A program made the translations under genes and the position numbers. 64,000 bases of DNA, from positions 62,001 through 126,000 of the forward strand of contig JAIXSM010000027.1 in NCBI GenBank assembly GCA_027484655.1, written 5' to 3'. Shown one piece after another: positions 1 through 64,000 of the stretch. Position 1 is the first letter of the stretch. Each line of letters begins with the position of its first letter. The stretch is from Hyphomicrobiales bacterium. Lineage in GTDB: Bacteria; Pseudomonadota; Alphaproteobacteria; Rhizobiales; Beijerinckiaceae. Under the pieces are notes generated by a model. It saw nothing but the letters and a program-made list of their open reading frames with translations, had not been told where the DNA came from and did not search any database.

Positions 1-774
1 GACAATGATCTTACGACCGGTCAGACCGCAATCCCCATCCGGACCGCCGATGAAGAACTTTCCGGTGGGGTTGATGTGCCAGACCGTGTCCTTGGAGATC
101 CACCCGTCCGGGAGCGCCTTGCGAACGTAAGGCTCGATCATCTCGCGCACCTGGGCGGAGGTCATGTCCTCAACCGTATGCTGGTGCGAGACCACAATTT
201 GCGTCACGCCAACCGGCACGCCGTTTTCGTAACGGACCGTGACCTGGCTCTTGGAGTCGGGTCCAAGCCCCTTCTCGGCGCCCGAGTGACGGGCTTCGGA
301 GAGAAGCCGCAGGATCTTGTGGGAATAGTGAAGCGGCGCAGGCATCAGCTCCGGCGTCTCGAGGCAGGCGTAGCCGAACATGATGCCCTGGTCGCCGGCG
401 CCCTCGTCCTTATTCCCGGCGGCGTCGACGCCCTGGGCGATGTCGGCAGACTGGGAGTGCAGGAGCACCTCAACCTTGGCGCGCTCCCAATGGAAACCAT
501 CCTGCTCGTAGCCAATCTCCCGGATGGCCTGGCGAGCAACATGAACGATGGTGTCTTCGGAGAGCTTGGGCCCGCGGACCTCGCCGGCGATCACAACACG
601 GTTTGTGGTGGCCAGGGTCTCGCACGCGACGCGGATCTGGTAGGGATCGAGGCCAGCTTTCGCGCCCTCACGGAAGAACAGATCCACGACTTCGTCGGAA
701 ATCCGGTCGCAAACCTTGTCCGGATGTCCTTCTGACACGGACTCGCTGGTGAAAAGATAGTTCTGACGTGCCAC
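1..774 (-). CDS. metK: S-adenosylmethionine synthetase (partial, 3' end outside window)
   Basis: MetK makes S-adenosylmethionine from methionine and ATP in the cytoplasm. The first 258 residues of a protein usually near 390 are present; the rest lies beyond the left edge. The methionine/ATP-binding GHPDK segment is at residues 16-20 and the family signature GAGDQG at 125-130. The start is taken as GTG 774, with GGAG 8 nt upstream; TTG 780 is the alternative. The gene lies downstream of lnt and a phrR-like regulator, a common rhizobial order. Family assignment is secure; the exact start is inferred. Confidence 0.96.
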
Positions 775-843
775 GGACAAAACTCCGGTTGACTGCTTCC
801 TTGAGCTCCCCGCCTGCGACTGTGCCGCCGCAGTGGGCCACGA

Positions 844-872
844 TAAATGGCGCCGGTCGTTCGTTCGGTCAA
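844..872 (-). promoter_or_regulatory. Candidate metK promoter
   Basis: On the minus strand TTGACC (872-867) is followed after 17 nt by CATTTA (849-844), about 70 nt upstream of the metK start. The -35 match is good and the -10 match poor. I saw no SAM-II-like riboswitch in the leader. Inferred from spacing only. Confidence 0.35.
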
Positions 873-910
873 GCCGATTTCAATGCTTCGTTCTGTTTAA
901 AGAACAGCGC

Positions 911-1318
911 TCAGCCGCTTCCGGATGACTCTGATTGCCGCGCCAGAGCGCGGACGAGGTCAAGGACGGAAGATCTCAGGCGATCATCCCTTATCGTCAT
1001 GAAAGCCTTGATAAGCTGGAGGCCTTCTGCCGGAAGCATAACGCTTGTCGCAGACGTATGCGCCGGTTCGCGGACCCCTGTCGAGACAATCTCGGGGGCT
1101 CCTTCGTAGAAGAACGACGGCGGCGCGTCCAACACCCGCGCTATCTCCTGCAGGCGGCCGGCCCCGATGCGGTTAGCGCCCTTTTCATACTTCTGCACCT
1201 GCTGGAACGTGACGCCCAGCGCCTGAGCGAGGCGCTCTTGCGTAACGCCTAGCGCCGTGCGCCGGAGCCGCACACGGGAGCCTACAAATCGGTCGATGGA
1301 GCTCGGCGAACGTCTCAA
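911..1318 (-). CDS. Xre-family helix-turn-helix regulator (PhrR-like)
   Basis: A 135-residue DNA-binding protein with a Cro/C1-type helix-turn-helix at about residues 14-68, including the recognition region around VTFQQVQKYEKG. The C-terminal half is short and holds no ligand domain that I recognise. It sits between lnt and metK, the place of the pH-regulated phrR gene beside actA (an lnt homologue) in Sinorhizobium, so a PhrR-like identity is likely by synteny and family. Its targets cannot be read from the sequence. The gap to the metK start is about 136 nt and carries a candidate metK promoter, so metK may be separately transcribed. Confidence 0.85.
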   Translation of the reverse strand: MRRSPSSIDRFVGSRVRLRRTALGVTQERLAQALGVTFQQVQKYEKGANRIGAGRLQEIARVLDAPPSFFYEGAPEIVSTGVREPAHTSATSVMLPAEGLQLIKAFMTIRDDRLRSSVLDLVRALARQSESSGSG

Positions 1319-1389
1319 GAAAGGGATCCACTTTGCGCGGCTTTCTTGACCTTAGCCTTAAGCGTCTGCTCTTGCAACGTCTCCGAAGG

Positions 1390-2994
1390 TCACGCACGCC
1401 CGCGCCGGCCCACCAGAGCCGACAGCAGGAAGATGACGAGCAGAACCATGGGCGGCGAAGCGGGTGCGCGACTGAAAGGGGGCGGCGCTATGGACCCCGG
1501 CAGCCTCCCATCGACGACGCCCGCTAAATCGAGCCCCAGAGATGAAACCACGCGGCCGTAAGGATCAATAATGGCCGACACACCACTGTTGGCCGCGCGC
1601 ACCATGGGCAGCCCTTCCTCAATAGCGCGCAAGCGGGCTTGGGCAAAATGTTGATAGGGCCCAGGCGTGCGGCCAAACCAGCCATCGTTCGTCAGATTGA
1701 CCAGCGCCACGGGACGCTCTGGTCCAGCCAAACGGCTCGACGCCCCCGGGAAAATCGCTTCATAGCAAATGAGCGGCAGGATCAGGCCAAGGCCCGGAGT
1801 CCGTAGCGGCTCGTTGCGAACGCCGGGCTCAAATCCGCCCGGCACCGCGATGAATTGGCGAAGTCCCAAACTCTCCAGCAGCTTCCGGAAGGGCAGATAC
1901 TCACCAAACGGAACCAGATGCGTCTTGTCGTAAGTATCCAGGATCAATCCACCAGACTGTATGACGTGAATTGAGTTAAAGTACGACCACCCACGACCGG
2001 CCGGCTCTGAACGCGCCGCACCCGTGATGAGTGTTGTTGTCGCTGGCAAGAACTGACCCAGCAGGCGCAAAGCTTCTGGATCGCGGGAGATCACACCCGG
2101 AAAAGCGGATTCTGGCCAAACGAGATGAGTAACGCCCGCCAGCCCGTCGGGCTGGTTGGATGTTTTCGCGGCGGACAACTCCATATAGCCGTCAAGGATG
2201 CTCCGCATCGCGTCCGGGCCAAACCGTTCCGCCTGCGGCACGTTGGGCTGCATGATCCGGATTACAGCGCCGGTAGCGGCTGGCGCTGCTCCGAAATGGA
2301 GGCGCCCGGTTCCATACGCGATCAGCAAGGCAAGAGCCGCAAAAGCCGAAACAGGGAGAACAGTGGACCGATCACGCTTGTCCGCGAGCACCGCGGGCGC
2401 CGCGGCTATGGCGATGGCGATAAAGGTGAGCCCGGTCAACCCCACAAGCGCCGCGGATTGCGCAAGGATCAGATTGCCGCCCAACGCCATTCCGAAATTG
2501 TTCCACGGGAAACCCGTGAACAGGACGCTGCGCAACCATTCTGACGCGCCGAGAGCAGCCGCGAGAGCAAAAACACGGCTGGGCGCCGGAGACCAGAGAC
2601 ACTTCGCCGCCGCGAAGCCCAGCGCCGTGAACGCTGCAAGCATGGCAGGGAGACCAAGAACTCCAAAGGGAAGAGCCCACAGGAACTGGTCCGCCTCGAC
2701 GAGGAACGCAGATCCGAGCCACCACAAACCACCTGCAAAGTAGCCGAAACCGAGCCACCAGCCGTCGTGAGCGGCTTGTACGACAACGCGGGACCGGGCC
2801 CCCCGCCCCGGAGCAGGCGTGCTGTCCAGAAGCCACACCGCAGCAATCATCGGCACGGCAATCGCGGGCACGAGCCCGAACGGGGGCAGCGCAAGACCGC
2901 CAACCGCACCGCAGACGAGAGCCACGAGCCTGCGGCGCCATCCCTCGGACAGAACGACCACTCTGGCCAGGCGAGTGAACCACGCAGCAATCAT
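1390..2994 (-). CDS. lnt: Apolipoprotein N-acyltransferase
   Basis: Lnt adds the third acyl chain to the N-terminal cysteine of lipoproteins at the periplasmic face of the inner membrane. Several hydrophobic N-terminal segments (roughly residues 20-230) precede a nitrilase-like domain with the expected Glu-Lys-Cys triad: E295 in WPESAFPG, K357 in YDKTHLVPFGEY and C410 in LICYEAIFP. The 534-residue length is normal. ATG 2994 is preferred; a TTG four codons upstream is possible. It follows corC after about 25 nt and is probably co-transcribed with the upstream cluster. Confidence 0.96.
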   Translation of the reverse strand: MIAAWFTRLARVVVLSEGWRRRLVALVCGAVGGLALPPFGLVPAIAVPMIAAVWLLDSTPAPGRGARSRVVVQAAHDGWWLGFGYFAGGLWWLGSAFLVEADQFLWALPFGVLGLPAMLAAFTALGFAAAKCLWSPAPSRVFALAAALGASEWLRSVLFTGFPWNNFGMALGGNLILAQSAALVGLTGLTFIAIAIAAAPAVLADKRDRSTVLPVSAFAALALLIAYGTGRLHFGAAPAATGAVIRIMQPNVPQAERFGPDAMRSILDGYMELSAAKTSNQPDGLAGVTHLVWPESAFPGVISRDPEALRLLGQFLPATTTLITGAARSEPAGRGWSYFNSIHVIQSGGLILDTYDKTHLVPFGEYLPFRKLLESLGLRQFIAVPGGFEPGVRNEPLRTPGLGLILPLICYEAIFPGASSRLAGPERPVALVNLTNDGWFGRTPGPYQHFAQARLRAIEEGLPMVRAANSGVSAIIDPYGRVVSSLGLDLAGVVDGRLPGSIAPPPFSRAPASPPMVLLVIFLLSALVGRRGRA

Positions 2995-3018
2995 TGCGCC
3001 CCGCAAAATAAAGAAAAA

Positions 3019-3975
3019 TCAGTTTTCACGCCCCTCCTGTCCTGCGCGACCGCTCTGGGACGATGGCAGGGGCGACAACAACACACGTTTCAGATGACGC
3101 GGATCCGCATCAAGAACCTCGATATCGAAATAAGGCGCGCAGCTTATCTTCTGGCCCCTCGCGGGGACGCGCCCCGCGATCATTGTCACCAATCCGCCCA
3201 CTGTCTCAACGGAATCGGCAAGATCGCCAGCGATAGATATGGCGAGCGCCTCGGATACCTCGTCGAGAGAAGCGCGGGCGTCTACGACGAAGTTTCCATC
3301 CTCGGTCAATGAAATAAGCGGGCCCTCAACCGGATCGTGCTCATCCTCGATATCGCCGACTATCAGTTCGACCAGATCTTCAATGGAGACAAGGCCGTCA
3401 GTGCCGCCGTACTCATCGATCACCAGCGCCATGTGCGTGCGCGCAGATTGCATCTTGATGAGAAGTTCGAGCGCGGGCATCGACGGGGGCACGAAAAGAA
3501 CGGGACGAACGATGCCGGCTCCCTCGACGGTGCGAGCGAGCTTGGTCGGATCAAGGGTCTCCTGCGATTCGGACGGATTTGCGACATGAGCGGGGACGGC
3601 GAGAAAGCCAAGAAAGTCGCGGATGTGAATCATGCCGCGCGGGTCATCAAGACTATCCACGTAGACGGGCAAGCGAGAGTGTCCGGCCGTACGGAAGACA
3701 GACAACACCTGACCGAGCGCATCGCTGTCCTGCACCGCCACGATCTCGCCGCGCGGAACCATCACGTCGCTTACGCGCAGTTGATGGAGGCTGAGGACAT
3801 TCTTTAGCATCGAGCGCTCTAGCGGAAGCAGATCTCCGCCGGTGGATTCTCCTTCAAGCGCTTCCTCAATATCCTCCCGGAGCGAGGCTTCCTGTTTGCC
3901 AAAAAGCGAGCGAAGTCGATCCATCACCGACGGACGATCAAGTCTCGTTTCTCGCCATCTATGCCCGTCAGACAT
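3019..3975 (-). CDS. corC: CorC/HlyC-type CBS-domain protein
   Basis: A soluble 318-residue protein of the hemolysin C/CorC group: two CBS domains (about residues 60-185, beginning near VSDVMVPRGEIV) followed by a CorC_HlyC transporter-associated domain at the C terminus. Family members are linked to magnesium/cobalt handling, but the biochemical role is not settled. ATG 3975 lies 2 nt after the ybeY stop, favouring translational coupling; longer in-frame starts would overlap ybeY. The ybeY-corC-lnt order matches other alphaproteobacteria. Confidence 0.92.
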   Translation of the reverse strand: MSDGHRWRETRLDRPSVMDRLRSLFGKQEASLREDIEEALEGESTGGDLLPLERSMLKNVLSLHQLRVSDVMVPRGEIVAVQDSDALGQVLSVFRTAGHSRLPVYVDSLDDPRGMIHIRDFLGFLAVPAHVANPSESQETLDPTKLARTVEGAGIVRPVLFVPPSMPALELLIKMQSARTHMALVIDEYGGTDGLVSIEDLVELIVGDIEDEHDPVEGPLISLTEDGNFVVDARASLDEVSEALAISIAGDLADSVETVGGLVTMIAGRVPARGQKISCAPYFDIEVLDADPRHLKRVLLSPLPSSQSGRAGQEGREN

Positions 3976-3977
3976 GA

Positions 3978-4481
3978 TTACGCCTCGTCTCCCCGATGAA
4001 CATACGTCAGCCAAGGATCGGGCATTCCGAGCGTGAGAAGCGCCCGCGACTCCAGAGCCTCCATGACATTGGCTTCCTCGTCATCAATGTGATCGTATCC
4101 CATGAGATGCAGAAACCCATGCGCTATCATGTGGGCGAGATGCGCTTCAAAGGGTTTACCCTCGTCCTCGGCCTCGCGACGGATTGTATCAAAAGAGAAG
4201 ATCATATCGCCGAGGAATCTATTGCCCTCACATGGCGGCTGGCCCACGTCTGCGGCCGGAAAGGAGAGGACGTTAGTGGGGGCGTTCTTGCCCAGCCACG
4301 CGCCCTTGAGCAAGGAAATTCTCGCGTCATCGGCAAACAACAGACTGACCTCTGCAGACTCCCCATTGTCAGCATCGAGCGCGCTCAAGGCGGCAGCGAT
4401 AACGCGGTCCACCAGAAGCTGCAGGTCCAATGTCGCGACCCATCGCTGATCTTCAATCAGAATGTCGCTCCGCACTCTCAT
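3978..4481 (-). CDS. ybeY: Endoribonuclease YbeY
   Basis: YbeY is a metal-dependent RNase used in 16S rRNA 3'-end maturation and ribosome quality control. The 167-residue protein carries the zinc motif H-x3-H-x5-H at H121, H125 and H131 within HGFLHLMGYDH. Its ATG overlaps the phoH stop (ATGA), so the two are likely translationally coupled, as is common for phoH-ybeY pairs. Length and motif are typical. Confidence 0.96.
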   Translation of the reverse strand: MRVRSDILIEDQRWVATLDLQLLVDRVIAAALSALDADNGESAEVSLLFADDARISLLKGAWLGKNAPTNVLSFPAADVGQPPCEGNRFLGDMIFSFDTIRREAEDEGKPFEAHLAHMIAHGFLHLMGYDHIDDEEANVMEALESRALLTLGMPDPWLTYVHRGDEA

Positions 4482-5521
4482 TTCTGGCCGCCTGGCGTGC
4501 GGGCTTCGTAAGCCGCCACGATCCGACGAACCAGATCATGCCGGACAACGTCGGCGTCCGAGAACACCACATGCGCGACGCCTTCAATCCCCCGTGTAAT
4601 CTGAACGGCCTCGCGCAGACCTGACTTCTGACCGGGCAGCAAATCCGTCTGGGTTGAATCGCCATTGATGATCATCCGCGAGCCTTCGCCGAGGCGCGTC
4701 AAAAACATCTTCATCTGCATGGACGTAGTATTTTGCGCCTCGTCCAGCAGGACGCATGCGCTAGTGAGCGTACGACCGCGCATGAATGCAAGTGGCGCCA
4801 CTTCAATCATTCCGGTCTGCAGACCACGCTCCACATGGCGCCCATCCATGAAATCATGGAGCGCGTCGAAGATGGGGCGCAGATATGGATCGACCTTGTC
4901 ACGCATATCGCCGGGGAGAAATCCAAGCCGTTCACCCGCTTCCACCGCCGGTCGAGACAAGATGAGGCGTTCGACGACCCCCTGCTCGAGCAACGAAACA
5001 GCATGTCCGACCGCCAGCCACGTCTTTCCCGTGCCGGCGGGGCCTTCAGCAAACACGAGCTCGTAACTCTTCAGCGCTTTCAGATAGATGTCCTGAGCCC
5101 CGTTGCGGGCGCGAACCACGCCCTTCTTGCGAGTCGCCACCTGCTCGAAGCCCGTCACCCCCACATCCTGCTCGCGCGGAAAAAGATTACCCTGCAGCGC
5201 ACCCTCCGCTATGGCGCCGTCGACATCTCCGGGAGACAACGCCTGTCCCCGCTGGGCGCGGCTATGGAGAATCGCAACGACACGGCGCGCATTCTCGCAC
5301 GCTTCCGGCTTGCCCTTCAGAACGAGCCGGTTGCCGTTCGCGTGAGCGGACACGCCGAGGCGCCGCTCGATGCGCGCAATGTTCTGGTCATACTGACCAA
5401 AAACCGCTGAGGCGTGTTTGTTATCGTTGAAGGCGTAACTCACCTCCACAAGGGCTGTTGTATCCACAGCCGTACTGGACCCGCTCGGTTCAGTCGACGC
5501 CTCGCGATCTTGATCTGTCAA
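4478..5521 (-). CDS. phoH: PhoH-family ATPase
   Basis: A 347-residue PhoH-like P-loop ATPase. An N-terminal KH-like region (about 30-90) precedes the ATPase core with Walker A GPAGTGKT at 160-167 and Walker B LLDEAQN downstream. A role in RNA metabolism is usually inferred from its pairing with ybeY; the activity is not proven in general. TTG 5521 shares bases with the miaB stop (TTGA) and has a G-rich stretch just upstream. No in-frame ATG exists before the conserved region, so TTG is the best start, with GTG near residue 19 as alternative. Confidence 0.93.
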
Positions 5522-6948
5522 GCTCGGCCCCCCGATGGTTCTGGCACGGGCAAGATTTCTCCCCCCATGGAATTGGTCGCGTTGGAGAGCAGGCGAACCG
5601 GACGAACCTTCCCGATCAGATCCTCGGGAGCCTCCACGACAACGGCTTGCAGATAAGGCGACTTGCCGATGATCTGACCTGGGTAACGACCCGGCTTTTC
5701 GAAAAGCACATCGACGACCGCGCCCACCATTGAGGTATTGAATGAACGGCGCTGCTCTTCAAGCCGCTGCTGCAAGCGCGCAAGGCGATCCTGTTTCACT
5801 GGTTCGGAAACCTGCTCGGAAAGTTGCGCCGCCGGGGTTCCAGGGCGCGCCGAGTACTTGAAGGAGAAGGAGCCAGCGAACCCGACAGCATCGATAAGCG
5901 CAAGCGTCGCCTCAAAGTCAGCGTCGGACTCTCCGGGAAAACCAACAATGAAATCCGATGACAATGCGAGGTCCGGCCGGCTTTTGCGCAGCCGCTGCAC
6001 CAGGTCGAGATAGTCACGAGCAGTGTGCTTGCGGTTCATCGCAGCGAGAATCCGGTCGGAACCAGCCTGAACCGGCAGATGCAGATAGGGCATAAGCTTG
6101 TCAATGTCGCGATGAGCCGCGATCAGGTCGTCGTCCATGTCGCGCGGATGGCTTGTTGTGTAGCGAATGCGCGAAACGCCATCCAGCCGGGCGATCTCCT
6201 CAACAAGCCTGGCAAGAGAAAGCCCTGTTCCACGATCGCGGTAGGCGTTGACGTTCTGTCCGATCAGGGTGACCTCACGAACGCCGGCGTCCACTGACCG
6301 CCTGACCTCATCGAGGATGCCTTGGGTCGAACGTGAGACCTCTGCGCCACGCGTATAGGGAACCACACAAAAAGCGCAGAACTTGTCGCAGCCTTCCTGA
6401 ACCGTGACAAAGGCGGTCACGCCACGCGCGGCGATACGCTCCTTTGGTGGGGCGGGCAGGTGGTCGAACTTGTCCTCCTCCGGGAAATCCGTATCCACCA
6501 ACGCCGTACGGTCGGCGCGGGCCAGCAAATCTCCGAGTCGGTGATAATTCTGCGGCCCGACCACGAGATCAACAGCAGATTGACGCCGAATGATCTCGCC
6601 GCCCTCGGCCTGTGCGACGCAGCCGGCGACAACAATCTGGACAGCTTCACCCGCGCGGCGCTTTTCCTCCTTCAGCAAGCGGAGCTTGCCCAACTCCGAG
6701 TAGACTTTTTCAGAGGCCTTTTCGCGGATATGACATGTGTTGAGGATGATGACGCTCGCATCCTCCGGCGTCGACGCCTCGGAGTAACCGGAGGCTTCCG
6801 CTACATCCAGCATCCGCGTAGCGTCATAAACGTTCATCTGACAGCCGTAGGACTTGACGTAGACCCGCTTCCCGGGCGTCGCGTCGCTGCCCGCAGTGAC
6901 GAGGCTCGCGTATTCAGGCGTCGCGGTAGGCTTCACCGTCTTCCCCAT
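5518..6948 (-). CDS. miaB: tRNA-2-methylthio-N6-dimethylallyladenosine synthase
   Basis: MiaB is a radical-SAM methylthiotransferase acting on i6A37 of tRNAs. The UPF0004 domain holds the auxiliary-cluster cysteines C36, C72 and C110; the radical-SAM cluster is C187, C191 and C194 in CDKFCAFC; a TRAM domain lies near the C terminus. The 476-residue length is normal for alphaproteobacteria. The stop overlaps the TTG start of phoH. Upstream is rimI, 25 nt away; the fur gene that I expect between miaB and rimI in rhizobia is not here. Confidence 0.97.
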
Positions 6949-6973
6949 GTCTGGCGTCCGGGAGCGCAGCTCC

Positions 6974-7483
6974 TCAGGACAGCAATTTCCGCATCGTCAA
7001 AGCCGCTGCAGGGCGGTCGCGCCCCTGACGGTAGTATCCTTCCCGGCGCCCGATCTGCTCGAAACCGATCCTGGCGTAGAGCGCCAGAGCGGCAGCATTC
7101 GTATCCTCCACCTCAAGGAAGACCGCTCCCACCTTTTTGCTCACGAGCGCGGCCATGTGCGCCTGGAGCAACTGCCGGCCAAGGCCCTGCCCGCGCAGCC
7201 TCGGCTCAACGGCGATGGTCAGGATTTCAGCCTCGCCGGCCACAATCCGGGACACCACGAAACCAACGAGTTCGTTGGTTCCCTCGATGTACGCGCCGTC
7301 AGCGAGGTTAGCGGAAGACGCCGTCAGCGTCTCGAACTCCGTCGGGCTCCACGCATGCGCGAAACACTGTCTATGCAAGCCATAACACAATTCGGCGGAG
7401 GAAGGCTCCAGAGGGCGCACCTCCACGCTGGGTCGGCGACCGAACAACGCCGCAATACGGCCCCTAAATTGTGACGCAAGCAT
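6974..7483 (-). CDS. rimI: Ribosomal protein bS18 alanine N-acetyltransferase-type GNAT
   Basis: A 169-residue GNAT acetyltransferase, probably RimI, which acetylates the N terminus of ribosomal protein bS18. The acetyl-CoA loop is visible as [11 protein letters not shown], followed by [18 protein letters not shown] typical of the fold. ATG 7483 is chosen; it lies inside the 3' end of tsaB (20-nt overlap), and longer starts would add an arginine-rich stretch that looks like out-of-frame tsaB. The tsaB-rimI pairing supports the name; substrate specificity is inferred. Confidence 0.88.
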
Positions 7484-8138
7484 CTGCGACGCCGCCTTGC
7501 GCCTCCGCGGAGAAATAGACCGGCCGAGGGGGCGCCTCCCGCGCATCGGTCAAAAGCCCAAGCCTCGCCACATACGTCACGTCCGGGGAATGCGTTTCCC
7601 CGAAAACTTCGGCCTCATGTCCTAGCGACCACGCCTCAAGGGCAAGGCGGGGCGCAGCAGGCCCCACGAGGCGAAGAGGCACCGGCCCGGTGAGGCCGAG
7701 CAAATCACGCAAAGATCCGCAACGACCAGAGAATAGCAGCTTTCCGCGCTCGTCGCACATCTCGGCGATCAACGCCCCGCCCCGGGCTTCAAGGGCGCTG
7801 ACAATGATCGTTCCCGGCTCCCCCAGGTACGGGGCGGCGAACGCGCTGAGCGTTGATATGCCGACAACTTCCACATCGCGGGCGAGCCCGATGGCCCGGG
7901 CCGCCGCGACCCCGACCCGAACGCCGGTGAACGAGCCAGGTCCTACCGTGACGGCTACCCGGGCCAGCCGCCCCATTCCCCCGTCAACACTTTCGAAAAG
8001 CTTCTGCAAGGCTGGCGCAAGAGCCTCAGCGTGACCGCGCTCCATGCGCAAAGACAAGGCCGACGCCGAATCGAGGGTTTCATGATCGATCAAACAGGCG
8101 GACACAGCGCCCAAAGACGTGTCAATCGCCAGGATCAA
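7464..8138 (-). CDS. tsaB: tRNA threonylcarbamoyladenosine biosynthesis protein TsaB
   Basis: TsaB (YeaZ) is the partner of TsaD in forming t6A37 in tRNA. The 224-residue protein starts with the ASKHA-type strand ILAIDTS and carries VGPGSFTGVRVG, the family hallmark. TTG 8138 is the only start that keeps the conserved N terminus and has AAGGA 7 nt upstream. It is followed by overlapping rimI. Confidence 0.94.
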   Translation of the reverse strand: MILAIDTSLGAVSACLIDHETLDSASALSLRMERGHAEALAPALQKLFESVDGGMGRLARVAVTVGPGSFTGVRVGVAAARAIGLARDVEVVGISTLSAFAAPYLGEPGTIIVSALEARGGALIAEMCDERGKLLFSGRCGSLRDLLGLTGPVPLRLVGPAAPRLALEAWSLGHEAEVFGETHSPDVTYVARLGLLTDAREAPPRPVYFSAEAQGGVADACVTI

Positions 8139-8170
8139 GCCGCCGTCCTTCCAGATGCGACCATGGGCGC

Positions 8171-8728
8171 TCAGATCTGCTCCACAGACTGGACTTCAGG
8201 AACATAGTGCCTAAGGAGATTTTCCACTCCGCTTTTCAGGGTCGCGGAGGATGAGGGGCAGCCTGAACAGGCGCCCTTCATGCTAAGATAAACGATTCCC
8301 TCCCGGAAACCGCGGAAGGTGATGTCCCCCCCGTCGGAGGCGACTGCAGGACGGATCCGGCTATCAAGAAGCTCCTTGATCTGGCCGACGATCTCCTCGG
8401 CGCCCTCATCCACAAACTCGTCCTCGGCGTCGCCGGCCTGCGATTGCTCGACCAGCAGCGGGGCTCCTGAGACCATGTGCTCCATGATGACGCCCAGGAT
8501 CGAAGGCTTGAGATGCTGCCACTCTCCATGGGACTTGGTAACCGCGATGAAGCTATCGCCGAACATGACGCGCGCCACGCCATCAACGGCGAACAGCGCG
8601 CCAGCCAGCGGAGAACGAACCGCTTCATGGGCGTTCGCGAAGTCGATCGGTGCGCCCGGCGCGACCTCGCGCCCGGGGAGAAACTTCAGCGTCGCTGGAT
8701 TTGGCGTCGCCTCGGTCTGAATAAACAT
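8171..8728 (-). CDS. nfuA: NifU/NfuA-type Fe-S cluster carrier
   Basis: A 185-residue protein with an N-terminal Nfu_N scaffold domain (opening MFIQTEATPNPATLKF) and a C-terminal NifU-like domain bearing the cluster-ligating C154 and C157 in ACSGCPSS. Members carry [4Fe-4S] clusters to apo-proteins such as the radical-SAM enzyme MiaB, encoded nearby. The gene name nfuA follows domain architecture. It lies between usp and tsaB in a same-strand run. Confidence 0.92.
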   Translation of the reverse strand: MFIQTEATPNPATLKFLPGREVAPGAPIDFANAHEAVRSPLAGALFAVDGVARVMFGDSFIAVTKSHGEWQHLKPSILGVIMEHMVSGAPLLVEQSQAGDAEDEFVDEGAEEIVGQIKELLDSRIRPAVASDGGDITFRGFREGIVYLSMKGACSGCPSSSATLKSGVENLLRHYVPEVQSVEQI

Positions 8729-8792
8729 CGCAACCTCGCCCGTGCCAGTAATCGGACACTCATCCTTCAGTTAGACCAAAGGGGGACCGCTC

Positions 8793-9290
8793 TCAAGTGA
8801 TTGCGTCAATATCGTCTTCGGACATTTGTTCGGGAACGATGACAATCGGGATCGGAAATGTGCCGGCCGCCTTCGCAGCGATGGTGGAGACGAGTGGCCC
8901 CGGCCCCTCGGAACTCGCAGAAGCGGCGAGCACCAAGAAGGAGATGTCTTCATCCTCTTGGATTAATTCAAGTATCTGCTCCGCCTTGGCGCCGCGTCTG
9001 AGCACAAGCTCGGGCTGAAGCCCTGCGATAGCCCGGCAGCGCTCAGCGGCGCGGGCGAGCATGGCCTCTGACGCCTGATCGGCCTCTTCCCGGATCATGT
9101 CACCGACGCCAAGCCACTCGTGAAAACCAGCGTCTGCAACGACAGTGAGAATCACCAGTCCCGAGCTGGTCCTCACCGCGCGCCGCGCAGCGAAATAGAT
9201 CGCGCGATCACATTCCTCCGAGCCATCCAGCAGGACGAGAAATTTCGGAGTGTGTCCGCTCTCGTAGGATCTGCGCCTTCGTCCGGCCAT
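8793..9290 (-). CDS. Universal stress protein (UspA family)
   Basis: A 165-residue single-domain Usp protein. It opens with KFLVLLDGSEECDRAI, the usual first strand and loop, and ends with a PIPIVIVPE strand. The ATP-binding G-x2-G-x9-G(S/T) loop is poorly matched, so nucleotide binding is uncertain. ATG 9290 follows GGAAGGACAT; an upstream in-frame start at 9323 lacks such a site. It lies between trpS and nfuA, and the role is unknown beyond stress-response membership. Confidence 0.88.
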   Translation of the reverse strand: MAGRRRRSYESGHTPKFLVLLDGSEECDRAIYFAARRAVRTSSGLVILTVVADAGFHEWLGVGDMIREEADQASEAMLARAAERCRAIAGLQPELVLRRGAKAEQILELIQEDEDISFLVLAASASSEGPGPLVSTIAAKAAGTFPIPIVIVPEQMSEDDIDAIT

Positions 9291-9343
9291 ATGTCCTTCC
9301 TGCTTCGAGAGCTGCTCGCGCACCGAACAGCAGGGTTCTTCGT

Positions 9344-10378
9344 TTAGCGCAGAAAGCCGACCACGTCCTTGACCGCGACCATATTCTCCGCAGCAATCGC
9401 ACGCGCACGCGAGGCCCCATCCCGGAGCACTTGATCAAGATAGCCTGGGTCCGCCTGTAGGCGGCGCATTTCGGAGGAAACTGGGGTCAGGCGAGCCACA
9501 GCGAGCTGCACGAGCGCCTCCTTGAACCGGGAGAAGGTGCTGCCGCCGAAATCGCGCAGCACATCCGGTTTGGTCGAGCCACTGAGCGCTGCATAGATGC
9601 CGACGAGATTGTCGGCCTCCGCTCGGCCAGAAAGGCCGTCGACTTCGGAAGGCAAAGGCTCCGGATCCGTCTTGGCCTTGCGCACCTTCTGGGCGATCGC
9701 CTCGGGCGTGTCGGTGAGATTGATCCGGGAGTAATCGGATGGATCGCTTTTCGACATCTTCTTCGCGCCGTCGCGCAAACTCATCACGCGGGTAGCGGGG
9801 CCCTGGATGAGAGGCTCGGGCTGAGGGAAAAACACCTCGCCGTAGCCCAGCGCCGCAATGCTCTGGGCGAAATCATTGTTGAATTTTTGCGCGACGTCGC
9901 GGGCAAGCTCAAGGTGCTGTTTCTGGTCGTCGCCGACGGGAACGTGCGTCGCCTTGTAGAGGAGAATGTCCGCGGCCATCAGGGTGGGGTAGGTGTAGAG
10001 CCCAACGGACGCGTTCTCACGGTCCTTGCCGGCCTTCTCCTTGAACTGTGTCATCCGGTTCAGCCATCCGATCCGGGCGACGCAGTTCAGAACCCAGCCA
10101 AGCTCCGCGTGTTCTGCGACCTGGCTCTGGTTGAATACGATATGCTTGCAAGGATCAACGCCAGCTCCAATGAAGGCGGCGGCCACCTCCCGTATGCTCG
10201 ACCGAAGCTCCTCGGGCTTCTGCGGCACGGTGATGGCGTGGAGATCCACCACGCAATAGATGCAATTGTGCGTTTCCTGCAGCTCAACGAACTTGACGAT
10301 AGCGCCAAGGTAATTTCCGAGGTGCAGGTTGCCCGTCGGCTGCACTCCGGAGAAGACGCGCTGTTCCGACTGGTTCAT
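9344..10378 (-). CDS. trpS: Tryptophanyl-tRNA synthetase
   Basis: TrpS charges tRNA-Trp. The 344-residue class I synthetase has the HIGH-type motif in [10 protein letters not shown] near the N terminus and KMSKS in [10 protein letters not shown]. Length is normal. It follows hslU on the same strand after an 80-nt gap and precedes usp. The murJ gene often found next to trpS in rhizobia is not adjacent. Confidence 0.97.
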
Positions 10379-10458
10379 TCTGATCTCTCCGCCATATCCG
10401 GCGCGAGGTTATTGCAGCGGCCGACGCCCTGCGCAAGCGGAGCATGCAGCTGGCGTGC

Positions 10459-11754
10459 TTAAAGAATGAAGCGACTCATGTCCGTGTCCTGTGCGGCTGC
10501 GGTCACGTGTTGGCGGACATAATCCGCATCGATCCTGACCGTATCCCCGCTCCGGTCCGGCGCATTGAACCCGATATCGTCAAGAACGCGTTCAAGCACC
10601 GTGTGGAGCCGGCGCGCACCGATGTTTTCAACCGACGAATTGAGATGGACCGCGACCCGGGCCAACTCATCCACCGCGTCCGGTTCAACGACCAGGTCGA
10701 CGCCCTCTGTTTTGAGCAGCGCGACGTACTGCTTCACCAGGCTTGCTTCGGTGCTGACGAGAATCCGCCTGAAATCATCCTCGCTGAGGGGGTGCAGCTC
10801 GACGCGGATGGGCAAGCGCCCCTGAAGCTCGGGCAAAAGATCCGAGGGCCGAGCAATATGGAAAGCCCCGGACGCAACGAAAAGGATATGGTCGGTGCGC
10901 ACCGGGCCGTGCTTGGTGTTTACGGTTGTGCCTTCAATGAGAGGCAGCAGGTCCCGCTGTACGCCTTCGCGCGATACGTCAGCGCCACGCCGCCCTTCGC
11001 CAGCGCAAACCTTGTCGATCTCATCGACAAAGACAATGCCGCTGTTTTCCGTGTCGTGAATGGCTTCCTGAACGGCCTGTTCGTCGTCGATGAGCTTGTC
11101 GCTCTCCTCACCGATCAGGATATCGTACGCTTGGCGTACGCTGGTTCGCAGCGGTTTGGTCCGCCCGAACGCCTTGCCAAAAAGATCTCCGAGGGACACG
11201 CCGGCGCCCGCTACGCCCGGCATGTTTCCAAAATCCAGCGCAGGCGCGGCGCTGAGCACCTCGATCTCGACCTCCTTGTCGTCCATTTCGCCGGCGCGAA
11301 GCCGCTTGCGAAAGCTATCACGGGTCACAGGGGAAGATCCGGGGCCCACAAGCGCGTCAAGAATGCGCTCCTCCGCGGCGCGGTGCGCGCGATCCCTGAC
11401 GCCGGCGCGACGCTGCTCCTTGATCCGGGCGAGAGCGATTTCGACGAGATCCCTGATGATTTGCTCGACGTCGCGGCCCACGTAGCCGACTTCGGTGAAC
11501 TTTGTAGCTTCCACCTTGATGAAGGGAGAGCCGGTCAAGCGGGCGATCCTCCGGGCTATTTCGGTCTTGCCGCATCCGGTGGGCCCGATCATCAGAATGT
11601 TTTTCGGGATGATCTCGGCGCGCGTTTTTTCATCGACGCGCAGCCTCCGCCAGCGGTTGCGCAGGGCGTTCGCCATGGCGCGCTTGGCGGAATTCTGTCC
11701 AACGATGAACCGGTCAAGCTCGGAGACGATTTCACGCGGCGAAAGATCCGTCAT
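10459..11754 (-). CDS. hslU: HslU ATPase of the HslUV (ClpYQ) protease
   Basis: HslU is the hexameric AAA+ unfoldase that feeds the HslV peptidase. The 431-residue protein has Walker A GPTGCGKT at 57-64, Walker [11 protein letters not shown], a variable I-domain between them (about 110-240) and the C-terminal tail that docks into HslV. Its ATG overlaps the hslV stop (ATGA), so the two are translationally coupled. Confidence 0.97.
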
Positions 11755-12329
11755 ACTGCTGATGTCTCAATCTTTTCGATGACAAGTCGGTCGTTTGTGA
11801 ACACACAGATCTCAGCCGCGATCGCCATTGCCTTTCGCACGACCGCCTCAGCGTCCATGTCCGTGTCAACAAGCGCTCTCGCGGCGGCGAGAGCGAAATT
11901 GCCGCCCGAACCAATGGCCATGACGCTGGCGCCGCCATTCATTTCCGGCTCAAGCACGTCCCCTGCTCCCGAAAGCACGAGGCTCACATCGCGGTCCGCA
12001 ACCAACATCATGGCTTCGAGGCGGCGCAGGTAACGATCAGTACGCCAGTCCTTGGCAAGCTCCACGCAGGCGCGCGTCAACTGATGTCCGTGCTTCTCAA
12101 GCTTGGCCTCAAGGCGCTCGAATAAAGTGAACGCATCTGCGGTCGCGCCTGCAAAGCCAGCGATAACGTCGCCCCGACCCAGACGGCGCACCTTTCTCGC
12201 CGTCGATTTCACAACGGTGTTGCCCAAGCTCACTTGTCCATCGCCGCCGAGGACCACCTGCCCCCGCTTCCTGACCATGAGGATTGTCGTGGCGTGCCAG
12301 CCAGGCGTGTTCGCTTCCGGGGTCACCAT
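11751..12329 (-). CDS. hslV: HslV peptidase subunit of the HslUV protease
   Basis: HslV is a proteasome-like threonine peptidase. ATG 12329 gives 192 residues; the catalytic Thr after processing is expected at T14 of ATTILMVRK, so about 13 residues would be removed, longer than in E. coli. The [11 protein letters not shown] segment is typical. An in-frame start at 12380 would add a non-conserved extension. The gene diverges from hisB across about 116 nt. Confidence 0.95.
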
Positions 12330-12353
12330 CGCTCCATTTCTGTGCAGTAGTAT

Positions 12354-12382
12354 AGAGTATGAGCCAAGCCCCCTGATCACAA
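12354..12382 (-). promoter_or_regulatory. Candidate hslVU promoter
   Basis: On the minus strand TTGTGA (12382-12377) is separated by 17 nt from TACTCT (12359-12354), about 30 nt upstream of the hslV start. A sigma-32 form would be expected for hslVU but I could not fit its consensus convincingly. Weak call. Confidence 0.3.
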
Positions 12383-12445
12383 GGGCGTTCGGGTAGCCAT
12401 GGCCGCCCGCAGTTGGTAAAAGCGGCCGATCAAGCGAGACCTCCT

Positions 12446-13039
12446 ATGCGCCGCGCAACCGTTCAGCGAACCACCAGAGAGACCGAAATCACCGTCACAG
12501 TCGATATCGACGGCTCCGGCCAAAGTGCGATTTCGACAGGAATCGGCTTTTTCGATCACATGCTGGATCAAGTCGCGAGGCATAGCCTCATCGACATCGA
12601 GCTTACGGCCAAGGGCGACCTGCACATCGACGATCATCACACGGTGGAGGACACCGGCATCGCCTTGGGTCAGGCCCTACGCAAGGCGGTTGGCGACGCA
12701 CGGGGAATCACCCGGTACGCTGACGTCGCCTTACCCATGGACGAAACGCTGACGCGCGTCGCGATTGATGTTTCGGGTCGGCCGTTTCTGGTTTTCCGCA
12801 CCGAGTTTCCGACCCAAAAGATCGGGTCGTTCGACACAGAACTCGTGCGGGAGTTTTTCCAGGCTTTCGCCGGCAACGCCGGCGTCACCCTCCACATTGA
12901 GACCGCCTACGGCCTGAACTCGCATCACATATCCGAGTCCTGCTTCAAGGGACTGGCCCGCGCGCTGCGCCAGGCTCTCACCATCGACCCCAGACAAGCT
13001 GATCGCGTTCCCTCGACAAAAGGCACTTTGGCCGGCTGA
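12446..13039 (+). CDS. hisB: Imidazoleglycerol-phosphate dehydratase
   Basis: HisB dehydrates imidazole glycerol phosphate in histidine synthesis. The 197-residue monofunctional form shows the metal-binding motifs [16 protein letters not shown] and SHHISES. ATG 12446 is chosen because it starts at the conserved region; no clear Shine-Dalgarno precedes it, and TTG 12413 is an alternative. It opens a tight plus-strand operon through hisE and coaA. Confidence 0.96.
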
Positions 13040-13040
13040 C

Positions 13041-13490
13041 ATGGCGTCATTTTGCGTGTTCCAATCACCTGAGGGTCGGCCGGGCCGACCTGTCTTCATC
13101 CGCGACGGGTTTTCGGCGGGAGCCGCCTGTCTTGGTGCGGCATGGTTCGCTTGGCGTCGTGAATGGAGCGCGGCCGCCGCATGGGTCGCCGCCGTGCTCC
13201 TGGTGACCCTTGGCGGGGCTGCCTTGGCGCTTGGAGCCGGCGCGATTACCGGCGCAATCTTGGCCCTGTGCGTTTTCACCGGGCTTGAAGCGGCATCCAT
13301 CCATGCATGGGGCTTGAAGCGCCGGGGCTATCGCCTTTCGTCCATCATCGAACGGCCCACCTTGACGGACGCCGAAACCGTCCATTTCGCCCGTGTACTC
13401 GTCTCTGAGGCCGCGCGGGTTCCAACAGGACAGCCGCGTCGCGCCGGCGAAGCCGAACAGGTCGGGCTCTTCATCGAAGGACCAAAGTAG
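13041..13490 (+). CDS. DUF2628-type small membrane protein
   Basis: A 149-residue protein encoded between hisB and hisH, 1 nt after the hisB stop and ending immediately before the hisH start. Hydrophobic segments lie at about residues 25-38, 45-60 and 65-85, then a soluble tail. It resembles the DUF2628 membrane proteins found in the same his-operon position in other Hyphomicrobiales. No catalytic motif is visible and the function is unknown; its place suggests co-expression with histidine synthesis rather than a demonstrated role in it. Confidence 0.85.
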   Translation: MASFCVFQSPEGRPGRPVFIRDGFSAGAACLGAAWFAWRREWSAAAAWVAAVLLVTLGGAALALGAGAITGAILALCVFTGLEAASIHAWGLKRRGYRLSSIIERPTLTDAETVHFARVLVSEAARVPTGQPRRAGEAEQVGLFIEGPK

Positions 13491-14138
13491 GTGGCGACTG
13501 TCATCATCGATTACGGGTCGGGCAACCTTCACTCCGCCCGCAAAGCGGTTGAGCGCGCCGCCTTCGAGGCGGGGCTCACCGAAACCGTGCAAGTGTCGTC
13601 CGACCCTGACGCTGTGCGCAAGGCAGACCGCGTCATTTTACCCGGCGTGGGCGCTTTCGCCGATTGCCGGCGCGGCCTCGACAGCCGACCTGGCCTTCTG
13701 GACGCAATGCGGGAGGCGGTTCTGGAATCGGGAACGCCGTTTTTGGGCATTTGCGTTGGAATGCAACTCCTGGCCGAACGAGGTTACGAATACGAGGTGG
13801 CGGATGGACTGGGCTGGATCGACGGGAGCGTCGTCGCGCTGGAGCCGGCCGAAGGTTTGCGCGTTCCCCACATGGGATGGAACACGCTGACCGTGCGGAC
13901 CCCGCATCACATCCTCGATGGTATCCCGACGGGTCCCGACGGCCTGCACGCGTACTTCGTGCACTCATTCCAGTTCAAACCACGAAGGCCGGAGCTTGTG
14001 ATCGCCGAGACCGACTACGGCGGCCCAGTGACCGCGATCGTCGGTCGCGACAATATCGTCGGCAGCCAATTCCATCCCGAGAAGAGCCAGAAGCTGGGAT
14101 TGGCGTTTCTTTCCAACTTTCTGAGGTGGCGGCCTTGA
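13491..14138 (+). CDS. hisH: Imidazole glycerol phosphate synthase, glutaminase subunit
   Basis: HisH supplies ammonia from glutamine to HisF. It is a class I glutamine amidotransferase of 215 residues with nucleophile C88 in LGICVGMQL and the His/Glu pair in SQFHPEKSQ. The start is GTG 13491, directly after the TAG of the previous gene, with GAAGGA upstream. The stop overlaps the hisA start. Confidence 0.96.
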
Positions 14139-14881
14139 TCCTTTTCCCAGCCATCGACCTGAAAAACGGTCAATGCGTGCGGCTCATCCGTGGCGACATG
14201 AACCAGGCCACGGTCTTCAACCTGGATCCGGCGGCGCAGGCCTGCACGTTCGAGAACCAGGGCTTCGAATACCTGCATGTGGTCGATCTCGACGGCGCTT
14301 TCGCCGGACAGCCGATGAACGCGTCCGCTGTGGACGCCATCCTCGCCGCCGTCAAAATGCCGGTCCAACTCGGCGGGGGCATTCGCGACCTGCGCACCAT
14401 TGAGGCATGGCTCAAAAAGGGCGTCGCCAGAGTCATCATAGGAACAGCCGCTGTCCGCGACCCTGACCTTGTTCGTGAGGCGGCGCGTCTGTTCCCCGGC
14501 CGGATCGCTGTCGGCGTCGATGCGCGCGACGGACAGGTCGCCGTCGAGGGCTGGGCGCAAGTGTCGCAGATTACCGCGGTGGAACTGGGCCGCCGCTTCG
14601 AAGACGCGGGCGTCGCCGCTCTCGTCTACACGGACATTGCTCGCGATGGCGTGCTCAAGGGACTGAACCTGCCCGGCACGATCGCATTGGCGGATGCGCT
14701 GAACATTCCGGTGATCGCATCGGGAGGCCTCGGCTCAATCGAGGACATCAAAGCCCTGCTAGGTCCGGAATGCCGTAAGCTTGCGGGCGCCATCACCGGG
14801 CGCGCCTTATATGACGGGCGCCTTGATCCGGCGGAAGCGCTGGCGCTTGTTCGGCGGGCCCGGGAGAGCCGCAGTGCTTAA
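14135..14881 (+). CDS. hisA: ProFAR isomerase (phosphoribosylformimino-AICAR ribotide isomerase)
   Basis: HisA isomerises ProFAR to PRFAR. It is a 248-residue beta/alpha barrel with the catalytic N-terminal Asp in FPAIDLKNG and the phosphate loops LGGGIRD and ASGGLGS. TTG 14135 overlaps the hisH stop (TTGA) with GAGG 8 nt upstream; no ATG/GTG fits the conserved N terminus. Translational coupling with hisH is likely. Confidence 0.96.
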
Positions 14882-15635
14882 AGCTCGCGTGATTCCCTGC
14901 CTCGATGTCAAGGACGGCCGCGTCGTCAAAGGCGTCAATTTCGTCAATCTCAGGGATGCGGGCGATCCAGTCGATTGCGCCATCGCCTATGACGCCGCCG
15001 GCGCTGACGAACTCTGCTTTCTGGACATCACAGCGAGCCACGAGGATCGCGGAATTCTTCTCGATGTCGTTAAGCGCACCGCGGAGGCTTGCTTCATGCC
15101 TCTCACTGTGGGCGGGGGCGTGCGCACAGTCGAAGATATTCGCATGCTCCTGCTGGCTGGGGCCGACAAGGTGTCCATCATGACCGCTGCAGTGAACGAG
15201 CGGGCCTTCGTTCGGCAGTCGGCTGAGAAGTTTGGCAGCCAGTGCATCGTAGTGGCGATAGACGCCAAGCAGACGGCGCCCGGACACTGGGAAGTTTTTA
15301 CTCACGGGGGTCGGCGCGCCACTGGCATTGACGCCGTAGAGTACGCCCGGGAAGTCGTCGCGCTGGGAGCCGGAGAAATCTTGCTCACCTCCATGGACAA
15401 GGACGGGACAAAGTCCGGCTTCGACATCGGGCTGACGAGCGCTGTGGCCTCAGCGGTCAACGTGCCGTTGATAGCATCCGGAGGCGTTGGAACTCTTGAC
15501 CACCTCGTCGAAGGTATACGCGACGGGCACGCCACTGCAGTTCTGGCGGCCTCGATCTTTCACTTCGGTGAATATACGATACGAGAAGCCAAGACATATA
15601 TGAGCCAGGCCGGCATCGCCGTGCGGCTGGATTGA
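14874..15635 (+). CDS. hisF: Imidazole glycerol phosphate synthase, cyclase subunit
   Basis: HisF cyclises PRFAR with HisH-derived ammonia to IGP and AICAR. The 253-residue barrel has the catalytic Asp residues in [14 protein letters not shown] and LTSMDKDGT, plus a GGGVRT phosphate loop. GTG 14874 lies 8 nt inside hisA with GGGAG upstream. Confidence 0.97.
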
Positions 15636-15649
15636 CGGGAGATATCGCC

Positions 15650-15973
15650 GTGAGGGGCCAGTTTCTCTCCGAACTGGAGAAAACAATCGCAGATCGGGCG
15701 AACGGGGACCAGTCGAAGTCCTACACACGCAAGCTGCTGGACGGCGGCCCAAAGCTGGCTGGAAAAAAGTTCGGGGAAGAAGCCTTCGAACTTGCACTGG
15801 CAGCTGTGTCCGAGGATCAGAACGCCGTTCGCGCCGAAGCTGCGGATGTTCTCTATCATCTCCTCGTGCTGCTCCGTACGCGCGATGTTCAGCTGGACGA
15901 GGTCATCGAAATTCTCGAGCGTCGCACCGCGCAATCGGGGTTGGAAGAAAAAGCGTCCCGCGGCCAGCAGTAG
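15650..15973 (+). CDS. hisE: Phosphoribosyl-ATP pyrophosphatase
   Basis: HisE hydrolyses phosphoribosyl-ATP in step two of histidine synthesis. The 107-residue all-helical protein contains the MazG-like core [14 protein letters not shown] followed by [12 protein letters not shown], where metal-binding acidic residues lie. GTG 15650 is preferred over TTG 15632 because GGGAG sits 8 nt upstream. hisI is not fused or adjacent. Confidence 0.93.
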
Positions 15974-15983
15974 GAAAGTCCGC

Positions 15984-16937
15984 ATGGACGAGATCAGCTT
16001 TGGCGGAACGCCGGAACTCTCGCCTTTTCGGCGATTCTCGCGAGCGGAGTGGGCAGCGCTGCGCGCGGATGCGCCCCTTACCCTGACAGGCGATGACCTG
16101 GCCAAGCTACGGTCCCTGAACGATCCCATCTCGGTCGAAGAGGTCGTCGCCATTTATCTGCCGCTCTCGCGGCTGCTGGCCCTTTATGTTGCTGCTACGC
16201 AAGGTCTTTTCAAAGCAACGCAGCGCTTTCTCGGCGCTGAGGACGGGAAGGTGCCGTATATCATCGGCATCGCCGGGTCCGTTGCAGCCGGCAAGTCGAC
16301 CTCATCACGCGTTCTGGCAGCGCTCATGTCACGGTGGCCCAATACGCCGAAGGTCCAGCTCGTCACAACAGATGGCTTTCTTCTACCAAACACTGTTCTG
16401 GTCTCTGAGGGCCTTCTGGACAAAAAGGGCTTTCCCGAGAGCTACAATGGCGCTGAGCTATTGCGCTTTCTGTCGAAGGTGAAGGCCGGCGAACGAAACG
16501 TACAAGCGCCAGTTTACTCCCACCTCACATACGATGTGGTGCCCGGACGCTACGTGACAGTCGATCGTCCGGATATTCTGATCGTAGAAGGGCTGAACGT
16601 CCTGCAACCATCGCCCTCCGGCCGCGAAATCCCGTTCGTTTCGGACTTCTTCGACTTTTCAATCTACCTTCACGCCGAGGAGGACGATCTCGCGACTTGG
16701 TACGTGGACCGTTTCATGAAGCTGCGCAACACAGCTTTCCGCGATCCACGATCCTATTTCCGCAGATACGGGGATCTCAGCGAGGAAGACGCACGGCGCA
16801 CGGCGCTTGAAATCTGGAGCAGGATCAATCTGGAAAATCTACGTCAGAACATCCTTCCAACCCGGCCGAGAGCAAGCCTCATTCTGACAAAAGGAAAAAG
16901 CCACTTCATTGAGGAAGTGGCCCTTCGCAAACTTTGA
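15984..16937 (+). CDS. coaA: Type I pantothenate kinase
   Basis: CoaA phosphorylates pantothenate, the first committed step to coenzyme A. The 317-residue P-loop kinase has GSVAAGKST at about residues 97-105 and the [11 protein letters not shown] strand. ATG 15984 follows AGGA. It closes the his operon, as in other rhizobia. Its last 13 codons contain a hairpin that reads as an intrinsic terminator on the opposite strand. Confidence 0.96.
16888..16921 (-). terminator. Intrinsic terminator of the PfkB-kinase unit, inside coaA
   Basis: Read on the minus strand, GCCACTTC (16921-16914) pairs with GAAGTGGC (16907-16900) across a 6-nt loop and is followed by TTTTTCCTTTT. This is a good Rho-independent terminator for the convergent kinase gene, whose stop is at 17029. 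It lies entirely within the 3' coding end of coaA. Confidence 0.75.
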
Positions 16938-17003
16938 ACCAGAATGCGACCGGAGCGAAGCGCGGTCCGGCCCAAATTGCACTCCAAACCAGCAGCTGGA
17001 GCG

Positions 17004-17028
17004 GTCTGTCTGACGCGGTCAGACAGAC
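17004..17028. repeat. Perfect 11-bp inverted repeat at a convergent gene junction
   Basis: GTCTGTCTGAC and its exact complement flank a GCG loop immediately downstream of the kinase stop codon, within a GAGCGG...AAGCGCC frame. There is no T-run on either side. It resembles in layout the larger palindromic element at 52940-53040. Confidence 0.8.
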
Positions 17029-18033
17029 TTAAGCGCCAAACCCGGCTTCCGCGGCGAGATCAGCGAGGTTCCTCAGAGGGCGCGCCCCGACATGCTGAAT
17101 CACCTCAGCGGCCGCCAGTGCTCCGAGCCGGGCGCAGTCGCGATACTCGAGCCCGCGCGCTAGCCCTGCGAGAAAGCCCGCTGCGAACAAATCGCCAGCA
17201 CCGGTGGTGTCGACGAGATTTTCGATCGACGCTGCGGGCGCCGACACGGTCTGCTCGCGAGTGACGACGATGGAGCCCTGTTCGGAACGTGTGACGACGC
17301 CAAGGACAACCTCGTCCCTGAAAGCTGAAACAGCCGTATCAAAATCAGCAGTCTGATAAAGCGACTTCAGCTCGTGTTCGTTGGCGAACACGATGTCCAC
17401 AACCCGGTCACGAATAAGCTTCAGGAACTCATCGCGATAACGATCCACGCAGAATGCATCGGAAAGGGACAGGGCGACCTGGCGACCGGCGCCGTGAGCG
17501 ATGTCAGCCGCTTTGACAAACGCTTTTTTCGCCTCGGGCGGATCCCAAAGGTATCCCTCCAGATACACGACGTTCGAAGCCGCGATGATCGCGGGGTCCA
17601 CATCATCTGACGTCAGATGCTGACAGGCTCCAAGATAGGTGTTCATCGTGCGCTCGCCGTCGGGCGTGACCAGCACGAGACAGCGAGCTGTCGCTGGCCC
17701 TTTGGTGGAAACCGGCGTGCCAAAATGCACCCCCGCCGCGCGAATATCGTGGGAGAAGGCTGCTCCGAGCTCATCGTTGCGGACCTTACCGATAAAGGCG
17801 GTGCGCGCTCCGAACGAGGCGAGGCCGACAATGGTGTTCGCCGCCGAGCCGCCGGAGCTAAGAGTCGCAGGCCCCATCGATGCATAAAGTTGATGCGCCC
17901 GGCTCTCATCAATGAGCGCCATGCCTCCCTTGGCGAGACTCTCGCGGACAAGGAAATCGTCCGTGGAGGTGGCGATCACGTCAACAATCGCGTTTCCGAG
18001 TCCAACCACGTCATAATTGTGAGCTGCGGCCAT
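17029..18033 (-). CDS. PfkB-family sugar/nucleoside kinase (adenosine kinase-like)
   Basis: A 334-residue ribokinase-fold kinase. The N-terminal GGSAANT substrate-binding segment and the C-terminal DTTGAGDLFAAGF anion-hole/catalytic-Asp motif are both present. Similar alphaproteobacterial proteins are annotated adenosine kinase, but the substrate cannot be fixed from sequence. ATG 18033 begins at the conserved YDVVGLGNAIVDV strand. It converges on coaA. Confidence 0.9.
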   Translation of the reverse strand: MAAAHNYDVVGLGNAIVDVIATSTDDFLVRESLAKGGMALIDESRAHQLYASMGPATLSSGGSAANTIVGLASFGARTAFIGKVRNDELGAAFSHDIRAAGVHFGTPVSTKGPATARCLVLVTPDGERTMNTYLGACQHLTSDDVDPAIIAASNVVYLEGYLWDPPEAKKAFVKAADIAHGAGRQVALSLSDAFCVDRYRDEFLKLIRDRVVDIVFANEHELKSLYQTADFDTAVSAFRDEVVLGVVTRSEQGSIVVTREQTVSAPAASIENLVDTTGAGDLFAAGFLAGLARGLEYRDCARLGALAAAEVIQHVGARPLRNLADLAAEAGFGA

Positions 18034-18084
18034 AATCCATCCCTTTTGCGTGGCGCATTGTGTGACACCTGCGGCGCGGCAAGG

Positions 18085-18450
18085 TCAAGGCGCGCCATGC
18101 TTGCTCAGGAAGACGCGCACGATCATCTCCGCCTCCTCCTCGGTCAGTTTGTCGGCGTTCTGGGCGAAAAGGTTGGCTGCCCGCGTGACCACGGGACTCA
18201 GGCCCCCCGTATCAATGGAGACCTTGGGCCGGGACACCGCAGCAAGCCTTTCAAGTTCTTCTGCCTCGTCCCAGATGACATTGAAATAAGTGATGATTCG
18301 CTGCACGAGGTACCACGTCGGCGCGCTTCGCCGCCCGTGCTCGAGAGCCGAGAGGTAGGCGGGTGAAACGCCGATCGCGTGCGCCATGGATTTCAGCGAA
18401 ATGCCGCGCGCTTCGCGCAACTCCCTGAGTTTTTGACCAAAGGGGGTCAA
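18085..18450 (-). CDS. Xre-family helix-turn-helix protein
   Basis: A 121-residue DNA-binding protein with a Cro/C1 helix-turn-helix in residues about 5-60 (GISLKSMAHAIGVSPAYLS). TTG 18450 overlaps the smr stop (TTGA); it is the first start that begins at the conserved domain, and longer forms would read through smr out of frame. The Tim44-MltA-Smr-Xre order is typical of rhizobia. Targets are unknown. Confidence 0.85.
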   Translation of the reverse strand: MTPFGQKLRELREARGISLKSMAHAIGVSPAYLSALEHGRRSAPTWYLVQRIITYFNVIWDEAEELERLAAVSRPKVSIDTGGLSPVVTRAANLFAQNADKLTEEEAEMIVRVFLSKHGAP

Positions 18451-19025
18451 CCTAGATCCATCGCGCGGGTGCTCTTCCTGAGTTGGACGTAAAAGGCGCC
18501 GGCTCCACCATGTTGCTGTGCGGCTTCCTGATACCCGACCACAAGCGTCTTCATCTCGGGCGTATCGAGCCAATTGGGCAGGTTCCGACGCAAGACGCCC
18601 CGACCTTCCCACCAGAATTCGCCTTCGTGATCCCCCTTGCCAGTGATGACCAGAACTATCCGGTGACCCTTGCCGTGGGCGCGCCTAAGGAACCTGCTCA
18701 GGGCGGAATGCGCCTCGACCTGACGCATTCCGTGCAGGTCGATCCTAGCCTGCGGGACGATCTTGCGAACGGCCACCGATGTCAGCAACTTCCGATCACG
18801 AGCGCGCGGCGTTGCAGACGGCGGATGGACGGGGGGGGTCGGAGGACCAGACTCAAGCCTGTTGTCTACGGCTGGGGGTGTCTGCGGCGGTGTAATCTCA
18901 GGCGCAGGATCCGGATATTCACGTCCAGCGAAAGGCGCGACATGGCGTGTGACCGCCCTCCAAAGGGCAATCTCATCCTTGCGGAGCGCACGCCGACGCG
19001 GCGCCTCATGAGAGCTTCGCATCAT
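18447..19025 (-). CDS. Smr-domain protein
   Basis: A 192-residue protein: a proline-rich disordered region (about 40-75) followed by an Smr domain (about 90-180) with the LDLHG-type motif IDLHGMRQVEAH and the TGKGDHEG segment. Smr domains can nick DNA or cleave RNA; whether this one does is not known. ATG 19025 overlaps the mltA stop (ATGA). Confidence 0.9.
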   Translation of the reverse strand: MMRSSHEAPRRRALRKDEIALWRAVTRHVAPFAGREYPDPAPEITPPQTPPAVDNRLESGPPTPPVHPPSATPRARDRKLLTSVAVRKIVPQARIDLHGMRQVEAHSALSRFLRRAHGKGHRIVLVITGKGDHEGEFWWEGRGVLRRNLPNWLDTPEMKTLVVGYQEAAQQHGGAGAFYVQLRKSTRAMDLG

Positions 19026-20119
19026 TCCAAAACCCTCGGAGTGAGCACGTACAAATCGACCTCGTGCCTCAGGAGGCCGGCGAGGCGTCCGGCTTCATCG
19101 CCACTGCCGCAAAAGATATCACCGCGCCCAGGCCCGACTATAGCTGAACCGGTGTCCTGCGCGATCATCAACCTGCAAAAAGCCTCCTTGCCCTCGCCCC
19201 AGGGAAAGAATCCTGAGACCCAGAATGGCAAACCGAATGGCCAAATGGTGCGGTCGATGGCAATGGATCGGAACGGTGTCAGCGGGACGCCCTGTGCGCC
19301 AAGTGGACCCGAGGCTGGGTCATCGTCATCGATACGGAAGAACACATAAGATGGATTGCGGTGCAGGATTGACCTACCCACGGCAGGATCATTCAGCAGG
19401 TCTCTAAGGCAAGCAGCGAGGGTTTCGAGCGACATGGCGTCTGGTGACACCATTCCTTCCTGAATCAGGATTTTGCCAAGCGAAACGTAGGGATGACCAT
19501 TCTTTCCCGCATAGGCGAGACGCGCCCGCGAACCGTCTTCAAAGCGAAGCCGGGCCGACCCCTGAACCTGTGCGATGAACAATTCGACGGCGTCAGACAA
19601 CCATACCAGAGGTGGGGCCGCGCTCAGCCCCGCGTCGATATGCTCGCGCGACCAGTATGGGATCAGCTGACCTTCAGGACAGCGCCGCGCGGACGTGAAA
19701 GATACCGCACCATCAACCATGGGCTGGTCAACAAGGTCGGCGGGTCGCCCGCGAGCGGGCTCTGTATGGGCAGCGTCGCGCGTGCGGCTGGCTGAGACAT
19801 CCGGCTCAAAATAGCCTGTCACGAAAGGTTGCGTTTCACTACCCTGCCGCGTCGAGCCTATCCGATAGGCGACAAGATTTGCCGCCATCCACGCCCGGAT
19901 ATCGGCCTCACACCGAGGAGAAAAGTCCAGCACCCGTCGCGCAAGGTCAAAAAGGTGAGCAGGAGCGTCACCGGAACGCTCGCTGATCTGCTTGCTTGAA
20001 CTGACAAGCGCTGGCCACGCTTGCCGTAGATCATCGTGCGAGAACCCGGGAAGCTCGGAAACTTCGACCTCGTGGAACGCCGCGGACGTGATTGGAAGCC
20101 AAGGGCAGACACGCGCCAC
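19022..20119 (-). CDS. mltA: MltA-family lytic transglycosylase
   Basis: MltA cleaves peptidoglycan glycan strands to anhydro-muropeptides. The 365-residue protein has the MltA barrel (about 95-265) and the C-terminal 3D domain with the catalytic-Asp region AQDTGSAIVGPGRGDIF. GTG 20119 is the only reasonable start and gives no signal peptide or lipobox, unlike the E. coli lipoprotein, so export is unexplained. It is 8 nt downstream of the tim44-like gene. Confidence 0.92.
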   Translation of the reverse strand: MARVCPWLPITSAAFHEVEVSELPGFSHDDLRQAWPALVSSSKQISERSGDAPAHLFDLARRVLDFSPRCEADIRAWMAANLVAYRIGSTRQGSETQPFVTGYFEPDVSASRTRDAAHTEPARGRPADLVDQPMVDGAVSFTSARRCPEGQLIPYWSREHIDAGLSAAPPLVWLSDAVELFIAQVQGSARLRFEDGSRARLAYAGKNGHPYVSLGKILIQEGMVSPDAMSLETLAACLRDLLNDPAVGRSILHRNPSYVFFRIDDDDPASGPLGAQGVPLTPFRSIAIDRTIWPFGLPFWVSGFFPWGEGKEAFCRLMIAQDTGSAIVGPGRGDIFCGSGDEAGRLAGLLRHEVDLYVLTPRVLE

Positions 20120-20127
20120 GTGAAAGT

Positions 20128-20796
20128 CTAGGCTGAGGCTTCGGTCGCCACGAGACGCCAGTTCGGGTCACGCGAGCCGAGTTCACGCGAGAAGGTCCAA
20201 ACATCGACGACGTCCACAACCTTGTCAGGGCTTCCATCGACGACCGAGCCATCGCGGTCTTTTGTCGCGGTAATGAGTTTTGACTGGAACTGGACAGTAA
20301 CCTGGGCCGTGCGGCCACGCACCTGCACATCCTTGATCTCTGCGTTGTCAATCGAAACGAATGTGGTCAGCACCGTCTGCCCCCGTTGTTCACGGTCGGC
20401 GATTGCCGCAGTGAAGCTCTCCAGCACGTCCTTGGAAAGCAGATCCCGGAGGGTCTGGCGGTCCCCGGCGGCGAAGGCCGAGATGACCATCTCGTAGGCG
20501 CCCTTGGCTCCGTTGAGAAACAGCGCTTTCGAGAAGCCTGGATCAGCAATCGCTATCTGCTCCAATCCCTTAGACAGGGCGGGATCCAAATCCTCCGCTT
20601 CCTTGTTGCTCCCTTCGGAGGCGCGAGTGGAAGACAAGGCGATAGGCGCATTGCCGTTGGCGGCGTCGGCCGGCCTGGCTTTGTCACGGGACTGCTGATC
20701 ATGATCGGCACGCTCGCCAAGCACGGACCGGAGCTTCCACACCACGAAGGCGGCGAGCAAGGCGAACACGACAGTGCTGATATCAATTTCCTGCAT
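20128..20796 (-). CDS. Tim44-domain (TimA-like) membrane-anchored protein
   Basis: A 222-residue protein with one N-terminal membrane segment (about residues 6-22, ISTVVFALLAAFVVWKL), a charged linker and a C-terminal Tim44/calcineurin-like domain. Related alphaproteobacterial proteins are tied to the inner membrane, but their exact role is open. ATG 20796 is chosen; a longer frame lacks the usual start at the membrane segment. It diverges from secB. Confidence 0.9.
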   Translation of the reverse strand: MQEIDISTVVFALLAAFVVWKLRSVLGERADHDQQSRDKARPADAANGNAPIALSSTRASEGSNKEAEDLDPALSKGLEQIAIADPGFSKALFLNGAKGAYEMVISAFAAGDRQTLRDLLSKDVLESFTAAIADREQRGQTVLTTFVSIDNAEIKDVQVRGRTAQVTVQFQSKLITATKDRDGSVVDGSPDKVVDVVDVWTFSRELGSRDPNWRLVATEASA

Positions 20797-21058
20797 TACA
20801 GCCTTCAATCCCTTGCCGGCGCGGTTCGGCCGCTCCGCTAAAAGAGCCGGGGCGAACCGCGAATGGGCGCCGCTGAACCATTCCGGGAACGTGCTCGCCT
20901 TCATCTCAGCGCGCAAGGGGAATGTGGCGTCACGCTCGAACGTCGGCAACCCTTAGAGAGCCGCTTTCTGATCCTACTGGTCGGTTGTGCCCCTACGGCC
21001 TTCCGTGTTACGCCACGCGCCGCTGGTCGATTAGAAGCTGGATATTCGGAGTCGAAGA

Positions 21059-21535
21059 ATGGCGGATCAAGGCGCTTTCGAAGGGGCAAACGGGGCTATG
21101 CCCCAGCTCAATGTGATTGCTCAGTACACGAAGGACCTGTCGTTCGAAAACCCGAACGCCCCGCGCTCTCTTGCTCCCCAGCAACAGGGGCCGAACATTT
21201 CGATCCAGGTTAACGTGAACGCGGCTCAGATCGACCAGAACGATTACGAAGTGAGCCTCCAGATCGAAGGAACGGCCGGAGAGGGGGCCGGGCTCCTGTT
21301 TCAGTTTGAGCTGAATTACGCTGGGATATTCAAGTTGCTTAACATTCCGGAGGGCGACCTGCATCCCGTCGTCATGATCGAATGCCCGCGTCTGTTGTTC
21401 CCCTTCGCTCGGCAGATCATCGCTGACGCCGTTCGCAACGGCGGCTTCCCGCCGCTTATGCTTGAGCCGATCGACTTCGTCAGCCTTTATCGCCAACGAA
21501 TTGAAAACCAGGTTCCCTCGAGCCAGCTTTCTTAA
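21059..21535 (+). CDS. secB: Protein-export chaperone SecB
   Basis: SecB keeps preproteins unfolded and delivers them to SecA. The 158-residue protein shows the conserved [14 protein letters not shown] strand near residues 22-35 and the C-terminal region around [19 protein letters not shown] 21059 matches the family start. It stands between divergent tim44 and convergent dnaQ; the fxsA gene often found beside it is not present. Confidence 0.97.
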
Positions 21536-21597
21536 AGGAACGCTCGCGCGCGTTTGCATGGCGGCGAGCGGACCCTGCGGTGTTCGCTCGTCAAGGC

Positions 21598-21640
21598 CTG
21601 GGCACAGGGGCCATCTGCCAGCCTTGTGCCAGCCAGGTGG
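21598..21640. repeat. Imperfect hairpin between convergent secB and dnaQ
   Basis: CTGGGCACAGGGGC and GCCTTGTGCCAG form an imperfect stem between the two stop codons. It lacks a T-run on both strands, so terminator function is only possible. Confidence 0.3.
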
Positions 21641-21643
21641 GTT

Positions 21644-22345
21644 CTACAAACCGTACTTAAGCCAGAGCCCCTTGTCCCCGAGAGGGGCGATAGCGTTTCG
21701 GTGCGCCGTCCCCTCTTCTCCACTGACGAGGCTAGGCAGCTCTTTAATTCGCGTCTGAATGTAGCTCTGCTCGCCTTGAGCAATGACCGGCCCTGCCGGC
21801 TTTCTTGCGCTTTCGAGCACGAGAGCCTTTTGCCGGCCACCGCAAAGCTCGACGTAAACCTCCGCGAGCAACTCGGCGTCGAGGAGCGCTCCATGCTTCG
21901 TCCGCTTCGAGTTATCGACCTTGTATCGCGCGCAAAGTGCGTCGAGCGTGTTTGAAGCGCCGGGATGTTTCCTACGGGCCATGGCAAGGGTATCAATCAC
22001 CCGACCCATGGCGATGGGAGGACGTTCGCATCGGCGAAGTTCGGAGTTTATGAACTTCATGTCGAATTCGGCATTGTGAATGACGATCGTCGATTCACCG
22101 AGGAATGAAACCAAATCCGAAGCTACCTGTGCAAACTTAGGTTTTCCTTTCAGGAAATCGCGCGTAAGTCCATGAATTCGAACGGCGTCTTCAGGAATGT
22201 CACGTTCAGGATCCAGATACGCGTGGAACGTGCGACCGGTTGGGACCGAGTTCACAAGCTCAACGCACCCGATTTCGACCAGCCGATCGCCCTTTTCCGG
22301 ATCAAGCCCGGTCGTCTCCGTATCCAGAATGATCTCGGTGTGCAT
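21644..22345 (-). CDS. dnaQ: DNA polymerase III epsilon subunit (3'-5' exonuclease)
   Basis: DnaQ proofreads for the replicative polymerase. The 233-residue protein has Exo I D8 and E10 in ILDTETTG, Exo II in [10 protein letters not shown] and Exo III in [10 protein letters not shown], all intact. The short C-terminal tail would contact the alpha subunit. It is 18 nt downstream of coaE on the same strand. Confidence 0.97.
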
Positions 22346-22363
22346 CGATCACGGGCCCTCTGA

Positions 22364-22945
22364 TCAAGCGCCTAAGCTGCGCAAGAACGCCCGCACGTCA
22401 CGGCGCGCCCGATCTATGCCATGCGATGTGTCGATGATCCAGTGAGCGCGCTTCCGCTTCTCCTCATCGGAGAGCTGCCGCGCGAGAACGGATTGGAGTT
22501 TCTCGGGGGTCATCCCTGGCCGCTGTAACACGCGTTGCTTCTGAACCTCCGACGGAGCCGTCACAACCAGACTGATGTCAACAGAAGCGTCCAAGCCCTT
22601 TTCGAAGAGCAATGGGACATCGAGCACGCATAATCTCGAGCCTTGCTTTTTTTCTTTCGCGAGAAAATCGCTTCTATTCGCAGAAACGAGTGGGTGGATG
22701 ATCGCTTCCAGTCGCCTGAGCGCGTTTGTATCGCCAAGCACATAAGCCGCGAGCGCGGTGCGGTCGAAAAAGCCGTTGGTGAAGGCCTGTGGGAACTCGG
22801 CTGCGAGATGAAAACGCGCTTGTTCAGCGTAGATACGATGAACGGTCGCGTCCGAATCATGCACCGCGATTCCTTCTTCCCTGAACAGAGCCGCAGTTGT
22901 CGATTTTCCCATCCCTATTGAGCCAGTCAGACCGACGACGATCAT
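22364..22945 (-). CDS. coaE: Dephospho-CoA kinase
   Basis: CoaE performs the last step of coenzyme A synthesis. The 193-residue P-loop kinase has GSIGMGKS at 8-15 and the LDVPLLFEKG region. ATG 22945 has AGGTGA 5 nt upstream; GTG 22954 is possible. It directly follows maf; aroE, normally between maf and coaE in rhizobia and Caulobacter, is missing here. Confidence 0.95.
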   Translation of the reverse strand: MIVVGLTGSIGMGKSTTAALFREEGIAVHDSDATVHRIYAEQARFHLAAEFPQAFTNGFFDRTALAAYVLGDTNALRRLEAIIHPLVSANRSDFLAKEKKQGSRLCVLDVPLLFEKGLDASVDISLVVTAPSEVQKQRVLQRPGMTPEKLQSVLARQLSDEEKRKRAHWIIDTSHGIDRARRDVRAFLRSLGA

Positions 22946-22954
22946 AAGCTTCAC

Positions 22955-23572
22955 CTATTCAAGGACGAGGCCGAGGGAGCGCAAAGACCGCAAAAGATCG
23001 AGCAGCGGCATCCCAACCACTGTGAAAAAATCACCTTCGATTTTCTCGAAGAGATGAACGCCAAGGGCTTCAGCCTGATACCCGCCAACACTGCCGAGAA
23101 CGCTGGGGTCTGCCAAGTCCAGATAGGTTTCGATAAAACTGTCCGACAAAGGCCTGAATTGTACGACAGCGGTGATTACACCCTCATCTATGACCTGACC
23201 ATCGCGCGCGATTGCGAACCCCGAATGCAACAAATGTGAGCGGCCGGAGAACCTCGCTAACCTGGTCCGCAATTCCTCGCGGGATAAAGGCTTGGAGAGG
23301 CAGGTTTTCTCGAACTCCAGCGTCTGGTCGAACCCAAGCACGTAGGCACCAGTGTTTGATACGGACACACCGCTCGCTTTCGCAGCAGACAAGTGGCGGG
23401 CTATCCCTGCGGGCCCCATTCCCTGATCGGTCAACTGCTTTTGCAGCACTCGCTCTTCTATGGCCGGAGCCAGCGGTTTAGCCGGGAGACCCGCGCGCCT
23501 CAGCATCTCGGCGCGCGCCCTGCTTGTCGAAGCGAGGAGGAGGGGAGCGGGCGCTATCCAGATCTTGTCCAT
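22955..23572 (-). CDS. maf: Maf-family nucleotide pyrophosphatase
   Basis: Maf proteins hydrolyse non-canonical or modified nucleoside triphosphates. From ATG 23572 the protein has 205 residues with the signature PLLLASTSRARAEMLRRAG and GSVGGYQAEALG near the end. The usual SPRR of the signature is SRAR here, closer to the YceF-type branch. An earlier TTG (23596) would overlap the ppsR stop and add unconserved residues. Confidence 0.9.
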   Translation of the reverse strand: MDKIWIAPAPLLLASTSRARAEMLRRAGLPAKPLAPAIEERVLQKQLTDQGMGPAGIARHLSAAKASGVSVSNTGAYVLGFDQTLEFEKTCLSKPLSREELRTRLARFSGRSHLLHSGFAIARDGQVIDEGVITAVVQFRPLSDSFIETYLDLADPSVLGSVGGYQAEALGVHLFEKIEGDFFTVVGMPLLDLLRSLRSLGLVLE

Positions 23573-23582
23573 CCGGACATGT

Positions 23583-24416
23583 TCAACTCTCAGCAAGAAA
23601 TTTCAATCGGTGTTCCTTGAGCAGATCGATAATGGCGGCGGCTGTCTCCTCGATGGAGCGACGAGTTACATCGATAACAGGCCATTGGTTTTGCTGGAAA
23701 AGTCGCCGAGACGAGGCAATTTCTTCGGCGACTGAGAGCCGGTCGACGTACGCCGTTTCCTGATCCGCGTTCAGAGTAAGAAGCCTATTCTGCCTAATCT
23801 GCACGATCCGGTCCGGCGAGGCCAAAAGCCCGACGATCAACGGTCTGCGAACGTTCATGACCGCGCCCGGTATCGGGAGGCCCGGGACGAGCGGGATGTT
23901 TGCGGTCTTTATCCCACGATTAGCAAGATAGATGCTGGTAGGCGTCTTTGATGTGCGGCTTACCCCGAGGAGAATCACGTCTGCGGCTTCAAGACTTTCG
24001 TGGACCTGACCGTCGTCATGCAACATGGTGAAGTTAAGCGCGTCGATACGCTTGAAATATTCAGCGTTCAACATGTGCTGGGCGCCGGGTCTGGATGTGG
24101 ACACTGCCCCGAGATAGGATTGAAAAAGCTCGAATATTGGCATCAGGACGGAAAGGAAGGGGCTCCCTGTCTCCGCGCATGCTCGCTCGAGCTCGGTCGC
24201 GAGCTCCTTATCCACCAAAGTGTACAAGACGATCCCAGGAGCCGCCGAGATTTCTGCGATCGCTCGGTCAAGCTGGGTACGGCTACGGACAAGCGGATAA
24301 ACATGCTCAATCGCGGCGACACCCTGAAACTGAGCCGTTACAGCTCTACTGACTGCGATAAGCGTCTCACCGGTCGCATCCGAAACCAAATGGAGGTGAA
24401 AGTAGTTTCGATTCAC
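23583..24416 (-). CDS. ppsR: DUF299 kinase/pyrophosphorylase (PEP synthase/PPDK regulator)
   Basis: A 277-residue DUF299 protein; family members reversibly phosphorylate PEP synthase or pyruvate phosphate dikinase. The P-loop-like LLGVSRTSKTPTS and the N-terminal HLVSDATGETL are present. Which target is used here is unknown. Its homologue flanks the replication origin in Caulobacter and Rickettsia (the RP001 position), and here too it borders the AT-rich origin-like gap. Confidence 0.92.
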   Translation of the reverse strand: MNRNYFHLHLVSDATGETLIAVSRAVTAQFQGVAAIEHVYPLVRSRTQLDRAIAEISAAPGIVLYTLVDKELATELERACAETGSPFLSVLMPIFELFQSYLGAVSTSRPGAQHMLNAEYFKRIDALNFTMLHDDGQVHESLEAADVILLGVSRTSKTPTSIYLANRGIKTANIPLVPGLPIPGAVMNVRRPLIVGLLASPDRIVQIRQNRLLTLNADQETAYVDRLSVAEEIASSRRLFQQNQWPVIDVTRRSIEETAAAIIDLLKEHRLKFLAES

Positions 24417-24510
24417 GCGTGGCTCCGAGATGCTTGTGGGGGCGTGGAAACCTGTGGACGATAAGAGCTCTCACAAACTGCCGGGGCCGACTATACCGTT
24501 GGCTCGCTTC

Positions 24511-24527
24511 AGCTCTCACAGGAGAGC
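24511..24527. repeat. Direct and inverted repeat in the origin region
   Basis: AGCTCTCACA occurs at 24466-24475 and again at 24511-24520. The second copy extends into a perfect inverted repeat, GCTCTC-ACAG-GAGAGC (24512-24527). It may be a protein site in the origin. Confidence 0.5.
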
Positions 24528-24539
24528 CACGCCGTCACC

Positions 24540-24559
24540 TTAACAGAGCGTTATCAACA
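24540..24559 (+). promoter_or_regulatory. CtrA-like box overlapping a DnaA-like box
   Basis: TTAA-CAGAGCG-TTAT (24540-24554) differs from the CtrA consensus by one base, and its last four bases are the first four of TTATCAACA (24551-24559), one base from the DnaA consensus TTATCCACA. Overlap of the two site types is known from Caulobacter Cori. Confidence 0.6.
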
Positions 24560-24671
24560 TTCGGCGACTCGAGATGCTATCCTCATCCATTGAACAGGCC
24601 CAGTTTTTTAAGATTCTGTTTTTTTTGGTGTTTTTGATCTGTCCACACCCCAGAGACTAATGCCCATGGGA

Positions 24672-24687
24672 TTAACGAGGCGTTAAC
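24672..24687 (+). promoter_or_regulatory. Consensus CtrA box in the origin region
   Basis: TTAA-CGAGGCG-TTAAC matches the CtrA consensus TTAA-N7-TTAAC exactly. It lies between the two AT-rich tracts of the gap. Confidence 0.75.
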
Positions 24688-24816
24688 CTCTTGTTGAAAA
24701 CTCTTGGATGATCCTGAATGTCGCCCATACAGCCCTAACAATAAAAAAAACCTTTAAGAATCTCTTTAGATATATTTCATTGGGTTTCCTCTTCGACCGG
24801 GAGCGATCACGCTCGG

Positions 24817-25269
24817 ATGCGAAGACGCTTATTCTGGACGCTCAACGTGTACCTATCAATCAAAGCACTTCATATCGTTGCAGTCATCTCATGGATGGCC
24901 GGCCTGCTCTACCTGCCGCGGCTCTTCGTTTATCATTCAAACGTACCCAGGCTCAGTGAGCCAAGCGAGCTCTTCAAAATCATGGAGTACCGCCTCTACA
25001 GGTACATTATGACGCCTGCCATGATCGTTACTGTCCTGTCGGGCGTTTACATCGCCTATTCTGGAGCGCATTATGAGAGCTACTGGTTTATGACGAAAGC
25101 TCTACTCGTCGTACTCATGATAGGTGTGCATTTTGTTTTGGGCCGCCATCTTTCGGAGTTCAACGAAGACAGGTCCACGGCAAGCGGCAAGTACTTCAGG
25201 GTCATCAACGAAGTGCCAACACTCTTAATGATTGCAGTGGTGGTTTTAGCGGTCGTCCGCCCCTTCTAA
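24817..25269 (+). CDS. hemJ: HemJ protoporphyrinogen IX oxidase
   Basis: HemJ oxidises protoporphyrinogen IX to protoporphyrin IX in the inner membrane. The 150-residue protein has about four membrane helices; the first contains the conserved His in KALHIVAVISWMAG and is followed by LYLPRLFVYH, a family hallmark. ATG 24817 is used; GTG 24847 is an alternative, and a GAGCG-ATCA-CGCTC hairpin precedes the ATG. It begins the rightward transcription unit at the origin; hemE, which usually precedes it, is missing. Confidence 0.92.
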   Translation: MRRRLFWTLNVYLSIKALHIVAVISWMAGLLYLPRLFVYHSNVPRLSEPSELFKIMEYRLYRYIMTPAMIVTVLSGVYIAYSGAHYESYWFMTKALLVVLMIGVHFVLGRHLSEFNEDRSTASGKYFRVINEVPTLLMIAVVVLAVVRPF

Positions 25270-25443
25270 CAGGACGCTGCGTCGGCGCCTTGCCAAGAGC
25301 AGGGTTCAGGCGTAAGTGTCGCCGTACCTACCTTAGGGACGGTGCCTGAGCGCGTCTTTTCCAGCACCCGCCTCGGGCATAAGAGTCCCAATCTCACTGT
25401 ATCAGCGAAGAGGGCCGAGAAGGCCTGACTAGGATCCATTCCC
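25270..25443 (+). promoter_or_regulatory. rho leader region
   Basis: A 174-nt gap between hemJ and rho with no plausible ORF. It includes a small GGCC-GAGAA-GGCC hairpin about 25 nt before the rho start. Autoregulation of rho through its leader is known in other bacteria; no specific signal is provable here. Confidence 0.3.
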
Positions 25444-26712
25444 ATGCGGGAAATCAAACTTCACGAACTTAAGCTGAAGTCTCCGACCGAGCTTCTCTCC
25501 TTTGCCGAGGAACATGAGGTTGAAAATGCTTCCATCATGCGGAAGCAGGAACTCATGTTCGCAATCCTGAAGCAACTGGCGAGCAAGGATGTAGAGATCA
25601 TCGGCGAGGGCGTCGTCGAGGTTCTGCAGGATGGTTTTGGTTTTCTTCGGTCTTCTGACGCCAATTATCTAGCCGGGCCGGATGATATCTACATCTCGCC
25701 ATCGCAGATCCGCAGGTTCGGACTTCGCACTGGGGATACCGTAGAGGGTCTGATTCGTAGTCCGAAGGAAGGCGAGAGATATTTCGCGCTCCTGAAGGTG
25801 AACACGATCAACTTCGAGGATCCTGATAAAGCCAGGCACAAGGTCCACTTCGATAACCTCACCCCATTGTATCCGGACTCACGGATCCGTCTGGAAATCG
25901 AAGACCCGACCAAAAAAGATGTTTCTTCCCGTGTGATCGACATCGTAGCACCGATTGGAAAGGGCCAGCGCGCTCTGATCGTCGCTCCGCCGCGCACCGG
26001 GAAAACGGTTCTGCTTCAGAACATCGCGCAGTCGATCACGGTTAACCACCCCGAGTGTTATCTAATCGTGTTGCTGATTGACGAGCGTCCTGAAGAAGTT
26101 ACGGACATGCAACGTTCCGTGAAGGGCGAGGTGGTGTCGTCCACGTTTGACGAGCCTGCTGTGCGTCACGTCCAAGTCGCGGAGATGGTTATCGAAAAAG
26201 CTAAGCGGCTCGTTGAGCATGGTCGAGACGTGGTCATCCTCCTTGACTCGATCACTCGTCTGGGCCGCGCCTACAACACAGTCGTGCCGTCGTCAGGAAA
26301 AGTTCTCACAGGCGGCGTTGATGCGAACGCTTTACAGCGCCCGAAGCGGTTCTTTGGCGCTGCTCGCAACATCGAGGAGGGCGGCTCCTTAACGATCATC
26401 GCCACAGCACTGATCGATACAGGCTCCCGGATGGACGAGGTGATCTTCGAAGAGTTCAAAGGCACCGGAAACAGCGAAATCATTCTTGACCGCAAGGTTG
26501 CGGACAAGCGCGTGTTCCCGGCGATTGACATCACACGTTCGGGCACGCGCAAGGAAGAGCTGCTTGTCCCGCCCGACATCCTTAAGAAAATGTACGTCCT
26601 GCGCCGTATTCTTAATCCCATGGGAACAGTGGATGCTATCGAGTTCCTTATGGGTAAACTGCGAGAAACACCGAAGGGCAACGCGAGCTTTTTCGACTCC
26701 ATGAACACTTGA
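25444..26712 (+). CDS. rho: Transcription termination factor Rho
   Basis: Rho is the RNA-dependent hexameric helicase of factor-dependent termination. The 422-residue protein has an N-terminal helical domain, the cold-shock-like RNA-binding domain (GFGFLRS), Walker A PPRTGKT, Walker [15 protein letters not shown] and the Q-loop/R-loop region downstream. Start, length and motifs are standard. It is followed by mnmE after 43 nt. Confidence 0.98.
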
Positions 26713-26755
26713 CAAGCCTTCAAAGACAACGGCTCGAGCCGCTGGCGGTTGGTCT

Positions 26756-28081
26756 ATGGTTTGCAGGCAAGACACAATCTACGCGTTATCCAGTGGGCAA
26801 GGCCGTGCTGCTATCGCGATTGTCCGCATTACCGGTCCGGACGCCCGGCGGGCTTTTTCAGCTTTCGCGGTTGAGCATCCGCAGCCCAGGCGGGCGCAGC
26901 TGCTTAGGTTGACGGACCCGAGGGATGAAACGCTGATCGACGCCGCCCTTGGCCTTTGGTTCCCCGGACCAAACAGTTTCACTGGCGAAGATATGGTAGA
27001 GCTCCAGACGCATGGCGGGCGCGCTGTCGTCGGGGCTGTTTTCAGTGTTTTGGCAGCAGCGGGCTTCCGTCTTGCTGAGCCGGGCGAGTTCACTCGCAGG
27101 GCGTTTGAGAACGGAAAACTCAGCCTGGATGACGCTGAAGGGGTCGCTGACCTGATCGACGCAGATACAGCGCTCCAGAGACAGCAAGCATTCTGGTTAA
27201 TGAATGGTGGCGTAGGCTTGGCCGTTGCGGATTGGCGCGGCCGGTTGCTTGAGTCCATCTCACTTATAGAGGCTTCTATCGACTTTCCCGATGAGGGTGA
27301 AATCGGCGACACTTTAGGTGAGGAGGCGGAGGTCGGACTGCAGAAGCTGGTAGCTTCGTTGAAGGAAAGCCTGCTTGGGAGTGAGCGCTCAGAGATCATC
27401 CGCGAAGGGTTTCTAGTGCTACTCGCTGGACGCCCCAACGCTGGAAAATCGACGCTCCTTAACGCCTTGGTGAAGCGAGAGGTCGCCATAACATCAGAGA
27501 TCGCCGGGACTACCAGGGATCTCATAGAGGTTAAGGTCGACATCGACGGCATGCCAGTTGTCCTCGTAGATTCGGCGGGGCTTCATGCGGCGATTGATCC
27601 ATTAGAGGTACGCGGAATCCAGAAGACGTTGGATCGCGCACGTCAGGCGAATCTGATCCTGTGGCTCTCGTCCGCGGTTGATCCATGTCCACCGAACGGG
27701 CTTGATGGCGTCAGTGCCGAGGTGCTTGAAGTCACCTCAATGGCCGACCTCTCGCATCCTGGTTACGATAAAGGTCAGCTCGCCTTTTCATCCCTGACGG
27801 GGCAGGGGATCCCGGAGTTGCTTTCTCTCATTGGAAAGCGAGCTTGCGAGATAGCTGGCGTTCATGAACCGGGTGTGGTCCTCATGAGGCGTCACGTCGA
27901 TGCTGCAAAGGACATGCTTGCTGCGTGTGAGTCAGCGCAATTCGCCCTGAACGCGGGGCACGCTGAGCTGGCGGCAGCTGATTTGAACGAAGCCATGAAG
28001 CATTTGGGCCGAATAGGTGACCGGATCGCGACTGATGACGTCCTCGATCTGATTTTTGGCCGGTTCTGCCTCGGTAAATAG
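26756..28081 (+). CDS. mnmE: tRNA uridine-5-carboxymethylaminomethyl GTPase MnmE
   Basis: With MnmG, MnmE modifies U34 of several tRNAs. The 441-residue protein has the tetrahydrofolate-binding N domain, a GTPase domain with G1 GRPNAGKS (225-232), G2 GTTRD (251-255) and G3 DSAG (272-275), and the C-terminal FCLGK Cys. The G4 guanine motif (N/T)KxD is not recognisable: the aligned segment reads VTSMADL, with Met where Lys is expected. The stop is immediately followed by a parS site, and mnmG starts 38 nt later. Confidence 0.95.
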
Positions 28082-28097
28082 TGTTTCACGTGAAACA
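28082..28097. promoter_or_regulatory. parS centromere site 1
   Basis: TGTTTCACGTGAAACA is a perfect 16-bp match to the bacterial parS consensus. It lies right after the mnmE stop codon in the mnmE-mnmG gap, about 2.6 kb from parA. It would nucleate ParB loading. Confidence 0.95.
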
Positions 28098-28119
28098 AGA
28101 CGTTGGTGCGGAGAACCCC

Positions 28120-30006
28120 ATGACCATGTCGTCAGCTTTTGATGTGGTGGTAATCGGCGGCGGTCATGCCGGCTGCGAGGCCGCCGCCAGCGCAGCACGG
28201 ATTGGCGCCAAAACGGTTCTTATCACGCATCGCCGCGATACTATTGGGGCGATGTCTTGCAATCCTGCGATCGGGGGGCTTGGGAAAGGCCATCTGGTTA
28301 AGGAAATCGACGCCCTGGACGGGGTTATGGGACGCGTCATTGATGAGGCGGGTATCCAGTTCAGGCTCCTCAATCGATCGAAGGGCGCCGCCGTGCGCGG
28401 TCCCCGCGCGCAAGCGGACCGCCGTCTTTATCGACGCGCCATGCTACGCGAGCTGTCCAACACGCCTCATCTCACCATTCTTGAGGACGAGGTGTGCGAT
28501 CTTGCGATTTCAGGACACCAGGTAACCGGCGTTGAGAGCGTTCGCCACGGAGTCCTTACCTGCGCAGCTGTTGTCGTCTGTACGGGCACTTTCTTGCGCG
28601 GGGTCATGCATTTCGGACAAAATCAGCGCGAAGGCGGTAGGATCGGCGATCAAGCCGCTGTTCGCTTGTCTCAAGCGTTTTCGGCGGTCGGGTTCCAGCT
28701 TGGTCGCTTGAAAACCGGCACCCCGCCACGTCTTGATGGCCGGACGATTTCTTGGTCGCGGCTCGAGCCCCAGCCCGGGGATGAACAACCTGAGCCGTTC
28801 TCCTTTCTCACGGAAAGGATTGTACAGCCGCAAATCCAGTGTTTTATCACCACGACCACGCCGGCGACCCATAGCATCATTTCTGCGAACCTACACCGCT
28901 CCGCCATGTTTTCTGGTGCGATCACGGGCCGCGGGCCGCGGTATTGCCCGTCCATCGAGGACAAGGTCACTCGGTTCGCCGATCGAACGGGCCATCAAAT
29001 CTTTCTTGAACCTGAGGGGCTTGAAGACCCGCTCGTTTATCCGAATGGGATTTCTACGTCGCTGCCACCGGATGTACAGGTTGACCTGGTTCGTAGCATT
29101 CCGGGGCTGGAGGACGCGCGGATAGTCCGGCCCGGCTACGCGATTGAGTACGATTATGTTGATCCCCGGGAGCTTACCCCAGCGCTGGAAACGAAGCGGG
29201 TGAGGGGGCTGTTTCTCGCAGGCCAGATTAATGGCACTACCGGGTATGAGGAGGCCGCCGCGCAGGGGATCCTCGCAGGGATCAACGCAGCCAGACGAGC
29301 GGGGTCTTCCACAGAGCTGATCTTGAGCCGCGCCAGCAGCTACATAGGTGTGATGATCGATGACCTTGTGACACGTGGCGTATCCGAGCCCTATCGAATG
29401 TTTACGTCCCGTGCGGAATACCGCCTCGCCCTTCGTTCCGACAACGCCGACGATCGTTTGACCCCCGTCGGGATTGGCTGCGGAGTTGTCAGAGCCCCCC
29501 GCCGATTGAGCTTCGAGACAAAGCGTGCGCAGATGGTCGTTGCACTCGAGCTCCTGAAGGGCGAGATGTTCTCTCCGCAACAGATAGCGGCGATGAATCT
29601 GCCGGCAAATCAGGACGGAGTGAGACGATCTCTTTTCTCGGTGCTTTCTCGGCCAGGCGTGACGCTAGGCGAGCTTCGAGCGCGGGCGCCGGCGCTTCGA
29701 CAGATCTCGACCGCCTTGGATGCGCGGCTCGAAACGGAGGCGAAGTATGACGTTTACCTTGAGCGGCAAGCGTCAGCTGTATCGGCCTTGAAGAAAGCTG
29801 ATGGCGAGATGATACCCGCGGACCTCGATTACCGCGAGATTCCGGGTCTTTCATCCGAATTGAAGTTGCGGCTTGCATCGGTTCGACCGACGACTATTGG
29901 GCAGGCTTCGCGGGTTGAGGGGATGACGCCCGCCGCGTTGACGCTAGTCCGGACCCAGAGCATGCGAGCAAGGGACCGGCGGACTCAGTTTGGCGAGGCG
30001 GGTTGA
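28120..30006 (+). CDS. mnmG: tRNA uridine 5-carboxymethylaminomethyl modification enzyme MnmG
   Basis: MnmG (GidA) is the FAD enzyme partner of MnmE. The 628-residue protein opens with the dinucleotide fold [14 protein letters not shown] and has the cysteine-bearing [24 protein letters not shown] block typical of the family (given as positions about 46-70). ATG 28120 is chosen for its GGAG upstream; an earlier GTG would run through parS. It overlaps rsmG by one base. Confidence 0.97.
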
Positions 30007-30617
30007 TGACTTTTCCGGACCCGTTGGCCCGCCAGCTGGATGTTTCACGTGAAACACTTGAGCGGCTCAAGCTGTATGAATCGAAACTTCGAAAGTGGAT
30101 GCCATTCAAGAACCTGATCGGGCCCTCAACGCTAGGTGAACTCTGGACCCGGCACTTTGCGGATTCGCTCCAGCTTCTTAGTCTGGCGCCAAAGGCGCGA
30201 CGTTGGGTCGATATCGGGTCTGGCGCCGGTTTTCCAGGGATGGTGATTGCCGCCGCCCTGGTCGGTCAAAGAGATGCGGTGGTCCATCTGATCGAGGCTG
30301 ATAATCGAAAATGCGCTTTTCTCCGGGAGGTTGCCCGAGACCTGAAGGCTCCCGTGCAGGTTCACCATGGACGCGCCGAGGATCTTATTGGGCCTCTAGA
30401 GGCAGATGTCGTCACGGCTCGCGCCGTAACAGAACTTTCGAATCTTTTCAGACTTGCTGCGCCGCTTCTCAACGCTGGCGCCCTTGCTCTTTTCCCCAAG
30501 GGACGCGAGTATGAATCTGAACTCGCTGCGCTAGGACAAGATTTCCCATTTTCTCTTGAGATTGTGGCCAGCCTCACGGCGGTCGACGGAAAAATCCTTC
30601 TTTTCAGGCCCTTATAA
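30006..30617 (+). CDS. rsmG: 16S rRNA (guanine527-N7)-methyltransferase RsmG
   Basis: RsmG (GidB) methylates G527 of 16S rRNA. The 203-residue Rossmann methyltransferase has the SAM loop WVDIGSGAGFPGMVIA. ATG 30006 overlaps the last base of the mnmG stop. A perfect parS site lies within codons 12-17 and encodes VSRET. It is followed by parA after about 30 nt. Confidence 0.96.
   Translation: MTFPDPLARQLDVSRETLERLKLYESKLRKWMPFKNLIGPSTLGELWTRHFADSLQLLSLAPKARRWVDIGSGAGFPGMVIAAALVGQRDAVVHLIEADNRKCAFLREVARDLKAPVQVHHGRAEDLIGPLEADVVTARAVTELSNLFRLAAPLLNAGALALFPKGREYESELAALGQDFPFSLEIVASLTAVDGKILLFRPL
30041..30056. promoter_or_regulatory. parS centromere site 2, inside rsmG
   Basis: A second perfect TGTTTCACGTGAAACA, embedded in the rsmG coding sequence and 1.96 kb from site 1. 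It is about 0.6 kb from parA. Confidence 0.95.
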
Positions 30618-30650
30618 GCTCCTTTGGTAGTCATAAACGGAAGTCACATG

Positions 30651-31448
30651 ATGCGCGTACTTGTGCTCGCCAATCAGAAAGGCGGCGTGGGAAAGACCAC
30701 GACGGCGATTAATCTCGGCACTGCACTGGCGGCAATCGGGGAGAAGGTCCTGATAATCGATCTTGACCCGCAGGGAAACGCATCCACCGGTTTGGGAATC
30801 GAGCGAAAGGCCCGCCGTAAGTCGACTTACGACGTGATGGCTTCGGAGGAAACGCTCGCGGCGGTCATCCATGAGACGGCTGTGCCGAGGCTCTTCATCG
30901 CCCCGTCCACGCTGGATTTGCTCGGTCTCGAGCTCGAAATTGCTGGAGATTCTGATCGCAGCTACCGTCTGCGTGACGCCATCGCTTCCTTTGTGGCGAG
31001 TTTTGTGGATCGTCCCGATCCTTACACCTACATACTCGTGGACTGCCCCCCGTCACTTAACCTCCTGACGATTAACGCATTGGCAGCCGCGGATGGGGTC
31101 TTGGTGCCGCTCCAGTGCGAATTCTTCGCACTAGAAGGGCTCTCCCAGCTCCTGTCCACGGTGGAGCAGGTAAAGGGAAACCTTAACCATAAGCTTGAAA
31201 TCCATGGGATTGTCCTCACCATGTACGATCCGAGGAACAATCTCGCGGCTCAGGTCGCTGCAGACGTGCGCGCGTTCATGGGGGATAAGGTCTACGACAC
31301 GATTATCCCGCGCAACGTCCGCGTGTCCGAGGCGCCTTCCCATGGCAAGCCTGTGCTCCTGTACGATCTGAGGTGCAGCGGAAGCCAAGCGTATCTAAAA
31401 CTCGCGTCCGAAGTGATTCAGCGCGAACGCGCCCTTCGAGCAGCGTAG
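30651..31448 (+). CDS. parA: Chromosome partitioning ATPase ParA (Soj-like)
   Basis: ParA moves ParB-bound origins. The 265-residue deviant-Walker ATPase starts with VLANQKGGVGKTTTAINL and has the switch segment YILVDCPPSLNLL. ATG 30651 has GGAAG 7 nt upstream; ATG 30648 immediately before it is equally possible. No N-terminal DNA-binding extension is present, as in chromosomal ParA. It is followed by parB after 20 nt. Confidence 0.97.
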   Translation: MRVLVLANQKGGVGKTTTAINLGTALAAIGEKVLIIDLDPQGNASTGLGIERKARRKSTYDVMASEETLAAVIHETAVPRLFIAPSTLDLLGLELEIAGDSDRSYRLRDAIASFVASFVDRPDPYTYILVDCPPSLNLLTINALAAADGVLVPLQCEFFALEGLSQLLSTVEQVKGNLNHKLEIHGIVLTMYDPRNNLAAQVAADVRAFMGDKVYDTIIPRNVRVSEAPSHGKPVLLYDLRCSGSQAYLKLASEVIQRERALRAA

Positions 31449-31468
31449 GTCGACGGAGAACAGGATCT

Positions 31469-32329
31469 ATGGCCGAAGAAGGAAAACCTCGTCTGGGGCG
31501 AGGGCTGGCGGCGCTGCTCGGCGAGGCTCGGGACCTCCAGAAGAGCGACCGGCCAAGCGGGCGCGCCCAGCGCGCCCCGATTGAATTGATCCGGCCGAAC
31601 CCGCGTAACCCCCGGCGAACGTTCGACGAGCAGGAGCTGGAGAACCTCACCAAGTCCATTCGAGAAAAGGGGGTCATCCAGCCCCTTATCGTTCGTCGCG
31701 TGTCCGGTGACGGCTACGAGATCATTGCCGGGGAAAGGCGATGGAGGGCAGCGCAACGGGCTGGGCTCCATGAGGCGCCGATCGTTGTGGTCGAAGCTAC
31801 AGATCAGGAATCGCTAGAGTTTGCGATTATTGAGAATGTTCAGCGCTCCGATCTGAACCCAATTGACGAAGCCCAGGGCTACGCCCGGCTGCAATCCGAG
31901 TTCAACTACGCGCAAGGTGATGTGGCGAGAGTCGTCGGCAAGAGCCGTAGTCACGTCGCCAACACGCTGCGCCTCCTGACGCTCCCGGCAGAAATACAGA
32001 AACTGGCGATCGACGGCGCTCTGAGCGCCGGGCATGCCCGGGCGCTGGTCGGGCTGGAAAACGCCGAAGACCTTGCTCGCAGGGTGGTCGAGAAGGGTTT
32101 GTCGGTCCGCGACCTTGAGAAATTGACCCAGGGACGCGAGGGGAAGGCCGCTCCGCGGTCGCGGAAGGCGATTGCGCAGGATCCAAACACCGCGGCCATC
32201 GAGAGAGATCTTCAGAATGCGCTCGGTCTCAACGTCAGCCTGAAAGATGAAGGGGGCGCTGGCGAATTGATCCTGAGATATGCATCCCTCGAGCAACTGG
32301 ATCTTCTGCTTTTGAAGCTCAAGTCCTGA
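31469..32329 (+). CDS. parB: Chromosome partitioning protein ParB
   Basis: ParB is the parS-binding CTP switch protein. The 286-residue protein has the N-terminal LGRGLAALLG ParA-contact helix, the CTP-binding ParB/Srx domain with GERRWRAAQRAGL, and a helix-turn-helix containing GKSRSHVANTLRLLTLP. The start is ATG 31469 with AGGA upstream. Its last codons overlap convergent holA by 11 nt. Confidence 0.97.
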   Translation: MAEEGKPRLGRGLAALLGEARDLQKSDRPSGRAQRAPIELIRPNPRNPRRTFDEQELENLTKSIREKGVIQPLIVRRVSGDGYEIIAGERRWRAAQRAGLHEAPIVVVEATDQESLEFAIIENVQRSDLNPIDEAQGYARLQSEFNYAQGDVARVVGKSRSHVANTLRLLTLPAEIQKLAIDGALSAGHARALVGLENAEDLARRVVEKGLSVRDLEKLTQGREGKAAPRSRKAIAQDPNTAAIERDLQNALGLNVSLKDEGGAGELILRYASLEQLDLLLLKLKS

Positions 32330-33335
32330 CAGCCCGGCGGGTAATCTCCCAGAGCGTACGCTGGGCCAGAGCCTCGGCGAGTTTCGAGTTGGTCCGAACG
32401 CGAAGAGTTCCTCGAGCCACCTCCACCGATAACTGGATAAGCGCTTCTGCCGTCCAGTTTCTTAGCTGTTGAGACATTTGCGTGCGCTTACCAGGTGGCA
32501 GGCCTCGCGCGAAGCGGTCTATCGCCGCTTCTGGGTTCCGTCCGCCCTCGATGCAAATCTGAAGCAGGATGAAGGTGTGGCGCAAAACAAATGTCAGCAG
32601 GACGCCAGGATCCATTTCGTCGAGCACCCGAGGGCTTTGCTTGGCGACCTGAACGCGGTCGCCTGTGAAGGCCGCGTGAATCAAGTTATCGACGACGACC
32701 ACGCCCGCATCGGCGGCGATGGCGGCGACGTCCGCAGCCTCGATTCGCTCTGAGGTCCGTCCGTAGAGCATAACCTTGTCAATTTCAGACCGTGTCGTCA
32801 GTCGGTCTGCGCCAAGCAGGCTGGCGAGCAATTGGCGCGCCTCCGGCGCTATGGTGAGACCCTCGCTTTCAGCCTGATCGTCAATAAGGCGCTCAATCTG
32901 CTGTGTGGTGTCGGAGCGGCATTCGATCAAAGCGGCCGTGTTTTCCCGCTCCAGAAGCCGTCGTAGCGGCGCATCCCGCCGCAGATCGCCAGCCTCGATG
33001 ATCAGCCGGTAATCTGCTTCTCCGTTTTCCAGCAAAAGCTCGACTGCTGGATTGATGCTTTTAGGACGGGAGTCGACCCGAATGCAGCGCTTCCCGCCAA
33101 ACAGTCCGACCGTTTGTGCTTCATCAGCAAGCAGCTGCGGCTCTTTTGCGAGCGCTTCCGCGTCCAATTGCACCACGTTGAACTCGTCGCCGGGTTGGCT
33201 TGAGAAGTACCTTGTCAAGGTCGCGGCGCGTTCGGAGACAGCGCCCGCGTCCGGCCCGTAGAGCAGGAAGACGCGTGCATGTCCCGGAGGCCGTTTTACA
33301 AACGTGTCCGCCTCATGGCTTCTGACCGCGGCCAT
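32319..33335 (-). CDS. holA: DNA polymerase III delta subunit
   Basis: HolA opens the beta clamp in the clamp loader. The 338-residue protein shows the HolA fold, with the N-terminal RVFLLYGPDAGAVSERA strand and SLLGADRLTTRSEIDKVMLY in the middle. Sequence conservation is low in this family, so the call rests on this and the leuS-lptE-holA order, which is well preserved in alphaproteobacteria. Confidence 0.93.
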   Translation of the reverse strand: MAAVRSHEADTFVKRPPGHARVFLLYGPDAGAVSERAATLTRYFSSQPGDEFNVVQLDAEALAKEPQLLADEAQTVGLFGGKRCIRVDSRPKSINPAVELLLENGEADYRLIIEAGDLRRDAPLRRLLERENTAALIECRSDTTQQIERLIDDQAESEGLTIAPEARQLLASLLGADRLTTRSEIDKVMLYGRTSERIEAADVAAIAADAGVVVVDNLIHAAFTGDRVQVAKQSPRVLDEMDPGVLLTFVLRHTFILLQICIEGGRNPEAAIDRFARGLPPGKRTQMSQQLRNWTAEALIQLSVEVARGTLRVRTNSKLAEALAQRTLWEITRRAVRT

Positions 33336-33341
33336 TCGGTC

Positions 33342-33863
33342 TCAGGCGCGCTGCGCCAGCGCTGCTGACACTCGGGTGCGGATCTGGTCCGCGAGTGTTT
33401 TGGCTGATCTAATCTCGGCGTCGCGGGCCGCCCGCAAGTTGGAGAAGCGGTTGCTGGTGCGGTCATAGCTCGCGGTTCCGAACGCGACTCCGGACAGGAT
33501 CGCCTCCCCTCCGGCGATCGGCACGAGCCTGTAATCAGCGTCAACGATCAGCATGCCTGAAGTCGCTCGTCCGCTAACGGTGTCCACCAGTGGAGCCTGG
33601 ATACGCTGGCGGAGTGAGATGACAAGTCGGTATCGCGCGTTTGGATCTTCCTCGCCTCCGCTCAGGGCGAAGCGAAGTTCATTGGAAAGATAGTGCCCGA
33701 TCCGCTCTGGAATCGGCTCAACCTTGATGCCGCGCAGCTCCGACGTCAGCAGCGCTCCGCTGGCGCCGCCATACATGGGCTGGAAACATCCACCCACAAA
33801 GAGCGGAGCCGCTAAGGCTAACGCGAGTGACGCGCGACGAGTGATCTTGTCAGACAACGACAT
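33342..33863 (-). CDS. lptE: LPS-assembly lipoprotein LptE
   Basis: LptE plugs the LptD barrel that inserts lipopolysaccharide in the outer membrane. The 173-residue protein has a lipoprotein signal with a hydrophobic core and lipobox VGGC at about residues 22-25, then the FQPMYG start of the mature domain. ATG 33863 overlaps the leuS stop. It is 6 nt upstream of holA. The name rests on lipobox, size and synteny. Confidence 0.88.
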
Positions 33864-36465
33864 TGACGATCCTCCGGGGCACAATGATCACCTTACGCAC
33901 CATACGCCCCTCCAGCGCCTTCTGCACCGCTTCGTTCTGCAGCGCTTCAGCTTCCAGCTTACCATTATCGATATCGGCAGGCACGATAAGCTCAGCGCGT
34001 TTTTTGCCATTCACCTGGACAGGAATCGTGATTGCGTCATCGCTGGCGAGTTCAGGATCAACCTGCGGCCAAGCCGCTGACACCAACATCGCGTCATGCC
34101 CCAGCGCACGCCAGCATTCCTCGGCCAGGTGCGGCATCATCGGGGCGAAGAGTTTCACCAGCATCTCCGCAGCTTCGCGGATAGCAACCGACATTTGTGC
34201 GGAAGGCGGTTCTTCGATTCGCTGAAGCAGCGCGCCGAGCTCGTTGGCTAACTTGCGAATCTCTGCGACCGCCGTATTGAAGCGAAGCCGCTCGAGATGT
34301 TCGCCAACCTTCTGGGCTCGCCGATGCGCCGTCTTGCGAAATTCCAGCGCCGCTACCTCATCGAGCGAACCTGGCTGCGTTCCGCAGGGAGATGCCACCG
34401 CGCTCATGGAGCCTACCAGACGCCAGATCTGCTGGACGAAGCGCGCAGCTCCCTGCACGCCTTCTTCGCTCCAGATCACATCCCTGTCTGGTGGGGAGTC
34501 TGACAGCATGAAGAGGCGTGCCGTGTCGGCGCCGTAGTCGCGGATAATGTCGTCAGGATCGACGATATTTCGTTTGGATTTCGACATCTTCTCGATCGGG
34601 CCGACCGAGACCGGGCGGCCATCGTCGCGGGCTGTCGCCCGTTTGGAGGCTCCATCGGTCGAGACGTTGACGTCGGCCGGAAAAAGCCATGCGCCGGATT
34701 CGTCCTTATAAGTCTCGTGGACCACCATGCCTTGGGTAAAGAGACCCTTGAACGGTTCGATCACCCCCAGATGAGCTGTTTTCTCCATCGCTCGGGTGAA
34801 AAAGCGTGAGTAAAGGAGGTGAAGGACTGCGTGCTCGATCCCGCCAATGTACTGATCGACCGGCAGCCAATGATCTGCGACCGCTCTGGAGGTAGGAGCG
34901 GTCTCGTTGTGCGGGTCTGTGAACCGCGCGAAATACCAGGATGAGTCGACGAACGTATCCATGGTGTCTGTTTCGCGACGGGCGGGTTTTCCGCACTCCG
35001 GGCAGGTCACGTTCTTCCAGGTCGGGTGGCGCTCCAGCGGGTTGCCGGGCCGGTCGAAACTGACGTCATCGGGCAGCGCGACGGGCAGCTGACTGTCGGG
35101 AACCGGCACGGTCCCGCAGTCATCGCAATGGATAACCGGAATCGGGCAGCCCCAGTAACGTTGCCGCGAAATCCCCCAATCGCGAAGCTTGTAGCTTACG
35201 CGGCGTTCACCGCGCGGTTTGCCAAACAGCGTGTCCGTTTCCAGGCGCTTGGCGACTTCCTCCTGCGCCTGTGCAACCGTAAGCCCATTCAGGAACCCCG
35301 AGTTGATCAGTACGCCGTCGCCATCGAATGCGATGTCAGAAACCTGCGCCGTCGCTGGATCTTGCCCTGCCGGGCAAACGACCACCGTTGCGCCCAGATG
35401 ATAGGCGTTGGCAAAATCGAGGTCGCGCTGGTCGTGGGCGGGACAGCCGAAGATGGCTCCGGCGCCGTACTCCATGAGAACGAAATTTGCGACGTAGACG
35501 GGCAGCCGCCAATCGGGGTCGAACGGGTGGGCGGCGCGAACGCCCGTGTCGACACCCTTCTTCTCCAACGTTTCGATTGCCGCGGCCGAGGTGCCGGTGC
35601 GCTTGCAATCCTCGATGAAGGCTGCAACCGATGGATCCCTCTGGGCCGCCTCGCGCGCCAACGGGTGGTCCGGCGCGACAGCAAGAAACTTTGCACCAAA
35701 GAGCGTGTCCGGACGGGTTGTGAAGACGTCCAGCTCGCGCGCCTCTGATCCGTTCAGTTCAAACCGGACCAGCATGCCTTCCGACCGCCCGATCCAGTTT
35801 TTTTGCATCAGCCGGACTTTCTCGGGCCATTGGTCCAGCGTTTCCAGAGCGTCGAGAAGATCTTGCGCGTAATCAGTTATGCGCAGGAACCATTGAGTGA
35901 GCTCGCGCTGCTCCACAACGGCTCCGGACCGCCAGCCGCGCCCGTCGATCACCTGCTCGTTGGCGAGCACGGTCTGATCCACCGGATCCCAGTTAACCTT
36001 CGCCCGCTTCCTGTAGGCAAGGCCTGCGCCCAGGAAATCGAGGAACATTTTCTGCTGGTGTCGATAGTACGAGGGGTCGCATGTCGCCAGCTCGCGGGAC
36101 CAGTCAATGGAAAGGCCCATGGACTTCAGCTGCGAACGCATTGTAGCGATGTTTTCGTACGTCCATTTGGCCGGGTGGGATCCGTTCTGCATCGCAGCGT
36201 TTTCCGCCGGCATGCCAAAGGCGTCCCAGCCCATGGGATGAAGCACATTCATTCCCAGCGCGCGCTTGTACCTCGCGACCACATCGCCCATGGCGTAATT
36301 CCGGACATGACCCATGTGGATGCGGCCGGATGGATAGGGGAACATTTCGAGGACGTAGTACTTGGGTTTGCCGCCGCCGTCTTCAGCCTTGAACGACTGT
36401 GCGGCGTCCCATGCCTTCTGCCATTTCGGTTCGGCTTCGCGCGGGTTGTACCGGTCTGAAAACAT
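33850..36465 (-). CDS. leuS: Leucyl-tRNA synthetase
   Basis: LeuS charges tRNA-Leu and edits mischarged products. The 871-residue class I enzyme has HIGH-type HMGH at 50-53 in [11 protein letters not shown], a CP1 editing domain (about 220-420), zinc-type Cys pairs (CDDC and CPEC) and KMSKS in [12 protein letters not shown] 36465 matches the family start; in-frame starts at 36501 and 36513 would extend it by 12-16 residues. It diverges from yggS. Confidence 0.97.
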
Positions 36466-36596
36466 CGTGCTTTCGCGAACTTTCGGGTTTCTTTGTCCCA
36501 TGGCAATGAGCATTAATCCTTATCTTGGTCAACGCCCCCCTTGAGCTGCGCCGGATACGGCGCTCCATGCTCCTCCAAAGTGAAGGCCCTCTTGTT

Positions 36597-37265
36597 ATGC
36601 AGGTTGATGATCCTGTCGCCGCTTATCGAAAACTGCGTAGCGAAGTCGACCGTTATGCGCATGCGGCGGGCCGCGATCCCGCCGGCGTTGAGATCGTTAT
36701 TGCTTCCAAGACGCAGGGTGCGGACCGGATCGATCCGCTTCTGGTTGAAGGCTGCCGCGCCTTCGGCGAAAACCGGGTGCAGGAGGCCGCCGAGAAATGG
36801 CCAGCGCTACGCGAGCGGACGCCAGATCTTGAACTGCGGATGATTGGTCGGCTTCAGAGCAACAAGGCTCCTCAAGCTTTTCAGCTTTTCGACGTTATCG
36901 AGACGGTCGACCGTGAAAGCCTCGCCCTGGCCATTGCGCGTGAAGCGCAGAAAACGGGCCGTTGTCCCGCGCTGTATGTTCAGGTCAACACAGGCTGCGA
37001 GCCGCAGAAGGGCGGTGTCCTGCCGAATCAGGCGGACGCGTTTATCGCGCGATGCCGAACGGAACTTGAGCTCCCAGTCATCGGCCTGATGTGTATTCCG
37101 CCAAGCGAGGGTCACGCATCGCCGCACTTCGCCATGCTTGCGCAAATCGCCCGCCGCAACGGTCTTGCGGATCTTTCTATGGGCATGAGCGCCGATTATC
37201 CGCTGGCGATCCAACTGGGCGCTACGCACGTGAGGCTGGGCTCGGCTATTTTCGGGGAGCGTTAA
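36597..37265 (+). CDS. yggS: YggS/PLPBP-family pyridoxal phosphate homeostasis protein
   Basis: A 222-residue alanine-racemase-fold PLP protein; homologues affect vitamin B6 and amino acid homeostasis without a known catalytic activity. PLP Lys is K38 in IVIASKTQ; FGENRVQEA and GLMCIPP are typical family blocks. ATG 36597 is preferred; 36567 is possible. Its end overlaps the stop of the convergent L,D-transpeptidase gene by 4 nt. Confidence 0.93.
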   Translation: MQVDDPVAAYRKLRSEVDRYAHAAGRDPAGVEIVIASKTQGADRIDPLLVEGCRAFGENRVQEAAEKWPALRERTPDLELRMIGRLQSNKAPQAFQLFDVIETVDRESLALAIAREAQKTGRCPALYVQVNTGCEPQKGGVLPNQADAFIARCRTELELPVIGLMCIPPSEGHASPHFAMLAQIARRNGLADLSMGMSADYPLAIQLGATHVRLGSAIFGER

Positions 37266-37774
37266 GCAACCATGATGGCTGCCCTCGCCCTGAGGCGTGG
37301 CAGCAGTTTTCGCATATCGCCTGGCGAGATGGCGATGCAGCCTGCCGTTGGCGTCCAATCAGGCGTCGATAAATGGAAAAAGATCGCGCTCCCCCTGCCC
37401 AGCCGCCTGGGATCGAGGTTGTAGTCGAGCACGAGAACGACGTCGTATGACCGGGCCGCCATCGTCAGGGTCTCGCAGCTGCGTGCTTGCGGCAGCTGAA
37501 CGGGGCGATTGTAAAGGTACGAGGCCGGGTCATCGCACCACCCGTCATTTTTTCGCAATGGCGTCAGCGGGCGCATCCACCTTGGCCTGGCCCCTCTGTC
37601 GGCGCGAAAGTAACCGCCTAGTATCTCGAGCCGCCCGTTAGGCGTGGCGCGGTCGCCCTCTCGCTTGTTCCGCGATACGCCTGCCGCACCAATCACGCAT
37701 GGAACATTGCTTTGTCCCGCCTGGAGGTATCCTCGAGAGGGGGTCAGGCCCGGCGCGGGACGTATCAGGCGCAA
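37262..37774 (-). CDS. L,D-transpeptidase (YkuD) family protein
   Basis: A protein of about 170 residues with the YkuD catalytic signature in its C-terminal third: HLSTPDWTPTAGCIAIS, giving the His, Gly-Cys nucleophile and spacing expected. Such enzymes make 3-3 peptidoglycan cross-links or attach proteins to peptidoglycan. No signal peptide is clear and the start is uncertain: TTG 37774 keeps the homologous core, while longer frames run into the divergent regulator. Export and substrate are therefore open. Confidence 0.75.
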   Translation of the reverse strand: MRLIRPAPGLTPSRGYLQAGQSNVPCVIGAAGVSRNKREGDRATPNGRLEILGGYFRADRGARPRWMRPLTPLRKNDGWCDDPASYLYNRPVQLPQARSCETLTMAARSYDVVLVLDYNLDPRRLGRGSAIFFHLSTPDWTPTAGCIAISPGDMRKLLPRLRARAAIMVA

Positions 37775-37920
37775 CGATTGCAGCTTCTGGGAGGATCGGG
37801 CCGTGTGGGTCCGGTCACCGCCATGTCGTGAGCAGATTCGCCTCTTCTTCTGTGCTATGTACCTCATTGGAAACACCTGAGTCCTCGCCCTGACGGCGCG
37901 GCCATTTTTCTGGGTTCTTG

Positions 37921-38607
37921 ATGGCACGGCAGCGCACGATTCTCATTGCGGACGACGATAGCGAGCTGAGGTCTACCCTCGCCGAGCAACTCGGACTCGG
38001 CGGTGAATTCGCAGTTACGCAGGCCACCGACGCCGCGAAGGCGATCCATTTCGCCCTTGAGCAGCGTCCCGACTTGCTCGTTATCGATGTCGGACTGCCG
38101 GATATGGATGGGCGCGAGGCCGTGCGACTGTTGCGCGGAAAGGGTTTCCGGAACCCCATCATCATCCTTACCGGCCAGACTGCGGATGATGACGCTGTCA
38201 CGAGCCTTGAGGCTGGCGCGAACGACTACGTCACAAAGCCGTTCAAGTTCGCAGTCTTGCTTGCCCGGATTCGCGCCCATCTTCGCCAGCTCGATGCAAG
38301 CGAGGACGCAGTGCTTCGTATCGGCCAATACACCTTCAAACCTACTTCCAAGCAGTTGATCTCGGAAAGCGGCAGCAAGTTGCGTCTGACCGAAAAAGAG
38401 ACGGCGATCCTCAAGTTTCTCTATCGCGCGAACTCTCAGGTCGTCGCCCGCGACATTCTGCTGAAAGAGGTCTGGGGTTACAGCGCCCAAGTGACGACCC
38501 ACACCCTCGAAACGCACATCTACAGACTGCGCCAGAAGATCGAAAGCGATCCTGCCAACGCGACGCTTCTGCTGACTGATGGAGGAGGATACCGGCTCGT
38601 CCAGTAA
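37921..38607 (+). CDS. cenR: OmpR-family response regulator (CenR-like)
   Basis: A 228-residue regulator: receiver domain with acidic pocket D11-D13, phosphoacceptor D56, T84 and K106, then a winged-helix output domain ending RLTEKETAILKFLY...THTLETHIYRLRQKIE. This layout and sequence resemble CenR, the essential envelope regulator of alphaproteobacteria, and the neighbours lolA, ftsK and an L,D-transpeptidase are envelope genes. The CenR name comes from remembered similarity; no cognate kinase is in the window. Confidence 0.82.
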   Translation: MARQRTILIADDDSELRSTLAEQLGLGGEFAVTQATDAAKAIHFALEQRPDLLVIDVGLPDMDGREAVRLLRGKGFRNPIIILTGQTADDDAVTSLEAGANDYVTKPFKFAVLLARIRAHLRQLDASEDAVLRIGQYTFKPTSKQLISESGSKLRLTEKETAILKFLYRANSQVVARDILLKEVWGYSAQVTTHTLETHIYRLRQKIESDPANATLLLTDGGGYRLVQ

Positions 38608-38631
38608 TGGCGGAGCGGGCCGGCCGCCCAC

Positions 38632-39318
38632 TCAATCCTGCCTGTCGTAGTTGATACGGAAAAGGGACGGATCAGGTCTACGCTGCGTGTCCATGTTGCT
38701 GAGCGCGATCAAGGTGTTGCCCCCTTGCGCGTCATTGATCTGCCAGCGGACGAGCGCGAAGTCGGTATTCCGGAATATGAGGCTTATGCGCGACGTGCCG
38801 CCCAGCGTCGCACGATCCTCCACCCGGATCGTGGTCGCGGATGCGTCACCGGTGACGTCCAGGATCTTTACGTCGCGGGCGAGGTCAATTGTCGATTTCA
38901 GTAGGAACTTCAACGGCGTTTGCGCGATGAAGTATACGTCCTGCGTGTTGAGCCGCCGGTTGCGCACGGCGACGCTCGTACCATCTGCGATGATTTCAAG
39001 TGGCGACGGGCGATCGTATTCGAACCTCAGGCGTCCTGGCTTCTGCACGTAAAGCTTGCCGCTTATGACCCGCCCATCCGCTCCAGTCTGCACAAAATCG
39101 CTGACCAGGGTGGTCACGCTGTTGAGATAGGCGTTGGCGCGTTGGACCGCTGTCGCGGCGTCAGGCGTTGCGACGCTCGGCGGAGGCGCCGCCCGATTGA
39201 TCGCCGAACTCGCCGGAGCTCCCGGCTTTTGGCCGAGTTGCAGCGGCGAGCCCTGCGCCAGAGCGGTAGCGGCTGTGGCGGCGAACACTGTGAGCGCGGC
39301 GGATACAACCCTGATCAT
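38632..39318 (-). CDS. lolA: LolA-family outer-membrane lipoprotein carrier
   Basis: LolA ferries lipoproteins through the periplasm. From ATG 39318 the 228-residue protein has a clear signal peptide (hydrophobic core about 4-20, cleavage after ALAQG-type residues), a proline/alanine-rich linker, then the LolA half-barrel with FVQTGADGRVISGKLYVQ and KPGRLRFEYD. An earlier in-frame start would overlap ftsK and spoil the signal peptide. Confidence 0.9.
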   Translation of the reverse strand: MIRVVSAALTVFAATAATALAQGSPLQLGQKPGAPASSAINRAAPPPSVATPDAATAVQRANAYLNSVTTLVSDFVQTGADGRVISGKLYVQKPGRLRFEYDRPSPLEIIADGTSVAVRNRRLNTQDVYFIAQTPLKFLLKSTIDLARDVKILDVTGDASATTIRVEDRATLGGTSRISLIFRNTDFALVRWQINDAQGGNTLIALSNMDTQRRPDPSLFRINYDRQD

Positions 39319-39383
39319 GAAAGATTTCCCGAGGTCCTTTGGGCAGCAAAGTAGCTGCCATGTGTGGCGAACATTCGGCGAGG

Positions 39384-41873
39384 TCACGGATTGAAGGCGC
39401 CGCGATCAATTCCCTCACCCACCAGAATTTCCCGCTTGCCCGCGTGATTTGCGGGCCCAACCACGCCTTCCTTCTCCATTCGTTCCACGAGCGAGGCGGC
39501 CTTGTTGTACCCCACGGACAGGCGGCGCTGGATGTAGCTGGTGGAGCATTTGCGATCACGCAGCACAATCGCCAGCGCTTGATCGTAAAGCTCGCTGCCT
39601 CCGCCAGACGAAACGCCTCCATCGAATGGCGCCCCGTCTTCTCCATCGCCATCACTATCATCGACGATAGCGTCGAGATACTCAGGCTGACCCTGGCTCT
39701 TGAGGTGGGCCACGATCTTCTCGACTTCAAGATCAGAGACGAACGGCCCATGGACACGGGATATCCGTCCACCTCCGGCCATGTAGAGCATGTCGCCTTG
39801 GCCGAGCAGTTGTTCGGCCCCTTGCTCGCCGAGGATCGTCCGGCTGTCGATCTTCGAGGTGACCTGGAAAGATATCCGGGTTGGGAAGTTCGCCTTGATC
39901 GTTCCCGTTATGACGTCCACGGAGGGCCGCTGCGTGGCCATGATGAGATGAATGCCGGCGGCGCGCGCCATTTGCGCCAGCCTCTGGATCGCCCCTTCGA
40001 TGTCCTTCCCGGCGACCATCATCAGGTCTGCCATCTCGTCGACGATGACGACGATGTAGGGCAGGACCGACAGGTCCATTTCTTCGCTTTCGTAGATCGC
40101 CTCGCCCGTTTCGCGGTCGAAGCCGGTCTGAACGGTGCGGGATATCACTTCCCCCTTCGCCCGCGCCTCGGCCACTCGGGCGTTAAACCCATCTATGTTG
40201 CGCACGCCCAGTTTGGACATTTTCTTGTAGCGATCTTCCATCTCCTTCACGGCCCATTTCAGGGCCACGATCGCCTTCTTGGGTTCAGTCACCACCGGGG
40301 TCAGCAGGTGCGGGATGCCGTCATACACCGACAACTCCAGCATTTTGGGGTCGATCATGATCAGACGACATTCCTGTGGGCTCAGCCTGTAGAGCAGAGA
40401 CAGCACGAAGGTGTTTATCGCGACCGATTTGCCGGAGCCTGTGGTGCCGGCCACAAGCAGGTGGGGCATGCGCGCAAGATCGACGATCACAGCCTCGCCG
40501 CCGATCGTTTTGCCCAACGCGATCGCAAGCTTGTGTTTCGTGTTCTCGAAGTCTTCCGAGCCCACCAGCTCCCTCAGGTAAACGGTCTCGCGTCTCTGGT
40601 TGGGAAGCTCAACTCCAATCGCATTCCGGCCCTGTACGACAGCGACGCGTGCGGAAATTGCGGACATTGACCGCGCAATATCGTCCGCCAAACCTATCAC
40701 CCGTGCGGACTTGATGCCGGGCGCGGGCTCCAGCTCATACAACGTCACCACTGGGCCGGGTCTAACGCTGATGATCTGGCCGCGGACGCCGAAGTCTTCG
40801 AGTACGCTCTCAAGCACGCGCGCGTTCTGCTCGAGCGCGTCAGGTGAAAGCTTGCCACCTTGCCCCTTCTTGGCTTCGGAGAGGAGCTCAAGCGCGGGAA
40901 GCTCGAACGCCCCGGACGCTGCATGCGCGGCGGGCTGCCGTGCGGCTGGCCGTTGCTGCGGTTTGTCTGCAACGGGCGCGACTGCGATCCGTCCGGCGCG
41001 CCGTACAGGCGGCGGGGCCGGTTCCGGCGGCAGTTCGTCCAGGGTCGGCTCTGCAGCGGGTTGCAGAACCGGCGTTGTTGCGCGAGGCGTTTCCAGACGG
41101 CCGGACAGAACGGGTTCCACGCGGGATGACGCCGGGGCTCGCTCCGTGATGGGATGGCCGGGGCGCGGCGTAAGGCGCGCGCGAAGCATCAGGAACATGT
41201 GCGCGAAGGCGCCCAGCAAAACGAGAGCGAGGCCCGGCTCTCCCGCCCGGTCCCGGTCTTCCCGGGTTTCGCGCATGCGGACGGGCTCCTCGTCATCGAG
41301 CGCTTCCACTTCCACCGTCTCATTGGATGCAGAGGACGCCGCCAGCGACACCAACGCGGCCATAGCGAACAGGAGGCCGCCGATTGCAGAGCCCAGCGTG
41401 TCGTCCCCTACGACGCGGCGGGGAATTGACAGCAGGGCATCCCCGACAATGCCTCCGAGTCCGGAGGGGAGGGGCCAGCGCGCCGTCACCGGGAAGAGGG
41501 ACGCCATGGCTGAGGCGCAGATGACGCCGAAAAACATGAGCGCCACGCGCCGCGCCACACGATCGACGCGATGGTGGTTCGCCAGAAGCCATGCCCACGA
41601 GAACAGGGGCGCTAGAACAAGTATCGCGCTAAGGCCAATCAACTGCATGAGCAGGTCAGCGATCAGCGCGCCGGTCGCGCCGAGCAGGTTCCGAACCGGC
41701 CCATCGGTGGCGTAGTTCAGACTGGGATCCTTTGAGGACCACGTCGCAAGCGCCAAGGCGAGGCATACGCCTGCAGCCGCGAAGGCGAGAGCGCACAGTT
41801 CCGCGCTCCGCTTGCCGATGTACTCTCGGAGAGCTTCCGGGATGTTGTCTAGGCTTGCGGTGATCGTGCGCAT
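39384..41873 (-). CDS. ftsK: DNA translocase FtsK
   Basis: FtsK pumps chromosome ends across the septum and activates XerCD at dif. The 829-residue protein has about four N-terminal membrane segments, a proline-rich linker (about 240-320, short), the alpha/beta motor with Walker A GTTGSGKS and Walker [13 protein letters not shown], and a C-terminal gamma winged-helix domain ([22 protein letters not shown]) that reads polarity sequences. ATG 41873. A consensus CtrA box lies about 80 nt upstream. Confidence 0.97.
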
Positions 41874-41951
41874 CGGACCTGGGGCAGCCAGAAAGTGGCC
41901 GCCGTAAGAGAGCGGCTTGTTACGTCCACGACCATGCTAACCGCCTTGGGG

Positions 41952-41967
41952 TTAATGCCGGTTTAAC
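41952..41967. promoter_or_regulatory. Consensus CtrA box upstream of ftsK
   Basis: TTAA-TGCCGGT-TTAAC on the plus strand reads TTAA-ACCGGCA-TTAAC on the minus strand, so the consensus including the trailing C is satisfied both ways. The centre is about 86 nt upstream of the ftsK ATG. Confidence 0.75.
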
Positions 41968-41979
41968 CTTGTTGGGGCT

Positions 41980-42012
41980 CAAAACAAAAACGGCGCTCCG
42001 AAGAGCGCCGTT
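41980..42012 (-). terminator. Intrinsic terminator after amtB
   Basis: On the minus strand AACGGCGCTC pairs with GAGCGCCGTT around a TTCG tetraloop, followed by TTTGTTTT. It lies 20 nt after the amtB stop. Confidence 0.92.
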
Positions 42013-42032
42013 CGTCGTCGACAGTTGTTTGG

Positions 42033-43508
42033 TTAGTGATTGTAGGCGCGTTCGCCATGCTCGGCGAGGTCGAGACCTTCACGTTCCTGATCCGGAGCGA
42101 CGCGCAGCCCGACGATCAGATCAACGACCTTGAAAAGGATCGCAGAGCCGACGCCCGACCAGACCAGGGTCAGGATCACGCCCTTTAGCTGGGCGAACAC
42201 CTGAGTTCCGAAGTCATAGGCCGCGATTGCGAGTTCACCCGGCTTCGACTCGTAGTCCGGAACGCCAGCGCCACCGAGCGCCTGGCTGACGAAGATACCC
42301 GTGCCGATGGCGCCAATGATGCCGCCGACGCAGTGGATACCGAACACGTCGAGCGTGTCGTCGTATCCGATCTTCTGCTTCACATAAGAGACAAAGTAGA
42401 AGCAGATCGCGCCAGCCATAACACCCAGGACGATCGCCCCCATCGGTCCGACGAAGCCGGCCGCCGGAGTCACCGCCACAAGGCCAGCGATGGCGCCTGA
42501 GACCATGCCCAGAAGGGACGGCTTGCCCTTCGCGCCCCATTCCACGAACAGCCATGCGAGGATACCCGCAGCCGTCGCGACGAACGTGTTGACGAAGGCC
42601 AAAGCAGCGGTGCCCGTCGCTTCCAGGTTTGAGCCGGCATTGAAGCCGAACCAGCCAACCCACAGCAGCGAGGCGCCGATCATCGTCATGGTGAGCGAGT
42701 GCGGAGCCATCATCTCGCGAGGATAGCCGATCCGCTTGCCGATCATGATGCAGCCAACGAGGCCGGCGATGCCTGCGTTGATGTGCACGACCGTGCCGCC
42801 AGCGAAGTCCAGGGCGCCCCACTGGAAGATCAGCCCAGCGTCGGCCTTGACCTCATCAAGCTTTGCCTTCGCTGCAGCCTTGGCGGCTTCGTCGGTCGCC
42901 GCGGCGACGGCCTTGGCGGCTTCGGCGATCGCGTCTGGGCCTGCCCAGTACCAGACCATGTGGGCGATGGGGAAGTAAATGAGCGTCAGCCACAGCGCAG
43001 TGAACAGCATCAGCGCCGAGAATTTGATGCGCTCCGCAAAGGCGCCAATGATCAGCGCCGGCGTGATGCAGGCGAAAGTGGCCTGGAAAGCCATGTACGC
43101 CAGTTCGGGAACCACAACGCCGTTCGAGAACGTCGCGGCGGTCGATTCAGGCGTGACCCCGATGAGGAAAGCCTTCGAGAACCCGCCGATGAACGAGTTG
43201 AGCCCGCCGCCGCTCGTAAACGCCAGCGAGTAGCCGTAGACCACCCAGATGATCGCAGCGAGGGCGACGATCATGAACACCTGGGACAGGACCGACAGCA
43301 TATTCTTCGAGCGGACAAGTCCGCCGTAAAAGAGCGCCAGGCCCGGGACCGACATCATCAGAACGAGCAGTGTGGCGACGAGCAGCCAGGCGGTGTCGCC
43401 CTTGTTTGGCGTCGGCGCGGTGGACGCCAGAGCTATCTGGCTGGTTGCTGCGACGGCCATCGTCGTCAAGGCGACGCGTAAGCCTAACCGCGTAAAGAGA
43501 TTGGACAT
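42033..43508 (-). CDS. amtB: Ammonium transporter AmtB
   Basis: AmtB conducts ammonium across the inner membrane. The 491-residue protein has a signal-like first segment and eleven predicted membrane helices, with GALDFAGGTVVHINAG and the FGIHCVGG His region of the pore. The loop just before GALDFAGG carries an alanine/lysine/aspartate-rich insertion of about 35 residues. ATG 43508 has AGGAG 7 nt upstream. It follows glnK, the usual order. Confidence 0.96.
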   Translation of the reverse strand: MSNLFTRLGLRVALTTMAVAATSQIALASTAPTPNKGDTAWLLVATLLVLMMSVPGLALFYGGLVRSKNMLSVLSQVFMIVALAAIIWVVYGYSLAFTSGGGLNSFIGGFSKAFLIGVTPESTAATFSNGVVVPELAYMAFQATFACITPALIIGAFAERIKFSALMLFTALWLTLIYFPIAHMVWYWAGPDAIAEAAKAVAAATDEAAKAAAKAKLDEVKADAGLIFQWGALDFAGGTVVHINAGIAGLVGCIMIGKRIGYPREMMAPHSLTMTMIGASLLWVGWFGFNAGSNLEATGTAALAFVNTFVATAAGILAWLFVEWGAKGKPSLLGMVSGAIAGLVAVTPAAGFVGPMGAIVLGVMAGAICFYFVSYVKQKIGYDDTLDVFGIHCVGGIIGAIGTGIFVSQALGGAGVPDYESKPGELAIAAYDFGTQVFAQLKGVILTLVWSGVGSAILFKVVDLIVGLRVAPDQEREGLDLAEHGERAYNH

Positions 43509-43536
43509 TGTTGAACTCCTGCCAAGGCTTTCTTTG

Positions 43537-43905
<369 letters not shown>

Positions 43906-43985
43906 CTACGGCGTCCACGCCGCCCCCTTGGGCTCGTTACGCGCGCACATCGCGCATGGCGACGGGCGGGCTCATCGAGGGACAA

Positions 43986-44000
43986 TCAAGCCTTGTGCCA
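43986..44000 (-). promoter_or_regulatory. Candidate sigma-54 promoter of glnK-amtB
   Basis: TGGCACAAGGCTTGA fits the -24/-12 consensus TGGCAC-N5-TTGC except that the last C is A. It is 111 nt upstream of the glnK start, and NtrC-controlled sigma-54 promoters are usual for this operon. No clear NtrC enhancer was found. Confidence 0.5.
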
Positions 44001-44202
44001 GTTGCCCGTCGTCAGTCCCGGCGCGAGCGGCGTATGTTTGCTTCCATTTAGGCGATGAGTACCCGCGCTGGTGGAGGTTATGGCTACAGCTTGATGCAAT
44101 TTGATGAAAAGATAGGCGCCTTCGCATTGTGCATCACAGAGCGTTCAAAAACAGGGCGCGGCGAGTGGGCGCACAGACTGGTCCTCGGGGCGATAGGCCG
44201 AT

Positions 44203-45426
44203 ATGCATCAGAACGCAGGCGGTAAGGTGGGCACCTTGAACAAGGCTGATGTTCTGATCGTGGGGGGAGGGGCGACAGGCCTCGCGTTGGCGCTGGCGTT
44301 GCGCAAGCTGTCGTGCGGCGGTCTGGATGTGATGCTCTGCGATCCGGCGCTGGGCTCAAAAACCCAAGGCCCGCGGAGCACGGCTCTCGCTCAGGGCCCG
44401 TGGAACATGCTGGACGCCCTCGGGATCGCTTCAGGTTTGGCCTGCCTTGCCCAACCCATCAGCCGCATGGAGATCGGCGAATGGCGGCCCGGCGACCCGC
44501 TAGGCGCCAATCTCACCTTCGGCGGTTCCGTTGGCGGGCGTCCCGTGGGCTATATGGTTTTTCTGAGGGATCTTGAAGCCGCCCTACACAAGGCATGCGC
44601 GGAGGCGGGCGTTCGCATGGTCTGCGAGCCAGTTCTTTCGTTGACGATCCATGAGAGCTCCGCATTCGCTACGCTTCGCGACAGCGCGTGGCGCAGCAGG
44701 CTCGTTGTGGGCGCGGATGGCGGTAAATCGGTCGTAGCGACCACATTCGACTCCGCGCCCCGGGAGTGGAGTTATGATCGTCGCGCCCTTGTGGTCACAA
44801 TCTCTCATGAGCATGACCATGACGGCGTAGCCACGCAGTACTTTATGGAAGATGGGCCGCTGGCCGTTCTTCCCATGAGCGGCCGCCGGTCCTCCATCGT
44901 CTGGACAGCGCGTCCCGAAACATGTTCCCGGTTGGCGGGGTCTCCGGAAGCTCTGCTAGATACTCTGCGTGAGATTCTCATTCCGCGGCTCGGCCAGATC
45001 GTGATTGACGAGCAGCCCGCCACCTTCCCTCTGGGATTCCGGATGGCGAGCCGGTTTGCGGCGCACCGCGTCGCGTTGGCTGGCGACGCGGCTCACCGCG
45101 TCCACCCGCTCGCCGGCCAAGGTCTCAATCTTGGTCTGCGGGATGTAGCCGTTCTTGCCGAAGTCGTTGTCGATCAAGCGGTCGAAGGGTTGGACTTTGG
45201 TTCTGCGGACACGCTGCGCCGGTACGATGAACATCGAAGGTTCGACGTGCTGTCGAGCGGACTGGCGTTTGACCTGTTGCATCGGGTTTTTGGCGCTCGC
45301 TCAGCCCCGGCCGGCGCGTTGCGGCGCCTTGGACTCCAGATCACCGACCGAACATCTGCGCTCAAGCGCCTGCTTGAGGCGGAGGCGAGCGGCGTGACAG
45401 GCGCGTCGCCGCGCCTCTTCAGATAG
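44203..45426 (+). CDS. UbiH/UbiF-family FAD monooxygenase
   Basis: A 407-residue flavoprotein hydroxylase: N-terminal FAD fold [17 protein letters not shown], middle DG motif [10 protein letters not shown] and C-terminal [21 protein letters not shown]. Such enzymes hydroxylate the ubiquinone ring, and most alphaproteobacteria have several (UbiH, UbiF, UbiL); which carbon is attacked cannot be told. ATG 44203 is used; TTG 44236 at the conserved region is possible. It ends 8 nt inside convergent trm112. Confidence 0.9.
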
Positions 45427-45682
45427 GGTCAAGCACCCTTGCTTCTTCAGGGAGCATGATAGGAACGCCATCGCGAATGGGATAAGCGAGGCGGGCCGCC
45501 CGTGAGATCAGCTCTCGACGCTCCCGGTCGTATTCGAGGACCGTCTTTGCAACCGGGCAAACGAGGATCTCAAGGAGGCCGATCGCGACCACGAAGTCTG
45601 CAGGGGCTTGGAAGTCCGCAGGGGCCTGGCCGGTCGCCTGAGCCACCGGCTCATTGTAATGAGGAGGGTGTTCCTCCACCAC
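45419..45682 (-). CDS. Trm112-like protein
   Basis: A small protein (87 residues from GTG 45682, or 75 from GTG 45646) with the Trm112 core [17 protein letters not shown]...[17 protein letters not shown]. Trm112 proteins activate methyltransferases in eukaryotes; bacterial roles are unclear, and only one of the zinc cysteines is present. The N-terminal part contains a tandem duplication, QAPADF twice. It overlaps the 3' end of the Lon-N gene. Confidence 0.85.
45593..45628. repeat. Tandem 18-bp duplication in trm112
   Basis: Two adjacent 18-bp units (45593-45610 and 45611-45628) differ at two positions and encode QAPADF twice in frame. It looks like a recent slippage event. Confidence 0.8.
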
Positions 45683-46319
45683 GCGCTAACTCCATTTCCG
45701 TGATCGCCATCAATACGTCAGCCCGCTCCTTCAAGGTCACGGCTTCCAGGAGCGCTTGCTTCTCGGTGGGTCCGAATGGACTGATCATCGCCAGCGCATT
45801 CACCAGCGCTTCGTTGGTCGTCTTCTGGATCTCGTCCCAGTCAATCATGACATGGTTCGTTGATGCGAACGTCTGCAAAAGGTTCAGGAGGCGCTCTCTA
45901 TCGACCTCCTCCTCGCCCCGGCGCTCCTCAAGATCGCGTTCGAACTCCGCGAACGCCACGTTGCATTTCCGATAGGGCGTAATGGCGGCCTGCTCGTTGA
46001 CGATGCGAAACCGCGCCACACCGGTGAGGCTGATGAGATAACGACCGTCCCCGGTCTCCGCGAACTGGGAAATACGTCCCGCGCAACCCACTGAAAGCAA
46101 TTGGGGCGACCCGTTGTAGGCGCTGACGACGTTCTTGGGCTGAACCAGGCCGATCAATCGGTTGGATGCAAGCGCGTCGTCAATCATCGCCAGGTATCTG
46201 GGCTCGAAGATGTTCAGCGGAAGCCGGCCGCGCGGCAGCAGCAACGCCCCCTCAAGCGGGAACACCGGCAGCTGAGCCGGAAGGTCGTCCGACGAACGTG
46301 GAGGGCGATTGGCTTTCAT
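45651..46319 (-). CDS. Lon N-terminal substrate-binding domain protein
   Basis: A 222-residue stand-alone LON_substr_bdg (PUA-like) protein without ATPase or protease domains; it starts [26 protein letters not shown], typical of this family (positions about 17-42). Function is unknown; such proteins are suggested to bind peptides. It lies between a thioredoxin and trm112 on the same strand. Confidence 0.9.
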
Positions 46320-46343
46320 GAGGTCACCGATGAAGCTTGTGGC

Positions 46344-47246
46344 TCATGAGAAGAGGAGGGCTGAGAGCTTGCGGCGAGCGTTGATGGTTTCGCTCGCCAT
46401 CGGGCCCCATGCCTCAAAAAACTGCAGCAGCTGCTTGCGCGCAGCGCCATCGTTCCAATTCCTCTCCCGGCGGATGACTTCAAGCAGCGTGTCGGCCGCT
46501 CCCTCCCTGTCGTCGCGGGCGTTGAGGACTATGGCGAGGCTTAGGCGCGCGTCGTGGTCGCCCGCATCCTGGGCCAGTCTCTGCCGCAGTTGCGCCTCAT
46601 CTCCAGCCTCTTTCGACAGGCTAGCCAGATCAAGCGCCGCTCGCGCTGCGGAGATGGCTACGTTGGCGCTTGCCGCTGGAGGAAGCTCCTGTAGCTGCGC
46701 CTCGGCGTCATCGAGCTGACCCGCCGCCACAAGCGCCCGCACGAGCCCTCCCGTGGCCTCAAGATCATCGGGCGACTCGGAAAGGATCTGTTGGAAGAGA
46801 GCAGCGGCAGATTCAGTCTCGCCTTGCATCAAGGCTGCTTCCGCTTGAGCGCGTAATTCATCGGTAGAGGCGCTCAGTGGCCCAATCAGGCGCTCGACGA
46901 ACGCTTTTATCTGTCCCTCTGGCAAGGCGCCCATGAACCCGTCGGCAGGCTGCCCGCGGTCGAACGCAAACACCGCAGGAATGGAGCGCACACCAAGGTG
47001 CTGCGCGATCTCCGGATGTTCGTCGATGTTCATCTTTACAAGCTTGACCTTGCCCTTCGCCGCTCGAACGACTTTCTCAAGCAGCGGCGCGAGCTGCTTG
47101 CAGGGTCCGCACCAAGGCGCCCAAAAATCGACGAGCACCGGCTGGCGCGAGGACTCCGCGATGACGTCCGCGCGAAACGTGGCAGTGGTGGCGTCCTTTA
47201 CAAGCCCACCGTGATCCATTTCCGTCGCGCCTGCGAGCCCCGCCAT
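46344..47246 (-). CDS. Thioredoxin-domain chaperone (CnoX/YbbN-like)
   Basis: A 300-residue protein: thioredoxin domain (about 20-125) with active site C46-G-P-C49 and a C-terminal TPR region (about 135-295). This resembles CnoX, a chaperedoxin that protects and hands over substrates; the intact CXXC is as in the Caulobacter form rather than the E. coli one. ATG 47246 has AAGGA upstream. The name is a family inference. Confidence 0.88.
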   Translation of the reverse strand: MAGLAGATEMDHGGLVKDATTATFRADVIAESSRQPVLVDFWAPWCGPCKQLAPLLEKVVRAAKGKVKLVKMNIDEHPEIAQHLGVRSIPAVFAFDRGQPADGFMGALPEGQIKAFVERLIGPLSASTDELRAQAEAALMQGETESAAALFQQILSESPDDLEATGGLVRALVAAGQLDDAEAQLQELPPAASANVAISAARAALDLASLSKEAGDEAQLRQRLAQDAGDHDARLSLAIVLNARDDREGAADTLLEVIRRERNWNDGAARKQLLQFFEAWGPMASETINARRKLSALLFS

Positions 47247-47378
47247 TGCTGTGCATCCTTGTCCAATCGGCCGCGAGCCTGTTCTAACCTCGCGCATTAT
47301 AAATGGGGCTATTCGAGCCGACCGGCAATGCTTCTTCCGCTCGCACAAAAATGGCCGAGATAATTTGCCAACGCGCAC

Positions 47379-47407
47379 TTGCGTCCGCCAACTGTTTCCG
47401 GCATATA
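47379..47407 (+). promoter_or_regulatory. Candidate tRNA-Gly promoter
   Basis: TTGCGT (47379-47384) and CATATA (47402-47407) are spaced by 17 nt, with the tRNA 5' end 26 nt further on. Moderate match. Confidence 0.4.
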
Positions 47408-47433
47408 CCGCTTCGCGCCGGCGGCGCATGGAT

Positions 47434-47508
47434 GCGGGTGTAGCTCAGGGGTAGAGCACAACCTTGCCAAGGTTGGGGTCGAGGGTTCGAATCCCTTCGC
47501 CCGCTCCA
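47434..47508 (+). tRNA. tRNA-Gly (GCC)
   Basis: A 75-nt cloverleaf including an encoded CCA. Acceptor stem GCGGGTG/CGCCCGC (one G-T pair), D-arm AGCTCAGGGGTAGAGC, anticodon loop TTGCCAA with anticodon GCC, T-arm GGGTTCGAATCCC. The GCC anticodon reads GGC and GGU glycine codons. It is a single isolated tRNA gene. Confidence 0.97.
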
Positions 47509-47690
47509 GTCAAGCCGGTTCCTTCATCAGCTTTGAACGACCAACCTTGGACACATGGTTGGCGGGCCTGACAGGGCCCTAATTTGTCCTGGCAAGGTCG
47601 TGTTACAAGAAAGTCGCGCTTGCTGGCTTTGCAAGAGCGCAGTAACGCTCCCCATGGATTCATCCTGCATCCATTCCCATGGAGAGATTT

Positions 47691-48215
47691 ATGCGCCTCG
47701 ACGCCATTTCGCCCGGAGCCAACCCGCCTCACGAGGTTAATGTCGTGATCGAGGTGCCCATCGGCGGTGAGCCGATCAAGTACGAGATGGACAAAGCGTC
47801 CGGCGCGCTTTTCGTAGATCGCTTTCTCTACACGGCGATGCGCTATCCCGGGAATTACGGCTTCATCCCGCACACGCTCTCGGCCGATGGAGATCCTTGC
47901 GACGTCATCGTGGCGAACACCCGCGCGATTGCGCCGGGGGCGGTCATGAGCTGCCGCCCTGTCGGCGTCCTTCTCATGGAAGACGAGGCTGGCGGCGATG
48001 AAAAGATTATCGCGGTCCCCTCCAATAAGCTGACCCGCCGTTACGAAAAGGTAGAGAACTACTCGGATCTTCCGCAGATCACGCTGCAGCAGATCGAGCA
48101 TTTCTTCAGCCACTACAAGGATCTGGAGTCTGGCAAATGGGTCCGCGTGCTCGGTTGGGGCGATGCTGAGCGAGCCCGTCAGATCATCACTGAATCCATG
48201 GCGCGGGCGCGCTAA
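47691..48215 (+). CDS. ppa: Inorganic pyrophosphatase
   Basis: Ppa hydrolyses pyrophosphate and pulls biosynthetic reactions forward. The 174-residue family I enzyme carries the metal-binding DGDPCDV at 67-73 and the [10 protein letters not shown] segment. ATG 47691 has GGAGAG 4 nt upstream. The stop overlaps the stop of convergent metW by two bases. The 182-nt gap to the tRNA holds no other gene. Confidence 0.97.
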
Positions 48216-48883
48216 CGGAACGAAGAGGAATTCCCGCGCCGGAGCAGGAAGACGGCCTGGTCTCCGAACATGTTCCAGACCCACCAAGGGGCGCTCACGC
48301 GAAGGGGCGTCCCCACACTGTTGAGCGCCACCGCGCGCTCGATATGTGCATCCAACTCATCCAGCATCTCTACGAAATCGCGGATCGTGCAGAAGTGGAT
48401 GTTTTGCGTTTCGTACCACGGGTTGGAGAGCGTGCTCGTGACGGGCATGCGACCTTTGAACATGAGCTGCATTCTCACGCGCCAATAGCCGAAATTGGGG
48501 AATGAAACGATCGCCCGTCGGCCGATCCGCAGCATGTGCTCGACGACGGCTTTCGGCCGCCGCGTCGCCTGCAGGGTCTGCGACAGGATCACGTAATCGA
48601 AAGCATCGTCGGGATAGTCCGCAAGGTCGGTGTCCGCGTCCCCCTGGATGACGGAAAGCCCCTTGGCGACGCAGTGATTCACGCCTCGTTGGGAAAGCTC
48701 GATGCCTCTCGCATCAACGGCTTTTTCCGCTGCAAGCAGCTTCAGCAAGGCGCCGTCCCCACATCCGACGTCAAGCACCCGCGTGTGCGGCTCGACCATG
48801 TCGGCGATCAGCCTGTGGTCGCTTCGAATGGATTCCTTTTCCACGGCGCGGCGTCCCCCTCCCGGCGTGTCGTCCATTGTCAT
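48212..48883 (-). CDS. metW: MetW methyltransferase-like protein
   Basis: MetW works with MetX in homoserine acylation in many Proteobacteria, though its exact function is debated. The 223-residue protein has a SAM-type loop [15 protein letters not shown] and the [13 protein letters not shown] block of the family. Its ATG overlaps the metX stop (ATGA). Confidence 0.94.
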
Positions 48884-50064
48884 TGTCGGTCGCCATCGAT
48901 GCCGCGCGCCCGCGCCGCCGCCTCCAGAAACCCGCTCGTTGTCGCCAAAAGCTCTGGCACGTCGAGCAAAAACGCGTCGTGACCCTTGTCTGTGTCAATT
49001 TCGACAAAGCTGACAGACGCGCCGCTGGCGTTGAGCGCATGGACGATCGAGCGCGATTCCGCGGTCGGAAACAGCCAGTCCGAGCTGAACGACACCAGGC
49101 AGAATCGGGAGCGCGACTTCTGAAAAGCTTTAGCCAGCACGCCGCCGTAGTCCTCGGCGAGGTCGAAGTAGTCCATAGCGCGTGTGACGTAGAGATAGGA
49201 GTTGGCGTCAAAGCGCTCTACGAACGTCGAGCCTTGGTAACGCAGGTAGCTCTCGATCTGGAAATCAGCGTCGAAGGAGAAAGTCGGAGCAGACCTGCCT
49301 TGAAGCTTGCGGCCGAATTTCCGGTGCAGGGAGTCGTCCGACATGTAGGTGATGTGCGCAGCCATGCGCGCCACGGCGAGCCCCTTCTCGGGCTTCGAAC
49401 CGTGGTCATAGTAGCGGCCGCCGAGCCAGTTGGGGTCCGCCATGATGGCCTGACGTCCGACTTCGTGGAAGGCGATGTTCTGGGAGGAGTGTCGCGGCGC
49501 CGTGGCGATCGGAATGGCGGCGTATACGCGGTCTGGGTAGCTCGCCGCCCACTGCAGCACCTGCATGCCGCCCATGGAGCCGCCGACCACGCAGAATAAC
49601 TGTTCTATGCCGAGGTGATCGATGAGCATGGCTTGCGCGCGCACCATGTCCCGGATCGTCACGACAGGCATATCCAGCCCGTACGGTCGCCCCGTCGCCG
49701 GGTTTGTGGACGCTGGCCCGGTCGTACCCATACAACCGCCCAAAACGTTGGAGCAGATCACGAAGTATCGATCGGTATCGATAGGGCGACCGGGGCCCAC
49801 CATGGTGGACCACCAACCTGCCTTTCCGGTCACAGGATGCACGTTCGCCACGTGCTGGTCGCCGGTCAGGGCGTGGCACACCAGGATTGCGTTGGACCGG
49901 TTCCGGTTCAGGGCGCCGTATGTCTGGTAGGCGATGGTGAGCGGGCCAAAAGCCGCTCCACAGTCCATGGCGAGCGCGTTCGACGCTTCAAGGCGCACCA
50001 CCTGGCTGTGGGGCTGATCCGCCTCGCCAGACACCTCTATCCGGGGCGGTGTGACGGCTGACAC
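48880..50064 (-). CDS. metX: Homoserine O-acyltransferase MetX
   Basis: MetX acylates homoserine, opening methionine synthesis. The 394-residue alpha/beta-hydrolase has the nucleophile elbow GGSMGG and the C-terminal catalytic Asp and His (DKGHDAFLL). Whether acetyl- or succinyl-CoA is used cannot be told. The start is GTG 50064. It is coupled to metW and diverges from hisC. Confidence 0.95.
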
Positions 50065-50080
50065 CTGACTGTCTCACATT

Positions 50081-50096
50081 GTTCGATTTGCCGAAC
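50081..50096. repeat. Inverted repeat in the metX leader
   Basis: GTTCG-ATTTGC-CGAAC forms a 5-bp inverted repeat 17 nt upstream of the metX start. It may be an operator or a leader hairpin. Confidence 0.4.
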
Positions 50097-50107
50097 GTTC
50101 CGTGCGT

Positions 50108-50137
50108 TTCATAGGTGCGCGCCAGACCTGGTGTCAA
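50108..50137 (-). promoter_or_regulatory. Candidate metX promoter
   Basis: TTGACA (50137-50132), a perfect -35, is followed after 18 nt by TATGAA (50113-50108). It would place transcription start about 40 nt upstream of metX. Confidence 0.6.
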
Positions 50138-50250
50138 GAACACCCCGGGTGAGCGTGTCGCCCTGGGCGGACCGCACTTGCCCTGCCCCCCTTTATTGGT
50201 ATGACAACGACCACAGGGAAGGCCCTGCTTCATTTGAGTCCGGAGAGCGC

Positions 50251-51378
50251 ATGTCCACCTCATCTGTGCGGCCAACGCCGCGCCCGGGTATCCTGGATAT
50301 CGAGGCGTACGTTCCAGGCAAAAGCTCGGCCAAGGGCGGGGCGAAGGTCTACAAGCTCTCTTCCAATGAGACGCCGCTCGGCGCTCCGCAGTCAGCCGTC
50401 GCGGCGTACCGAGCCGCAGCAGACAAACTCGATCTGTACCCGGATGGATCCGCCCGCGTGCTGAGGGAGGCGATCGCGTCCAGATTTGGGCTGGATGCGG
50501 AACGCATCATCTGCGGCAACGGTTCGGATGATCTCCTGCATCTTCTCGCAGCGGCTTATGTGGGTCCGGGCGACGAGGGGATCATGACGATCCACGGTTT
50601 CGCCATCTACAAGATTGCCATCCTCGCAGCCGGCGGCACGCCGGTCATTGCGCCGGAGAAGGATCTGACCACCTGCGTCGATGCGATCCTTGAGCGGGTC
50701 AGCACGCGCACAAAGGTTGTGTTTATCGCAAACCCGAACAATCCTACAGGCACCTACCTGCCCTTCGAGGAGGTGCGTCGCCTCCATTCGGCTTTGCCCC
50801 GGAACGTGTTGCTGGTGCTTGATGGCGCCTATGCCGAGTATGTTCGGCGCAATGACTACTCTGCCGGCATTGATCTGGTCGCCACCAGTGAGAACGTCGT
50901 GATGACGCGCACGTTCTCAAAAATCTACGGCCTTGCGGCGCTGCGCATCGGCTGGGCGTACGGGCCCGCTCACGTCTGCGACGCCCTCAATCGTATTCGC
51001 GGGCCGTTCAACGTCAGCGGCCCGGCGCTGGCGGCCGGGACGGCGGCCATTCTCGATCCGCTCCATGTGGAGGCGTCAGTCGATCACAACGATCGCTGGC
51101 TTGACTGGCTGACAAGCGAGATCCGGGGGCTCGGGCTGGCGGTGACGCCGAGCGTGGCGAACTTTGTCCTTGTTCATTTCCCTGGCGACGGTCCAGGCGA
51201 TGATCGTGGCGGCGCGACCGCCGCAGAGGAGTTCCTGGCCGAGCGCGGGGTGATTGTGCGCAGGGTCGCCTCCTACAACTTGCCCAACGCCTTGCGCATC
51301 ACCATTGGCTCCGAGGAGGCCAATCACGCGGTCGTCGCCGCGCTCCGCGATTTCCAGAAGGGAAGCGGCGTTGCCTGA
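50251..51378 (+). CDS. hisC: Histidinol-phosphate aminotransferase
   Basis: HisC is a PLP aminotransferase of histidine synthesis, and in several alphaproteobacteria it also serves in aromatic amino acid synthesis. The 375-residue protein has the Schiff-base Lys K224 in [15 protein letters not shown] and the NPNNPTGTY block. ATG 50251 has GGAG upstream. It sits with tyrC rather than the other his genes, supporting a dual role. Confidence 0.93.
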
Positions 51379-52324
51379 CAACGACTTCGGCCCAATCGCC
51401 GAGCCCATTTTCAACAAGGTCGCGATCATTGGCCTCGGTCTGATCGGCTCGTCTCTGGCGCGGGTCGTGCGGCTGCGGAATATCGCCCGATCCGTCGTGG
51501 CCGCCGACAGTTCACAGGCGGTGTGCGACCGTGTCATGGCGCTGGGTATCGCCGACGAAGCGCACACGGGCGTTGCTGACGCCGTCGTGGGCAGCGATCT
51601 TGTGATCCTGTGCGTGCCGGTCGGGGCGTTTCGAGACGTGGGCGCTCAGATGAGTTCGCACCTCGTGCCCGGAGCGATCGTGTCCGATGTGGGCTCCGTC
51701 AAATCCGCGGTCGTCGACGCCCTCAGCGCGTTCATTCCAGAGGGCGTGCATCTTGTGCCGGCGCACCCTGTCGCCGGAACCGAGTATTCTGGCCCTGATG
51801 CGGGCTTTTCCACCCTGTTCCGCAACCGGTGGTGCATCATCACCCCCTCTGAGTCCACTTGTGGCGAGGCGGTCGATAAAATCCAGGCGTTCTGGGCCGC
51901 GTGTGGAGCAAACGTCGAACGCATGACGCCGGCGCATCATGATCTGGTGCTGGCGATCACCAGCCATGTTCCGCATCTGATCGCCTACAATATCGTCGGC
52001 ACTGCAGCCGATCTCGAGGAAGTGACCCAGTCCGAAGTGATCAAGTTCTCTGCCGGTGGTTTCCGTGACTTCACGAGAATAGCCGCTTCAGATCCCACCA
52101 TGTGGCGCGATATCTTCCTCGCCAACAAGGGCGCGGTGCTGGAAATGCTCGGGCGGTTCAATGAGGATCTCGCCGCGCTTCAGAGGATGATTCGTTGGGG
52201 TGACGGGCAGGGCCTGTTCGAGCTGTTCACCCGCACGCGGGCCATTCGCCGCAGTATCATTGAGCAGGGGCAGGAGACCCCCGTGCCGGACTTCGGTCGC
52301 GGCGGTCCCGATCAGTTCAAGTGA
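51371..52324 (+). CDS. tyrC: Prephenate/arogenate (cyclohexadienyl) dehydrogenase
   Basis: The enzyme oxidatively decarboxylates prephenate or arogenate towards tyrosine. The 317-residue protein has the NAD fold [16 protein letters not shown] and the catalytic-site block [13 protein letters not shown]; whether prephenate or arogenate is preferred is not known. TTG 51371 overlaps hisC by 8 nt and has GGGAAG upstream. Confidence 0.93.
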
Positions 52325-52938
52325 CCGCCGGCTTGCCCGAGACGACCGCCCTGCCGCCGGGGGCGGCGCACTCGGGAGCGGCGGACTCGGGAGCGGAAGG
52401 CGCCCGCCTATCCTGCGCGTGGGTCTTCGCCTACGGATCCCTGTTGTGGAACCCTGGCTTCACGTTTCGTGAGCGCCAGCGCGCTATCGTGCGCGGATAT
52501 CACCGCTCTTTATGCATTTTCTCCCATGTCCACCGCGGCACGGCCGAAGTTCCCGGCCTTGTCCTCGGACTGGACCGAGGCGGATCATGCGTCGGCGCCG
52601 CCTACAGGGTGGATGAACGGCAGTGGCCAGAGACGCTGTCGTACTTGCGAGCCCGTGAACAGGTGACTCCTATCTACAAGGAAGCCAGCCTCAGCATCCG
52701 AACGGAGGATGGGCGCAACGTCAGTGCGATCGCGTATGTCGCCGATCGAGCGCATCACCAATACGCGGGACGACTTGCCTACGAAGACCTGGAACGGCTC
52801 GTCCGCCAGGGGGCAGGCGTATCGGGCCGGAATGTGGATTACGTCCTCAACACGCACGAGCACCTGGTGCAGATGGGCATCCGTGACCCGAGCCTTGCCT
52901 ACCTTGCCGCCCGCCTGAAGGCGCCCGAAGCCCCTTAG
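52321..52938 (+). CDS. ChaC-type gamma-glutamylcyclotransferase
   Basis: A 205-residue protein of the ChaC family, which releases 5-oxoproline from glutathione (or other gamma-glutamyl peptides). The substrate loop YGSLLWNPGF at about 38-47 and the acidic catalytic segment (RAREQV) are present. GTG 52321 overlaps the tyrC stop (GTGA). The first 30 residues are alanine/glycine-rich and not conserved, so the true start may be later. Confidence 0.9.
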   Translation: MTAGLPETTALPPGAAHSGAADSGAEGARLSCAWVFAYGSLLWNPGFTFRERQRAIVRGYHRSLCIFSHVHRGTAEVPGLVLGLDRGGSCVGAAYRVDERQWPETLSYLRAREQVTPIYKEASLSIRTEDGRNVSAIAYVADRAHHQYAGRLAYEDLERLVRQGAGVSGRNVDYVLNTHEHLVQMGIRDPSLAYLAARLKAPEAP

Positions 52939-53041
52939 GGCATTTTCCGTCCAAGTGGATGCCGGTTGGACGTAATAAAATGCGTAAAAACAACAAGCTA
53001 GAGCGGACGACCTGATGCAATCAGGTCGGTTTCCGCTCTAA
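52939..53041. repeat. Double-hairpin palindromic intergenic element
   Basis: About 100 bp between convergent chaC and plsC. Hairpin one: GCATTTT/AAAATGC (52940-52946, 52977-52983) with inner GTCCAA/TTGGAC. Hairpin two: TAGAGCGGA/TCCGCTCTA (52999-53007, 53032-53040) with inner GACCTGAT/ATCAGGTC. It resembles from memory the abundant CATTTTCC...GAGCG palindromic repeats of Hyphomicrobiales genomes. The far end overlaps the plsC stop codon. No recognised coding content. Confidence 0.75.
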
Positions 53042-53760
53042 TCGACCCGGGCGGTCGCTGCGAGCTGGTTGCTCCGCGTTTCGATGACATCCTGCAGCCT
53101 TGAGGCGAACTCCTTTTTCGACAGCCCGGGTGGAATGGGGTCGAGGTACTCGATCACGACAAGTCCCGGGCGTTTCAGGAAGCTTCGGCGCGGCCAGCAA
53201 ACCCCTGTATTCAGCGCCACGGGCAGACACGTCGCCCCCGTGGCGTCGTAAATGTGCGCGACTCCCATCTTGTAGCTTGGGGGCGCTCCCACAGCCCGTC
53301 GTGTTCCCTCCGGGAAGATGAAGACGCTTCTCCCTTCTGCGAACAACGTTTTCGCCCGCTCCACCACCTGGCCGAGCGCAGCGCGCCCGCTCGTGCGATC
53401 AATGGCGATCTGTTCAGCGCGCCGCAGGTACCACCCGAACAACGGAAGGCGCAGAAGTTCGCGCTTCAGGATGAACGAGAAATCCGGGAAGTGCTGCAAG
53501 AGCGCGAATGTTTCCAGCGCCGACTGGTGCTTCGCCGCCAGCAGCACGGGCCCGGGCGGAATTCGCTCGACCCCTCGGAACTCCACCCTTGCGCCGCAGA
53601 TCTTTTCGAGCAGCCAGAGAGAGGTCCGGCTCCACGTTCTCGCTAGTCTGAAAACGCCCATTCGCCCGGCCGCGAGGACCGGGAGCCCCGCGAGCAGAAA
53701 GACCGCTGTCGTGGTGAAGAACGCCGCGTTGAACAGGGTGGAGCGAAGGATCAGGATCAT
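53038..53760 (-). CDS. plsC: 1-acyl-sn-glycerol-3-phosphate acyltransferase
   Basis: PlsC makes phosphatidic acid at the inner membrane. The 240-residue protein has an N-terminal membrane segment (about 10-32), the acyltransferase motif KHQSALET with H78 and E83 (HX4E instead of HX4D) and FPEGTRR. The Glu variant occurs in related alphaproteobacterial sequences as far as I recall. It is separated from ftsX by about 40 nt. Confidence 0.93.
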   Translation of the reverse strand: MILILRSTLFNAAFFTTTAVFLLAGLPVLAAGRMGVFRLARTWSRTSLWLLEKICGARVEFRGVERIPPGPVLLAAKHQSALETFALLQHFPDFSFILKRELLRLPLFGWYLRRAEQIAIDRTSGRAALGQVVERAKTLFAEGRSVFIFPEGTRRAVGAPPSYKMGVAHIYDATGATCLPVALNTGVCWPRRSFLKRPGLVVIEYLDPIPPGLSKKEFASRLQDVIETRSNQLAATARVD

Positions 53761-53799
53761 GTGGTCTTTGCGGCCGAGGTTGGAGGCTTCAGCGTTGAT

Positions 53800-54732
53800 T
53801 TATCGGAGTTGCCTGAGGTGACGATACACTACGGAGCGCGAGATCAATCCCGTCAGCAGAGCCATCATGACCACGATAGCGCCAACAACGGCGTACCCGC
53901 TCAGGCCGAGACTGAAATCCCCGAACAGGGAGTAAGCTTGGTCTTTTGTCAGCGCAGTTGACCCAAACATCATCAACGATCCTGCGGCGAAGAAAGTTAG
54001 CAGCGCGAACGTTCCGCCAATAACCGCTCCGCGGAATCCCAGATGAAGGAAACGCCGCTGGAACTCATTTGCGATGAAGTCATCGCTTGCGCCAACAAAA
54101 TGCAGCACGTCGATAATCTCCCGGCTGCTCGCCATGGCGCCGCGGGTTGCAAAGACGACCGCAAGGCCCATGGCTGACAAAACGAGTGCAAGAATAATGA
54201 GCGCCAGCACCACCAACCCGTCCGCCATGGCCCGTATGGTCCGGGCCCATGTCCTGTGATCATCAACGATAGCCCCTGCGGACGCCCCCGTCGCGGCTTG
54301 GCGGATCTCCGCGACCTGCGCCGATCCGCGGTCCGTCAGGCGCACAATCACAAGCACAGGGATGGGCAGGTCGGCCAGATCGAGCCCGGATCCGAGCCAC
54401 GGGTCCAGCAGCGCCGCCGACTCTTTTCGCGTCAACACCTGTACCTGGGCTACGCCGGGAACTTTCTCGACTACGCGCCTCAGGTTTCGCGCCTCGGCCT
54501 CCGCGTCCCGCCCGGGGAAAGGTTTCACCTGAATAGTGATCTCACGGGTGGCGGTGGACGCCCATTCGATAGACGCTTCCCGCACGAGGACAGCGCCGCC
54601 GCCGGTCAGGACCGCCAGAAACGTCATGATCGCGACGACAGTCGCAAGCGCCCGCGCCGCGATCGAGCCTGCTGGCACGAGTTCGATGGACGTGCGCAGC
54701 GGGAGTAACTTTCTCGCGTGATCGAGGACCAT
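53800..54732 (-). CDS. ftsX: Cell division protein FtsX
   Basis: FtsX is the membrane partner of FtsE, linking the divisome to peptidoglycan hydrolase activation. The 310-residue protein has an N-terminal membrane segment, a periplasmic loop (about 60-180) and three C-terminal helices typical of the FtsX permease fold. ATG 54732 is 14 nt downstream of ftsE. Confidence 0.93.
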   Translation of the reverse strand: MVLDHARKLLPLRTSIELVPAGSIAARALATVVAIMTFLAVLTGGGAVLVREASIEWASTATREITIQVKPFPGRDAEAEARNLRRVVEKVPGVAQVQVLTRKESAALLDPWLGSGLDLADLPIPVLVIVRLTDRGSAQVAEIRQAATGASAGAIVDDHRTWARTIRAMADGLVVLALIILALVLSAMGLAVVFATRGAMASSREIIDVLHFVGASDDFIANEFQRRFLHLGFRGAVIGGTFALLTFFAAGSLMMFGSTALTKDQAYSLFGDFSLGLSGYAVVGAIVVMMALLTGLISRSVVYRHLRQLR

Positions 54733-54745
54733 ACCTTACCCGCCC

Positions 54746-55408
54746 CTAATCATAGACGTGCAGGCGTCGGTCACCGAGCACGAGCCGTCGCGCGCCCTCG
54801 ACCTGATCCATGAGTGCGAGGTCGTGGGTGGCGATCACGACCGAAGTTCCGGACTTGTTGAGTTCGATGAACAGGCGCAGCAGCCTGCGGGCGAGGCTCG
54901 GGTCCACGTTGCCGGTAGGCTCGTCGGCCAGCAGCAGTTCGGGCTTTACGATCAGCGCGCGGGCAATCGCGGCTCTCTGTTTCTCGCCGCCGGACAGCAC
55001 GAAGGGATGCGCATTCATCTTTTCGCCAAGGCCCACCCAGCGAAGCAGTTCGACGACCTCTGTGCGGAATGAAGCCTCCTCCTTGCCTTGTACGAGCAGC
55101 GGAAGGGCGATGTTCTCATAGGTTGTCAGATGATCCAGTAGCCGGAAGTCCTGAAAGACCACGCCGATCCGCCGACGGATGGCAGTCACCTCCGATTTTC
55201 GCAAAGATGAGGTTTCCTTGTCGAAAAGCGTGATGAGGCCGCGCGAAGGCCGCAAAGCCAGCAAGATCAACCGCAGGAGTGTTGTTTTTCCCGCCCCTGA
55301 AGGGCCTGTAAGAAACTGGAACGAGTTTTGTTCGATCGTAAAACTGAGATCGGAGAGAACTTCCTCTCCGCTGCCGTATCGAAGCCCGACATTCTCGAAC
55401 CGAACCAA
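54746..55408 (-). CDS. ftsE: Cell division ATP-binding protein FtsE
   Basis: FtsE is the ABC ATPase of FtsEX. The 220-residue protein shows Walker A GPSGAGKT (35-42), signature LSGGEKQRAAIARAL, Walker B LLLADEPTG and H-loop ATHD. TTG 55408 has GAGG upstream and is the only start before the conserved VRFENVGLRY segment. ftsX follows. Confidence 0.96.
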   Translation of the reverse strand: MVRFENVGLRYGSGEEVLSDLSFTIEQNSFQFLTGPSGAGKTTLLRLILLALRPSRGLITLFDKETSSLRKSEVTAIRRRIGVVFQDFRLLDHLTTYENIALPLLVQGKEEASFRTEVVELLRWVGLGEKMNAHPFVLSGGEKQRAAIARALIVKPELLLADEPTGNVDPSLARRLLRLFIELNKSGTSVVIATHDLALMDQVEGARRLVLGDRRLHVYD

Positions 55409-55529
55409 GCAAACCTCGCCCCGCCACCTTCAGGCCCCATAGCAGATTTCGCCCATCGGGTCGATTGAGAGGAGAGTGGGCCAGGCTGCGTGGCTCTCGC
55501 AGGCCGCCGGGCCCTTGTCCCTCTTGATC

Positions 55530-58181
<2,652 letters not shown>

Positions 58182-58208
58182 GTCATTCTCCATTCCATCC
58201 GCTCATGT

Positions 58209-58236
58209 CCCGATAGGCGACGAGAGCAATTGCAAC
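58209..58236 (-). promoter_or_regulatory. Possible heat-shock promoter of clpB
   Basis: GTTG (58236-58233) and CCTATCGGG (58217-58209), 15 nt apart, roughly fit the alphaproteobacterial sigma-32 pattern CTTG-N15/17-CYTATNT, with mismatches. ClpB is usually under sigma-32. Confidence 0.35.
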
Positions 58237-58313
58237 GCTTCGGCCCCTGTCGGGCGCCGGTGAGACGCATGTAAGCACTGAAAAGCAAGACCGGAAGGGC
58301 CACCCTGGCGGCG

Positions 58314-58345
58314 GCAAAAAGAAAGGGCCGGCTTTGACCGGCCCT
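58314..58345 (-). terminator. Intrinsic terminator after the DUF4167 gene
   Basis: On the minus strand AGGGCCGG and CCGGCCCT pair around a 6-nt loop and are followed by TTCTTTTT. It lies 7 nt after the stop codon. Confidence 0.88.
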
Positions 58346-58351
58346 CACGCA

Positions 58352-59233
58352 TCAATCAGCGAGCGGAAGCTCTCCCGCCGCGGGTTGGCTCTCTCCCTCG
58401 CCGGGGCGCCTCCTGCGGCGGCGGCTGCGAAGATGGAAGCTGGCCGCGTCGTGATCGGCGTCTGCGCCGATCGCAGGCTCAACGGCAGGCGATGCGGGCC
58501 CTTCCACCGGCGTCGGCGCCGGTCGGGGAGCTCCTCCTGTGATGAAGGCGGGAAGCCCCGGGGCGGGCTCGTCGGTCGGCGCCTGCATGGGGCGGGGCTC
58601 GAAACGGGGCTGGGGCTGCTCCCCAATGGGGGGTCTGTTATCCGGGCCCCGGCGGCGCTGGTTGTTGCGATCCTGGAACTGACGCGGACCACGGTCCTGC
58701 GGGCCGCGCTCCTGAGACCCGCGTTCCTGAGGACCACGGTCCTGCGGGCCGCGTTCCCCGCGCTCATGATGCGGGCGTTCCGCGCCACGCTCGAGGTACG
58801 GTTGCGGTCCGACGCCATAGGCGACAGGAGCCGGCTGTTGTTGAGGAAAGGGCTGCTGCGGCGGCTGTGGCATCCGCTCCTGGGGCGATGCGAACCGATC
58901 CGGGACGCCCCCGAAGTCATCGTCGTCATCGCCGTCGTCAGGCTCAGACTCCGTCGACGGCCGCATATAGCCCTGCTGGGCCTGTTGCTGGGCCTGCTGA
59001 GCGGCTGCGATCAGGCGGAAGTAGTGCTCTGCATGTTGCAGATAACTTTCGGCCATGACGGGATCGCCAGACGAGTGGGCGTCACGCGCGAGCTGGAGAT
59101 ACTTCTCGGCGACGTGGTGCGCTGTGCCGCGAATCTTTACGTCTGGGCCATTCGATTCGTAGGTCCGGCTGAGCGGATTTGGGCCTTTGCGGTTGTTGCG
59201 ACCGCGCATGCGCTTGTTTTGACCTGGTCTCAT
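58352..59233 (-). CDS. DUF4167 protein with Arg/Gln-rich repeats
   Basis: A 293-residue protein: a basic N terminus (MRPGQNKRMRGRNNRK), a conserved DUF4167 region (about 30-85, VAEKYLQLARDAHSSGD) and a long low-complexity tail with RGPQ(D/E)-type pentapeptide repeats (about 155-190) and an RRRRRRPGEG stretch near the end. The composition suggests nucleic-acid binding, but no function is known. ATG 59233 has AAGGA upstream. Confidence 0.88.
   Translation of the reverse strand: MRPGQNKRMRGRNNRKGPNPLSRTYESNGPDVKIRGTAHHVAEKYLQLARDAHSSGDPVMAESYLQHAEHYFRLIAAAQQAQQQAQQGYMRPSTESEPDDGDDDDDFGGVPDRFASPQERMPQPPQQPFPQQQPAPVAYGVGPQPYLERGAERPHHERGERGPQDRGPQERGSQERGPQDRGPRQFQDRNNQRRRGPDNRPPIGEQPQPRFEPRPMQAPTDEPAPGLPAFITGGAPRPAPTPVEGPASPAVEPAIGADADHDAASFHLRSRRRRRRPGEGESQPAAGELPLAD
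58681..58755. repeat. Tandem 15-bp repeats in the DUF4167 gene
   Basis: Five adjacent, slightly diverged 15-bp units encode RGPQD, RGPQE, RGSQE, RGPQD and RGPRQ. Confidence 0.75.
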
Positions 59234-59556
59234 CTAAGATCCTTGGATGGAGCGAGGCGACGCAAAACCGTCGAACCAGACAGATCAAGCCGTGACGTTT
59301 GTCGTCTCACGGCTCAGCCCACCGATGGCGATGCCCCAGGCGCTCCGGCCTACGTCAATCCAACACCGCAGCCAAAGCTGTGGCACTCAAGTCCACGCCC
59401 TTTTTGGCGTTGAGGTGCATGGATCTGGAGAGGTGCGTCCGCCCGGCGCTGATCTTTGCGGTAGCAGCATGCAGGGCGATTCTTGTAACTAACCTAATCC
59501 CTTTCGAGCGCCTCGCCAAGGGGTGATGAGAAAAATCATCGGATCACGCCTCCAAA
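59234..59556. other. 323-bp spacer between prmC and DUF4167
   Basis: No convincing ORF. It must hold the prmC 3' end and the DUF4167 promoter. A bulged hairpin with CCGT/ACGG and GACG/CGTC arms lies at 59290-59312; no T-run follows. Confidence 0.4.
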
Positions 59557-60426
59557 CTACCCGCAGTGGGCGATCACCACGCGGTCGAGGGCGCTGAAGT
59601 CTTTGACGACCGATATGTTTTTAAGGCCAGCGGCGGCGAGAACGCCCGTTACGGCAGGCCCCTGCGTCGCGCCGATCTCGAAGGCGGCGAGCCCAGACGA
59701 CTTGAGCCAAACAGGAATAAGGCGCGCCAGAGAGCGGTACGCGTCAAGCCCGTCTTGCCCTCCGTCAAGGGCGAGATGGGGGTCATGCAGCCGAACTTCC
59801 GGGTCAAGGCCGTCGATCTCTTCGCTGGCGATGTACGGCGGGTTCGAAACAACCACGTCGAAAATCTCGCCGACGACGCTGTCCCACCGTTGCAAGCGCA
59901 CGTCCGCCCGCTCCCGCAAACCGAGGCTGTCCAGGTTCGCAGCGGCCAGAGCAACGGCCTCCGGGGAGATATCGACCGCCAGACCTGTGGCTTCCGGCAG
60001 TTCCGTGAGCAAGGCCGCAAGCAAGGCCCCCGATCCTGCCCCGGCGTCAAGGATGCGCAGCGGCTGGCTGCGCGCCCCTTGCCCCAAGTGCTTGAGGCAG
60101 GCTTCGACAAGAACTTCAGAGTCCGGGCGGGGGTCGAGAACGCCCGGGGCGACCGTCAGTTCAAAGGACCAGAACCCGCGCTTTCCAAGGATCCGCGTGA
60201 CTGGCTCACGGGCCATGCGCCTGTGTCGCCATCCATCGAGGAGCTTCTGCGCTTCGGTTGAGAGCGGCGTCTCTGGCCTCAGGGTCAGATCAAGGGGTGA
60301 AACACGCCCGGCCTTGCAGACCAGGCTGCGTGCGTCCAATGCCGGATCCGGGAGGCCCACCGATGCAAACGCCCGTGTGAGGGCTTCGACCAAAAACCCT
60401 GCCGACCCCATGGGATATTGAGACAT
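59557..60426 (-). CDS. prmC: Peptide chain release factor N5-glutamine methyltransferase
   Basis: PrmC methylates the GGQ glutamine of release factors. The 289-residue protein has the SAM loop DAGAGSG (127-133) and the catalytic NPPY (195-198). ATG 60426 has GAGGA 5 nt upstream. The usual partner prfA is not immediately upstream; a small-RNA candidate is found there. Confidence 0.95.
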   Translation of the reverse strand: MSQYPMGSAGFLVEALTRAFASVGLPDPALDARSLVCKAGRVSPLDLTLRPETPLSTEAQKLLDGWRHRRMAREPVTRILGKRGFWSFELTVAPGVLDPRPDSEVLVEACLKHLGQGARSQPLRILDAGAGSGALLAALLTELPEATGLAVDISPEAVALAAANLDSLGLRERADVRLQRWDSVVGEIFDVVVSNPPYIASEEIDGLDPEVRLHDPHLALDGGQDGLDAYRSLARLIPVWLKSSGLAAFEIGATQGPAVTGVLAAAGLKNISVVKDFSALDRVVIAHCG

Positions 60427-60565
60427 CTCAGTCCTCTACAGAGTGATCCGGCCTGAATGAACCAGACTGATTGCTCCGGTTTTTCTCTTTGCTGCGCAGT
60501 GCCCGCGTTGCCTGTTTCGTTCTGGTCTGGGACGGCTGTCGCCGGGGTAGCACAGACGGCGGCGC

Positions 60566-60710
60566 GCGCAAAAAAAGCCGGTCGAAGCAACGCTCCGACC
60601 GGCTATCGCCCACTCCTCGCGGAGTGACCAGAACGTTCCGCTCCCAGGGGGGCTGGGGGGCTGACGAAGTCCAGGAACAGATGCTCTGACCCAAGAGGCG
60701 ACTACGAACA
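60566..60710 (-). ncRNA. Candidate small RNA between prmC and DUF2794
   Basis: A gene-free 413-bp gap (60427-60839) contains, read on the minus strand, consecutive hairpins ending in a strong terminator: a stem closed by GTTCC/GGAAC (60678-60674, 60639-60635) around a C-rich CCCAG-CTGGG hairpin, a perfect CACTCC-GCGA-GGAGTG hairpin with a GNRA loop (60626-60611), then the terminator. No plausible ORF or upstream minus-strand gene explains it. The 5' end is only estimated. I recognise no RNase P, tmRNA or SRP hallmark; a 6S-type RNA is not excluded. Confidence 0.55.
60570..60604 (-). terminator. Intrinsic terminator of the small-RNA candidate
   Basis: On the minus strand AGCCGGTCG pairs with CGACCGGCT (stem extended inside by AGC/GCT) and is followed by seven T. 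Confidence 0.9.
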
Positions 60711-60839
60711 CAATCGTCGGCGATCCGGGCGCGCATTCGGCCTAATCCCGGCGAAATTGCGAATGCGCGGGAAATGTTGTGATGGCCCTATTGATGTCCG
60801 CCCGAAGGCGCCCGAACATCAAGCTGAGCAGGAGCCGCG

Positions 60840-61268
60840 ATGCGGGACAACGAGCAGGGCAAGGTTGAGGGCGCGCACGTGTTCCCGGATGAATCCAGCG
60901 GGTCCGTCGTGTCACTTCACGCGAGGCGAACAGCTTCGCAGCCGGGGCCCGCTCATGCCTCTGCGCCGCACGCCAGCGTCGTCACCTTCGATCGTCGCGA
61001 GCTGAGCCAGATCTTACAGCTTTACGGGCGCAAGGTCGCCGCAGGCGAGTGGCGCGACTACGCGCTCGACTTCACAAAGAAGCGCGCGGTGTTCTCGATC
61101 TACAGGCGTACGTCCGAGGTTCCCCTGTTCCGGATCGAGAAGGATCCCTCGTTACGTCAAAGACAGGGCGCCTACTCGGTGGTGGCGTCCACGGGCGCCG
61201 TGCTTCGGCGCGGACAAGATTTGGCGCGCGTTATTGCTGTGCTGGAAAAGCCCACCCGAGTGATTTGA
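60840..61268 (+). CDS. DUF2794 protein
   Basis: A 142-residue protein with a disordered first third and a conserved DUF2794 core (about 45-140: FDRRELSQILQLYGRKVAAG and RRTSEVPLFRIEKDP). The family is almost restricted to alphaproteobacteria and has no known function. ATG 60840 follows AGGAGCCGCG, a strong ribosome-binding site. Confidence 0.9.
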   Translation: MRDNEQGKVEGAHVFPDESSGSVVSLHARRTASQPGPAHASAPHASVVTFDRRELSQILQLYGRKVAAGEWRDYALDFTKKRAVFSIYRRTSEVPLFRIEKDPSLRQRQGAYSVVASTGAVLRRGQDLARVIAVLEKPTRVI

Positions 61269-61290
61269 CCGGCCGATGGCGCGAGCGCCA

Positions 61291-61319
61291 AAGAAAAAGG
61301 AGGAGCGCGAGGCTCCTCC
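61291..61319 (-). terminator. Intrinsic terminator after the Bax1-I gene
   Basis: On the minus strand GGAGGAGC pairs with GCTCCTCC, followed by TTTTTCTT. A second palindrome, TGGCGC-GA-GCGCCA (61277-61290), precedes it on the plus side and may serve the convergent DUF2794 gene, though it lacks a T-run. Confidence 0.88.
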
Positions 61320-61342
61320 CGTAGCAGCGTCGGAATGAACGC

Positions 61343-62083
61343 TTACTCTTCCCGCGAACCTGTCAACGCCAGGATGAACTGGAACATGTTGATGAAGTTC
61401 ATGTACAGCGAGAGTGCGCCCATCAGGGAAGACTTCTGGAGCAGCTCACGGTCGCCAGCCAGATAGTCGTAATCCTGCTTCAGACGCTGGGTGTCCCACG
61501 CCGTCAGGCCGGCAAAGATCAGCAGACCAACGAGGCTGATGGCGAAGCCGAGCACGCCAGACTGAAGGAAGATATTGAGGATCGAAGCCACGACCAGACC
61601 GATCAGGCCCATGATCAGGAACGAACCCATCCCGGACAGGCTGCGCTTCGTTGTATAGCCGTAAAGGCTCAGGCCGCCGAAAGCGATCGTCGTCACGAGC
61701 AGCGCGTTCACGATGCTGCCGACCTTGAACACAAGGCCGATCCAGCCCAGGGAGAGCCCCATGACCGCAGCAAACGCCCAGAAGGTGCCGAGCAGCGAGC
61801 TGTAACTCATGCGCTCGAAGCGCCAGGACAGAACGAACACGAACGCAAGCGGGGCAAGCATGACAACCCAGCGCAGGGGCGTCTGGTAGATAGCCTGCAC
61901 GAGCGGGTTCGTGCGACCCAGCATGAAGATGCCGACGGCCACGAGCGCCGATATGGCGAGCGCGATCGTCATGTGGTTGTAAATGCCGAGCATATACGAA
62001 CGCAGGCCCTGGTCGTACTCAGCCGACCTGGCTACGCCTGCGGAACCCCAGCGGGCCGTCGCGTTGCGATCATAATCGGACAT
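61343..62083 (-). CDS. Bax inhibitor-1 family membrane protein (YccA-like)
   Basis: A 246-residue integral membrane protein with seven hydrophobic segments and the BI-1 region GALSLYMNFINMFQFIL near the C terminus. E. coli YccA of this family modulates FtsH; other members leak calcium. The actual role here is unknown. ATG 62083. Confidence 0.93.
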   Translation of the reverse strand: MSDYDRNATARWGSAGVARSAEYDQGLRSYMLGIYNHMTIALAISALVAVGIFMLGRTNPLVQAIYQTPLRWVVMLAPLAFVFVLSWRFERMSYSSLLGTFWAFAAVMGLSLGWIGLVFKVGSIVNALLVTTIAFGGLSLYGYTTKRSLSGMGSFLIMGLIGLVVASILNIFLQSGVLGFAISLVGLLIFAGLTAWDTQRLKQDYDYLAGDRELLQKSSLMGALSLYMNFINMFQFILALTGSREE

Positions 62084-62121
62084 GGTTCCCTCACGTCATT
62101 GTGGGGCTCTGATGCCCCTCT

Positions 62122-62138
62122 ACCGAACCGGGTTCGGT
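62122..62138. repeat. Perfect inverted repeat in the leader of the Bax1-I gene
   Basis: ACCGAACC-G-GGTTCGGT, a 17-bp palindrome with a 1-nt centre, lies between the candidate -10 and the ATG. Candidate operator. Confidence 0.6.
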
Positions 62139-62151
62139 CGGCGACTGTCTC

Positions 62152-62181
62152 ATAATATGCGGGGTGCGAGGCCGCGCACAA
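62152..62181 (-). promoter_or_regulatory. Candidate Bax1-I promoter
   Basis: TTGTGC (62181-62176), 18 nt, TATTAT (62157-62152). The -35 lies inside an inverted repeat CGAGGCC...GGCCTCG (62167-62188). Confidence 0.55.
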
Positions 62182-62264
62182 GGCCTCGTGGGACCGCTAG
62201 GCTCAATAAAATCAATAATGTAACAAACCCGGATAACTCAATACGTAGTTCTACTGCGGTTCTT

Positions 62265-64000
62265 TCATGGCGATCTGAGCCGATCCGCTGGACTTTCGCC
62301 CAGAACTTTCCATGTGCCCGCGAGCCCCAGCACGATGGTGACGGTAAGCCCCAGCAGGAGCACCCCTAAGGCGACGCCCAGCGGCAAGGTGAATTCGTCC
62401 AGTTTCATGACTCGAATGAGGACCCCGTAAGCCGCGAGGGAGCCAGCGATGAGCGCGAGCAGGCTGGTCGCCGCGCCAACCAGTCCATACTCAAGCGCGA
62501 AGGCGCGCACGAGGCGACCCCTGTCCGCGCCAAGGGTCTTGAGGACGACAGCGTCGTAGATGCGGGCGTTCTGGCCGGCCGCGATCGCTCCCGCAAGCAC
62601 GAGCATGGATGCGATGAGCGCGAGTGCGGTTGTCGCGCGCAAAGCGAACCCGAGCTGTCCTGTGATGCGGGAGACCGCCTCGAGCGTCTCGCGCACGCGC
62701 ACGCTCACGACCGTTGGGTAAGCTTCCGCCACAGCTCGCAAGAGACGACTTTCGTCCGCTTCCTTCGTGCCGCCGTTCAGGCTCGCGGTGGCCAGAAACA
62801 TATGCGGAGCGCCTGCGAATGTGTTCGGGCTGAAAACGAAGACGAAGTTGATTCCCATGCTGCGCCAGTTGACGCGGCGCAGGTTGGCAACTTCCGCCCT
62901 GATGTTTCGGCCAAGCACGTTCACGGTGAGCTTGTCTCCCACGCCAATCCCCAGCCCGGCGGCGACCTCGGCCTCGACTGAAACGAGCGGCGTTCCTGAG
63001 TGGTTGCGGTCCCACCACTTTCCGCTTGGGAGTACGGATCCTCCCGGCGCTTCAGAGGCGAACGTGATGCCGCGGTCACCCTCCAGCACCCATGCGGCGT
63101 TTTCTTTCGCCTTGATCTGGTCTGCGGGAACATCGTTGACCGCCAGCAGTCGTCCCCTCAGGAATGGAACCTTGTCAAACTGCGCGTCGCCAGCTGTTTT
63201 GGTGATGAACGCTTCAAACTCCGCCGCTTGCCGCGACGGGATATCGATGAAGAAGAAACTTGGCGCGACCCCGTTCGCACCCTCTCCGATTTGCCGCTTC
63301 AGGTTCGTTTCAATGATCGACAAGGTCACGAGAACGCTTAGGCCAAGGCCAAGTGACATTGCGAGCGGCTGGGTCACGCCGCCTGGTCGCGCGATGTTTG
63401 CGATTGCATAGCGCAACATCGGCGCCCGGGAGCGCGGCGCCCGCCGCACCATGAACAGGAGGCCGGCGATGAAGATCCGTAGGACAGCATATGCGCCGGC
63501 TGTGGCGACAAGGTAGATCATGGTCAGGCGCCGCTCGGTCGAGGCGCCGTACACCGTGGCCAGGAACACGACGACCGCCAGCAGCGTCAGGGCGATGTAT
63601 CTGAAGCGCAACTTGCCGATTTCGTCGGGCGCTCTCTGCCTGTAGAGCGCTGTAACCCCGACGTCGTGTGCCCGTCCGAGGGCAGGTAAGGAGAAAACAA
63701 GCGCAATCAGCAAACCGTAGAGCGCGCCCAACGCGAGCTGGCCGGGGTGCACTGCCGGCGTAAAGGGTAGCGGGATTACACCTTGCAGCACCAGATTGAG
63801 TGCGAACGGCGTGAGCGCGCCGATGGCGCAGCCGATGAATGCCCCGAACAAGGCGGCGAAAAGAACCTCCGCCAGCGCGACCAGGAACACGTAACCCCCG
63901 CTTGCACCAAGCGCTTTCAGCGTGGCGAGGTCTGGCCTGCGTCTGTCCACAAACGCTCGAACCGCGTTGCCGACGCCGACCCCGCCGACGACGAGCGTTG
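62265..64000 (-). CDS. ABC transporter permease, FtsX-like (partial)
   Basis: At least 578 residues of a large FtsX/MacB-type permease whose N terminus lies beyond the right edge. It has several membrane segments and the conserved VGGVGVGNAVRAFVDRRRPDLATLKALG turn, given here as the region at about 63880-63990. Similar proteins (YbbP type) pair with an ATPase and a TesA-like esterase. The partner genes would be beyond the edge. Substrate unknown. Confidence 0.9.
   Translation of the reverse strand, partial: TLVVGGVGVGNAVRAFVDRRRPDLATLKALGASGGYVFLVALAEVLFAALFGAFIGCAIGALTPFALNLVLQGVIPLPFTPAVHPGQLALGALYGLLIALVFSLPALGRAHDVGVTALYRQRAPDEIGKLRFRYIALTLLAVVVFLATVYGASTERRLTMIYLVATAGAYAVLRIFIAGLLFMVRRAPRSRAPMLRYAIANIARPGGVTQPLAMSLGLGLSVLVTLSIIETNLKRQIGEGANGVAPSFFFIDIPSRQAAEFEAFITKTAGDAQFDKVPFLRGRLLAVNDVPADQIKAKENAAWVLEGDRGITFASEAPGGSVLPSGKWWDRNHSGTPLVSVEAEVAAGLGIGVGDKLTVNVLGRNIRAEVANLRRVNWRSMGINFVFVFSPNTFAGAPHMFLATASLNGGTKEADESRLLRAVAEAYPTVVSVRVRETLEAVSRITGQLGFALRATTALALIASMLVLAGAIAAGQNARIYDAVVLKTLGADRGRLVRAFALEYGLVGAATSLLALIAGSLAAYGVLIRVMKLDEFTLPLGVALGVLLLGLTVTIVLGLAGTWKVLGESPADRLRSP

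Follow-up and report, generated by a model that had tools for sequence, protein, structure and literature searches.

A ppsR-hemJ intergenic gap as a proposed chromosome origin with predicted CtrA dyads that recur across the Hyphomicrobiales

The 400-bp gap between the divergently transcribed genes ppsR and hemJ in a Hyphomicrobiales bacterium is, from sequence comparison, very probably the chromosomal replication origin (oriC). It is likely to act as a DnaA-dependent origin of the main chromosome that is held off by the phosphorylated cell-cycle regulator CtrA bound at TTAA-N7-TTAA dyads. The gap lies in a stretch of 64 kb (the window, bases 62001-126000 of contig 12), which was taken from a draft genome of 3.59 Mb in 80 contigs. 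The parts of such an arrangement are present, conserved and consistently spaced among relatives, and the genome carries ctrA, sciP and a ccrM candidate. Papers are cited below by PMC number, each for the parts of its text that were available.

An earlier note had described an AT-rich 400-bp gap between divergent ppsR and hemJ, and this was confirmed, with the boundaries falling exactly at 24417 and 24816. The gap has a GC content of 48.5%, compared with 60.9% for the whole window, and 49 of 6392 windows of 400 bp stepped over 320 kb of the contig were equally AT-rich, counting those that cover the gap itself. The flanking genes and the other features of the locus are listed in Table 1. The usual right neighbour of such origins, hemE, lies away from the gap on contig 51 (G000:C51:78877-79887), and hemJ stands where hemE would. 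In relatives hemJ usually lies 3' of hemE, and it was the first neighbour in this genome and at 12 other family loci (13 of 105 family gaps). Past hemJ the gene order is rho, mnmE, mnmG, rsmG, a parA-type gene and parB, and beyond ppsR on the other side are a Maf-like gene and coaE. Among the named loci in the best 80 of 194 PpsR matches, the closest belonged to uncultured Beijerinckiaceae/Hyphomicrobiales and one Roseiarcaceae strain, with Microvirga and Methylobacterium ranking lower. An Rfam search of the window returned one tRNA, at 47434, and nothing else.

Table 1. Features of the proposed origin and its surroundings, in window coordinates
Feature	Position	Strand	Basis or remark
ppsR (pyruvate,phosphate dikinase / PEP synthase regulator), left flank	23583..24416	-	NF003742, 334.8 bits (cut-off 225)
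Proposed chromosomal origin (oriC), ppsR-hemJ gap	24417..24816	.	Synteny, AT content, motifs, conservation
DnaA-like site TCGTCCACA, ppsR-proximal, two mismatches	24453..24461	-	Beside GTGGA pair common to relatives
One-mismatch dyad	24540..24554	+	Overlaps DnaA-like 9-mer TTATCAACA (24551-24559)
AGATTCT followed by T run (AGANTCT element)	24611..24626	+	Motif scan
DnaA-like site CTGTCCACA, two mismatches	24639..24647	+	Motif scan
Perfect CtrA dyad TTAA-N7-TTAA (predicted)	24672..24686	.	Also in homologous gaps of relatives
One-mismatch dyad	24683..24697	+	Half-site 24683-24686 common with perfect dyad
AT-rich zone, likely unwinding element, AGAATCT at 24757	24732..24786	.	AT 0.72-0.75 in 40-bp windows
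One-mismatch dyad, inside AT-rich zone	24754..24768	+	Contains GANTC 24758-24762
hemJ, right flank	24817..25269	+	TIGR00701, 148.3 bits (cut-off 138)
Perfect parS, inside mnmG	28082..28097	.	Motif search
Perfect parS, inside rsmG	30041..30056	.	Motif search
parA	30624-31448	+	ParA-type ATPase models, scores below their cut-offs
parB ORF	31373-32329	+	parB_part, 180.1 bits (cut-off 58.45)
Second perfect window dyad, promoter-type, outside oriC	41952..41966	.	78 bp upstream of ftsK-like ORF

In Caulobacter crescentus and Rickettsia prowazekii the origin is flanked by hemE and the COG1806/ppsR homologue (PMC1914354), in agreement with the statement in the earlier note that the Caulobacter origin, Cori, adjoins a ppsR homologue. 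The order ppsR-gap-hemE/hemJ was found in 105/110 family regions, 85/88 regions from the rest of the order and 80/89 from the rest of the class that were examined. At the present locus ppsR is in place, with parAB and two perfect parS sites at 3.3-7.5 kb from the gap; three parS matches were found at up to three mismatches, a number reached in 0 of 100 shuffles. The family, order and class sets all show their AT maximum at 0.7-0.8 of the gap length, and the AT-rich zone of the present gap, where 40-bp windows starting at 24732 and 24747 have an AT content of 0.72-0.75, is a likely unwinding element. Synteny, parS/parAB, DnaA cores found family-wide, the fixed AT-rich zone and strand-polar octamers all support the reading of the gap as oriC, and we infer that it fires as such.

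An origin at another place, such as close to dnaA or at the skew minimum, with the gap serving as a conserved regulatory region beside parAB, is very improbable. Such a reading could appeal to the distance of dnaA from the gap, which is 36 kb here (on the ppsR side) and 73-167 kb in three relatives (G036, G037 and G009). However, this distance is no guide, because ppsR and dnaA are ~1.15 Mb apart in G008 and ~0.9 Mb apart in G020. In Methylocystis sp. SC2, presumably a relative, the skew is likewise described as unclear, and the origin is predicted at a distance from the three dnaA genes (PMC3794950). Further arguments against an origin elsewhere are the synteny with the Caulobacter and Rickettsia origins (PMC1914354), the DnaA cores, the AT-rich zone and parS.

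GC skew, which the earlier note had proposed as a check, was weak as a locator of the origin and gave a mixed result. The host contig (320 of 323 kb) was uninformative, with a nearly flat skew whose minimum fell at 194.5 kb, compared with 86.6 kb for the gap. In the relative G037, with a main contig of 4.84 Mb for which closure was assumed, skew was sampled at 20 places, with values above zero at 0.01-1.95 Mb and below zero at 2.19-4.61 Mb. The fine minimum coincided with the contig join and was 325 kb away from ppsR (+325 kb), as an origin elsewhere would have it, whereas the plus-to-minus turn between 1.95 and 2.19 Mb, and thus the maximum, was roughly opposite the ppsR gap. The displaced minimum perhaps reflects a rearrangement or a weak bias near the origin, and it still counts against the simple claim of a minimum at the gap. 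In a further relative, G036, the skew was noisy (20 samples).

Octamer polarity was also determined. On the host contig, GGGNAGGG octamers numbered 3 plus and 7 minus to the left of the gap and 22 plus and 9 minus to the right (Fisher P 0.03). The joint best switch points were at 70-85 kb, at 100 kb and at the gap (86.6 kb), each placing 29 of 41 octamers, and the switch was not significant when its place was left free (P 0.075). In an 8-mer screen of sampled stretches of G037 (L351-L369), GGGCAGGG was strongly strand-polar, 29 to 0 in leading orientation, and is a possible FtsK-orienting sequence; its polarity was mixed beyond ~+110 kb from the gap in the fine-mapped stretch. At ~4.52-4.84 Mb of G037 contig C1 (L371-L390), skew and polar octamers were mixed on the ppsR side, perhaps through rearrangement.

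DnaA-like 9-mers, which the earlier note had reported in the gap, are present but weak. A single match to TTATNCACA within one mismatch was found (24551-24559), which is at chance level (shuffle P 0.19), and the whole window held 13 such matches against 13.3 expected. Modestly over chance were the seven DnaA-like 9-mers at up to two mismatches (P 0.025) and the two copies of the core TCCACA/TGTGGA (P 0.012). In relatives the signal was clearer by comparison with shuffled gaps: cores averaged 2.21 per gap in the family, 2.14 in the order and 1.88 in the class, compared with 0.19-0.25 after shuffling, and they formed two groups, one beside ppsR and one at 0.5-0.7 of the gap length. No match to the IHF consensus WATCAANNNNTTR within one mismatch was found in the gap.

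Two near-perfect TTAA-N7-TTAA boxes had been counted beside a perfect one. The perfect dyad stood, and the one-mismatch copies proved to be three rather than two. The perfect dyad and the imperfect one that overlaps it form a run of three half-sites in 11-bp steps (24672, 24683 and 24694), and TTAA occurs five times in the gap, compared with an expectation of 0.15 from the contig. Two of the three imperfect dyads overlap weak DnaA-like 9-mers, one as given in Table 1 and the other, at 24683-24697, with a two-mismatch 9-mer at 24692-24700. The third, at 24754-24768, may be incidental, as an alignment of nine gaps keeps its GANTC in most rows and not the dyad. In the remainder of the 64 kb there was one perfect dyad, at 41952, and no one-mismatch copy. 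Five matches across a window are not unusual (16 of 100 shuffles reached five), but their clustering in the gap is: among 4000 dinucleotide shuffles of the gap, 0.6% held at least one perfect dyad and none held at least four dyads at up to one mismatch. TTAA-N7-TTAA thus occurs inside the gap beyond chance.

The dyad recurs in the homologous gaps of relatives. The family set comprised 30 loci plus the best 80 of 194 matches and is biased to relatives close in PpsR; 5 of its 110 rows were dropped for want of a hemE/hemJ match (L018, at a contig end, L046, L047, L110 and L111). For the order set, 127 of 150 genomes gave a match and 90 regions were taken from these, of which two of the host's own family were removed; for the class set, 133 of 192 genomes gave a match and 89 regions were taken. 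Rows without hemE/hemJ were likewise dropped from the order set (L153, L174 and L219, with a dyad in L153 and L174) and from the class set (nine rows, with a dyad in L248 and L295), and near copies (at least 25% common 8-mers) were reduced to one each before counting. A perfect dyad was found in 36 of 57 non-redundant family gaps, compared with a mean of 0.24 and a maximum of 3 in 300 shuffles (mean 0.19, maximum 1 in 100 further shuffles). Outside the family, it was present in 30 of 79 gaps of the order (100 shuffles: mean 1.19, maximum 4). In the rest of the class the excess was small, with 11 of 77 gaps against a shuffle mean of 2.92 and a maximum of 7; at a GC content of at least 40% it was 7 of 58 against 0.43 (maximum 4). 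Across 76 named loci, 75 dyads were counted within 40 kb of gaps and 0 within 879 kb of flanks.

The spacing of the half-sites was strict. In the family 39 pairs were separated by seven bases and 0-3 by any other spacing from 0 to 20; the corresponding numbers were 34 and at most 9 in the order, and 13 and at most 6 in the class. The sequence of the seven-base spacer varied among dyads. Dyads were placed at 0.35-0.6 of the gap in 37/39 cases in the family, 22/34 in the order and 7/13 in the class, and the perfect dyad of the window, at ~0.66, lies on the hemJ side of this usual range. It is highly unlikely that the dyads arise by chance from AT-rich sequence or are the sites of another factor with equal spacing. 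The gap is indeed AT-rich and the class excess small, as chance would predict, but shuffles that preserve composition, the peak at seven bases and the mid-gap position all argue against chance in family and order, and seven other AT tetramers scored as pairs gave no peak at seven. Chance AT-richness was rejected as the source of the dyads for the family and the order.

The dyad was not universal. It was lacking in perfect form from 21 of the 57 family gaps, 7 of which had a one-mismatch dyad. By group, it was present in all syntenic regions of f5 (4/4), f38 (3/3) and f39 (3/3) and in none of f18 (0/5), f22 (0/4) and f33 (0/4); one more f22 region (L174), very AT-rich and without a hemE match, has a dyad. 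On a tree of HemE fragments (121 rows), the dyad label required 23 changes, compared with 40.8 in shuffles (minimum 31), so that its distribution is grouped by descent although the label has switched repeatedly; gain and loss cannot be told apart on this tree. CtrA scored over its cut-off in 79 of the 80 relatives checked, and the sole miss, G031, is a draft of 450 contigs that has the dyad. Loss of ctrA was not supported as the cause of dyad absence, as all 41 dyad-less genomes among these 80 carry the gene. Many Microvirga origins (for example L049, L054 and L062) carry two perfect dyads 58-59 bp apart.

Perfect dyads also occur elsewhere in the host genome, where 24 were found, compared with 11 for a reversed control pattern. 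Among 15 sites fetched, the origin included, 12 lay 27-92 bp ahead of an ORF start that had been called mechanically. The second dyad of the window suggests CtrA control of ftsK; the FtsK model gave 134.8 bits on the 474 residues fetched of the downstream ORF, below its cut-off of 1566. Other dyads were located 62 bp before rpoD and 51 bp before an ORF for a PdhS-like kinase (both partial proteins with scores below the model cut-offs) and 798 bp upstream of minD. Downstream of others were outer-membrane, efflux, L,D-transpeptidase or hydrolase genes, or unmatched ORFs. The described CtrA targets of Brucella include rpoD, minC and pleC (PMC2877005).

These promoter-type sites bear on another reading, in which the gap is oriC and its dyads are promoter elements, of ppsR, hemE, hemJ or an origin transcript, with no action of CtrA on replication. 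We consider this unlikely, although the 12 of 15 sites close to ORF starts would fit it, as would the position of the window dyad only 130 bp upstream of hemJ and a promoter-like match facing ppsR at 24519-24490. Transcription at the origin is, moreover, a route proposed in Caulobacter (PMC4468827). Against it stands the position of the dyads in relatives, where the median distance to the flanking start was 232 bp for ppsR and 252 bp for hemE/hemJ, and where 4 of 73 dyads were closer than 100 bp. Also, a perfect dyad was retained in 7 of the 13 gaps that adjoin hemJ instead of hemE. These two observations show that the dyad is not simply a gene promoter site, and the mid-gap placement of nearly all family dyads points the same way. 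A scan for sigma-70-type promoters found no match on the plus strand from 24300 to 24816.

The preferred reading, in which CtrA gates the origin, agrees with the gene content of the host. Its CtrA scored 422 bits (cut-off 350), and its first 118 residues differ at nine positions, counted from the alignment, from the CtrA chain of PDB 4qpj. The sciP gene lies 2.3 kb from ctrA, and a ccrM candidate has methylase and RAMA domains, with 605 bits for the CcrM model, below the cut-off of 830. With the recurring, strictly spaced dyad, these genes uphold the suggestion of the earlier note that replication may be under CtrA control. Read from ppsR to hemJ, the predicted layout would be a group of DnaA sites, the CtrA dyads, a second DnaA-like site and the AT-rich unwinding zone with its CcrM site. 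We infer that phosphorylated CtrA would bind the dyads and that this binding would hold off initiation, with bound CtrA keeping the DnaA complex away from the AT-rich zone or unable to open it; once CtrA activity drops, DnaA would open the origin. A block of the DnaA complex is the likely action: the dyads are flanked by two groups of DnaA sites, with the AT-rich zone close by, and in Caulobacter CtrA represses the origin (PMC4468827). An observation that counts against this reading comes from C. crescentus, where reducing the affinity for CtrA at each of the five sites disturbed the replication program only mildly (PMC4468827).

The closest known system is Cori of C. crescentus, which shares the hemE-ppsR (COG1806) setting, DnaA sites, GANTC and TTAA-N7-TTAA CtrA sites (PMC1914354, PMC3973325, PMC4468827). 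Cori has five CtrA sites, whereas the gap studied here, which hemE no longer adjoins, has one perfect and three imperfect dyads. Both of the stronger DnaA sites of Cori (G-boxes) are described as adjoining or overlapping CtrA sites. In contrast, where a family gap contains a perfect dyad it is mostly a single one, in mid-gap and not nearer to DnaA cores than chance. A core lay within 15 bp of a perfect dyad in 7/39 cases in the family (8.7 expected), 4/34 in the order (7.3) and 1/13 in the class (2.2). As this proximity is no better than random, direct exclusion of DnaA by adjoining perfect dyads is not supported as a general rule. The origins of R. prowazekii and Wolbachia show a similar logic of flanking genes, with predicted CtrA, IHF and DnaA sites (PMC1914354). 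Those predictions tolerated a mismatch in A's, whereas the dyads counted here are perfect and lie far above shuffles in family gaps of 40-71% GC.

Other members of the order differ. Sinorhizobium meliloti also belongs to the Hyphomicrobiales and its CtrA is well conserved, but its origin is described as unbound and without a CtrA motif in the available text of PMC4433202, and the CtrA of B. abortus did not bind its origin in the part available of PMC2877005. According to a 2015 review, CtrA sites are not observed at origins other than those of Caulobacter and perhaps Rickettsia. Our literature search, which covered subscription papers poorly, returned no report of CtrA sites at a Beijerinckiaceae-type origin, and the available parts of PMC8116508, PMC9437464, PMC3885167, PMC11514494 and PMC10073500 report none at an origin in Beijerinckiaceae. 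Within the literature searched, the CtrA-dyad origin is thus known as a kind, and its occurrence across the order and its mid-gap layout appear to be new. Direct CtrA gating could be a common and possibly ancestral trait of much of the Hyphomicrobiales, retained as a dyad in mid-gap next to an unwinding zone that tandem AGANTCT CcrM sites mark, with a loss in those rhizobia and Brucella that have been studied, a proposal that we find conceivable and put forward tentatively. If it is true, the rule drawn from the rhizobial and Brucella models, of a CtrA that leaves the origin alone, would be an exception in the order. A direct role of CtrA in replication is predicted for many Methylobacterium and Microvirga and predicted to be absent in other groups, and the gain or loss of the link between CtrA and the origin becomes a comparative question. 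Since these predictions fall in named, cultured groups, a direct role of CtrA can be tested with ordinary tools.

The GANTC sites that had been noted in the gap were borne out, with three inside (24566, 24612 and 24758) and a fourth just outside at 24410. Their number was above the contig density (P 0.046), but it showed no excess over shuffles of the gap (P 0.37). In the window as a whole GANTC was strongly depleted, with 132 sites against 344 expected from dinucleotide shuffles. AGANTCT elements numbered five in the 64 kb, two of which are in the gap (24611-24617 and 24757-24763). Across named loci, GANTC density was 12.75 per kb in gaps compared with 1.95 per kb outside. A GANTC at 0.68-0.85 of the gap, in the AT-rich zone, was found in 47 of 57 family gaps and 63 of 79 order gaps, compared with 15.0 and 20.2 expected from letter shuffles, and in 37 of 80 class gaps, compared with 19.9. 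At least two GANTC at 0.6-0.9 of the gap were present in 87 of the 136 family and order gaps, with neighbours mostly 7-8 bp apart. The context A-GANTC-T accounted for 35.6% of 267 sites against 2.2% of 1712 outside the gaps, a difference that the AT content of the zone explains in part. Several GANTC motifs are also described in Caulobacter origins (PMC3973325). Tandem AGANTCT thus recurs across the order as a second conserved element, placed in the AT-rich zone, and it is a candidate for an unwinding element that carries CcrM methylation sites. The unwinding repeats of E. coli also start with a methylase site (GATC), a parallel that we take only as a lead.
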